Shown: in pieces, positions 1 through 39,852 of the stretch | Layout: each line of letters begins with the position of its first letter | How positions within the stretch are numbered: the stretch's first letter is position 1 | NCBI GenBank assembly: GCA_902774005.1 | Contig: CACYGK010000016.1 | Location: 1-39,852 of the forward strand | Source: an uncultured Bacteroidales bacterium | GTDB taxonomy: Bacteria; Bacteroidota; Bacteroidia; Bacteroidales; Bacteroidaceae | Direction: 5' to 3' | Length of the DNA stretch: 39,852 bases | The notes under the pieces: generated by a model | The model's database searches: none | What the model was told of the DNA's origin: nothing | Seen by the model: the letters and a program-made list of their open reading frames with translations, nothing else | Made by a program: the position numbers and the translations under genes

Positions 1-24
1 AATCATCTAAAAAGCAGAAAATCA

Positions 25-390
25 ATGAAATACGACATTTCAAAACCAACCGCCCCAAAGATGCCAGACCTTGGCAGGGGCACAGAATGTATCAAAATCC
101 TTATCTCTCAGGCATCAAAAGACATGCAGGAACCCTTTGTTCCGATGTTTTTTCCTGTACTTGGTGCACACATCAGCGGCGCAGAATTTCAGTATCCTGA
201 CAACAGTTGGAAGGAATTGTGTGGTCAAATGGCTAATCTGGTGGCTAATAGTGGAGACAACAAGGGTCAATTGGCACCACTGGTAGAAGCCATTTGCCGT
301 GATTTCCGTCTTCACGACGAGACAGAACTGAAGAAACTCGTTGAGTGGCAGAAATGTATTCCTCCGTTTTTTTATTATATAGATGTATGA
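25..390 (+). pseudogene. Truncated DUF3987/VirE-like mobile-element primase-helicase remnant
   Basis: A 121-residue frame. Residues about 30-100 resemble the start of the DUF3987 domain of Bacteroidetes mobile-element primase/helicase proteins: a hydrophobic 'FFPVLGAHISG' segment, then an aromatic 'FQYPDN' strand, then a glycine/lysine turn 'SGDNKGQL' where the family has its nucleotide-binding loop. Full-length family members run to several hundred residues, but this frame stops soon after that loop with an unrelated tail (CIPPFFYYIDV). I infer a truncated remnant of an integrated element. Only 24 bases precede the ATG in this window, so an upstream partner cannot be judged. Family assignment is by pattern recognition and is moderate; the truncation is seen directly. 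Confidence 0.5.
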
Positions 391-481
391 TGTATTTTGC
401 TGTTTCAGATTTTGTTCGTAAGTTGACTTCGTCTAAGGTACTCACGGGGCTGGCTTCGCCTTCTTCAGTCGCGACTCAGTA

Positions 482-505
482 GAGTTCAAGCGAGCTTGAC
501 TCTCC
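482..505 (+). repeat. Imperfect inverted repeat upstream of the GH43 gene
   Basis: GAGT and CAAG arms pair with CTTG and ACTC across a CGAG loop, with one bulged T. There is no T-tract after it, so it is not called a terminator. It lies in the 209-bp gap between the primase remnant and the GH43 gene, which otherwise holds only the promoter at 543-574. Confidence 0.35.
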
Positions 506-542
506 ATTCGCTGCTCCTTCAGTTCGGAAATGTTCAAATAAA

Positions 543-574
543 TTTGGCATTTCGCTCACTTACTCGTACCTTTG
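543..574 (+). promoter_or_regulatory. Bacteroidetes-type promoter for the GH43 gene
   Basis: TTTG at 543-546, then exactly 20 bases, then TACCTTTG at 567-574. This matches the Bacteroidetes sigma-factor consensus TTTG-N19-21-TAnnTTTG. The start codon is 26 bases downstream. Confidence 0.8.
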
Positions 575-599
575 CGCGGCGAAAATAATTCTGAGATAT

Positions 600-2270
600 A
601 TGAAACTGGAGTATATGTTTATTGCATCGTTTATGATGGTAGCGATAAGCAGCTTACCGCTTACCGCTTACGGCTTAAATAAAACGGTCAATGGTAAATC
701 GTCAATGGTCAATGGCTCAATGAAGACTCCTGGTAATCCGTTCCTGCCGCTGTGGGAGCATATTCCCGACGGGGAACCGTACGTGTTTGAAGACCCTGAT
801 AATCCGGGGAAGTACCGTGTGTATCTGTATGGTTCGCACGATAATCTGGTGAATAATTACTGCGGACGCGACCAGGTGGTTTGGTCGGCTTCGGTGGACA
901 GTCTGAACAACTGGCGTTACGATGGTGTGATTCTGGTGGTGGACAAGAACCGTGACGGCAAGCCGTTCGATGCTGCGGGTACTGCCGATGTACTGTTTGC
1001 TCCGGACGTGACGATGAAGGTGGATAAGAATACAGGCAAGAAAACTTATTATCTGTATCCGAACGATCAGGCAGGAGGGCGAAATGGTCTGATAGCTAAG
1101 AGTGACCGTCCGGACGGTCCGTTCGAGGTGTGCAACTGGAGCAAGGAGAATCCGAATGTGGCTGACGGTGTTCTGCGTTTCGACCCGGCTGTGTTTGTGG
1201 ATGATGACGGACGTGTATATGGTTACTGGGGTTTTGAACGCTCGTATGCTGCTGAATTTGATCCTGAGACGATGGCTACGGTGAAACCAGGTACGCAGAT
1301 TGTGGAGGATATGGTGTCCGGATTCCGTCAGGAGGGTATTTTCCGTTTCTTTGAGGCTTCGTCGATACGTAAGATAAAGGATAAGTATGTGTTTATGTAC
1401 AGCAGGTTTACAAAGGAGGGCGAGTACGGTCTGCCTCTGTCGAACTATACGCTGGCATATGCTTATAGCGATAATCCGTTGGGTCCGTGGACTTATGGCG
1501 GTACGATTATCGACGGACGTGCACGTGAGGTGAACGAACAGGGTGACATCATCGCTTCGGCTACGATTGACGGCAATACGCATGGAAGTATCTGTGAGAT
1601 TAACGGCAAGTGGTGGGTGTTCTACCACCGTCATTCGGGTGTTAACGAGTATGCACGTCAGGCTATGGTGGCACCAATCGAGGTGAAAGTAGAAGAGGGC
1701 AAAGGAGGCAAGGTGGTAATCACGGAAGGTGAATACACTTCGGAGGGTTTTGCTACTGAAGGACTCGATCCGCTGGAGCGCCATTCTGCCGGTATCGCAT
1801 GCTGGTACACGGGACCGAAGAAGGCTATACACAACTGGCCTAATAATACGTTCTTCGGTTCGTATGTGGCTTCGGGATACGGTACGGATGATAAATTCAA
1901 CGCTCCATACGACTTGAGTAATAACACCAATCAGGTGGTGAAGAATACTGACGGCTCTATCGTAGGTTATAAGTACTTTAATTTCAACGTGACGCACGGG
2001 CGCGACCTGACTCTGCTACTGAAACTGATTCCTGAGGGTATCGACGGCAGTATAGACGTGATGATTGACAGTCCGTGGAAGTCGCGTGGCGGCAAACTGG
2101 TAGGAAGTCTCAAGCTGAAGGCTAAGATGGCTCAGAAGCCGACGGAAATGAAGGCTAAACTGAAGGGTATGGCTGAACTCACAGGCAAGCATGCTGTCTA
2201 TTTTGTGTTCAAGTCGGACACTAAGGAAAAATCGATTTGTGTGCTGGAAGATTTTAATTTTAGTTTTTAA
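600..2270 (+). CDS. Secreted glycoside hydrolase family 43 protein
   Basis: A 556-residue secreted glycosidase with a hydrophobic signal segment at residues 5-25. Residues about 45-370 read as a GH43 five-bladed propeller. The candidate catalytic base Asp is in '[13 protein letters not shown]', a modulator Asp in 'FAPDVT', and the general acid Glu in '[10 protein letters not shown]'. '[20 protein letters not shown]' is also typical of the fold. The last ~160 residues form a beta-rich region resembling a CBM6-type module. Family members cleave arabinose- or xylose-containing side chains of plant polysaccharide; the substrate cannot be read from sequence. The stop overlaps the der start (TAATG). 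Two heptanucleotide arrays lie inside the leader coding region (653-714), which is unusual because a change of one unit would shift the frame. Start ATG sits just after a strong promoter. Confidence 0.9.
653..677 (+). repeat. Heptanucleotide array inside the GH43 signal peptide (CTTACCG type)
   Basis: CTTACCG at 653-659 and 660-666, CTTACGG at 667-673, then CTTA. The 7-bp unit is not a multiple of three, so copy-number change shifts the reading frame of the GH43 leader. Confidence 0.85.
687..714 (+). repeat. Second heptanucleotide array in the GH43 leader (GTCAATG type)
   Basis: Four consecutive 7-mers: GTCAATG, GTAAATC, GTCAATG, GTCAATG. It begins nine bases after the first array and lies between the signal peptide and the mature domain. 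Confidence 0.85.
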
Positions 2271-3583
2271 TGGGAAATTTGGTAGCAATAGTGGGCAGAC
2301 CGAATGTAGGTAAGTCCACACTTTTCAATAGGTTAACGAAGACTCGCCATGCGATTGTAAGTGGCGAGGCTGGCACTACACGCGACCGTCAGTACGGCAA
2401 GTGTGAGTGGTGTAATAAGGAGTTTTCGGTGGTTGATACCGGAGGATGGGTGGTGAACTCGGACGATGTGTTTGAGGAGGAGATACGCCGTCAGGTGAAG
2501 ATCGCACTCGACGAGTGTGACGTAATCCTGTTCCTGGTGGATGTGAAGACGGGTGTGACTGACCTGGATGAGGCTGTGGCTAATATCCTGAGGCGGAGCA
2601 AGGTGCCTACTATTCTGGTGGCTAACAAGACGGATACGAACGAACTGAGGTATGACGCTGCGGATTTCTACCGTCTGGGACTGGGCGAACCGATGTGTAT
2701 CAGTTCGGCGTCGGGTAGTGGTACGGGCGACTTGCTGGACAAGGTGGTTGCCAGTTTCACGAAGGAGCTGTCGGAGGTAGTAGAGGATAATATTCCGAGA
2801 ATTGCCGTGGTGGGACGTCCGAATGCGGGAAAGTCGTCGATTATCAATGCGTTTCTTGATGATAACCGTAATGTGGTGACTGACATAGCAGGTACGACCC
2901 GCGACTCGATTTATACGAAGTATGAGAAGTTCGGCTTTAATTTCTATCTTGTTGATACGGCTGGTATCAGAAAGAAGAATAAGGTGAACGAGGACTTGGA
3001 ATATTACAGCGTGATGCGCAGTATCAGGGCTATCGAAAATGCAGATGTGTGTGTGCTGATGATTGATGCTACGAGAGGTATAGAAGGGCAGGATATCAAT
3101 ATATTCCAGATTGTGCAGAAGAACCAGAAGGGACTGGTGGTAGTGGTGAATAAATGGGATTTGGTAGAGGATAAGTCGAACGAGGCAATACGCTATTTCG
3201 AACGTACGATACGTGAGAGGTTTGCTCCGTTTACCGATTTCAATATCATCTTTGCATCGGCTGTGACGAAACAGCGTATCTTCAAGGTACTGGAGGAGGT
3301 GCAGAGAATATATAATGTGAGAACCACGAAGGTTTCTACCCGTCAGTTGAACGAGGTGATGCTGCCTATAATTGAGGCTACTCCGCCACCATCGCTTAAG
3401 GGTAAGTATATCAAGATTAAGTATTGTATGCAGATTCCGGAAACGAGGGTGCCTTCGTTTGTGTTCTATGCTAATCTGCCACAGTATGTGAAGGAGTCGT
3501 ACAGACGGTATTTGGAAAATCAGATTCGTGAACATTGGGATTTTAAGGGTAGTCCGATAAATGTGTATGTCAGACAGAAGTAA
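2270..3583 (+). CDS. der: Ribosome biogenesis GTPase Der (EngA)
   Basis: 437 residues, normal length for Der, an essential GTPase that acts in 50S ribosomal subunit maturation. It has two tandem G domains. The first has the P-loop GRPNVGKST (residues 9-17), DTGG and NKTD. The second has GRPNAGKSS near residue 182, DTAG and NKWD. A KH-like C-terminal domain follows. The ATG overlaps the stop of the GH43 gene by one base, implying translational coupling with an unrelated secreted glycosidase. The 3' end overlaps the next lipoprotein gene by 23 bases. Confidence 0.98.
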
Positions 3584-3974
3584 GTGGATAGCAGTGGTGG
3601 CAGTCGGCATAATGATGCTGACAGCGTGTGGTGAAAAACGGGAAATGACTTTCGAAAGCTTTGTAACTCAGGCTCTTAGGTCGCTTTATATAGATAATGA
3701 CTATAACTCATACATGAAGTGTGTGGATTACGGGATGGAGTTGGACAGTGTGCAGCAGAAGGTGGTCGAAACAATGTACAGGCAGTTTACGGACAAGGTG
3801 AAAAGGCAGCATGGCGGTGTGTTGGAAGTGAGTGTGGAAAGTGTGGAGACCCTTGGTGACAGTATGACGAGTTTTGTGCATTATCAGGTTATTTATGCTG
3901 ACAGTACCCGGGAGTCTTCGATGCTGAAGGTGGTAAGTGACGGTGAAGGGTGGAGGATTAAAAGTAGGAATTAG
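3561..3974 (+). CDS. Small putative lipoprotein (DUF4878-like)
   Basis: 137 residues. A hydrophobic leader ends in the lipobox 'MLTACG', so the mature protein should be a lipidated envelope protein starting at that Cys. The ~110-residue mature part (long amphipathic helix, then beta strands ending '[11 protein letters not shown]') has the layout of small NTF2-fold lipoproteins such as DUF4878; that assignment is tentative. It overlaps the end of der by 23 bases. An alternative ATG at 3567 would give 135 residues and is equally plausible; neither has a clear ribosome-binding site. Function unknown. Confidence 0.75.
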
Positions 3975-3976
3975 GA

Positions 3977-4004
3977 CCATTGACCATTGATTATTGACAA
4001 TTAG
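3977..4004 (+). repeat. Heptanucleotide array between the lipoprotein and symporter genes
   Basis: Four 7-mers: CCATTGA twice, TTATTGA, CAATTAG. They fill almost the whole 33-bp gap and end three bases before the symporter ATG, so they occupy its translation initiation region. Confidence 0.85.
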
Positions 4005-4007
4005 AAG

Positions 4008-5369
4008 ATGAGCGGTTTTTCTTCGAAAATAGGTGCCATACTGGCTGCTGCCGGTTCGGCTGTCGGACTTGGGAATATATGGAGATTTCCGACAGAGACG
4101 GGTATGCACGGTGGTGCGGCATTCATCCTGATTTATGTGCTGTTCATGCTGCTGCTCGGTGTACCAGTGATGCTTACAGAGTTTACGATAGGACGCCACG
4201 GACAGAAAGATGTGACGGATGCGTTCCGTAAGATGAGCGGTGGACGCGGATGGTGGCATTGGATGGGACTGATGCCTGTGGTGGCTGGTCTGCTGGTGCT
4301 GAGTTACTATGCCGTAGTATGCGGTTGGACGCTGTACTATGCGTTTGTAGCCGGTATGGACGGTTTTGCAGGTAAGACATCAGCGGAGTATGTACAGGAT
4401 TTCCAGACTTTTTCGTCATCATCGTCAGAGCCGCTCCTATGGATTGGCATCATCATGCTGCTGACTTGCGGAATAGTGGCTCTCGGAGTGCAGAAGGGAA
4501 TAGAGAGAGGTGTAAAAATCATGATGCCCATATTGTTTATATGTGTTGTGGTTCTGGTTATCTGTTCGCTCAATCTGCCGGACGCAGAGAAGGGTCTGAC
4601 GTTCCTGTTCTATCCCGACTTCAGCAAGGTGACGAGCAGTACTGTGCTTTCAGCTATGGGACAGGCTTTCTTCTCGCTGAGCGTGGGAATAGGCTGTCTG
4701 TGTACCTATGCATGTTATTTCAGTAAGGAGGTGAACCTGTTCAAGGACAGTCTGATGATTGCGACAATCGATACTCTGATTGCCCTGATGGCAGGTGTGA
4801 TTATCTTTCCGGCTGTGTATTCCATCCCCGGACTGCAACCTGATGCGGGTCCGTCGCTTGTTTTCGTCACGTTGCCCAACGTATTCCAGCAGGTGTTCGG
4901 TGATGCGTCGCTGGTGGCATACGCGTTTTCGCTGCTGTTCTACGTACTGCTGGTAATGGCTGCACTGACTTCGTCGATTTCGATGCTTGAGATGATTGTG
5001 GCATTCTTCCACGAACGATTCGGATGGCGCAGGTCTGTGGTGTCGGTAGTGGCATCGGTAGTGTGTATGCTGCTTGCTGCAGGTTGTTCGCTGTCGTTCG
5101 GAGCATGGGCAGACAAGACACTTTTCGGAATGGGTATGTTTGAGTTGTTCGATTATGTGGTTGCCAAGGTGCTTATACCGGTGGGCGCTGTGCTTATGTG
5201 TGTGTTCCTGGGCTGGGTAGTAGATGAGAGGGTAGTGAGGGACGAGGTGACCAACGGAGGGCAGATTAAGACTGTGCTGTATCCGGTGTGGCGATTCATC
5301 ATCCGTTATGTGGCTCCTGTGTGCATCGTCCTGGTTTTTGCAAAGGAAGTGGGAGCAATAAAGTTATAA
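4008..5369 (+). CDS. Sodium-dependent transporter, NSS/SNF family
   Basis: 453 residues, almost entirely hydrophobic, consistent with 11-12 membrane helices. The first helix carries the family hallmark 'GSAVGLGNIWRFP', the unwound Na+/substrate-binding segment of LeuT-fold transporters. Bacterial members import amino acids or related small molecules with Na+; the substrate cannot be read from sequence. Start ATG follows directly on a heptanucleotide array. It is the last gene of the GH43-der-lipoprotein-symporter run; a new promoter lies downstream. Confidence 0.93.
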   Translation: MSGFSSKIGAILAAAGSAVGLGNIWRFPTETGMHGGAAFILIYVLFMLLLGVPVMLTEFTIGRHGQKDVTDAFRKMSGGRGWWHWMGLMPVVAGLLVLSYYAVVCGWTLYYAFVAGMDGFAGKTSAEYVQDFQTFSSSSSEPLLWIGIIMLLTCGIVALGVQKGIERGVKIMMPILFICVVVLVICSLNLPDAEKGLTFLFYPDFSKVTSSTVLSAMGQAFFSLSVGIGCLCTYACYFSKEVNLFKDSLMIATIDTLIALMAGVIIFPAVYSIPGLQPDAGPSLVFVTLPNVFQQVFGDASLVAYAFSLLFYVLLVMAALTSSISMLEMIVAFFHERFGWRRSVVSVVASVVCMLLAAGCSLSFGAWADKTLFGMGMFELFDYVVAKVLIPVGAVLMCVFLGWVVDERVVRDEVTNGGQIKTVLYPVWRFIIRYVAPVCIVLVFAKEVGAIKL

Positions 5370-5371
5370 AT

Positions 5372-5399
5372 ACCATTTACCATTTACTATTTACTATTT
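5372..5399 (+). repeat. Heptanucleotide array after the symporter (ACCATTT/ACTATTT)
   Basis: Two ACCATTT units followed by two ACTATTT units, starting two bases after the symporter stop codon. Confidence 0.85.
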
Positions 5400-5425
5400 G
5401 TTTTAATTTTTTAAGAGGTACGGAT

Positions 5426-5456
5426 TTTGCAGTGTCGTAAAATTGTCGTATCTTCG
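5426..5456 (+). promoter_or_regulatory. Promoter for tig-clpP-clpX
   Basis: TTTG at 5426-5429, 19 bases, then TATCTTCG at 5449-5456, one base off the TAnnTTTG consensus. A heptad array lies between it and the tig start. Confidence 0.65.
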
Positions 5457-5473
5457 CGCCGTTTTTGATTTTA

Positions 5474-5508
5474 GTTTACCGTTTACCGTTTACGGTTTAC
5501 TGTTTATT
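5474..5508 (+). repeat. Heptanucleotide array in the tig leader (GTTTACC type)
   Basis: Five 7-mers: GTTTACC twice, GTTTACG, GTTTACT, GTTTATT. The array lies downstream of the inferred promoter, so it should be transcribed as part of the tig 5' UTR. Confidence 0.85.
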
Positions 5509-5539
5509 ATCGCTAGAATAACAAACCAATATATTGATT

Positions 5540-6877
5540 ATGAATATTTCGATTAAGAACATTGACAAGGTAAATGCAGAGGTTACCGTAGTGATTGAGC
5601 CTGCAGATTATGCTGACGGCTATGCTAAGGCATTGAAGGATGCCAAGAAGAAGATGAACATGCCGGGCTTCCGTCCAGGTATGGTTCCGACAGGTCTGAT
5701 CAAGAAGCAGTTCGGTCCGAGTATCCTCGCAGAAGAAGTAAACAAGTTGCTGAGCGACAAACTGTTCAGCTATATTCAGGAAAACAAAGTGCAGATGCTT
5801 GGCAGTCCCCTGCCACAGGAGGTGAACAACGAAGTTCAGCTCGTAGAAGGCGGCACTTTCACTTTCAAGTTTGATTTGGCTATCGCTCCTGAGTTTGATG
5901 CTACTCTGACAAAGAAGGATAAGTTGACATACTACGATGTAGAGGTAACTGACGAGATGGTTGAACGCCATATCGAGATGTACCGTCAGCGTGGCGGCAA
6001 GTATGAGCAGGTGGACAGCTATGAGGAGAACGATATGATTAAGGGTGTCGTAACTGAACTGGAAGGTGAGAACCCCGTAACTGCTGAGGGTGCTGTGATG
6101 CTGCCGAAGTATTTCAAGAACGACGCGCAGAAGAAACTCTTCAAGGATGCTAAGCCAAACGATATCATCAAGTTCAATCCTTCAAAGGCATACGACAACA
6201 ACGAGGCTGAACTGGCTTCACTGTTGAAGATTAAGAAGGAAGAAGCTGGTGAGCACAAGGGTGACTGCCAGATTCAGATTACTGAAATCACCCGTTTCGT
6301 TCCCGGACCATTGACAGAAGAACTGTTCGAGAGCGTTTATCCGGGTGGTGAGGTGAAGACAGAAGAGGATTTCCGCAACCGTATCAAGGAGACCATCTCT
6401 GCTCAGTTTGCTAAGGATTCTGACTATAAGTTCATCCTCGACGTGAAGAAATATGAGGCAGAGAAGCTCGGCAAGCTGGATTTCCCGGAGGAGAAACTGA
6501 AGAAGATCATGGCTGCAAATGCAGGTGGCGACGAGAAGAAGGTTGAGGAGAACTATGATAAGAGTATCGAAGAACTGACTTGGCACCTCGTTAAGGAACA
6601 GCTTGTGGAGAAGAACGAGATAAAGGTTGACGATGAGGATGTGAAGAACATGGCTAAGGAAGTGACTCGTATGCAGTTTGCCCAGTACGGAATGATGAAT
6701 ATTCCGGACGAGTATCTGGAGGGTTCGGTTAAGGAGATGCTGAAGAAGCGTGAGACTGTGGACAACTTGATTGACCGCTGCATTGAGGTTAAACTCGGAG
6801 CTGCGCTGAAGGAAGTGGTGACACTGACTCATAAGAAGGTGAGTGCAGAGGAGTTTAACAAGATGTTTGAAAACTAG
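5540..6877 (+). CDS. tig: Trigger factor, ribosome-associated chaperone
   Basis: 445 residues from the ATG at 5540. An in-frame TTG six bases upstream would add two residues, but MNISIKNIDKV fits the family start. The N-terminal domain has the ribosome-binding signature 'GFRPGMVP' near residue 45, which docks at the nascent-chain exit. The rest is a charged, helical chaperone region; I see no clear FKBP-type motif in the middle. It is followed at once by clpP and clpX, the classic tig-clpP-clpX arrangement linking folding with proteolysis. A promoter and a heptad array precede it. Confidence 0.97.
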   Translation: MNISIKNIDKVNAEVTVVIEPADYADGYAKALKDAKKKMNMPGFRPGMVPTGLIKKQFGPSILAEEVNKLLSDKLFSYIQENKVQMLGSPLPQEVNNEVQLVEGGTFTFKFDLAIAPEFDATLTKKDKLTYYDVEVTDEMVERHIEMYRQRGGKYEQVDSYEENDMIKGVVTELEGENPVTAEGAVMLPKYFKNDAQKKLFKDAKPNDIIKFNPSKAYDNNEAELASLLKIKKEEAGEHKGDCQIQITEITRFVPGPLTEELFESVYPGGEVKTEEDFRNRIKETISAQFAKDSDYKFILDVKKYEAEKLGKLDFPEEKLKKIMAANAGGDEKKVEENYDKSIEELTWHLVKEQLVEKNEIKVDDEDVKNMAKEVTRMQFAQYGMMNIPDEYLEGSVKEMLKKRETVDNLIDRCIEVKLGAALKEVVTLTHKKVSAEEFNKMFEN

Positions 6878-6927
6878 AAAACGATTCCTAATGTCGTGAA
6901 ATGCGACAAAAAAAAACAGAACTTACG

Positions 6928-7599
6928 ATGAGTTATACTGATTTCAGAAATTTTGCCACAAAGCACCTGGGTGTAAACGGTATGGTGGTTGACGACGTAG
7001 TAAAGGCACAGTCGGGTTATCTCAATCCTTATATCCTTGAAGAGCGTCAGTTGAATGTGACTCAGTTGGACGTGTTCTCACGTCTGATGATGGACCGTAT
7101 CATTTTCCTCGGTACAGAGGTGAACGACTATACTGCCAATGTGCTTCAGGCTCAGATGCTGTATCTCGACAGTGTTGACAGCGGCAAGGATATCAGCATT
7201 TATATCAATTCGCCGGGTGGAAGTGTGTATGCCGGTCTTGGTATATACGACACCATGCAGTTTGTGAACAGCGACATACAGACTATCTGTACGGGTATGG
7301 CTGCTTCGATGGCTGCCGTGCTGCTGGTTGCAGGTAAGGAAGGCAAGCGCTCTGCTCTGCCACACAGCCGCATCATGATTCATCAGCCGATGGGCGGTGC
7401 ACAGGGACAGGCAAGTGATATCGAGATTACTGCCCGTGAAATTCAGAAACTGAAGAAGGAATTGTACACTATCATAAGTGACCATAGCCACCAGCCGTTC
7501 GATAAGGTGTGGGCTGACTCAGACCGCGACTACTGGATGACTGCCGAGGAGGCTAAGGAATATGGTATGGTAGATGAAGTTCTAGTAAGAAAGAAGTAA
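6928..7599 (+). CDS. clpP: ATP-dependent Clp protease proteolytic subunit
   Basis: 223 residues from the ATG at 6928. An upstream ATG at 6901 would add MRQKKTELT, which is atypical and runs through a poly-A tract, so I prefer 6928. The catalytic Ser is in 'GMAASMA' (about residue 127), His in 'MIHQP' (about 152), and the Asp lies further C-terminal. The 'SPGGSVYAGLGIYD' segment is characteristic. ClpP assembles into a barrel that degrades substrates unfolded by ClpX, encoded immediately downstream with no gap. Confidence 0.97.
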   Translation: MSYTDFRNFATKHLGVNGMVVDDVVKAQSGYLNPYILEERQLNVTQLDVFSRLMMDRIIFLGTEVNDYTANVLQAQMLYLDSVDSGKDISIYINSPGGSVYAGLGIYDTMQFVNSDIQTICTGMAASMAAVLLVAGKEGKRSALPHSRIMIHQPMGGAQGQASDIEITAREIQKLKKELYTIISDHSHQPFDKVWADSDRDYWMTAEEAKEYGMVDEVLVRKK

Positions 7600-8835
7600 A
7601 TGGCTCCAAGGAAGACAAATAAATGTTCGTTTTGCGGACGTCCCGACACACAGGTGCAGCTGATGATCAACGGTATCGACGGCTGTATATGCAGTGACTG
7701 TGTAGAACAGGCACAGAAGTTGGTTGAGCAGACGATGAGGGGACCTTCGCCACTTAATACGGATAAGTTGCCTAAGCCTGCCGAGATAAAGGCTTATCTC
7801 GACAAATATGTGATTGGTCAGGAAGATGCGAAGAAGACATTGTCTGTGGCTGTATATAATCACTATAAGCGACTGAAGCATCCTGAAGCGGAAGATGAGG
7901 TGGAATTGGAAAAATCGAACATCATAATGGTTGGTAGTACGGGTACAGGCAAGACTCTGCTTGCCCGTACTATTGCCAAACTTCTTGTGGTACCGTTTGC
8001 CATCGTTGATGCTACCGTACTGACGGAGGCAGGATATGTGGGAGAGGACGTGGAGAGTCTGCTGGTACGTCTGCTGCAGGCAGCTGACTACGATGTAAAG
8101 AAAGCTGAACAGGGTATTGTGTTCATCGATGAGATAGACAAGATAGCACGTAAGGGTGATAACCCGAGTATCACTCGTGATGTGAGTGGTGAGGGTGTGC
8201 AGCAGGGATTGCTCAAGCTGTTGGAGGGTTCGATAGTGAATGTACCCCCACAGGGTGGAAGAAAACATCCGGAGCAGCAGTTTATCCAGGTGAACACGAA
8301 GAATATCCTTTTTATTTGCGGAGGAGCCTTCGACGGAATAGAAAAACGTATTGCCCAGCGACTGAATACTCATGTCGTGGGATTTGATGCTGCCAGAAAT
8401 GTAGCAAAGCTTGACAAGAGCAATATGATGCAGTATATTGCTCCGATGGATTTGAAGTCGTTCGGACTCATACCCGAGATTATAGGTCGTCTGCCTATAC
8501 TGACACATCTCGAACCGCTTGACCGTACGGCTCTGCGCCGGATTCTGACCGAACCGAAGAATTCTATTATCAAACAGTATATCCGTCTGTTTGCACTTGA
8601 CGGTGTGGAACTGACGTTCCAAGACGAGGTACTTGACTACGTAGTTGACAAGGCTGTGGAGTTCAAACTGGGTGCACGTGGTCTGCGTTCGCTGGTTGAA
8701 ACTATCATGGTTGACCCTATGTATGAGATTCCGTCGAAGCATGTAGAACGTTACGAAGTGACGTTGGATTATGCCAAGAAACAAGTGGAGAAAGCGAATA
8801 TGTTTGTGCTGAAGGAGCAAACTGAAGATAAATAA
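7600..8835 (+). CDS. clpX: ClpXP unfoldase, ATP-binding subunit
   Basis: 411 residues. The N-terminal zinc-binding domain has Cys pairs at residues 9/12 and 31/34. The AAA+ domain has the Walker A 'GSTGTGKT' near residue 112 and the Walker B 'VFIDEID'. 'GARGLRS' in the small domain is the sensor-2 region. ClpX recognises tagged substrates, unfolds them and feeds them to ClpP. The ATG abuts the clpP stop codon exactly. Confidence 0.98.
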
Positions 8836-8901
8836 GAGTAGGGGGTCTTTAGTTAATAATTGTCAAATTATATCTTTTCGTAATTTTTTCCTCGTTTTAT
8901 T

Positions 8902-8932
8902 TTTGCAGAATAAATTCTGTTCCATAACTTTG
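8902..8932 (+). promoter_or_regulatory. Promoter for recQ
   Basis: TTTG at 8902-8905, 19 bases, then TAACTTTG at 8925-8932, a full consensus match 32 bases before the recQ ATG. Confidence 0.8.
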
Positions 8933-8963
8933 TCATCGGTGATAACTTTTTAATCCGTAAACG

Positions 8964-11138
8964 ATGGCAAAACAAGCAGACTTGCATGAATCTCTGAAAT
9001 ATTATTTCGGTTTTGATACTTTCAAGGGAGAGCAAGAGGAAATAATTCGTACGCTTATGAAGGGCAAGAATGTTTTTGTCCTTATGCCTACGGGTGGCGG
9101 CAAGTCGATGTGCTATCAGTTGCCGGCTATCCTTATGGAGGGTACTGCCATTGTTATCTCACCTTTGATTGCGCTGATGAAGAATCAGGTAGATGCCATC
9201 AAGTATATCAGTGAGGAGGATAATCTGGCACACTTCATCAATTCTTCGTTGAACAAGGCAAGCATCGAACAGGTGAAGCAGGACGTGATGAGCGGAAAGA
9301 CGAAATTGCTCTATGTGGCTCCCGAATCGTTGACAAAGGAGGATAATGTGGAGTTCCTGAAATCGATAAAGATTTCGTTCTATGCCATCGATGAGGCTCA
9401 CTGTATTTCGGAGTGGGGACATGACTTCCGTCCGGAGTACCGACGGATACGTCCTATCATAAATGATATAGGTGTCGCTCCTGTCATAGCACTTACTGCT
9501 ACGGCAACGGACAAGGTGCGTACGGACATAAAGAAGAATCTGGGAATACTGGATGCTGTTGAGTTCAAGTCTTCGTTCAACCGTCCGAACCTCTACTATG
9601 AGGTACGTTCGAAGACGAAGGATATAAACAAAGACATTATTAAATTTATAAAGCAGCACTCGGGTAAGAGCGGTATTATTTATTGCATGAGCCGAAAGAA
9701 GGTGGAGGAACTTGCTGATATCCTGAAGGCTAATGACATAAAGGCTGCTGCTTATCATGCCGGAATGGATAATGCTGTGAGAAATACCACTCAGGATGCG
9801 TTTATCAATGAGGATATAGATGTGATTGTGGCAACAATTGCCTTCGGTATGGGTATTGACAAACCCGATGTGCGGTATGTCATCCACTATGATATCCCGA
9901 AGAGTCTTGAAGGGTATTACCAGGAGACGGGTCGTGCCGGACGTGACGGTGGCGAGGGTAGGTGTATAGCTTATTATACCCACAAGGATTTGTACCGTCT
10001 GGAGAAATTCCTTGAAGGCAAGCCTGTGGCAGAACAGGATATAGGCAGACAGCTGATACGTGAGACGGCTGCTTATTGTGAGACTTCGGTGTGCCGGAGA
10101 AAAATCCTGTTGCATTATTTCGGAGAGGCTTATGATAAGGATAATTGCGGGCAGTGTGACAACTGTTTGAATCCGAAGAAGAAAGTTGAGGCTCAGCAAT
10201 ATCTTGTACTTGCTCTGAAAGCTATATTGGCAACAAAGGAGAACTTTAAGCTCGATTATATTGTAGATTTCCTGAGGGGAAAGGAATCGGAGACGCTCCT
10301 GGCTCATAAACATGACACACTCGAGGAATTCGGTTCGGGTGAGGATGTTGAGGTGAGCATGTGGAATGCAATCCTTGCTCAGGCTCAGTTGAGTGGATAT
10401 CTGGAGAAGGAAGTAGAGAACTACGGTATTTTGAAGGTGACGAAGGAGGGTAAGAAATATCTGAAGAATCCGACTTCGTTCATGGTTGTTGAGGACAGCG
10501 ACTATGACGGTGATTACGAGGACATGGAAGAAGGTGGCCAGTCGGTTGCCGACGAGACTCTCTATGCAATGCTCCTGTCGTTGAGAAAGAAAATTGCAAA
10601 GCAATACGATGTACCCCCGTATGTTGTGTTCCAGGATATATCGCTCGAAGCAATGACTACGCTCTATCCGATTACGGTAGAGGAGATGATGAACATACCA
10701 GGTGTGGGTGCGGGTAAGGCAAAGCGTTACGGAAAGGATTTCTGTGAGCTTATAAAGCAGTATTGCGATGAGAATGAAATTGAACGTCCTACCGACATAC
10801 GTGTAAGGACTGTAGCAAATAAATCGAAAGTGAAAGTAAGTATTATTCATGGCATAGACCATCAGATAGACCTTGAAGAGATTGCTAAATCGAATGGTAT
10901 AGGATTCGATGAACTGCTCGACGAACTCGAGGCTATTGTTTATAGCGGAACAAAAATCAATATCGACTACTTCCTTGAAGAAGAGTTGGATGAAGATTGT
11001 ATTGACGAGATATATGAGTATTTCCGCACGAGCGATACGGACGATCTGGATACGGCTGTGAAGAATATTGAAGGCGACTATGATGACGAGGTGATAAGAC
11101 TTGTGAGAATCAAGTTTATCTCAGAAATGGCAAATTGA
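8964..11138 (+). CDS. recQ: ATP-dependent 3'-5' DNA helicase RecQ
   Basis: 724 residues. The superfamily-2 helicase core has Walker A 'PTGGGKS' (residues 42-48), the DEAH box in 'IDEAHCISEWGHDFRPEY' near 143, and 'QETGRAGRDG' as motif VI. The RQC zinc-binding cysteines appear in 'CRRKI' and 'CGQCDNC'. An HRDC domain lies around residues 530-610, containing 'IPGVGAGKAKRYG'. A further ~110-residue acidic, helical extension follows, so the protein is longer than E. coli RecQ; such extensions are common in Bacteroidetes. It acts in recombination and replication-fork repair. Its own promoter makes it a single-gene unit. Confidence 0.97.
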   Translation: MAKQADLHESLKYYFGFDTFKGEQEEIIRTLMKGKNVFVLMPTGGGKSMCYQLPAILMEGTAIVISPLIALMKNQVDAIKYISEEDNLAHFINSSLNKASIEQVKQDVMSGKTKLLYVAPESLTKEDNVEFLKSIKISFYAIDEAHCISEWGHDFRPEYRRIRPIINDIGVAPVIALTATATDKVRTDIKKNLGILDAVEFKSSFNRPNLYYEVRSKTKDINKDIIKFIKQHSGKSGIIYCMSRKKVEELADILKANDIKAAAYHAGMDNAVRNTTQDAFINEDIDVIVATIAFGMGIDKPDVRYVIHYDIPKSLEGYYQETGRAGRDGGEGRCIAYYTHKDLYRLEKFLEGKPVAEQDIGRQLIRETAAYCETSVCRRKILLHYFGEAYDKDNCGQCDNCLNPKKKVEAQQYLVLALKAILATKENFKLDYIVDFLRGKESETLLAHKHDTLEEFGSGEDVEVSMWNAILAQAQLSGYLEKEVENYGILKVTKEGKKYLKNPTSFMVVEDSDYDGDYEDMEEGGQSVADETLYAMLLSLRKKIAKQYDVPPYVVFQDISLEAMTTLYPITVEEMMNIPGVGAGKAKRYGKDFCELIKQYCDENEIERPTDIRVRTVANKSKVKVSIIHGIDHQIDLEEIAKSNGIGFDELLDELEAIVYSGTKINIDYFLEEELDEDCIDEIYEYFRTSDTDDLDTAVKNIEGDYDDEVIRLVRIKFISEMAN

Positions 11139-11150
11139 TGGTCTGGAAAT

Positions 11151-11181
11151 TTTGTGGTTTTGTCATTTAGTCGTAAATTTG
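11151..11181 (+). promoter_or_regulatory. Promoter for guaB
   Basis: TTTG at 11151-11154, 19 bases, then TAAATTTG at 11174-11181. The guaB ATG is 32 bases downstream. Confidence 0.8.
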
Positions 11182-11212
11182 CACGCAATTAAATTATAAC
11201 ATACATATCTAT

Positions 11213-12691
11213 ATGTCATCATTTATTGCAGATAAAGTCATTATGGAAGGCTTGACGTACGATGATGTGCTCCTCGTACCCGGTTATTCAGAAGTCCTTC
11301 CGCGTGAAGTTTCCCTTACTACAAAGTTTTCGCGTAACATTGAACTGCGCATACCGTTCGTAACGGCAGCTATGGACACTGTTACAGAAGCTCCTATGGC
11401 TATCGCTATAGCACGTGAGGGTGGTATTGGTGTTATTCACAAGAATATGTCGATTGAGGAACAGGCTCGTCAGGTAGCAATCGTGAAGCGTGCTGAAAAC
11501 GGTATGATATACGATCCTGTGACAATCATGCGCGGCAAGACTGTCGAAGATGCTCTTGCTATAATGGCAGAGTATCATATCGGTGGTATTCCTGTTGTTG
11601 ACAAGGATAACAAACTGGTCGGAATCGTAACAAACCGTGACCTCCGTTTCCAGACGGACATGAAGCGTAAGATAGACGATGTCATGACTAAGGATAACCT
11701 TGTCGTTACTCATCAGCAGGCCGACTTGGCAAGTGCATCAAAGATTCTGCTCGAGCATAAAATCGAGAAACTCCCTGTTGTAGATGACGATAACCGTCTG
11801 ATAGGTCTCATCACATATAAGGACATCACTAAGGCTGCCGACAAACCTATGGCATGTAAGGATGGCAAGGGCAGGCTGCGTGTTGCAGCAGGTGTGGGAG
11901 TTACAGCCGACACGTTCCAGCGTATGGAAGCACTTGTGAAGGCGGGTGTCGATGCAATCGTAATAGATACGGCACACGGTCACTCAAAGGGTGTGATTGA
12001 GAAGGTACGCGAAGCAAAGCAGAACTTCCCTGAGGTTGATATCGTTGTTGGTAATATAGCAACGGGTGCTGCAGCCAAGGCTCTGGTTGAGGCTGGAGCA
12101 GATGCTGTAAAGGTAGGTATCGGTCCGGGTTCTATCTGTACAACCCGTGTCGTAGCCGGTGTCGGAGTGCCACAACTTAGTGCCGTATATGATGTGGCAA
12201 TGGCTTTGGAGGGTACAGGAGTTCCTTTGATTGCTGACGGTGGTCTGCGTTATTCCGGCGACGTAGTGAAAGCTATAGCAGCAGGAGGATACAGTGTGAT
12301 GATTGGTTCGCTTGTAGCTGGAACCGATGAGGCTCCGGGTGAAACTATATTGTACAACGGACGTAAGTTCAAGAGCTATCGTGGTATGGGTTCGCTCGAG
12401 GCTATGGAGAACGGTTCGAAGGACCGTTACTTCCAGGGTGGAGTAGAGGAGACCAAGAAACTCGTTCCGGAAGGTATTGCAGGACGTGTTCCTTACAAGG
12501 GAACGGTTCAAGAAGTTATCTACCAGCTCGTAGGTGGTCTCCGTTCCGGTATGGGATATTGTGGTGCCAAGGATATCAGCAGCCTGCATAATGCCAAGTT
12601 CACACGTATTACCAATGCCGGTGTTCTTGAAAGTCACCCACACGAGGTTATCATTACCAGTGAGGCTCCAAACTACAGCCGTCCTCAGTAA
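11213..12691 (+). CDS. guaB: Inosine-5'-monophosphate dehydrogenase
   Basis: 492 residues, standard length. The enzyme oxidises IMP to XMP with NAD+, the first committed step of GMP synthesis. A (beta/alpha)8 barrel is interrupted by two CBS domains (about residues 95-210; '[23 protein letters not shown]' and a second copy). The catalytic Cys is in 'GPGSICTT' near residue 309, and the mobile flap has '[11 protein letters not shown]'. It has its own promoter and is separated from the next gene by a long heptad array. Confidence 0.98.
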
Positions 12692-12696
12692 AGGTC

Positions 12697-12759
12697 ATTG
12701 ACAATTGATAATTGACAATTGATAATTGACAATTGATAATTGATAATTGACAATTGATA
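12697..12759 (+). repeat. Nine-unit heptanucleotide array (ATTGACA/ATTGATA)
   Basis: Nine uninterrupted 7-mers, mostly alternating ATTGACA and ATTGATA (63 bp), beginning six bases after the guaB stop. The end of the array supplies the TTGA that serves as the -33 element of the next promoter. Confidence 0.95.
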
Positions 12760-12778
12760 ATATAAAATAATATCTTTG
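12747..12778 (+). promoter_or_regulatory. Promoter for the isomerase-OstA-mutL run, overlapping the heptad array
   Basis: TATCTTTG at 12771-12778 is a full -7 match. The -33 position, 20 bases upstream (12747-12750), is TTGA and lies within the heptad array, so array length could alter the -33 context. Confidence 0.6.
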
Positions 12779-12824
12779 ACTGCATTTGCGCAAACGTGGA
12801 TGCAGTCTTTAGAAATGCTATTAT

Positions 12825-14264
12825 ATGAAGAAGTTGTTTTTGGCTGCCCTTGCAGCATCTTTTTGCAGCATGATGATGGGTCAGAGTACTGATCCTGTAA
12901 TAATGAAAATAAATGGGAAGGATATTCTGCGTTCTGAGTTTGAGTATTCGTTCAATAAAAACAACGGTGACGGTGTGTTGGAGAAGAAGACTGTAGAAGA
13001 ATATGTGCCATTGTATATCGACTTCAAGTTGAAGGTTGCCGAGGCAGAAAGTGCAGGCATAGACACATTGAGCAGTATCCGTACGGAACTCAATGGCTAC
13101 AAGGAACAGATGGTAATTCCGACAATTGTTGATTCTGCATTTATTGAGCGTGAGGCACGAAGGACTTACGACCTGACGGCAGCCCGTTTCGGTACGGATG
13201 ACGTGTTGACAGCTTCTCATATTCTCGTTCTGCTGCGTCAGGATGCTTCACCCGAAGATGAGGCAAAAGCCAAAAACCGTATCGATTCTATTTACGACAT
13301 ATTGAGGAATGTGCCTGCGGCAGAACTCGAGACACGTTTTGCTGAAGTAGCAAAGGAATGTTCCGAGGATAAGGGCAGTGCCATGCGTGGAGGTTCTCTC
13401 GGACAGTTCGGTAAGGGTATGATGATTCCTGATTTCGAAACTGCTGCCTATGCTATGAAAGCAGGTGAGATGTCTGCTCCGGTAAAGACGGTTGTGGGTT
13501 ATCATATCATATATATGAAGGACCGCCACCAGTTTGAACCATATGAGCACCATCATGCAGCAATATTGCAGTTCCTTGATTCACGTGGTATAAAGGAGGC
13601 TTCAGCTAATGCATACCTCGATTCAATAGCAAAGCAGAGGAATGTAGGACGTGAAGTCGTAGTCGACAGTGTATTCAGTGTATTGGCTGCTAATGACGCA
13701 GACATGCGTAACTTGTCTCAGGAATATTACGACGGTACCCTCATGTACGAGATAAGTAAGTCGAACGTATGGGATAAGGCGCAGGCTGACGAACTTGGAC
13801 TTGAGGCTTATTTCAATGCTAACAAAAAGAACTATGTATGGGACAAACCACGTTTCAGTGGTATAATCATCCGTGGTAAGGATGAGTCAGTTGTTGCGAA
13901 AGCAAAGAAACTGATTAAGAAAGTGGATGAACCGGATTGGGCTCAGACAATCGTCGGGGCATTGAATACTGATTCTGTAAAGGTAGTACGTATCGAACGC
14001 GGACTCTTCAAGCAGGGTGATAATGCTACAATCGACCGTCTGGCGTTCGGAGACAAGACAAAGGAGGTGAAGAAAGTGAAGAATTATCCTGCTACCGATA
14101 TTTATGGCAAGAAAGTTAAGAAACCACGTACATATAAGGATGTGAAGGGACAGGTGGTAACTGACTATCAGAATGAGAAGGAACGTGAGTGGGTAGAAGG
14201 TTTGCGTGGCAAATATGAGGTGGTTGTGTACGATGAGGTTGTAAAAACTGTAAACAAACATTGA
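12825..14264 (+). CDS. Periplasmic parvulin-type peptidyl-prolyl isomerase (PrsA/SurA-like)
   Basis: 479 residues with an N-terminal signal peptide (MKKLFLAALAASFCSMMMGQ). The N-terminal chaperone part includes 'INGKDILRSEFEYSFNK'. A parvulin domain spans about residues 125-230: 'ASHILVLL', 'GGSLGQFGKGMMIPDFE' and 'VVGYHIIYM' are the usual parvulin strand/loop motifs. The remaining ~250 residues lack an obvious second parvulin domain and resemble the C-terminal half of Bacteroidetes SurA-type folding factors. Likely role: folding or escorting outer-membrane proteins in the periplasm. It is followed six bases later by a second isomerase. Confidence 0.9.
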   Translation: MKKLFLAALAASFCSMMMGQSTDPVIMKINGKDILRSEFEYSFNKNNGDGVLEKKTVEEYVPLYIDFKLKVAEAESAGIDTLSSIRTELNGYKEQMVIPTIVDSAFIEREARRTYDLTAARFGTDDVLTASHILVLLRQDASPEDEAKAKNRIDSIYDILRNVPAAELETRFAEVAKECSEDKGSAMRGGSLGQFGKGMMIPDFETAAYAMKAGEMSAPVKTVVGYHIIYMKDRHQFEPYEHHHAAILQFLDSRGIKEASANAYLDSIAKQRNVGREVVVDSVFSVLAANDADMRNLSQEYYDGTLMYEISKSNVWDKAQADELGLEAYFNANKKNYVWDKPRFSGIIIRGKDESVVAKAKKLIKKVDEPDWAQTIVGALNTDSVKVVRIERGLFKQGDNATIDRLAFGDKTKEVKKVKNYPATDIYGKKVKKPRTYKDVKGQVVTDYQNEKEREWVEGLRGKYEVVVYDEVVKTVNKH

Positions 14265-14269
14265 TTTAG

Positions 14270-15640
14270 ATGAAAAAAATAAACAGAATATTTCTGTTGA
14301 CCATGCTGTTCAATATTCAATGGTCAATGGTTAACGGTCTTCATGCACAGAGTGCCCCCAATGTAATAGATGAGGTGGTGTGGATTGTAGGTGACGAAGC
14401 CATTCTGAGGTCTGATGTGGAGAATGCCCGTCTTGAAGCCCTGTCGCAGGGTCAGCGTCTGGACGGCGACCCTTATTGCATCATTCCTGAAAACCTTGCA
14501 ATTCAGAAACTTTTCCTTCATCAGGCTGCCATCGACTCAGTTCAGGTGTCGGACAGTGAGGTCTTCCAGCGTGTCGATCAGCGTATCAACTACTATATTC
14601 AGCAGTTGAACGGAAAGGAAAAGATGGAGGAATACTTCGGAAAGACCACTTCGCAGATAAGGGAACAGCTTTATGATATGGTGCGTGACGATATGATGAC
14701 AAGTGAAGTACGAGCTTCCTTAGTGAAGGATGTGAAAGTGACTCCGGCTCAGGTACGCCGTTATTTCAAGGACCTTCCTGAGGACAGTCTGCCTTTCATT
14801 CCTACAAAGGTGGAATGTCAGATAATAGTACGTAATCCTGTGATTGAACCGGAGGAGATAGAGCGTGTGAAGGCAGAGTTGCGTGATTATACCGAACGTG
14901 TCAATACGGGACGTGCTCAGTTTTCCACTCTTGCTGTGATGTATTCGGAAGATGCCGGTACGGCTCGTCAAGGTGGTGAATGCGGATTTGCCGGCAGAGG
15001 CAGTTTCGTTCCTGAATTTGCCAATGTGGCTTTCAGTCTTAACGACCCTAAGGCAGTATCGAAGATAGTGGAAACGGAATACGGTTTCCATATCATTCAG
15101 TTGATTGAAAAACGTGGTGAACAGGTAAACGTACGTCATATATTACGCAAACCGCGTGTGTCGAACGATGCTTTCACAAATGCAATCAACGATCTGGACT
15201 CTATTGCTGACGAAATACGTCGTGGTCTTTATACTTTTGATGAATGTACCCAGTATGTATCGGACGATAAGGATACGCGCAACAACTTCGGCAATATGTT
15301 CAACTCAGAGGATAATTCTTCAAAATTTGAAATAAAGGATTTGCCTACTGATGTTGCTAAGGTTGTAAGTACCATGAACATAGGTGAGATTTCGAAACCT
15401 TTCATTATGGTTAACAACAAGGGAAAAGAGGTCGTTGCCATTGTCAAGTTGAAGAATAGGATTAACGGTCACCGTGCTAATATGGCTGACGATTATCAGG
15501 CTATGCAGGATGTGGTGGTTGAGAAGCAGAGTATAGAGAAGATTACCAACTGGATACGCGAGAAACAAAAGACTACTTACATACATATCAACGAAGAGTG
15601 GAGTAACTGCGAATTTCAGTACCCGGGTTGGATAAAGTGA
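14270..15640 (+). CDS. surA: SurA-like periplasmic chaperone/peptidyl-prolyl isomerase
   Basis: 456 residues. After the signal peptide comes a SurA N-domain with the hallmark 'NVIDEVVWIVGDEAILRSDVE'. A first parvulin domain (about 180-290) has 'GGECGFAGRGSFVPEFANVAF' and 'ETEYGFHIIQLIEKRG', and a second begins at 'VNVRHILRKPRVS'. SurA carries unfolded porins to the BAM complex. The leader contains five degenerate heptanucleotides (14308-14342), so part of the signal peptide is repeat-encoded (FNIQWSMVNG). The neighbours, another isomerase and an OstA/LptA-like protein, point to an outer-membrane assembly operon. Confidence 0.92.
   Translation: MKKINRIFLLTMLFNIQWSMVNGLHAQSAPNVIDEVVWIVGDEAILRSDVENARLEALSQGQRLDGDPYCIIPENLAIQKLFLHQAAIDSVQVSDSEVFQRVDQRINYYIQQLNGKEKMEEYFGKTTSQIREQLYDMVRDDMMTSEVRASLVKDVKVTPAQVRRYFKDLPEDSLPFIPTKVECQIIVRNPVIEPEEIERVKAELRDYTERVNTGRAQFSTLAVMYSEDAGTARQGGECGFAGRGSFVPEFANVAFSLNDPKAVSKIVETEYGFHIIQLIEKRGEQVNVRHILRKPRVSNDAFTNAINDLDSIADEIRRGLYTFDECTQYVSDDKDTRNNFGNMFNSEDNSSKFEIKDLPTDVAKVVSTMNIGEISKPFIMVNNKGKEVVAIVKLKNRINGHRANMADDYQAMQDVVVEKQSIEKITNWIREKQKTTYIHINEEWSNCEFQYPGWIK
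14308..14342 (+). repeat. Degenerate heptad array in the surA signal peptide
   Basis: Five 7-mers: GTTCAAT, ATTCAAT, GGTCAAT, GGTTAAC, GGTCTTC. This is the same family of units as the GH43 leader array, again in a signal-peptide coding region. Confidence 0.65.
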
Positions 15641-15680
15641 GGTATGAAGGCTGATGGCTGATGTATGAAGTGTGAAGAAT
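15639..15680 (+). repeat. Degenerate heptad array spanning the OstA-like start codon
   Basis: Six 7-mers on a GAnGnnT pattern: GAGGTAT, GAAGGCT, GATGGCT, GATGTAT, GAAGTGT, GAAGAAT. The array begins at the surA stop codon and its last unit contains the AT of the start codon at 15679, so it makes up the entire intergenic and initiation region. Confidence 0.75.
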
Positions 15681-17328
15681 GAAGAAGAATGGTTCAAACA
15701 TATCATCCCGTTTGTTAATAGGCATTATGTGCCTATTTGCTTTTGGTATGATATTTGCCGCAATTACTCCTGCAGATAAAGGTGAGAAGAAGTCGGACGA
15801 ACAGATTCACCTCATCCATTCGGATATTCTTTACAAGAACTGGCATGACCCTCGTGCCGACATCCTCGTCGGACATGTACGTCTGTATCATGACGGTGTG
15901 TTTCTTGATTGCGACAGTGCCCGGTTTTACAAAGAGGAGAACTCATTCGATGCGTATGGCAACGTGAAGATGGTGCAGGGTGATACGGTGACCCTTACCA
16001 GCGATACACTTCTTTACGACGGTTATGAGATGAAAGCCCGTGCACGTGGCAACTGTGTACTTATCGACAAGAAGACACGTCTCGAAAGTGATAATCTGGA
16101 CTATGACCGTGTGTACAGCGTAGGTATGTATCTGTATGGCGGTACACTCTACGATGGTGAAAATGTGCTTGTCAGCGACTGGGGGCAACTTACTACCACA
16201 ACTCATGAGGCATTCTTCACGGACAACGTAGTACTGACCAATCCGCAGTTCAAACTCGTCACCGATACACTTTATTACTATACTGATACTGAGATAGCCC
16301 GCATCGTGACCCCTTCAAACATTGTCACGGATGACGGTACGTTCATATATGGTGTGAAAGGTGATTATGCCACAAAGACAGGTGAAGCATTCCTGCTCAA
16401 CCGTTCGTATATCATCAAAGATATGCGCAAGGTGGAAGGGGACAGTATTCATACCGACAAACGTACCGGTTTCAGTGAGGTGTTTGGTAATGCGATAATT
16501 ACTGATGAGGAGAACTACTGCATGATAACGGGAAACTACTGCTCTTATGACGACAGTACAGGTACTGCTGTAGCTACCGACAGTGCTGTGGCTTATGAGT
16601 ATTCTCAACCACCTGATACTCTGTACCTGCATGGTGATACATTGAAGATGTTCACTTACAACATGAATACCGACTCCGTATATCGTGATATGCACGCATA
16701 CCATCATGTACGTTTTTTCCGTAATGACGTACAGGGAGTGTGCGACTCGATGGTGACCCACGAACTTGATTCCTGTACTTATATGTACGGACAACCTATT
16801 CTGTGGAACGAGGAACAGCAACTGTTCGGTGAAGAGATTCGTATATATAGTAACGACAGTACGATTGACTGGATTCATGTGATTGATCAGGCCACCACAA
16901 TCGAACAGGTTGATTCTGTATCCTATAACCAGGTGGAATCAAAAGAGATGTTCTGTTATTTCATAAACGGAGAAATCGACCACAACGTTGCCAAGGGAAA
17001 TGTATATGTCGATTACTTCATGAACGAAGATGACGGTACCCGTATAGGAATGAACTACTCTGAGAGTACCGAACTCATTATTTATATGGAGAACAAGAAG
17101 GTGAAGAAGATATGGATGCCGGCAGCTACAGGAACGGTCTATCCCGACCTTATGATACCTGCAGACAAACGTTATCTTAGCCGTTTTGCATGGTTCGACT
17201 ATATTCGTCCTACTGACCGTTACGACATTTTCGTATGGCGTTCGAAGGATGACAAGAACATACTGAAGAAGACAGAGCGCAGACAAGTGCCGCTCCAGAA
17301 ACTGAATAATCTGAAACTGAAAAAATAA
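15679..17328 (+). CDS. OstA/LptA-like protein of lipopolysaccharide transport
   Basis: 549 residues with an N-terminal hydrophobic signal segment (about residues 10-32). The rest is repetitive beta-strand sequence of the OstA/LptA type: repeated short strands such as 'ADILVGHVRLYHDGVFLDCDS', 'SFDAYGNVKMVQGDTVTLTSD', and 'FLLNRSYIIKD'. This is the jellyroll stack that carries LPS across the periplasm. Bacteroidetes proteins of this layout (OstA-like N-terminal domain) are larger than E. coli LptA. Its place directly after two outer-membrane chaperones supports an envelope role. It is followed 11 bases later by a small membrane protein. Confidence 0.85.
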   Translation: MKKNGSNISSRLLIGIMCLFAFGMIFAAITPADKGEKKSDEQIHLIHSDILYKNWHDPRADILVGHVRLYHDGVFLDCDSARFYKEENSFDAYGNVKMVQGDTVTLTSDTLLYDGYEMKARARGNCVLIDKKTRLESDNLDYDRVYSVGMYLYGGTLYDGENVLVSDWGQLTTTTHEAFFTDNVVLTNPQFKLVTDTLYYYTDTEIARIVTPSNIVTDDGTFIYGVKGDYATKTGEAFLLNRSYIIKDMRKVEGDSIHTDKRTGFSEVFGNAIITDEENYCMITGNYCSYDDSTGTAVATDSAVAYEYSQPPDTLYLHGDTLKMFTYNMNTDSVYRDMHAYHHVRFFRNDVQGVCDSMVTHELDSCTYMYGQPILWNEEQQLFGEEIRIYSNDSTIDWIHVIDQATTIEQVDSVSYNQVESKEMFCYFINGEIDHNVAKGNVYVDYFMNEDDGTRIGMNYSESTELIIYMENKKVKKIWMPAATGTVYPDLMIPADKRYLSRFAWFDYIRPTDRYDIFVWRSKDDKNILKKTERRQVPLQKLNNLKLKK

Positions 17329-17339
17329 AACGCAATTAT

Positions 17340-17636
17340 ATGGGAATGTTTTCTGTACGTAAGCCTCGCGGTTTTCAACATAATTATATATACTACGACC
17401 CACGCAAGGAGAAACTCGAAAAAATCGAGGAAAATGCCAAGCGTGAGTTGGGTCTGTTGCCCGAGAAGGAATTCTCTCCCGAGGACATACGCGGACGTTT
17501 CGTGAATGCGACTACTCATCTGAAACGCAGGAAGGAAAGTGGCAAGAAACCTCTGCCTTACGGAATTCTCATATTTGCAATAATCATACTTCTGCTAATA
17601 ATGCGCTATATCGTTACGGGCAGAATGATGCTGTAG
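17340..17636 (+). CDS. Small single-pass membrane protein of unknown function
   Basis: 98 residues. The N-terminal ~70 residues are strongly basic and acidic (soluble, probably cytoplasmic): 'RKPRGFQHNYIYYDPRKEKL', then 'KEFSPEDIRGRF'. One clear membrane helix follows (about residues 74-92, 'YGILIFAIIILLLIMRYIV') with a short polar tail. I do not recognise a named family. It lies tightly between the OstA-like gene (11-bp gap) and mutL (5-bp gap), so it is co-transcribed and its start is well constrained. Confidence 0.8.
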   Translation: MGMFSVRKPRGFQHNYIYYDPRKEKLEKIEENAKRELGLLPEKEFSPEDIRGRFVNATTHLKRRKESGKKPLPYGILIFAIIILLLIMRYIVTGRMML

Positions 17637-17641
17637 GATAG

Positions 17642-19498
17642 ATGGAAGACGTAATACATCTTTTACCCGATTCTGTCGCCAATCAGATTGCAGCTGGCGA
17701 AGTGGTTCAGCGACCATCATCTATAGTGAAGGAGATGGTCGAGAACTCTATTGATGCTGGTGCGCAGAATATACAGGTAATTGTAGTCGATGGCGGAAAA
17801 ACCAATGTTCAGGTTATCGACGACGGAAAGGGTATGTCAGAGACAGATGCACGTCTTTCGTTCGAACGTCATGCCACGTCTAAGATTAGTCAGGCTTCCG
17901 ACCTCTTCTCGCTCAGTACGATGGGATTCCGTGGCGAGGCATTAGCTTCTATAGCTGCTGTGGCACAGGTCGAACTGAAAACACGTCGTGCCGAAGATGA
18001 ACTGGGTACTTACATCCAGATATCGGGTTCGCATGTAGATGAACAGGAACCGACTGTCTGTCCCGTTGGAAGTAATTTCTCGGTGAAGAACCTCTTCTTC
18101 AATGTTCCTGCACGTCGCCGATTCCTCAAATCCAACCAGACAGAACTTAATAACGTCATAGCCGACTTTGAACGTGTCGTACTTGTGCACCCTCAGATTT
18201 CGTTCACTCTTTACAGTAACGAGGTAGAGGTGTTCAATCTTCCTCAGTCGTCCGTACGTCAGCGTATTATCAATGTGTTTGGCAAGAAGTTCAACTCCGA
18301 CCTTCTCCCTGTAGAAGTGGAGACATCGCTTGCAAGTATTTCCGGATATGTGGCAAAGCCTGAGACAGCCAAGAAAAAAGGTGTTCATCAGTATTTCTTC
18401 GTCAATGGAAGATATATGCGCCACCCATATTTCCATAGTGCGGTTATGCGTGCCTATGATGGCATGATACCTGCGGGCGAACATATTTCTTACTTTATCT
18501 ATTTCAATGTGTCGCCTGCAGATATCGATGTGAATGTACATCCGACGAAGACAGAGATAAAATTTGACAACGAACAGGCAATCTGGCAGGTATTGTCGGC
18601 TGCTGTGCGTGAAGCCGTAGGACAGTTCTGCAGTGTTCCGCTAATTGATTTCGATGTAGAGGGACGTCCCGATATTCCTGCGATGGGAACTTCTAAGGAG
18701 ATTCCGCAGCAACCCAAACCTATTACCACTTCATATAATCCGTTCCATTCTACGACTCCGCGTCCTGTGGCTGGTTGGGAACGCCTTTATAAGCAGGGTG
18801 GGGAAGAAGGTGATTTTTCTTTCGACAATCTCATACCCAGCGAACTGATAAAAGAAGAGAATGCAGTAACCTCCGGGTCGACATTGAATATATGGAAAGA
18901 TGAAGAACTGGAACCTCCGATGTCTTCATTCGGCGATACATTGCCGAAGTTTCAGTATAAGGGACGATATATAATTTATCCGGACAGTGACGGACTGATA
19001 GCTGTTGATCAGCATCGTGCACATATCCGTATTCTTTACGAACAGAATATGCAATGTCTTGACCATCATCCGCGTCCTACACAGAAACAACTTTTCCCTG
19101 AAATTATTCAGTTTAGCAAGGCAGAGTCGGTAGTTCTTGAAGCTTCGCTCGATGATTTGCTTTCGCTTGGCTTTGAGCTGACGAATCTCGGAGGTGGTTC
19201 ATATTCTGTAGGTGGTGTGCCAATTGAACTTCAGGGACTGAATATCGAAAAACTTCTCCACGAGATCGTCGGTTCCCTTATGGCTCATCCCGACGTGGGT
19301 AATGCAAGGGAAGCGTGGGAGACTATCTCCCTTATCATGGCACGTGAGGCTGCAATCGTTTATGGACAGGTACTTTCCGATACGGAAATGGAACAGTTGC
19401 TGCGCGACCTCTTTGCCACTTCTGCTCCGGCTCGAACTCCTGACGGCAAGGTTATCTATGCTACCATCGATTTCCGGCAGATTGATAATATGTTCTAG
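17642..19498 (+). CDS. mutL: DNA mismatch repair protein MutL
   Basis: 618 residues. The N-terminal GHKL ATPase has 'NSIDAGA', 'DDGKGM', 'RHATSKI' and 'GFRGEALASIA'. A linker (about 330-430) leads to the C-terminal dimerisation domain. MutL couples MutS mismatch recognition to strand removal. The C-terminal metal-binding endonuclease motif, DQHA(X)2E(X)4E in nicking MutLs, reads DQHRAHIRILYE at residues 456-467: the DQH and last E are kept, but the middle Glu is Ile. The usual C-P-H-G-R-P motif is not seen; the matching position reads 'APARTPDGK'. It is the last gene of the run; tRNA genes with their own promoter follow. Confidence 0.97.
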   Translation: MEDVIHLLPDSVANQIAAGEVVQRPSSIVKEMVENSIDAGAQNIQVIVVDGGKTNVQVIDDGKGMSETDARLSFERHATSKISQASDLFSLSTMGFRGEALASIAAVAQVELKTRRAEDELGTYIQISGSHVDEQEPTVCPVGSNFSVKNLFFNVPARRRFLKSNQTELNNVIADFERVVLVHPQISFTLYSNEVEVFNLPQSSVRQRIINVFGKKFNSDLLPVEVETSLASISGYVAKPETAKKKGVHQYFFVNGRYMRHPYFHSAVMRAYDGMIPAGEHISYFIYFNVSPADIDVNVHPTKTEIKFDNEQAIWQVLSAAVREAVGQFCSVPLIDFDVEGRPDIPAMGTSKEIPQQPKPITTSYNPFHSTTPRPVAGWERLYKQGGEEGDFSFDNLIPSELIKEENAVTSGSTLNIWKDEELEPPMSSFGDTLPKFQYKGRYIIYPDSDGLIAVDQHRAHIRILYEQNMQCLDHHPRPTQKQLFPEIIQFSKAESVVLEASLDDLLSLGFELTNLGGGSYSVGGVPIELQGLNIEKLLHEIVGSLMAHPDVGNAREAWETISLIMAREAAIVYGQVLSDTEMEQLLRDLFATSAPARTPDGKVIYATIDFRQIDNMF

Positions 19499-19523
19499 CA
19501 GAAACATTTTTTTCTCTTTTTAT

Positions 19524-19554
19524 TTTGTCATGTAAACAGGAATGCCTACCTTTG
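19524..19554 (+). promoter_or_regulatory. Promoter for the tRNA-Pro/tRNA-Val pair
   Basis: TTTG at 19524-19527, 19 bases, then TACCTTTG at 19547-19554, 53 bases before the first tRNA. Confidence 0.8.
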
Positions 19555-19606
19555 CACTCGGTTTTGAAAACAGGGCTTGTATAGACAGGAATTCCTTCGA
19601 AACTAT

Positions 19607-19679
19607 CGGGATGTAGTACAGTTGGTAGTATACTTGGTTTGGGACCAAGGGGTCGCACGTTCGAGTCGTGTCATCCCGA
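19607..19679 (+). tRNA. tRNA-Pro (anticodon TGG)
   Basis: 73 nt. The acceptor strands CGGGATG and CATCCCG pair fully, with discriminator A at 19679. The anticodon arm CTTGG/CCAAG closes the loop TTTGGGA, giving anticodon TGG. The T-arm loop is TTCGAGT. The CCA end is not encoded. Confidence 0.95.
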
Positions 19680-19688
19680 CATAAAAAA

Positions 19689-19763
19689 GGGCGTTTAGCT
19701 CAGCTGGTTCAGAGCATCTGCCTTACAAGCAGAGGGTCGGCGGTTCGAATCCGTCAACGCCCA
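19689..19763 (+). tRNA. tRNA-Val (anticodon TAC)
   Basis: 75 nt. The acceptor strands GGGCGTT and AACGCCC pair fully, discriminator A at 19763. The anticodon arm TCTGC/GCAGA closes the loop CTTACAA, giving anticodon TAC. D-arm TAGCTCAGCTGGTTCAGAGCA is canonical. Confidence 0.95.
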
Positions 19764-19770
19764 CTTTTAC

Positions 19771-19798
19771 AAAGAGAGCATTGCTCTCTTTTTTTGTT
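19771..19798 (+). terminator. Intrinsic terminator after tRNA-Val
   Basis: Nine-base arms (AAAGAGAGC and GCTCTCTTT) around the loop ATT, running directly into a T-tract. It begins eight bases after the tRNA-Val end. Confidence 0.88.
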
Positions 19799-19892
19799 TT
19801 GTTAAAAGTGTGAAATGTTCGGTGTCTGATGTGATGAATTTCACAAATATTTTGTAACTTCGCCCCCAATTACGTCAAAACAATAGGAAGTA

Positions 19893-20657
19893 ATGGGAAA
19901 GATAATTGCTTTAGCAAATCAGAAAGGTGGTGTGGGCAAGACTACTACAACAGTCAACCTTGCTGCATCGCTGGCAACATTGAAGAAAAAAGTACTGGTT
20001 GTTGATGCTGATCCTCAGGCAAATGCATCTTCAGGACTGGGTGTTGATATTCAACAGGTTGACGTCTCAGTCTATGACTGTATAGTTCGGAATATCGACC
20101 CGCACGAAGCGATATTTACAACAGATTTAGATGGATTGGATGTCCTTCCAAGTCATATCGACCTCGTGGGTGCTGAGATTGAGATGCTCGATATGGAGCA
20201 TCGTGAGAAAGTGCTTAAAGGTGTTCTCGAACCACTGCGTACAGAGTACGATTATATATTCATCGACTGTTCTCCTTCGTTGGGACTGATTACAGTCAAT
20301 TCACTTGCAGCAGCCGATTCAGTCATCATTCCTGTGCAGTGTGAATATTTTGCATTGGAAGGCATCAGCAAATTGTTGAATACTATCAAGATAATCAAAT
20401 CTAAACTGAACCCGAAACTGGAGATTGAAGGTTTCCTCCTCACGATGTTCGATTCGCGTTTGCGTCTGGCAAACCAGATTTTCGATGAGGTTAAACGTCA
20501 CTTCCAGGGATTGGTGTTCAAGACCATAATTCAGCGCAATGTGAAATTGTGTGAGGCTCCGAGTCATGGTATCCCCTGTATCCTGTACGATTCTTCTTCG
20601 GCAGGGGCAAAGAACTACATGGCTCTGGCAAAGGAAATAGTAAAAGCAAATAAGTAA
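19893..20657 (+). CDS. parA: Chromosome-partitioning ATPase ParA (Soj)
   Basis: 254 residues, chromosomal ParA size. The deviant Walker A 'KGGVGKTT' is at residues 11-18, Walker A' '[15 protein letters not shown]' follows, and Walker B is '[11 protein letters not shown]'. It lacks the N-terminal DNA-binding extension of plasmid ParA proteins. ParA binds DNA nonspecifically with ATP and drives origin segregation with ParB, encoded 20 bases downstream. A sequence TAACTTCG at 19855-19862 may be its -7 box, but no good -33 is seen. Confidence 0.96.
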
Positions 20658-20677
20658 AAAATCGACTGAAGGTAAAA

Positions 20678-21556
20678 ATGGCAGTAAAAAAGAAATTTGC
20701 ATTAGGACGTGGACTTGATGCCCTCATCTCTACCGACGAGATTACTACAGGAGGTTCTTCAAGCATAAACGAAATTGACGTCAACCTGATCGACGCCAAC
20801 CCTAATCAGCCGCGTCGCGAGTTTGACCCCGAGACGTTGCAGGAGTTGGCAGACTCTATAGAGGAAATAGGTATTGTACAGCCCATCACCCTCCGCAAGA
20901 TGGAGGACGGACGTTATCAGATTATTGCAGGCGAACGTCGTTGGCGTGCTTCTATGATGGTGGGTTTGAGTACTATACCGGCATATATCCGTACAGCTGA
21001 TGACGAGAACGTGATGGAGATGGCACTTATTGAGAATATACAGCGTCAAGACCTCAACTCACTTGAAATCGCTCTGGCTTACCAGCATCTTATCGACCAT
21101 TACGGACTGACCCAGGAAAAACTGAGTGACAGGGTGGGGAAGAAACGTGCTACGGTAGCCAACTATCTTCGTCTGCTCAAATTGCCGGCTCAGGTTCAGG
21201 TGGCATTGCAAAACAGAGAGATTGACCCGGGACATGCCCGCGCACTCTTGGCTCTTGACGATCCCAAGGCACAGGTCTGCCTGTTCCACGATGTTCAGCA
21301 GAAAAGTTATTCAGTCCGTCAGGTAGAGGAAATAGTAAAGAAAATAAAGGCTGGCGAACTTGACCTGAAAACTTCCAAGAAGACAGTTGGTATGGCGTTG
21401 CCTAAGGAGTATGAAGTAATTCGCGGACAACTCTCGCAGGCACTTGGTACCAATGTGAAGATGTCAATGGGAGCAGGTTATGGTGGCCGTCTTTCTTTCA
21501 CATTTAAAAATGCTGACGAACTGCATGCCATCATCCAAAAGATTTTGCATAGTTAA
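20678..21556 (+). CDS. parB: Chromosome-partitioning protein ParB (Spo0J/Noc family)
   Basis: 292 residues. The N-terminal CTPase/ParB domain has 'NPNQPRREFD', 'IVQPITLRK' and 'IIAGERRWRAS' (CTP-binding motifs). The central helix-turn-helix region that binds parS lies around residues 125-200 ('GLTQEKLSDRVGKKRATVANYLRLLKLP'), and the C-terminal dimerisation part has 'LSFTFKNADELHAIIQKIL'. I did not find an obvious 16-bp parS palindrome in the window. The pair with parA is the standard partition system. Confidence 0.96.
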   Translation: MAVKKKFALGRGLDALISTDEITTGGSSSINEIDVNLIDANPNQPRREFDPETLQELADSIEEIGIVQPITLRKMEDGRYQIIAGERRWRASMMVGLSTIPAYIRTADDENVMEMALIENIQRQDLNSLEIALAYQHLIDHYGLTQEKLSDRVGKKRATVANYLRLLKLPAQVQVALQNREIDPGHARALLALDDPKAQVCLFHDVQQKSYSVRQVEEIVKKIKAGELDLKTSKKTVGMALPKEYEVIRGQLSQALGTNVKMSMGAGYGGRLSFTFKNADELHAIIQKILHS

Positions 21557-21568
21557 GAACATAACGAG

Positions 21569-22339
21569 TTGAGGATTCTCTTATTATACATATTGCTTTC
21601 TCTCGTGTGTGCAGACATCTCTGCGCAGGATGTTGATAGTGTAAAGACCGTACCGACCGATACTCTGCGCCATACGGCACATGCTGACAGTGTGAGTTCT
21701 GTTGATTATGAGGAAGTTAATCAGGTTGTAGCGGCTGAAACCGTTGTCGAACTGGATACGGTAGGTAACGAACTGCACCTTCTTACTGCTGCCGATGTTG
21801 AGACTGAATCTCAGACGGTTGACACCAAACGCTGGGTTCCAGACCCCAAGAAAGCATTATGGCTTTCAATAGTTTTTCCTGGTGCCGGACAGATTTACAA
21901 TCGTAAATACTGGAAACTGCCTCTCATTTACGGTGGTTTTATAGGTTGTGCTTATGCATTGATGTGGAACGGAACGATGTACCGTGACTATTCACAGGCT
22001 TATCAGGATATAATGGATAACGACCCCAATACAAAGAGTTACGAGGATTTCCTTCCGAGTGGCTATGATGTGGATTCGCGTCTTGAATACCTGCAGAGTT
22101 TGTTTAAGCGAAAGAAAAACTATTTCCGTCGTTATCGCGACTTGAGTATCTTCTGTATGATAGGTGTTTACCTGCTTTCCATTATTGATGCATACGTCGA
22201 TGCGGAGCTCTCGAGTTTTGATATCTCCCGCGACCTTACTATGAAGGTACGTCCAGCCATATTCAACGAGCGTCAACACTCCCGTAGCAATATGCTCAAC
22301 GGCAATACTTACGGTCTGCAATGCAGCCTGAATTTCTAA
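21569..22339 (+). CDS. DUF5683 domain protein, exported or membrane-associated
   Basis: 256 residues from a TTG start at 21569; no ATG gives the signal peptide, and TTG yields 'MRILLLYILLSLVCADISAQ'. An acidic, low-complexity stretch follows, then the DUF5683 core from about residue 88: 'WVPDPKKALWLSIVFPGAGQIYNRKYWKLPLIYGG', with two or three hydrophobic helices. The family is typical of Bacteroidetes and has no established function. It sits 12 bases after parB and its stop is directly followed by the transglycosylase start. Confidence 0.8.
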   Translation: MRILLLYILLSLVCADISAQDVDSVKTVPTDTLRHTAHADSVSSVDYEEVNQVVAAETVVELDTVGNELHLLTAADVETESQTVDTKRWVPDPKKALWLSIVFPGAGQIYNRKYWKLPLIYGGFIGCAYALMWNGTMYRDYSQAYQDIMDNDPNTKSYEDFLPSGYDVDSRLEYLQSLFKRKKNYFRRYRDLSIFCMIGVYLLSIIDAYVDAELSSFDISRDLTMKVRPAIFNERQHSRSNMLNGNTYGLQCSLNF

Positions 22340-23620
22340 TTGAAACGGACAATGTGTTTTAGATATTTCATATTATTAATATGTACACTACTTGTCAATA
22401 TCTCCGCCATCAAGGCACAGGTGAATTATGAGGTGGATGATACTATTAACGGAGAGGCAGTCGATATGCCCGTCGGAGTGTTTGTGACAGAGGAGGATTT
22501 GAACACCAATCTGGTTGTCGATTCACTTCTCGACGAAGAGTCCGGGAACCTCAGTTACGAGGACTCAATCATCATCGCCCGTCTTGCTGCAATACCTACT
22601 ACTATTGAGATGCCACTTAATAACGTAACTCGCAGATATATACAGAATTACAGTCGTCGTTGTAATCCATCGGTTTCAGCTATGCTGGCATCCATAGACT
22701 TCTATTCTCCTATCTTTGAAGAGGCTCTTGAGCACTATGAATTACCGCTCGAACTGAAATATCTTCCTGTCATCGAATCGGCTTTGCGACCTACGGCTAC
22801 GAGTCGTGTGGGAGCAGCAGGACTGTGGCAGTTTATGCCGGCTACCGGACGTCGTTACGGACTGCTCATCAACACCTTGGTTGATGAACGGCGCGACCCC
22901 ATAAAATCCAGTGAGGCAGCAGCTCACTACCTCAGCGACCTGTATAATATGTTCGGTGATTGGGGACTGGCTATCGCAGCTTACAACTGTGGCGAACGTA
23001 ATATAATGAAAGCCATCATTCGCAGTGGTAATCCTGAGAATCCTGACTTCTGGACTATCTACAACTACCTGCCTCACGAGACTCGTGGATACGTACCTGC
23101 CTTTATAGCAGCCAACTACATCATGACATATTATTATGAGCATGGTATCGAGCCGCGTGAATCTACACTTCCCGACGAGGTAGATACCGTCTTGGTTCTT
23201 GCCGACATCCATCTCGATCGTGTGGCAAGTGTCTGCAATATGGATATCAACGACTTGAAAATACTCAACCCTCAGTACCGCCGCAATATCGTGCCGGCAA
23301 GCAATGTTCTTTGTCTGCCTGTCGATGCCGTAGAACCATACCTCAAATACGAGAATACCGTCTATTCCGGTAATATATCCGGTTTGCGTCGTACCGTCGT
23401 AGCCGACTTGCCTCAGTACGAACCTTCAAAGTCACGCTATCGCAAAGGCAGGAAGGGTAGGCGGGGCAGTTCGTCGGGTAGCAAGAGTGTAACAGCCCGC
23501 AAGGGTGACAGTCTTTCGGCTATAGCCCGTCGCAGCGGTACTACGGTAGCCCAACTGAAGAAACTCAACGGAATGAAGGGCGATAAGATTCGCTCAGGTC
23601 AGAAAATACGTGTAAAATAA
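22340..23620 (+). CDS. mltD: Lytic transglycosylase with LysM domain (MltD-like)
   Basis: 426 residues. A signal peptide leads into a lysozyme-like SLT domain (about 115-280). 'LKYLPVIESALRP' holds the candidate catalytic Glu (about residue 146); 'GAAGLWQFMPATGRRYGL' and 'AAYNCGERNI' are further SLT motifs. A LysM domain occupies the last ~45 residues ('ARKGDSLSAIARRSGTTVAQ') and binds peptidoglycan. The enzyme cleaves glycan strands to 1,6-anhydro products. The start is TTG at 22340, directly after the previous stop, giving a more basic leader (MKRTMCFR); an ATG at 22352 is the alternative. Symbol is by analogy. Confidence 0.9.
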   Translation: MKRTMCFRYFILLICTLLVNISAIKAQVNYEVDDTINGEAVDMPVGVFVTEEDLNTNLVVDSLLDEESGNLSYEDSIIIARLAAIPTTIEMPLNNVTRRYIQNYSRRCNPSVSAMLASIDFYSPIFEEALEHYELPLELKYLPVIESALRPTATSRVGAAGLWQFMPATGRRYGLLINTLVDERRDPIKSSEAAAHYLSDLYNMFGDWGLAIAAYNCGERNIMKAIIRSGNPENPDFWTIYNYLPHETRGYVPAFIAANYIMTYYYEHGIEPRESTLPDEVDTVLVLADIHLDRVASVCNMDINDLKILNPQYRRNIVPASNVLCLPVDAVEPYLKYENTVYSGNISGLRRTVVADLPQYEPSKSRYRKGRKGRRGSSSGSKSVTARKGDSLSAIARRSGTTVAQLKKLNGMKGDKIRSGQKIRVK

Positions 23621-23630
23621 GATTATACCT

Positions 23631-25865
23631 ATGGAAGACGATCTTGAAAAGCAGAAAAAAGAAGATAAGATGGTAGAAGAAGAGTTTCAGCGACTCATCG
23701 ACTCCTACTTGTCAACAAAACATAGAAAGAAAGTTGAAATCATCACCAAGGCTTTCAACTTTGCGAAGCAGGCACACAAAGGTGTCCGTCGTCTCTCCGG
23801 CGAACCGTACATCATGCACCCTTTGGCTGTTGCCCGGATTGTCAGTTCCGAGATTGGACTTGGCAGTACATCCATCTGTTCGGCATTGCTCCACGATGTA
23901 GTTGAGGATACCGACTACACAGTCGAGGACATCGAAAATATGTTCGGTCCGAAGATTGCGCAGATCGTTGACGGACTGACGAAGATTTCCGGTGGTATCT
24001 TCGGTGACCATGCTTCGGCTCAGGCTGAGAACTTCAAGAAACTCCTGCTCACGATGAGTGATGACATCCGTGTCATACTTATCAAGATAGCCGACCGCCT
24101 CCATAACATGCGTACCCTCGGTGCTCAGGCTCCCAACAAACGGTATAAGATTGCAGGTGAGACACTCTATATCTATGCTCCGCTGGCAAACCGACTCGGA
24201 CTCAACAAGATAAAGAGCGAACTGGAGGACCTCAGTTTCCGTTACGAGCACCAGGAAGAATACGAGGCAATTGTAAACAAACTGGCTGATACTCAAGCAG
24301 AACGTAATACTATTTTCGATACGTTTACGGCTCCTATCCGTAAACAGCTCGACAGTATGGGACTTGATTACGAGATTATTCAGCGTGTCAAGACACCTTA
24401 TTCCATCTGGCGTAAGATGCAGACAAAGAATATCCCGTTCGAAGAGGTTTACGACATCCTTGCCGTACGTATCATCTTTACTCCAAAGCAACCGGAAGCC
24501 GAACTGAACGAATGCTTTGATATCTACGTCGGTTTATGTAAGATTTATTCATCCCATCCCGACCGTCTGCGCGACTGGGTGAGTCACCCTAAAGCCAATG
24601 GTTATCAGGCACTTCATGTCACACTCATGTCACCCAAGGGTGAGTGGATAGAGGTGCAGATTCGTTCGCAGCGCATGGATGAGATAGCCGAGAAGGGACT
24701 TGCAGCCCATTGGAAATATAAGGACGGTGAGAAGACCGAGACTACGGCAGAACTGGAACTCGACAAGTGGCTTACTACCATCAAGGAAATCCTTGACGAC
24801 CCGCAGCCCGATGCCATGGACTTCCTCGACACTATCAAACTCAACCTCTTTGCGAGCGAGATATTCGTGTTTACCCCGAAGGGAGAACTGCGTACCATGC
24901 CTGCCGGCAGTACGACGCTCGACTTTGCCTTTACCATCCATACCTTTGTGGGCAGTCATTGTATCGGTGCCAAGGTAAACCATAAACTCGTCCCCATCAG
25001 TCATAAGTTGCAGAGTGGTGACCAGGTCGAGATTCTTACTTCGAAATCTGCTCATCCTACACGTGAGTGGCTTTCCTATGCTACCACAGCAAAGGCTACC
25101 ACAAAGATATTAGCCATCCTGCGTCGCGAAGAGCGTGAGGCACAACGTCGGGGCGAAGAGAAATTTTATGCGTTCCTTCAAGCAAACGACATCCCGCGCG
25201 ACAGCGTAACATATGAGAAACTCTGCAAACTGCACGACTGTCAAAAGGCTGAACAGCTGATGATAGCTATCGGAGAAGGTAAGGTACAACTCGGACCGGC
25301 GGATGTCAGTCGATTGAAGGAAAAGAAGATTCAGAGTTGGCGACGTCTCTTCTCGTTTGGAAACAAGTCTGTGCCGTCATTGCCGTTGTTCGATGAACAT
25401 ACCGAACAGATAGATCGCAAGAAGACTATAAAACTTACCGATGAGAGCATCCGCAGTCAATACACATTGGCAGAATGTTGCCGTCCTATTCCGGGTGATG
25501 CCATAATGGGATATATCGATGATAACAATCATGTAGTCATCCATAAGGTCAAATGTCCACGTACCCAGATACTTAAGTCTGCCCACGGCAATCGTGTTCT
25601 CAGTGCCGAATGGGATACAAGCGAGTTAGCCGAATTCCCTGTTGACATCAACATCAAGGGTATCGACAATAAAGGACTCTTGTTGGGTGTTACGAGAGTT
25701 ATCTCCGAGATGCACGACATCAATATCTGCAAATTGAAGGTGGATTGCGAGGACGGACTCTTCGATTGTATGGTTCAGGTCAGCGTACACAACACCAAGG
25801 ACGTGAAGAACCTTATCTCTGCCCTTGGAAAAGTGCCTGATGTGAAAGAGGTCAGCCGAGTGTAA
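23631..25865 (+). CDS. Bifunctional (p)ppGpp synthetase/hydrolase (RelA/SpoT)
   Basis: 744 residues, full RSH length. The HD hydrolase domain is intact: 'EPYIMHPLAVARI', 'ALLHDVVEDT' and 'IADRLHNMRTL'. The synthetase domain has 'RVKTPYSIWRKM', 'NGYQALHVTL' and 'EVQIRSQRMDEIAEKGLAAHW'. TGS ('FTPKGELRTMPAGSTTLDFAF') and C-terminal ACT domains follow. The intact HD suggests both synthesis and hydrolysis of (p)ppGpp. It follows the transglycosylase by ten bases and its 3' end overlaps the convergent rsmA by 14 bases. Confidence 0.96.
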   Translation: MEDDLEKQKKEDKMVEEEFQRLIDSYLSTKHRKKVEIITKAFNFAKQAHKGVRRLSGEPYIMHPLAVARIVSSEIGLGSTSICSALLHDVVEDTDYTVEDIENMFGPKIAQIVDGLTKISGGIFGDHASAQAENFKKLLLTMSDDIRVILIKIADRLHNMRTLGAQAPNKRYKIAGETLYIYAPLANRLGLNKIKSELEDLSFRYEHQEEYEAIVNKLADTQAERNTIFDTFTAPIRKQLDSMGLDYEIIQRVKTPYSIWRKMQTKNIPFEEVYDILAVRIIFTPKQPEAELNECFDIYVGLCKIYSSHPDRLRDWVSHPKANGYQALHVTLMSPKGEWIEVQIRSQRMDEIAEKGLAAHWKYKDGEKTETTAELELDKWLTTIKEILDDPQPDAMDFLDTIKLNLFASEIFVFTPKGELRTMPAGSTTLDFAFTIHTFVGSHCIGAKVNHKLVPISHKLQSGDQVEILTSKSAHPTREWLSYATTAKATTKILAILRREEREAQRRGEEKFYAFLQANDIPRDSVTYEKLCKLHDCQKAEQLMIAIGEGKVQLGPADVSRLKEKKIQSWRRLFSFGNKSVPSLPLFDEHTEQIDRKKTIKLTDESIRSQYTLAECCRPIPGDAIMGYIDDNNHVVIHKVKCPRTQILKSAHGNRVLSAEWDTSELAEFPVDINIKGIDNKGLLLGVTRVISEMHDINICKLKVDCEDGLFDCMVQVSVHNTKDVKNLISALGKVPDVKEVSRV

Positions 25866-26640
25866 GTACTTCGCTCACACGGTTTGTCAGTTCTACGTAT
25901 TCCTGAACCGACAACTGTTCCGGTCTTTTGTTGAATATCTCATCTTCGAGTAGCGGACAATCCTTCGGCAGAATCTGTTTCATTCCGTTTCTCATCATCT
26001 TCCTGCGCATAGTGAAGACTGTCTTCACAATTCTGCGAAACAGTTGTTCATCGCAACCGAGCGACTGTGCCTGATTGCGAGTCATCCTGATCACGGCACT
26101 CTTCACCTTTGGTGGTGGATTGAAAACATGTTCGTGTACGGTAAACAGATATTCCACGTCGTACCATGCCTGAATCATAATGCTCAATACTCCGTAAGCC
26201 TTCGAACCCGGTTGCGCTGCGATGCGTTCAGCTACTTCCTTCTGAATCATACCCGTGCAGCATGGAATCAGATTTTTGTTTTCAAGCATATGGAAGAAAA
26301 TCTGACTTGAGATATTGTAGGGGTAATTGCCTGTAAGTACGAACGGACGTCCGTCGAACACCTTCGTAAGGTCCAGTTGCAGGAAGTCCGCCTCGATGAT
26401 GCCGTCGCGCAGGCTGGGGTAGTGCTCTTGCAGGTATGGAACCGACTCGCGGTCTATCTCCACGACCTTCAGTTCGCGTCCTTTCTGCATCAGGAATTGG
26501 GTGAGCACACCCATGCCCGGACCCACTTCCAGAATGGGTAACGGATTGCAAATATCTACCGTGTCAGCAATCCTACTTGCTATCTGTAAGTCAGTTAAAA
26601 AGTGCTGACCTAAAAACTTCTTGGGTTTTACGCTATTCAT
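25852..26640 (-). CDS. rsmA: 16S rRNA dimethyladenosine transferase
   Basis: 262 residues from the ATG at 26640. An upstream in-frame extension to 26826 is rejected, since it would run through the divergent promoter and gene start. RsmA (KsgA) dimethylates two adjacent adenines near the 3' end of 16S rRNA. Motifs: 'KKFLGQHFLTD', SAM-binding 'ILEVGPGMGVLTQFL' and catalytic 'GNYPYNISSQIFF' (family NxPY). The 3' end overlaps the end of the RSH gene by 14 bases, convergently. Confidence 0.96.
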   Translation of the reverse strand: MNSVKPKKFLGQHFLTDLQIASRIADTVDICNPLPILEVGPGMGVLTQFLMQKGRELKVVEIDRESVPYLQEHYPSLRDGIIEADFLQLDLTKVFDGRPFVLTGNYPYNISSQIFFHMLENKNLIPCCTGMIQKEVAERIAAQPGSKAYGVLSIMIQAWYDVEYLFTVHEHVFNPPPKVKSAVIRMTRNQAQSLGCDEQLFRRIVKTVFTMRRKMMRNGMKQILPKDCPLLEDEIFNKRPEQLSVQEYVELTNRVSEVLTLG

Positions 26641-26655
26641 TAGAAGAAAAATATC

Positions 26656-26663
26656 TATCTTTG
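26656..26663 (+). promoter_or_regulatory. Candidate -7 box for the flippase-like gene
   Basis: TATCTTTG, a full -7 match, 48 bases before the ATG at 26712 and just upstream of the divergent rsmA start. No TTTG is found at the expected -33 position. Confidence 0.55.
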
Positions 26664-26711
26664 CCAATCGAAGGGCGAAGATACAAATAAGTGCTGATAT
26701 TTTAAAGAGAA

Positions 26712-27695
26712 ATGAAGAAAAACTCACTAAAAAAGATTCTGAACGTAACCATTCCGTTTCTGCTTGGCGGTGGCATCCTCTATTGGATGTACCGCGACTT
26801 CGATTTCTCCATACTCTCGCAGACATTTGCCAACGACATGAAATGGGGATGGCTGCTATTCTCCCTTCTTTTCGGAGTAAGTGCCCAGTTGTTCAGGGCT
26901 TTGCGTTGGCGCCAGTCGCTCGAACCCCTTGGAGAGCGTCCCTGTCTTGCCGACTGCATCCACGGAGTATTCATCTCCTACGCCTCCAGTCTTATCATTC
27001 CGCGAAGCGGCGAATTTACCCGTTGTGCCATACTCTCTAAATACGATGGTACTTCGTTCTCAAAGGCTTTAGGTACCGTGGTTACCGAACGCATCATCGA
27101 CTCCTTGCTCCTTCTCCTCTTCGCACTTTGTGTGATGCTGAGTCAGTTGAATGTCTTTCTTCGTTTCTTCGATACCACGGGAACTGACATCGTAGGTTTT
27201 CTGAATGGCTTCACGGCAACGGGTTACATCGTTACAGCACTTTGCATCATCATCACAGTCCTCTTCCTTTGGTATGCCCTGCGGAAAGTGAGTCTGCTTT
27301 CCGGACTGTGGCAGACCTTGGAGAACGTGAAAGAGGGTATCATGTCGTTGAAGAACGTACGCAACAAACCCCTGCTTGCCTTCTATTCCGTCATGATATG
27401 GGTGAGCTACTTCCTCCACTATGCCGTCACGTTCCAATGCTTCGGCTTTACTTCCGACCTCGGCATCACCGTTGCCCTCGTCAGTTTCATAGTAGGAAGT
27501 ATTTCAGTCATCGTACCCACACCCAACGGTGCCGGACCCTGGCACTTTGCCGTGAAGACAATACTTATATTATATGGTGTCGAAGCTACCGATGCCGTCA
27601 CCTTCGTACTTATCGTACACACCGTGCAGACAGCACTCATTCCGCTGCTTGCCATCTATTCGTTAATAATGTTAGGACTACGTAAAACAAAATAA
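26712..27695 (+). CDS. Flippase-like integral membrane protein (LPG synthase TM/UPF0104 family)
   Basis: 327 residues with about eight hydrophobic segments. Features typical of the family are 'RALRWRQSL' after the second helix, 'IIPRSGEFTRCAILSKYDG', 'TVVTERIIDSLLLLLFAL', and 'VPTPNGAGPWHFAVKTIL' near the end. Members resemble the membrane part of lysylphosphatidylglycerol synthase without its catalytic domain and are thought to move lipids; the substrate cannot be assigned. It is divergent from rsmA and precedes pepD by 14 bases. Confidence 0.85.
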   Translation: MKKNSLKKILNVTIPFLLGGGILYWMYRDFDFSILSQTFANDMKWGWLLFSLLFGVSAQLFRALRWRQSLEPLGERPCLADCIHGVFISYASSLIIPRSGEFTRCAILSKYDGTSFSKALGTVVTERIIDSLLLLLFALCVMLSQLNVFLRFFDTTGTDIVGFLNGFTATGYIVTALCIIITVLFLWYALRKVSLLSGLWQTLENVKEGIMSLKNVRNKPLLAFYSVMIWVSYFLHYAVTFQCFGFTSDLGITVALVSFIVGSISVIVPTPNGAGPWHFAVKTILILYGVEATDAVTFVLIVHTVQTALIPLLAIYSLIMLGLRKTK

Positions 27696-27709
27696 AAGCA
27701 TAATTCACT

Positions 27710-29170
27710 ATGGAAGTAAAAGATTTAACCCCTCAGGTTGTTTGGCGCAACTTCTACAGCCTCACACAGATTCCACGTCCATCGGGTAAGACCCAGCGCG
27801 TGGCACAGTTTCTCGTTGATTTCGCACAGTCGCATGGTGCCGATGCACATATCGACGAAGCTGGTAACGTACTCATCCACAAACCAGCCACAAAGGGTTT
27901 CGAGAAGAAAGCTGTCACCATGCTTCAGGCTCACATGGATATCGTGGCTCAGAAGACAAAGGACTCAAAGCATAACTTCGATACCGATCCGCTTGATGTT
28001 TATGTTGATGGTGATTGGGTTACAGCACGTGACACCACACTCGGAGCCGACGACGGCATGGGTGTTGCAGCAGCTATGGCAATCATCGAGGACGATAGCG
28101 TAGAGCACGGACCACTTGAGATACTCATCACTCGCGATGAGGAGACTGGTATGGACGGTGCTTTCGGTTTGAAACCAGGCATTCTAAAGAGTAAATATCT
28201 GCTCAACCTCGACTCTGAGATGGAGGGTGAGATAACTATCGGTTGTGCCGGTGGCGAGGACGTAAACTGCGACATGCAGTACCAGGAGATGACTGTCGAA
28301 CCGGAAGGAATGGTAGCTTATCGCGTCCTGGTGAAAGGTCTTCATGGCGGTCATTCCGGCATCGAGATTCACAAGGGATATGCCAATGCCAACAAACTGA
28401 TGGCTCGTTTCCTCTTTGCAGCAGTAAACATGCGTCTGGCTCTGCTCAGCAGCATGCACGGCGGCAATATGCACAATGCCATTCCTCGTGATTGCGAGGC
28501 AGTTGTTGTGGTTCCAAAGAAAGACGAGAAGGAATTCCTTGCTCTCGTTGAGAAGAGTCAGAAGACCTTTACTGCCGAATATCGTGATGTCGAGGGTAAA
28601 GATGTTGAGTTCGTTGCCGAACCTTGTGACATACCTGCTTCAATCGTTCCTATCGAGATACAGGAGAACCTTATCAATGCCCTCATGGCTTGTCACGACG
28701 GAGTACTTCGTTACATCCCTACCATTCCCGACCTTGTCGAGACATCAAGCAACCTCTCCATCGTAAATATCGGAGCCGGTTCGGCACATGTGATGATACT
28801 TGCCCGTTCGTCACAGGACAGCATGAAGCAGTTCCTCTGCAACCGTCATCTGGCTTGTTTCTCGATGGCAGGCATGCAAGTAAAACTTGGTGGAGCCTAC
28901 AGCGGATGGCAACCCAATCCGAGCAGCCGTCTTGTTGACATCATGGTCAGCGTGTATGAAAAACTCTTTGGCAACAAACCTCTCGTAGGAGCATGTCACG
29001 CCGGACTTGAATGCGGTATCATCGGAGCCAAGTACCCAGAGATGGATATGGCAAGTTTCGGACCCACCCAGTTGGCAATCCATACTCCCGACGAACGCGT
29101 CAACATCAAGACCGTACAGAAATTCTACTCCTTCATCCTCGAAATCCTCAAGAATATCCCCGAGGAATAA
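27710..29170 (+). CDS. pepD: Aminoacyl-histidine dipeptidase (PepD, M20 family)
   Basis: 486 residues, usual for PepD. This cytosolic metallopeptidase cleaves Xaa-His and other dipeptides. Metal ligands and catalytic residues are visible: 'LQAHMDIV', 'LGADDGMG', 'TRDEETGMDGAF', and 'HAGLECGI' near the C terminus. The lid domain contains 'GLHGGHSGIEIHKG'. It lies 14 bases after the flippase-like gene. A nine-unit heptad array follows the stop. Confidence 0.95.
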   Translation: MEVKDLTPQVVWRNFYSLTQIPRPSGKTQRVAQFLVDFAQSHGADAHIDEAGNVLIHKPATKGFEKKAVTMLQAHMDIVAQKTKDSKHNFDTDPLDVYVDGDWVTARDTTLGADDGMGVAAAMAIIEDDSVEHGPLEILITRDEETGMDGAFGLKPGILKSKYLLNLDSEMEGEITIGCAGGEDVNCDMQYQEMTVEPEGMVAYRVLVKGLHGGHSGIEIHKGYANANKLMARFLFAAVNMRLALLSSMHGGNMHNAIPRDCEAVVVVPKKDEKEFLALVEKSQKTFTAEYRDVEGKDVEFVAEPCDIPASIVPIEIQENLINALMACHDGVLRYIPTIPDLVETSSNLSIVNIGAGSAHVMILARSSQDSMKQFLCNRHLACFSMAGMQVKLGGAYSGWQPNPSSRLVDIMVSVYEKLFGNKPLVGACHAGLECGIIGAKYPEMDMASFGPTQLAIHTPDERVNIKTVQKFYSFILEILKNIPEE

Positions 29171-29173
29171 CTC

Positions 29174-29236
<63 letters not shown>

Positions 29237-29242
29237 TACATA

Positions 29243-29590
29243 ATGGCACTAAACTTAAACAAAGACGTAAAACTTTACTACTCCATTAGTGAGGTTGCAA
29301 AGAAATTCAACGTTACAGAAACCCTTCTCCGCTACTGGGAGAAGGAATTCCCCAACATCAAACCCGAGAAAGGGGGTAGGGGAGTGCGTCAGTACTCAAA
29401 GGAAGACCTCGAACAGGTCGAACTCGTTTACAACCTGGTCAAAGTACGCGGACTTACCCTTCAGGGTGCTCGCGATGCCATCAAGGCTCATGGTAAGAAT
29501 GTGAAGTCACAGGTTGACATCGTAAACCGCCTTGTCAACGTGCGTAACGAACTTCAGGCCATCAACAAACAACTCAACGGTTTGGTTTGA
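29243..29590 (+). CDS. MerR-family helix-turn-helix regulator
   Basis: 115 residues. An N-terminal winged helix of the MerR type: 'YYSISEVAKKFNVTETLLRYWEKEFPNI', then the wing 'GGRGVRQYSKEDLEQVELVYNLVKVRGLTLQGARDAIK'. A short helical tail follows. There is no C-terminal effector domain and no cysteine, so metal sensing is unlikely. Such short MerR-like proteins are common in Bacteroidetes and their targets are unknown. The whole initiation region is a heptad array. Convergent with the next gene. Confidence 0.88.
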   Translation: MALNLNKDVKLYYSISEVAKKFNVTETLLRYWEKEFPNIKPEKGGRGVRQYSKEDLEQVELVYNLVKVRGLTLQGARDAIKAHGKNVKSQVDIVNRLVNVRNELQAINKQLNGLV

Positions 29591-29639
29591 TTAAACTTTC
29601 CTCACCTCGCAAAGCTAATCTTCCCCCTAAACATGGAGA

Positions 29640-29891
29640 TTAGAGAGAGTCTTTCACTTTTCCCTGGTTTATGAGTGCCTCGCGCACCATAAACAGGAAA
29701 TGTATCTGTCCTGAATAGGTCGGGTTGTCATATTTTGCTAACGCAACCGAACGTGAACCGTCAACCAGCATCTTGACATCCTTCACGTCGATTCCATGTC
29801 CGAGCTCCACAGCGTTGTCGTAGTGCTGCTCGTCAAACCACTTGTACAGTTCCTTTACGTCCGCTTCTGTATAAGCACTCTTATATTCCAT
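29640..29891 (-). CDS. Small conserved-looking hypothetical protein downstream of lpxB
   Basis: 83 residues, soluble, no signal or membrane helix. Visible features: acidic N-terminal helix 'YTEADVKELYKWFDEQHY', a central 'GHGIDVKDVKMLVDGS', and 'YDNPTYSGQIHFLFMVREAL'. I do not assign a family. Its start overlaps the lpxB stop by 11 bases, so the two are translationally coupled, which argues that it is real. Confidence 0.7.
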   Translation of the reverse strand: MEYKSAYTEADVKELYKWFDEQHYDNAVELGHGIDVKDVKMLVDGSRSVALAKYDNPTYSGQIHFLFMVREALINQGKVKDSL

Positions 29892-31017
29892 CTTTATACT
29901 TCTTTAATGCGTTAATCATCTCTTTTGCAGCACGTTCCGATGCTCCCGGACCACCCAGTATACGGTTCATCTCCTCATAGTCGCTAAGCATCTGTTCGCG
30001 TCTCTTTCCTCCTGGCAGAATCTCAGTCAGATGGCGTTCTACATTCTCTACAGTCATTCCGTCGGCAACCAGTTCGGTTACAATCTCCCTGCCTGCCACG
30101 AGGTTTACGAGTGAGATGAAAGGTACGTGCAGAATCAGTTTTCTTACGAAGGTTACCAACTTAGGCGGAGCCATATAATAGCACACTACTTGTGGCACTC
30201 GCAGTATGGCTGTCTCCAGAGTGGCTGTTCCTGATGTTACCAGAGCAGCCGTCGCCCCTCGCAGAATCGTGTAAGTCTGTCCGAACTTCACCTCCGCATC
30301 CACACCCTCGGGCATGTAGCGTTTGTAATAGTCCAGTTCTATGTTCGGTGCTCCGGCAATGACCAGTCTGTAGTCCTTGAACCTGCTTGCCGCCGTCAGC
30401 ATTTTCCTTAGGTTGTCCTTAATCTCCTGACGGCGCGACCCCGCAAGAATAGCGATAGTCGGTTTCTCATCGTGCCCATTCACCTCAATATTTCCATTAA
30501 GCAGCCTATCCCTCTCAATCGCATCCACACACGGATTTCCCACGTAGTGGATAGGGAACTGCCTGTCGGCAAACCACTTCACTTCGAAAGGCAGGATCGA
30601 GAACAGCTCATCCACGTCGCGACGGATATTCTTTATCCTGTGCTCCTTCCATGCCCAGATCTTCGGACTGATATAATAGAACACGGGACAAATCCTCTGC
30701 TTGTGTACATATTCCGCAATCTTCAGATTGAATCCCGGATAGTCAATCAGGATTACGACATCGGGTTTCCAGTCGGCGATATCCTGCTTGCACATCGCCA
30801 TATTTTTCAGGATAGTACCAAGATGAAGTATTACAGGTACTATACCCATATAAGCCATTGTCTTATAGTGAGTTACAAGCACACCTCCCACGGCTTGCAT
30901 CTGCTCTCCTCCGATGAAACGGAACTCAGCACTCGTGTCCTGAGTCTTCAGTTCCTTCATCAGGTTGCTACCATGCAAATCGCCCGATGCCTCGCCTGCT
31001 ATCAGATAATACTTCAT
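29881..31017 (-). CDS. lpxB: Lipid-A-disaccharide synthase
   Basis: 378 residues. LpxB joins UDP-diacylglucosamine and lipid X to form the lipid A disaccharide at the inner membrane. Family motifs: N-terminal 'MKYYLIAGEASGDLHGSNL', 'YISPKIWAWKEHRIKNI', 'ILAGSRRQEIKDNLRKML', 'ALVTSGTATLETAILRVPQVVCY', and 'FISLVNLVAGREIVTELV'. It is downstream of the broken surE gene on the same strand, with 79 bases between, and upstream of a small coupled gene. Confidence 0.97.
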   Translation of the reverse strand: MKYYLIAGEASGDLHGSNLMKELKTQDTSAEFRFIGGEQMQAVGGVLVTHYKTMAYMGIVPVILHLGTILKNMAMCKQDIADWKPDVVILIDYPGFNLKIAEYVHKQRICPVFYYISPKIWAWKEHRIKNIRRDVDELFSILPFEVKWFADRQFPIHYVGNPCVDAIERDRLLNGNIEVNGHDEKPTIAILAGSRRQEIKDNLRKMLTAASRFKDYRLVIAGAPNIELDYYKRYMPEGVDAEVKFGQTYTILRGATAALVTSGTATLETAILRVPQVVCYYMAPPKLVTFVRKLILHVPFISLVNLVAGREIVTELVADGMTVENVERHLTEILPGGKRREQMLSDYEEMNRILGGPGASERAAKEMINALKKYKDGI

Positions 31018-31052
31018 GGACGAATCTGGTATTGTCCTGCACGAAGTGCTTT

Positions 31053-31082
31053 ACTTCCCTTTTTACTTCCCTTTTTACTTCC
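31053..31082 (-). repeat. 12-bp tandem repeat in the lpxB leader
   Basis: On the plus strand ACTTCCCTTTTT occurs twice in tandem (31053-31076), then ACTTCC. On the coding strand it is a purine-rich GGAAGT-type stretch ending 36 bases before the lpxB ATG. Confidence 0.75.
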
Positions 31083-31096
31083 TCTTTACCTTCCTT

Positions 31097-31862
31097 TTAT
31101 TCCAACACCTTCAAATCCCTGAACGAACTATACGCCGTCATGTCGAGCTGAATCGGAGTGATAGCCACATATCCGTTCTCGTAAGCCCATGTATCATGTA
31201 TCCGTAGTCTCGTCGTTAGGATTGATTGGTGCGTAATAACCTGCAATCCAGTAATATTTCCAGTTGTGTGGGTGAACCATCTCTTGCCACTCGTCGTGCC
31301 AGTCGCCCATACCCATCTTGGCTACTTTTATACCCTTGAACTCGTCTCGTGGCGGGGTATTCACGTTCAGACACACACCCTCGGGAAGTCCCTCTTTCAG
31401 GAGGTATTCCACGATACGTTCCACCACAGGACGCATAGCCTCGAAGTTCGCGTTCTCGTCTATGTATCCGCTCGATATCGCTGCCGACGGCACATATTTG
31501 ATGCATCCCTCAATCGCCACACTCATCGTTCCGGAGTAGTGTGCATTGATGGCGCAGTTGTTCCCGTGGTTTATTCCTCCCAGCACGATGTCCGGACGGC
31601 GGGGTAGGAGAACCTCGAAAGCCATCTTCACGCAGTCGATGGGTGTTCCTGTGCACGACCATATCGTCACACCATCCTCCTCACGTACAAATTTATTTCT
31701 AACGGGTGTGTGCGAACTGATAGACATCGCTGCTCCGCTCCTGGCTCCGTCAGGTGCCACTACGAATACGTCACCAAACTTCTTCACCATATCTATCAGA
31801 GCATACAGACCCTTTGCCTGCACACCGTCGTCGTTACTTATCAATATCAGTGGACGTTCCAT
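31097..31862 (-). pseudogene. surE: surE (5'/3'-nucleotidase), frameshifted by a 7-bp tandem duplication
   Basis: The open frame gives 222 residues with SurE hallmarks: 'ILISNDDGVQAKGLYAL', 'APDGARSGAAMSIS', 'GTPIDCVKMAF', 'GGINHGNNCAINAHYSGTMSVAIEG', 'CLNVNTPP'. It stops at a TGA (31194-31196) after '...NDETTDT'. Just beyond, in another frame, the expected C terminus continues: 'WAYENGYVAITPIQLDMTAY...LE', stop at 31097. The break coincides with GATACAT repeated in tandem on the coding strand (31189-31202). Removing one copy restores a single 252-residue frame. The metal and catalytic N-terminal part is intact, so a shortened product may still be made. A sequencing error is possible. Confidence 0.88.
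31189..31202 (-). repeat. 7-bp tandem duplication causing the surE frameshift
   Basis: ATGTATC at 31189-31195 and again at 31196-31202 on the plus strand. The TGA stop is created at the junction. Confidence 0.95.
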
Positions 31863-31884
31863 TTCTTTTCTTCTTTTTGCCTTG

Positions 31885-31892
31885 CAAAGTTA
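31885..31892 (-). promoter_or_regulatory. Candidate -7 box for surE
   Basis: CAAAGTTA on the plus strand, TAACTTTG on the coding strand, 22 bases upstream of the surE ATG. No TTTG at the -33 position. Confidence 0.5.
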
Positions 31893-31952
31893 CGATTAAG
31901 TTTGAGAAATAATGAAAAAAACAAGATTATTTGAAAATTTTCCCGTTTTTAT

Positions 31953-31983
31953 TTTGCTCTTTGCTCGCTTAACCGTACCTTTG
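31953..31983 (+). promoter_or_regulatory. Promoter for tRNA-Gln
   Basis: TTTG at 31953-31956, 19 bases, then TACCTTTG at 31976-31983. The stretch before the -7 box resembles the GH43 promoter at 551-580 (both contain CTCnCTTA and CGTACCTTTGC). Confidence 0.8.
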
Positions 31984-32037
31984 CACCGCAATTCAGGGGA
32001 GTTGCACTCGTGAGCCACTTTTTAGGCACACAAAAAT

Positions 32038-32112
32038 TGGGATATGGTGTAATTGGCAACACAACAGATTCTGGTCCTGTTATTCCTGGTTCGAGCCCGG
32101 GTATCCCAACCA
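32038..32112 (+). tRNA. tRNA-Gln (anticodon CTG), CCA encoded
   Basis: The acceptor strands TGGGATA (32038-32044) and TATCCCA (32102-32108) pair fully; discriminator A at 32109, then an encoded CCA. The anticodon arm is ACAGA/CCTGT around TTCTGGT, giving CTG; its loop-closing pair is an A-C mismatch. T-arm CCTGG/CCGGG with loop TTCGAGC contains one G-T pair. The other two tRNAs here do not encode CCA. Confidence 0.88.
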
Positions 32113-32120
32113 AAAAAAAG

Positions 32121-32152
32121 GCGCTGAATGCTGAGCATTTAGCGCTTTTTTT
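32121..32152 (+). terminator. Intrinsic terminator after tRNA-Gln
   Basis: Eleven-pair stem (GCGCTGAATGC with GCATTTAGCGC, one G-T pair) around a TGA loop, followed by seven T's. An A-run precedes it, so it could also work on the minus strand. Confidence 0.9.
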
Positions 32153-32209
32153 GGTTTCAGTTCCTTTCCTGACTTATTGGTATTTTTTGAGACAAAAACA
32201 TTAAAAACC

Positions 32210-32337
32210 CCATTGTGATTGATTCGGCTCATGTTGAGCCTATTGTGCCAAGTGTGGTCTATGTCTCCGTGTGCAAGCGCCCAAGCCATTGACACACACC
32301 TTGTCACACCACCAAAGTGGTAAATCACTCACAATGG
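32210..32337 (+). other. Left cloverleaf-like structured segment
   Basis: An outer stem of 15 positions with one mismatch (32210-32224 with 32323-32337) encloses three arms: hairpin GGCTCA-TGT-TGAGCC (32226-32240), a middle stem (32245-32256 with 32295-32307, one mismatch and one bulge), and hairpin ACCAC-CAAA-GTGGT (32308-32321). It is flanked by a 16-bp direct repeat (32193-32208 and 32338-32353). It accounts for most of the 267-bp gap between tRNA-Gln and the GxxExxY gene. Confidence 0.65.
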
Positions 32338-32379
32338 CAAAAACATTAAAAACACATTTTTTTGTTACATATTTAACCT

Positions 32380-32823
32380 TCAAAAGGCGTACATAGTGTT
32401 TGTATCCGTATCTAAGTAATATCGTTCACATTGGTCGTGGACTGGAGCGAAATTGTACAGGATACCAATGCGAATCCCCGTAAGTCTCATGTAGTTCCAC
32501 AATTGTTGTCGTTGCTCAGAACCGAGTTGTTCGATTGCTTTGCATTCAACTAGAACCTCACCCTTGACAAGAAAATCTACGTAATGTCTATGTTTTATTT
32601 CTCTTCCGTGATACGTTACTGAGAAATAGTATTCCTTCACTTTCTCAATGCCTTTTTCTTCGAATGATATATCTAATGCATCCTGGTACATGTATTCATT
32701 CAGAAAGGGTCCCAATTCGCGATGGACTTCCTGACACGCTCCTATTATGGTATAACATCGGTTTCGGAGTTCCGAGACCATAGCCGGGTTTGAATCTGAA
32801 AGTTTGGCAATGTTATAAGTCAT
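32380..32823 (-). CDS. GxxExxY protein (PD-(D/E)XK nuclease-like, PDDEXK_3)
   Basis: 147 residues from the ATG at 32823; a longer in-frame start at 32919 is rejected since it would read through the structured repeat. The family is placed in the PD-(D/E)XK nuclease superfamily. The signature region reads 'LGPFLNEYMYQDAL': Glu and Tyr of the name motif are present, but the name Gly is Phe. The putative catalytic core is 'HYVDFLVKGEVLVECKAIEQLG' (Asp, then Glu-Cys-Lys). The biological role of the family is unknown. It is the only gene between the inverted repeats, and its start lies 17 bases from the inner edge of the right structured segment. Confidence 0.88.
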   Translation of the reverse strand: MTYNIAKLSDSNPAMVSELRNRCYTIIGACQEVHRELGPFLNEYMYQDALDISFEEKGIEKVKEYYFSVTYHGREIKHRHYVDFLVKGEVLVECKAIEQLGSEQRQQLWNYMRLTGIRIGILYNFAPVHDQCERYYLDTDTNTMYAF

Positions 32824-32848
32824 GGAATAATTTTTTTTTCTGTTTTTG

Positions 32849-32975
32849 CCGTTAAAGAGATTGAAACCCTGTAAGGGTAACGGGATTAGAGGGAAGCTTG
32901 TCTGAGAGCTCGCTCTCAAGAAAGATTGGCGCTGATACCGTTAGTACTCTTGTAAGAGTATAATCTCTTTAATGG
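32849..32975 (-). other. Right cloverleaf-like structured segment (inverted relative to the left)
   Basis: An outer stem of 14 pairs (32849-32862 with 32962-32975, one G-T pair) encloses hairpin ACCCT-GTA-AGGGT (32866-32878), a middle stem TAACGG/CCGTTA (78-83 with 38-43 of the 328xx/329xx range) capped by TGAGAG-CTCG-CTCTCA (32903-32918), and hairpin TACTCT-TGTA-AGAGTA (32945-32960). The sequence differs from the left segment but the layout is the same. It lies just upstream of the GxxExxY start. Confidence 0.65.
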
Positions 32976-33024
32976 GGTTATTTATGTTTTTGTTTAAATC
33001 TAACTCCTTTTTTACTCCCACTTT

Positions 33025-34203
33025 TTAAAACCTTACATACGCTTCTGCCCAGAGTTCGCTGTAGTTTTCCTTGGCGAGAGTGCGATCATTCACGAAATTA
33101 TACTGAAGTTGGAAGAGTAGATTCTTGTGAAGTTGGATATTCGGAATAACGCTATACATGCTTTTTGATGAACCCCAGGTGGCTTGACTGCGAAAGACAT
33201 CGTACTTCAGGTAAACCTTAAGCCACGAATTGAAGGGAACTCCTACTGTTGCGTACCATCCGTCAGCCTTTCCTGTTCCGTTCCAAGTCTTTGTCTTCTC
33301 GTCGTAGTCTGAAGCCTCGTGTCCGCATGAGTGGGTATATTCGGCACGGACGGTCCAGGCATTGTGTTCATACTTCAGACCTGCTGCCCAGCGCTTGCGC
33401 TCCAGTTCTAATCCGTTGGGAGTCACGTAGTTGCCGTTCCATCCGAATACTCCGATGAAAAGGTTCTTGACGGGTTGGAACTGAATCGTACCGATGAAGT
33501 CCTTGCGTTTATTCTTATCGGCGCTGTTGATGCCTTGTCCGTTCATTACCTGAAGCTGGTAATGGAGGTACCTGTGTCCGTCGGATGGGGCAGGGAAGAG
33601 GTCGCCTTGAATCTGAAGTCCCTGGTCGCGTCCCCCGTTTGCCACACCGTTCTCCGTTACTCCGATGCCGGCTATCATACGTGTTATCTGGGCATAGTCG
33701 CCTGCTCCCACATCCCACGGATTGTAGGGATTCTCGAAGGTGAACGCGCGTTTATATTGTCCCAGCTTTACGGAGAACTCCTTCCAACGTGCCCATTCGA
33801 TGAAGACATCCTTCATGTGGAAGTTCGCATTGTTTATCTGAACCTGCATGCGGTACTTGAAGTCCGTAAGTATCGTTCCGTCAACGTATGCACGTATGAG
33901 TCGCTGGGAGAATCCGCTTCCGTTATTGGCTCCGTCAGCCGAACTGTAGTCGTACTTCCCTATGAAATACGCTCCGAACTTAGGAGCCGAGACGTAGTCC
34001 TTCAGCGTCCTGCCCAAGGTGGGTTTCTCCTCCTTTGCTTCCTGCTTCTCGAAAGCCTGTTCCAGACTGCTGTTCAGCATGTCGGTCAGGAATCCGCCTC
34101 CAGGCGTTCCGTTAGGTTCAAATTCCGAAGTCTCGTTCCCTTCAGCCATCAGGGGTAGAGCCGTAATGCCCATCAGCAGGGCAATTGTAAATAATTTCTT
34201 CAT
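33025..34203 (-). CDS. Outer-membrane porin (phosphate-selective porin O/P family)
   Basis: 392 residues. Signal peptide 'MKKLFTIALLMGITALPLMA'. The rest alternates short amphipathic strands and turns typical of a 16-strand porin: 'FGAYFIGKYDYSS', 'LIRAYVDGTILTDFKYRMQVQINN', 'VKLGQYKRAFTFENPYNPWDVGAG'. It ends in Phe ('AEAYVRF'), the usual BAM recognition signal. The start of the mature part is a low-complexity, coiled segment (about 25-60). Channel specificity cannot be read. A candidate promoter lies at 34268-34275 and a heptad array sits in the leader. Confidence 0.88.
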   Translation of the reverse strand: MKKLFTIALLMGITALPLMAEGNETSEFEPNGTPGGGFLTDMLNSSLEQAFEKQEAKEEKPTLGRTLKDYVSAPKFGAYFIGKYDYSSADGANNGSGFSQRLIRAYVDGTILTDFKYRMQVQINNANFHMKDVFIEWARWKEFSVKLGQYKRAFTFENPYNPWDVGAGDYAQITRMIAGIGVTENGVANGGRDQGLQIQGDLFPAPSDGHRYLHYQLQVMNGQGINSADKNKRKDFIGTIQFQPVKNLFIGVFGWNGNYVTPNGLELERKRWAAGLKYEHNAWTVRAEYTHSCGHEASDYDEKTKTWNGTGKADGWYATVGVPFNSWLKVYLKYDVFRSQATWGSSKSMYSVIPNIQLHKNLLFQLQYNFVNDRTLAKENYSELWAEAYVRF

Positions 34204-34228
34204 TGTATTATGTTTTTTGAGGCAAAAA

Positions 34229-34256
34229 CAGTAAACAGTAAACAGTAAACAGTAAA
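34229..34256 (-). repeat. Heptanucleotide array in the porin leader (CAGTAAA type)
   Basis: Four perfect CAGTAAA units on the plus strand (TTTACTG on the porin coding strand), between the porin -7 box and its start codon, so inside the porin 5' UTR. Confidence 0.95.
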
Positions 34257-34267
34257 CTATTTCCCTG

Positions 34268-34275
34268 CAAAGATA
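34268..34275 (-). promoter_or_regulatory. Candidate -7 box for the porin gene
   Basis: CAAAGATA on the plus strand, TATCTTTG on the coding strand. The -33 position has TTGG rather than TTTG. Confidence 0.6.
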
Positions 34276-34365
34276 AACAATTGCGATAAAGAGCCCAATT
34301 ATTTCCTCAGTTATTTTATTTTCATGTCGAAGTTTTGACCTTCCCGCATCGCAGTCTCAAGAAAA

Positions 34366-34443
34366 AATCCCACGGGGATTAATAAAAATCCCTACGCGAT
34401 TATTATTAATCCCTACGCGATTAATAAAAATCCCCTCGCGATT
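34366..34443 (+). repeat. Four repeats at an exact 21-bp period
   Basis: 15-bp units starting at 34366, 34387, 34408 and 34429: AATCCCACGGGGATT, AATCCCTACGCGATT (twice) and AATCCCCTCGCGATT. Each has AATC/GATT arms in inverted orientation; the first is a full 6+6 palindrome. The spacing is exactly 21 bp, about two helical turns, so all units face the same side of the DNA. Confidence 0.9.
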
Positions 34444-34669
34444 TTTTATTTTTGCTGGGACGTAAAAATGTATTTTTGCTGACATGAATTTTCTTTTCAG
34501 GGCGCCTTATTTACGGAATGTCTTCATGTCATCATGTCAACACGTAGATATGTTGTTTTTTGTCGATAATAATGACGCCTGTAGAAGGGGAAGATGGTTA
34601 AATCGAAGCCAAAAGTGTTAAAATTCGCGCTTTTATTGTAAAATATGTACGTATGTGCGAAAAAAGTCG

Positions 34670-34677
34670 TATCTTTG
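34670..34677 (+). promoter_or_regulatory. Candidate -7 box for the fimbria operon
   Basis: TATCTTTG, 120 bases before the ATG at 34797. An in-frame ATG at 34653 lies upstream of this box, so transcripts from here cannot use it. No TTTG at -33. Confidence 0.6.
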
Positions 34678-34758
34678 CACCGGAATTGATAATAAGGATA
34701 GTATCAGATCCTATGAATTCACCTAAGAGAGTACATTACATAACTACATTTTGGAAAG

Positions 34759-34836
34759 GTTGCCTGACGAGTTCAGGCTCTTGTAAGTGTGGCAACATGA
34801 CAAGTAAAAGGACTGTACTTGTCATGTTGACTTTTT
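34759..34836 (+). promoter_or_regulatory. Candidate attenuator or start-codon-sequestering hairpin of the fimbria operon
   Basis: A perfect 14-bp inverted repeat (CAACATGACAAGTA at 34793-34806, complement at 34816-34829, 9-nt loop) contains the start codon ATG at 34797 and is followed by ACTTTTTT. Upstream, GTTGCC (34759-34764) can pair with GGCAAC (34791-34796), which would open the hairpin; GCCTGA/TCAGGC (34762-34767 with 34773-34778) in turn competes with that pairing. This is a 1:2, 2:3, 3:4 arrangement. Confidence 0.6.
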
Positions 34837-36056
34837 TATGTACTTTGCTTATCGGTGCTCAGACAGTTACAAGCGTAGAGCGCGATACGGTGAGAGGTTC
34901 GGTACGCATTTCCTTCCCTGTAAGTGAGTCGCGGATAAGTCCGGAATTTGACGGAAACCGTCGTCAGTTGGACAGTCTGAACAATATCCTGAACCGCCTG
35001 ACGGTGGATACGAACGCTACTGTTCTCAGCATGAGTGTACACGGATACGGCTCTATCGACGGTCTGTATAAAAACAATGATAAACTGTCGCGTGAACGTA
35101 CAGACAGCATCGTGGCTTACATCATGCGTCGCAGCGTCCTTCCTCGCGAACTGATTGCTGCCAGCAGTACGGCAGAGGACTGGGACGGATTTGCTGAATA
35201 CGTGGAGAATGCTACCAAGGAGCAGCTTCCGCATCGCGACGGAATACTGAAAGTTATAGGCAGTAGCCGTACTCCTGACGGAAAAGAATGGGCTATCAAG
35301 CAGATGTACCCAAAGGACTACCGATACCTTGCAGATAACTGTCTGCCACAGCTTCGCCGCGCCTATTGTCAGGTGGACTACATGATAGTGCGTCCAGTTG
35401 CTCCCGAACCGACGGTTGAGATGATTGAAGAAAAAGTTGTAACAGATACTATAGCCGTTGAACCCGAACCTGTGCTGATGCCATACAAGGTGAAGAAGAC
35501 CAAGCAGTTCGGATACGTCCGTACCAACCTGCTGTTGCCTTTGCTTAACGTGGGCTTCGAACTACCTTTAGGCAATCGCTGGTCGATAGCTGCTGACTGG
35601 TACTATCCGTGGGCATTCCGTAAATCAGACCATAAGAACTGCTTCCAGATAGACGGACTCTCGCTTGAGGGTCGCTACTGGTTTGGTAGCAAACATACAA
35701 GTGGGGTAGAGAACAAGCAGTATCGTCTGCTGGGACACTCCGTTGCTGCGTTTGCTATGGCAGGTCGCTACGACTTGGAGCATGACTATAGCGGTCATCA
35801 GGGCGAATACATACTTGGTGGAGTCGATTACCTGTATGCAATTCCGATATTCAAGAAGAAACTGCACCTCGAGTTCTCGTTTGGCGTAGGCTTCCTGTAT
35901 TCATGGGCTCGCCACTATAACGTATATGAGGAAGGCGGAAAGGCATATCGCAACAAGAACTTCCGCAAGCGTTTCTCCTACTTTGGTCCTCTGCGTGCCA
36001 GCGTATCATTGGTCATACCTATCAAGTGGACAACTACAAAAACTGTGTATAGATGA
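34797..36056 (+). CDS. DUF3575 protein with N-terminal OmpA-like region, fimbria locus
   Basis: 419 residues from the ATG at 34797, giving the signal peptide 'MTSKRTVLVMLTFLCTLLIGAQ'. Residues about 30-200 resemble an OmpA-type peptidoglycan-associated domain ('VHGYGSIDGLYKNNDKLSRERTDSIVAYIMR'). The C-terminal ~190 residues are DUF3575: 'YVRTNLLLPLLNVGFELPLGNRWSIAADWYYPW', 'LEGRYWFG', 'GPLRASVSLVIPIKW'; this reads as a small beta barrel. Proteins of this layout stand at the head of Bacteroidales fimbria clusters; a role in anchoring or assembly is inferred. The stop overlaps the next start (ATGA). An upstream in-frame ATG at 34653 is rejected because it precedes the inferred -7 box. Confidence 0.85.
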   Translation: MTSKRTVLVMLTFLCTLLIGAQTVTSVERDTVRGSVRISFPVSESRISPEFDGNRRQLDSLNNILNRLTVDTNATVLSMSVHGYGSIDGLYKNNDKLSRERTDSIVAYIMRRSVLPRELIAASSTAEDWDGFAEYVENATKEQLPHRDGILKVIGSSRTPDGKEWAIKQMYPKDYRYLADNCLPQLRRAYCQVDYMIVRPVAPEPTVEMIEEKVVTDTIAVEPEPVLMPYKVKKTKQFGYVRTNLLLPLLNVGFELPLGNRWSIAADWYYPWAFRKSDHKNCFQIDGLSLEGRYWFGSKHTSGVENKQYRLLGHSVAAFAMAGRYDLEHDYSGHQGEYILGGVDYLYAIPIFKKKLHLEFSFGVGFLYSWARHYNVYEEGGKAYRNKNFRKRFSYFGPLRASVSLVIPIKWTTTKTVYR

Positions 36057-37042
36057 ATAAGAGGTTGTTGAACATATTACTCATTTCCCTGATTCTGGGT
36101 CTCTCGTCATGCAAGCGTATACCGCTCTATGATGAGAACAACACTATGAGCCTTGACCTTGTGCTCAGATTGAACATCAATGTCGATATTGATGTCTCAA
36201 TCACAGAAGGACTCGACATAAAGATTCCTGCAACCATTACTCCTCCTACATACAACAAGGTGCTCTTCTACTCGCCCAGCGACAATAGTCTGCATTATTC
36301 CACTTTCGTAGGTACGACGGGTGGTGCAATCTTCACTCCTCCAGGCGCGTACAAGATGCTTGTCTATTCGTTTGGTACAGAGTACATACAGATACGTGGT
36401 GAGAATGACATCAATACAATCGAAGCTTATACTAGCGACGTGACAGCTACAAAGATGGGAATCTTGCGCAGCTTTACCCGTGCTGGTGAGTCAGATCCTC
36501 CAGGTCCAATCATCTATGCCCCCGACCACCTGCTCGTAGCAAGGGAAAACGTAGTGATACCTGAATGGACGGGAGAGAGCCAGACCATCACCATCGATGC
36601 CCTTTCAAAAACTATCGTCGAGAGCTATTCGTTCGAGGTGAGCACGGTAGTAGGTACACAATACATTCAGAGTTGTGAAGCATTCGTTACCAATCAGTCA
36701 CGCAGTTCGTTCTTCGGACGTGGTGAGATTTCTACAGAGCCAGCAACTATCTGTTTCGAAGTGGGAGTAAATAAAACAAAGAATTGCCTCTATACTGTCT
36801 TCAATACCTTTGGCAAGCTCCCGGGCGAGAGCGTAAGCTACCTTCACATCCTGATAAAGGACACAGGAGGAACGGAGCACCGAGTAACAGTTGATATTAC
36901 CGACCAGTTTGAAAAAGCAGATCATCATATCATAATCGACGAGCCTGTAGTTATACCAACGCCAACACCAGGAGGTGAAGGAGGTATAGCCCCCACAGTT
37001 GACCCATGGAATGAGGAAACACATGACATCGGAATCGGATAA
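36053..37042 (+). CDS. DUF5119 lipoprotein, fimbria anchor/minor subunit (FimB/Mfa2-like)
   Basis: 329 residues with a lipoprotein leader: 'LLNILLISLILGLSSCKR', Cys at about 20. The mature protein begins with 'IPLYDENNTMSLDLVLRLNINVD', typical of DUF5119 proteins in Bacteroidales fimbria clusters, and is beta-rich throughout ('NKVLFYSPSDNSLHYSTFVG', 'YKMLVYSFGTEYIQIRG'). The tail is proline- and glycine-rich. By analogy with FimB/Mfa2 it probably anchors or terminates the fibre at the outer membrane. It overlaps the DUF3575 gene by four bases. Confidence 0.85.
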   Translation: MNKRLLNILLISLILGLSSCKRIPLYDENNTMSLDLVLRLNINVDIDVSITEGLDIKIPATITPPTYNKVLFYSPSDNSLHYSTFVGTTGGAIFTPPGAYKMLVYSFGTEYIQIRGENDINTIEAYTSDVTATKMGILRSFTRAGESDPPGPIIYAPDHLLVARENVVIPEWTGESQTITIDALSKTIVESYSFEVSTVVGTQYIQSCEAFVTNQSRSSFFGRGEISTEPATICFEVGVNKTKNCLYTVFNTFGKLPGESVSYLHILIKDTGGTEHRVTVDITDQFEKADHHIIIDEPVVIPTPTPGGEGGIAPTVDPWNEETHDIGIG

Positions 37043-37212
37043 GGAACGGATAAATCCGAAAATATATGAGAGAGAATTACAATACTTTATTAACCCTTAA
37101 ATCCTAAACAACATCAAAAAACAAAAACTAAAAAACAACAAAAAAAATCAATAACAAAAACAAAACAACATTATTAATTAACTTCATTATTAACTTTTAA
37201 ATTTTTTTCATT

Positions 37213-38283
37213 ATGAAAAAGTATTTGTATTTAATCCCGGTTGCAGCTCTCGCAATGACAGCTTGCACCAATGAGTCTGACGAATTCGTAGGTTCACCAG
37301 AATCTCGCGAAATCTCCTTTAATCCACTTAATCTTCCATCAACAAGAACTACTATTGTAAATGGAACAGTATTTCCTACAGACTACAATTTCTACATTGC
37401 TGCTTACAGTGCTGCACCTACACCTGCAGGTGATTATTTCGGAAAAACGGAATACACTAATGAAGCATCAACAATTTGGTCGGGTGTATCTGGTCAAAAG
37501 CGTTACTGGCCTCTGGGTGATGCAACACTGAATTTCCTTGCAATAACAAAGGCTGGAACAAGAACCACCACTTTTAATAATACTCATCCTGCAAATTCTG
37601 TTGTAGTTGCCTTCACAGATAACTCTGCTATAGCAACTCAACATGACCTCATGTGGTCTTATGCACAGGCAAAAGTACAGCAGGTAGGCAATGGTCTTTC
37701 ATTCAATAATGGTGGCTCCGCAGGTGTTTCTCCTGTTGACATGGAATTCCAGCATGCAGAATCTCAGATTAATTTCAAGGTTAAAGCAGGTGATGCAGCA
37801 ACTGAGGCTGCAGGTCTTACACTTACTAGCATTACCCTGAATGATGGAAACTATGCAGGTACATATACTCTGACATTCGCAGACTATGCTTCAACTTCAA
37901 CACCTGCTGCTCCAACGGGTGTGTGGTCAGATGTTGAAGATCCTGAAACAACTAATCCTGATGTTGTAGCTCCTCAGACTACGGCAAATATGGCTATTAC
38001 TCAGACTTCAGGAAGTAGTGTTATTGGAGATGGTATACTTGTTGTACCAAATCCTAATGTTGATGGAGAAAGCGCATTAAAAGAATCATTTAAGTCATTT
38101 ACTATTGCTTATAAGATGAATGGCAATGACTACACCTACACTTATACTCCAGATATTGCACAGCGTAGGTTGGTTCAAGATACTAAGTATGTCTTCAACA
38201 TAACAATGACTTTGCAGGAAATCAAAGTTAATGCTTCTGTTGAGGATTGGACTCCGGCAGCAGAAAGTGCAGTGGCAATGTAA
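37213..38283 (+). CDS. Fimbrillin-family major subunit lipoprotein
   Basis: 356 residues. The lipobox is in 'AALAMTACTNESDEF', then a short linker and 'REISFNPLNLPSTRTTI', which offers Arg residues of the kind cleaved by Arg-gingipain-like proteases in FimA maturation. 'KRYWPLGDATLNFLAIT' is a fimbrillin hallmark (aromatic-W-P strand). The C-terminal ~80 residues form further strands ending 'NASVEDWTPAAESAVAM'. Codon use looks more A/T-rich than in the neighbours, which may reflect high expression or transfer. The 170-bp leader before it is strikingly A-rich and has no clear promoter. Confidence 0.85.
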   Translation: MKKYLYLIPVAALAMTACTNESDEFVGSPESREISFNPLNLPSTRTTIVNGTVFPTDYNFYIAAYSAAPTPAGDYFGKTEYTNEASTIWSGVSGQKRYWPLGDATLNFLAITKAGTRTTTFNNTHPANSVVVAFTDNSAIATQHDLMWSYAQAKVQQVGNGLSFNNGGSAGVSPVDMEFQHAESQINFKVKAGDAATEAAGLTLTSITLNDGNYAGTYTLTFADYASTSTPAAPTGVWSDVEDPETTNPDVVAPQTTANMAITQTSGSSVIGDGILVVPNPNVDGESALKESFKSFTIAYKMNGNDYTYTYTPDIAQRRLVQDTKYVFNITMTLQEIKVNASVEDWTPAAESAVAM

Positions 38284-38330
38284 TTCTGCATTGATGGATA
38301 TAATTCCGTTTGTGAAGAACTGAATAATCA

Positions 38331-38372
38331 AGCCAGGTGGGGTTCGACTCCCCACTTGGCTACACAGAAAAA
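38331..38372 (+). repeat. Left 42-bp direct repeat, tRNA acceptor/T-arm-like
   Basis: AGCCAGG, then TGGGG, loop TTCGACT, CCCCA, CTTGGCT, then ACACAGAAAAA. The 7+5 pairs form a continuous stem closed by a T-loop of tRNA type, exactly an acceptor-plus-T-arm minihelix, but with no D-arm or anticodon arm. It starts 48 bases after the fimbrillin stop and matches the copy at 39266. Confidence 0.9.
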
Positions 38373-38404
38373 AATAAAATGGCTCGGAGCCGAATATATA
38401 AATA

Positions 38405-39256
38405 ATGAGTCAGAAAGAACTCATAAAACTATTCGAGAACAGAAACGTGCGCGTTGTCTGGGACGATGAAAAGCAGGAATGGTACTTCTCTGTGGTAGAT
38501 GTCTGTGGGGTACTGGTTGAAAGTAAAGACTATCAGACAGCAAGAAAGTATTGGAATAAACTGAAAGAGCGACTGCTTAAGGAGGGAAACGAAACGGTGA
38601 CAAATTGTCACCAGTTGAAATTGGTGGCCGGTGATGGTAAGATGCGTTTAACTGACGTTGCCAATATGGAGCAGCTTTTCCGTATCATCCAATCGATACC
38701 ATCACCCAAGGCAGAACCAATAAAGCAGTGGATTGCTCACGTAGCAGCAGAGCGTATAGACCAGTTACAAGACCCAGAATTGTCGATAGAGCAGGCTGTA
38801 AACGACTACAGACGTTTGGGATATTCAGAAAGTTGGATAAACCAGCGGTTGAAGAGCATCGAAGTTCGCAAACTTCTAACAGACGAATGGAAACGAGGTG
38901 GAGTAGAGGGACAGCAGTATGCATCACTTACTGACATCATAACTGCAACATGGAGCGGAAAGACAACAAGAGAATATAAACGATTGAAAGGACTGCACAA
39001 AGAAAGCTTGCGCGACAATATGACCAATGTGGAATTGTTGTTGAACTCATTAGCAGAAGCTTCTGCGACAGAAATTTCAAAAGTGGAGAATCCTAAGGGA
39101 TATAATCAGAATGCAGATGTAGCCAAGCGTGGAGGTCATGTGGCAAAAGCAGCCAGAACAAATCTTGAAGCACAGATAGGACGTTCTGTAGTAACACCAC
39201 TTAACGCAAAAGACTATTTTCAAAGCATTGAAAACAAAGAGGACGAAGAAAAATAA
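38405..39256 (+). CDS. Bro-N domain protein, DinD/antirepressor-like
   Basis: 283 residues. The N-terminal Bro-N domain spans about residues 1-115 ('NRNVRVVWDDEKQEWYFSVVDVCGVL', 'SKDYQTARKYWNKLKERLLKE', 'LADVANMEQLFRIIQSI'-like region). The C-terminal part resembles DNA-damage-inducible protein D and phage antirepressors ('ELSIEQAVNDYRRLGYSESWINQRLKSIEVRKLLTDEWKRGG', 'NQNADVAKRGGHVAKAARTNLE'). Bro-N proteins bind DNA and occur on phages and mobile elements; role here unknown. It lies between two fimbrillin genes and between 42-bp direct repeats, so it looks inserted. No recombinase is present. Confidence 0.85.
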   Translation: MSQKELIKLFENRNVRVVWDDEKQEWYFSVVDVCGVLVESKDYQTARKYWNKLKERLLKEGNETVTNCHQLKLVAGDGKMRLTDVANMEQLFRIIQSIPSPKAEPIKQWIAHVAAERIDQLQDPELSIEQAVNDYRRLGYSESWINQRLKSIEVRKLLTDEWKRGGVEGQQYASLTDIITATWSGKTTREYKRLKGLHKESLRDNMTNVELLLNSLAEASATEISKVENPKGYNQNADVAKRGGHVAKAARTNLEAQIGRSVVTPLNAKDYFQSIENKEDEEK

Positions 39257-39265
39257 TATAACCAA

Positions 39266-39307
39266 AGCCCTTTGGGGTTCGACTCCCCACTTGGCTACAA
39301 AGAAAAA
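39266..39307 (+). repeat. Right 42-bp direct repeat of the Bro-N cassette
   Basis: Same orientation as the copy at 38331, 38 of 42 bases identical. The differences are AGG versus CTT at bases 5-7 (which opens a 3x3 internal loop in the stem) and one base in the A-rich tail. The two copies are 935 bp apart. It starts ten bases after the Bro-N stop. Confidence 0.9.
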
Positions 39308-39388
39308 GCGATCTATAACAAATCCGGAACCAATAAGGCGGTCCTTTAGTGTTCCTTTGGCGGTTTCTCCTCTCGACATAACTACATA

Positions 39389-39400
39389 TCGACATGTCGA
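39389..39400. repeat. Perfect 12-bp palindrome upstream of the second fimbrillin gene
   Basis: TCGACATGTCGA. Nearby are two GCCGCCCC copies 20 bp apart (39409 and 39429). Possible operator; no promoter consensus is seen in the 207-bp gap. Confidence 0.4.
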
Positions 39401-39463
39401 AGAAAAATGCCGCCCCTCGAAAAGAAACGCCGCCCCGAAACGGCCACTTTAACAAGAAATAGA

Positions 39464-39852
39464 ATGAAAATGAAGAAACCACATTATATATATATAAGCA
39501 TGTTGGCAGCGATTCTGCTGGCTGCCTGTTCAAAGGATGATGGCGACTCCTCTCAGCCTGCGGTGGAAGAGAAGGGTAGGAGCGAGATTTGTGTCAAGAC
39601 GAATGTAAGTAATATGCAATCTCGTGCTACCACTATCGATAACACTACCCTGCATGAATATGACCTCAAGATAGATGCTTACTATAACGGTACGAATGGT
39701 GTATTCCTCGATGGAGTGATGCTCCACTACGATAGTGCAGAACCAGCAGCATTGAAATGGAAGTTTTGGGATGCTAGTGAAGAAGAACAACTCCACTACT
39801 ATTGGCCCTTTGAAGGTTCTAAGACTCCTGAAGGCGATTTGGCATCAACACT
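39464..39852 (+). CDS. Second fimbrillin-like lipoprotein, 5' part only
   Basis: 129 residues are visible before the window ends. The leader 'ISMLAAILLAACSKDDGD' has a clear lipobox. An Arg-containing segment 'NMQSRATTIDNTT' follows at the place where fimbrillins are processed. The strand 'LHYYWPFEG' is the aromatic-W-P hallmark also seen in the first fimbrillin. Probably another fimbria subunit (accessory/tip) of the same locus, separated from the first by the Bro-N cassette. An ATG two codons later is an alternative start. Confidence 0.75.
   Translation, partial: MKMKKPHYIYISMLAAILLAACSKDDGDSSQPAVEEKGRSEICVKTNVSNMQSRATTIDNTTLHEYDLKIDAYYNGTNGVFLDGVMLHYDSAEPAALKWKFWDASEEEQLHYYWPFEGSKTPEGDLAST

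Follow-up and report, generated by a model that had tools for sequence, protein, structure and literature searches.

Next to a tRNA-Gln gene (positions 32038-32112), the window, which is the whole analyzed stretch of 39,852 nt, holds a compact unit in which a single gene lies between two inverted ends (Table 1). The gene, whose stop codon occupies 32380-32382, runs on the minus strand from its ATG at 32823 and encodes a GxxExxY protein of approximately 147 aa. It is the sole open reading frame (ORF) of more than 100 aa inside the unit, in agreement with a preliminary description of the locus that had pointed to a lone gene and no transposase. The same description had reported terminal inverted repeats matching at 21 of 23 bases. 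This number was reproduced on recounting and exceeds the best 23-mer match (19) in 1,000 dinucleotide-preserving shuffles of the window flanks (32113-32379 and 32827-33025), none of which reached 21; over 28 nt, the identity of the inverted repeat is 86%. Each end spans approximately 160 nt and, between an outer motif near ACAAAAACNNNAANAACNC and an inner CAAAAAC motif, contains a palindromic segment. The matching inner motif that had been noted, GGCAAAAACA, was found at both ends.

Table 1. Features of the unit in the window
Feature	Position	Strand	Evidence
Left end (outer motif, four-way-junction palindrome, inner motif; outside to inside on the plus strand)	32190..32350	+	R1 94.2 bits, E 1.4e-21 (end belongs to the R1 training set); DNA fold z -6.5
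Left inverted repeat of the preliminary description (outer motif and start of basal stem)	32192..32214	+	21/23 versus right copy
Inner direct copy of the outer motif, CAAAAACATTAAAAAC	32338..32353	+	Direct repeat identical to 32193-32208
GxxExxY gene (TIGR04256/PF13366), predicted Cas4/lambda-exonuclease-like PD-(D/E)XK nuclease	32380..32823	-	Profile scores, AlphaFold2, Foldseek
Right end (outer motif, four-way-junction palindrome, inner motif)	32836..32995	-	R1 129.3 bits, E 5.8e-30 (end belongs to the R1 training set); DNA fold z -6.8
Right inverted repeat of the preliminary description	32971..32993	-	21/23 versus left copy
Possible spacer remnant, TTAGATTTAA	32994..33003	-	In C67 (own genome, G000), this spacer links an intact outer repeat to ACAAAAACAT

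The gene product belongs to the GxxExxY family (TIGR04256, 106.2 bits; curated cut-off, 35) and the PD-(D/E)XK superfamily (PF13366, 106.4 bits; cut-off, 22). Up to an E value of 1, these two models alone match the window gene, and no transposase or recombinase model does. Eleven alignment columns show the same residue in 59 of 59 sequences: G29, E44, Y47, E65, D84, E94, K96, Q108, Y112, G121 and N125, numbered from residue 1 of the analyzed stretch (32383-32826, minus strand), which begins at 32826, one codon before the ATG. They include the E-x-x-Y part of the family name (E44 and Y47) and a catalytic-type set of E44, D84, E94-x-K96 and QxxxY (Q108 and Y112). The earlier assignment to a PD-(D/E)XK-type protein with visible Asp and Glu-x-Lys residues is borne out by the PF13366 score and by D84 and E94-x-K96. 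An AlphaFold2 model of the window protein (pLDDT, 94.9) gave only two Foldseek matches with an E value below 0.001. The top match was Cas4 SSO0001 (E 3.9e-4; query TM-score, 0.50), followed by LHK-Exo and lambda exonuclease. The window protein is predicted to be a Cas4/lambda-exonuclease-like PD-(D/E)XK nuclease. A Holliday-junction-resolvase fold was considered and rejected, the first resolvase in the Foldseek list standing at rank 43. A sequence search against solved structures returned a single marginal match, Endonuclease I (E 0.98). The dN/dS ratio was 0.03 to 0.13 in all 13 unsaturated pairs, two further pairs, both including the window gene, being saturated; these values indicate that the protein is under purifying selection. 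In its own genome (80% complete), the window gene is the only GxxExxY match.

Folded as single-stranded DNA, both window ends form a four-way junction composed of a basal stem, two side hairpins and a long central arm, and none of 200 shuffles of either end was equally stable. The structured segment proposed earlier between the motifs is therefore present at both ends. In an alignment (A4) of 14 ends picked visually for sequence similarity, 84.8% of the cells of a 56-pair, four-helix structure are paired, versus 36.7 to 47.1% with slid partners; the structure was derived from the same sequences used to test it, which favors it. Changes on both sides were seen in 27 pairs, with some in all four helices. 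Of five covariation measures, four were higher than in any of 500 shuffles, and the number of further pair types was not (40 versus a mean of 41.8). Among 22 more diverse ends, RNAalifold found covariation in the basal and apical stems and did not recover the side hairpins. Energy folding alone was discarded as a criterion: it assigned a four-way shape to 34 of 46 ends, a set initially selected for possessing the basal stem and from which eight found ends had been dropped beforehand, but a three-branch loop also appeared in 218 of 920 shuffles. The four-way assignment therefore rests on covariation. Such covariation could also arise without selection on shape by arm-to-arm template switching, which occurs at quasi-palindromes.

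The apical tetraloop hints at the form in which the ends act. In 107 of 144 ends, its first base is the Watson-Crick complement of its last, compared with a mean of 62.5 and a maximum of 78 in 2,000 shuffles that leave relatedness uncontrolled. Such pairing leaves a loop of 2 nt. On the complementary strand, the common loops are CTTG and TTTA, and a CTTG loop behaves like TTTA. According to PMC8037738, TTTA forms a type-II DNA tetraloop in which residues 1 and 4 close the loop. Because a 2-nt loop suits DNA, the loop sequences favor, without proving, a role of the folded ends as single-stranded DNA. A known RNA family was also considered for the ends and set aside: Rfam gave no match in window positions 32100-33100 up to an E value of 1, and at the gathering threshold it matches tRNAs only. 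At the right end in L045 and L053 (3440-3660), an ATAAAC-like motif replaces CAAAAAC at both the inner and the outer position, as though the motif copies of one unit changed together.

Genes of this subfamily are found time and again flanked by inverted copies of the end, a recurrence that the preliminary description had proposed to check. Among 80 loci taken from 119 confirmed relatives, 74 had at least 300 nt on each side; a fuzzy end motif flanks the gene on both sides in the correct orientation at 43 of these 74 and in the wrong orientation at 3, against a background of 20 of 576 strands of 450 nt. A covariance model (R1), built from 22 of the 46 ends, yielded 207 matches in 96 sources. 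Considering the best 150 of the 207 matches in the correct orientation, both sides of the gene were occupied at 39 of 80 loci, one side at 22 and neither at 19; for the 19 loci L002-L020, the corresponding numbers are 17, 2 and 0. As R1 was trained on ends from these loci, the counts arise partly by construction, and the orientation contrast (both sides correct at 37 loci versus wrong at 2) is the fairer control. Several ends lie close together in L028, L030, L032 and L063, the last with seven R1 matches in 3 kb (L063:1220-4099).

Within the genus of the window, a GxxExxY match was found in 35 of 45 genomes and ends at an E value of 1e-5 in 14 of 45, with at most 10 model matches per genome. 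A universal link between GxxExxY genes and ends was rejected, as genus R1 matches lie near both sides at 3 of 29 fetched loci (L089, L090 and L111, the first two being the same loci as L006 and L044). The association with the ends belongs to part of the GxxExxY family. The genomes G004 and G042 (86 to 87% complete) hold 4 and 6 ends, respectively, and have no GxxExxY match, so the nuclease may be dispensable for persistence. In Sphingomonas (L259), a GxxExxY gene is wedged between fabD and fabG; the gaps of 33 nt before and 2 nt after the gene leave no space for folded ends. A distant GxxExxY gene in Bernardetia (L260) is likewise packed in an ordinary gene run with no space for them. Phage records contained no GxxExxY match, and none of 89 pattern stretches on viral contigs was confirmed. 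Seven plasmid records had a match, every one below 60% identity; of the five inspected, four carry other annotated genes around the gene and one is without annotation, and R1 gave one marginal match (E 0.009) on these five records.

Empty-site alleles, the other check proposed for the locus, were found at four sites. At the window site, for which a search returned 30 loci including the window itself, the one locus that was aligned comes from the sister genome G039. It retains the tRNA-Gln gene, the terminator and the porin gene (93% identical) and lacks the unit; 73 nt separate the aligned flanks, versus approximately 900 in the window, and divergence between the spacers prevents the junction from being read. 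A gene-less unit in the own genome (C18:1207-1633) is absent in both aligned relatives, G039 and G004. The unit of L006, whose gene is 77% identical to the window gene, is absent in 11 of 11 aligned relatives, with additional matching genomes outside these 11. The L044 unit is missing from all 3 relatives whose two flanks both align; a fourth relative (L275) has no left flank, and five more loci lie outside the alignment. Such units are gained and lost between relatives. Neither of the two outcomes named beforehand as contradicting a mobile unit, the lack of other end copies near GxxExxY genes and the lack of any empty site, occurred.

The boundary of the inserted DNA is readable at base level in one gene-bearing copy, L006, by alignment with the empty allele in G023. 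The empty site reads ...GGGCACAAAAAAGAAGGGACG, and the filled site carries AAAAAAGA on both sides with an outer repeat immediately inside. The inserted DNA starts GGCTCACCTGCAAAACTCTATGTGT, approximately 30 nt before the first end motif, and extends approximately 30 to 40 nt beyond the 23-bp repeat on each side; the target duplication measures 8 bp, or up to 10 bp if the preceding RC is counted. The 23-bp repeat had been put forward as the terminal repeat of a self-contained unit. Where the boundary is readable, it is an inner structure, as the L006 insertion ends further out, at a different repeat. Nor was a target duplication of 5 to 9 bp found at the boundary first proposed, among 15 and 22 two-ended loci (37 in total). 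Matches of 3 to 4 bp at the CAAAAAC boundary are only slightly above those of cross-locus pairs, in the wider group, and exact 8-mers common to both sides within 50 nt occur at 3 of 37 loci versus 5 of 281 cross-locus pairs.

The outer repeat itself recurs in the genus. Its pattern, GGNTCACNNGCAAANNCCTGTGTT, was found at 46 sites in 12 of 45 genomes with at most 2 mismatches, including 13 in G030 and 5 in G043, and reversed-pattern controls gave none. At L222/L251, an outer repeat leads straight into the ORF of an ISAon1 transposase (NF049917, 254.7 bits, cut-off 250; NF049916, 96.4, cut-off 55; PF01610, 85.7, cut-off 23), and outer-type repeats lie at both ends (4 and 1 mismatches). This ISAon1 copy is split over frames. 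The ISAon1 copy whose ends match best, in G009, is split in this way. A convergent pair of similar repeats with 1 to 6 mismatches, 6 being near background, was present in 5 of 10 fetched ISAon1 loci, including L222/L251; the other five, the three highest-scoring among them, had no such pair. ISAon1 matches occur in 12 of 45 genus genomes, 8 above the cut-off, and none was found in G000 (own genome, 80% complete), G030 or G043.

Outer repeats border the gene-bearing units L006, L007 and L008 as well as some gene-less units on both sides. Exact 8-bp duplications flank two units, the gene-bearing L006 and the gene-less L249 (CCTTTTTC), and near duplications flank L223 (7 of 8 bases) and L008 (6 of 8). 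Among 11 two-repeat units inspected, 7 had no duplication (L221, L224, L226, L232, L237, L239 and L007). An outer repeat scoring at least 12 accompanies 12 of 42 ends in the closest group (L002-L020), 2 of 18 solo ends in the genus (the score having been trained on sites that include these two), 1 of the 86 ends of the wider group and neither of the 2 window ends; with a shuffle test at p <=0.01, these numbers become 15 of 42, 3 of 18, 8 of 86 (approximately 1 expected) and 0 of 2. By either measure, the window copy has no outer repeat at its two ends and does not qualify as an ISAon1 cassette. A single universal outer repeat is unsupported in the wider group, although the shuffle test gives some excess there; these counts leave ISAon1 short of explaining the entire present-day family.

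At the right flank of the window unit, the A+T-rich sequence TTAGATTTAAACAAAAACAT is identical to that at the junction of an intact outer repeat and the motif in L229 (G000:C67), and it is possibly a remnant of the outer-repeat spacer. Upstream of the porin gene, TTTTTTGAGGCAAAAACAGTAAACAGTAAACAG (window positions 34212-34249) resembles the left outer junction near 32183-32208 and coincides with a weak R1 match (E 0.59); judged by this resemblance, it is possibly a scar. Elsewhere in the own genome, GAACATCTAAAAACGCNAAANACTC has perfect matches at C18:1171-1195 (L147), C40:4941-4965 (L148) and C66:201-225 (L149), each 11 to 20 nt outside a folded end; the window site has none, and the fourth match in the genome carries 3 mismatches. 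The right flank of L044 carries TTTGAACAT at a similar distance from the end. Could GAACATCTAAAAACGCNAAANACTC represent a second type of outer end?

Altered copies, grouped as derivatives and REARRANGEMENT, comprise L232, L221, L071/L074, L012/L072 and L028/L032. L232 (G043) retains both outer repeats and both folded ends around a GxxExxY gene reduced to approximately 90 bp (residues 1 to 30, E 5.1e-5) and is a MITE-like internal deletion. L221 (G007) has no left folded segment and keeps one CAAAAAC; because direct repeats flank each folded segment, a simple deletion between them would explain this loss. The entire unit, including its ends, is inverted between orthologous flanks in L071/L074. 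Similarly, L012 and L072 have a common left flank and opposite orientations of the unit, with an extra gene on the other side in L072. One genome holds both L028 and L032, which show 96% identity over 802 bp and, given their common left spacer, may be array duplicates.

Ends can change faster than the gene between them. In fixed windows of 190 to 200 nt, in which random pairs of end regions average 50% identity, the end regions of L012/L015 are 66% and 73% identical, compared with 98.6% for the gene and 91 to 93% for the flanks. In L045/L053, the gene (99.1%) and the left end region (98.9%) are conserved, and the right end region is 71% identical. Three other pairs keep ends as conserved as the gene (L037/L038, 97 to 100%; L016/L017, 98 to 99%; L033/L034, 94 to 99%). 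The fast change could result from exchange between copies or from arm-to-arm template switching.

The unit thus has two layers, is present or absent at given sites, and has an outer layer that resembles ISAon1 ends. Our preferred explanation, with a probability of roughly 0.55, is a non-autonomous cassette that depends on an ISAon1-type transposase acting in trans for its movement; the nuclease probably acts on the folded ends, and the window would hold a decayed copy. The conserved core would be the GxxExxY gene between two inverted four-way-junction DNA ends of approximately 160 nt. In the genus and its close relatives, an ISAon1-family (ISL3-like, DDE) transposase would move such cores in trans, recognizing outer inverted repeats a few to approximately 20 nt beyond the folded ends and making an 8-bp target duplication. 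We infer that this enzyme was the mover and that both outer repeats, once present in the window copy, have since been lost. Weighing against this explanation are the missing outer repeats of the window copy, their scarcity in the wider group, the lack of ISAon1 matches in G000, G030 and G043, the five ISAon1 loci with no repeat pair, the frame split of the G009 copy, the seven units free of a duplication, and the ends of G004 and G042 with no GxxExxY match. Binding or trimming of DNA at the folded ends is the most likely task of the GxxExxY protein and would be within reach of a Cas4/lambda-exonuclease-like nuclease; such a task would account for the joint retention of gene and fold. As the window copy fails the outer-repeat test, we do not class it among ISAon1 cassettes; we propose that the family behaves as such a cassette in the relatives that keep the repeats. 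Of the modes offered in the preliminary description, movement in trans is the best supported in this genus, and a self-contained unit with 23-bp ends is not upheld.

Several properties of the core would also fit an element that mobilizes itself, with the nuclease recognizing the folded junction and driving excision, inversion or hairpin exchange, and the ISAon1 repeats forming an outer coat in one lineage. The core is present at many loci where no outer repeat scores highly (in the wider group, 1 of 86 ends has one), L044 has no recognized outer repeat and yet is missing from all three relatives aligned on both flanks, units are inverted in L071/L074 and oppositely oriented in L012/L072, and ends are replaced beside a similar gene and flanks in L012/L015 and on the right only in L045/L053. 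We nevertheless regard self-mobilization as unlikely, given that a clear target duplication is absent at the CAAAAAC boundary, that the gene matches no transposase or recombinase model up to an E value of 1, that its closest structural relatives are exonucleases, that ends persist in the incomplete genomes G004 and G042 without a GxxExxY match, and that three pairs keep their ends as conserved as the gene. A bolder version, which we hold to be doubtful, would be a new class of selfish DNA in which a Cas4-like nuclease reads junction shape and not sequence to invert, swap hairpins and spread, with insertion sequences (ISs) as optional vehicles; if only shape is read, hairpin sequence can change fast.

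A stable, domesticated host locus seems quite unlikely; its folded ends would be regulatory or terminator-like, its gene would serve the cell, and presence or absence would reflect old losses. The L006 site is filled in one genome and empty in 11 of 11, with a duplication, and gene-less derivatives and outer repeats lie at dispersed sites; the 96%-identical L028/L032 in one genome weigh less, since they look like array duplicates. Purifying selection on the gene is consistent with a host function, as are the site kept across diverged genomes (e.g., L033/L034/L042/L051) and the scarcity of matches in phage, viral and plasmid sequences described above. Very unlikely, in our judgment, is a junction that works as RNA, with transcribed ends processing or regulating the nuclease mRNA. 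RNA folding and DNA folding agree on the four-way shape of both window ends, and covariation alone cannot separate the two, but the paired tetraloop ends leave 2-nt loops that DNA permits, the complementary loops are CTTG or TTTA, the latter being the DNA tetraloop of PMC8037738, and an Rfam match is absent.

In the open-licence literature searched, no described role was found for GxxExxY, which two papers mention in passing: PMC8934634 places the gene close to a reverse transcriptase gene, and PMC12085832 includes it in the gene list of an algal virus. None of the papers listed in these searches has a title or abstract opening that describes a GxxExxY unit with four-way-junction ends. The link between a GxxExxY subfamily and a covarying four-way-junction element provides a concrete candidate substrate for the protein. 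Should the protein read DNA shape, mobile DNA would offer a new case of structure-specific recognition, and the ability of the ends to keep their function through changes in sequence would be explained.

Mobile insertion cassettes and MITEs have IS-type inverted repeats around a non-transposase gene or no gene at all. Similarly, the unit in its relatives shows IS-type repeats around a non-transposase gene or none, a short duplication, internal deletions and no transposase of its own. However, it adds an inner inverted layer of four-way junctions that is found with the gene at many loci without a recognized IS repeat, and the window copy lacks IS repeats. A mobile insertion cassette is named in PMC5444012. 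The outer repeat resembles the ends of ISAon1-family (ISL3-like) ISs of the same genus, with NCBIfam identifying the ORF beside one, but the unit codes for a PD-(D/E)XK nuclease instead of a DDE transposase. Integron attC sites and IS608-type ends conserve a folded single-strand structure over sequence, in the form of a single hairpin. The unit also keeps folded structure over sequence, here judged by predicted fold and covariation; it differs in being four-way and in having a gene without a tyrosine recombinase or HUH match. IS608 subterminal structures are named in PMC6006769. With Cas4, lambda exonuclease and RecB-like nucleases, the protein has in common the predicted fold and the invariant E, D, ExK and QxxxY residues, but it is short (approximately 147 aa), and the modest TM-scores stand for a match in fold, not in function. 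The RAYT enzyme of REP/RAYT systems is a tyrosine (HUH) transposase, to which the window gene has no match up to an E value of 1. Like the REP/RAYT (REPtron, REPIN) systems presented in PMC3116915, PMC3733652 and PMC8266576, the unit places its gene between inverted palindromes and has dispersed gene-less copies, whereas its enzyme is of the PD-(D/E)XK type, its ends are four-way junctions of approximately 160 nt compared with palindromes of 20 to 40 bp, and genomes of the genus hold at most 10 model matches each.
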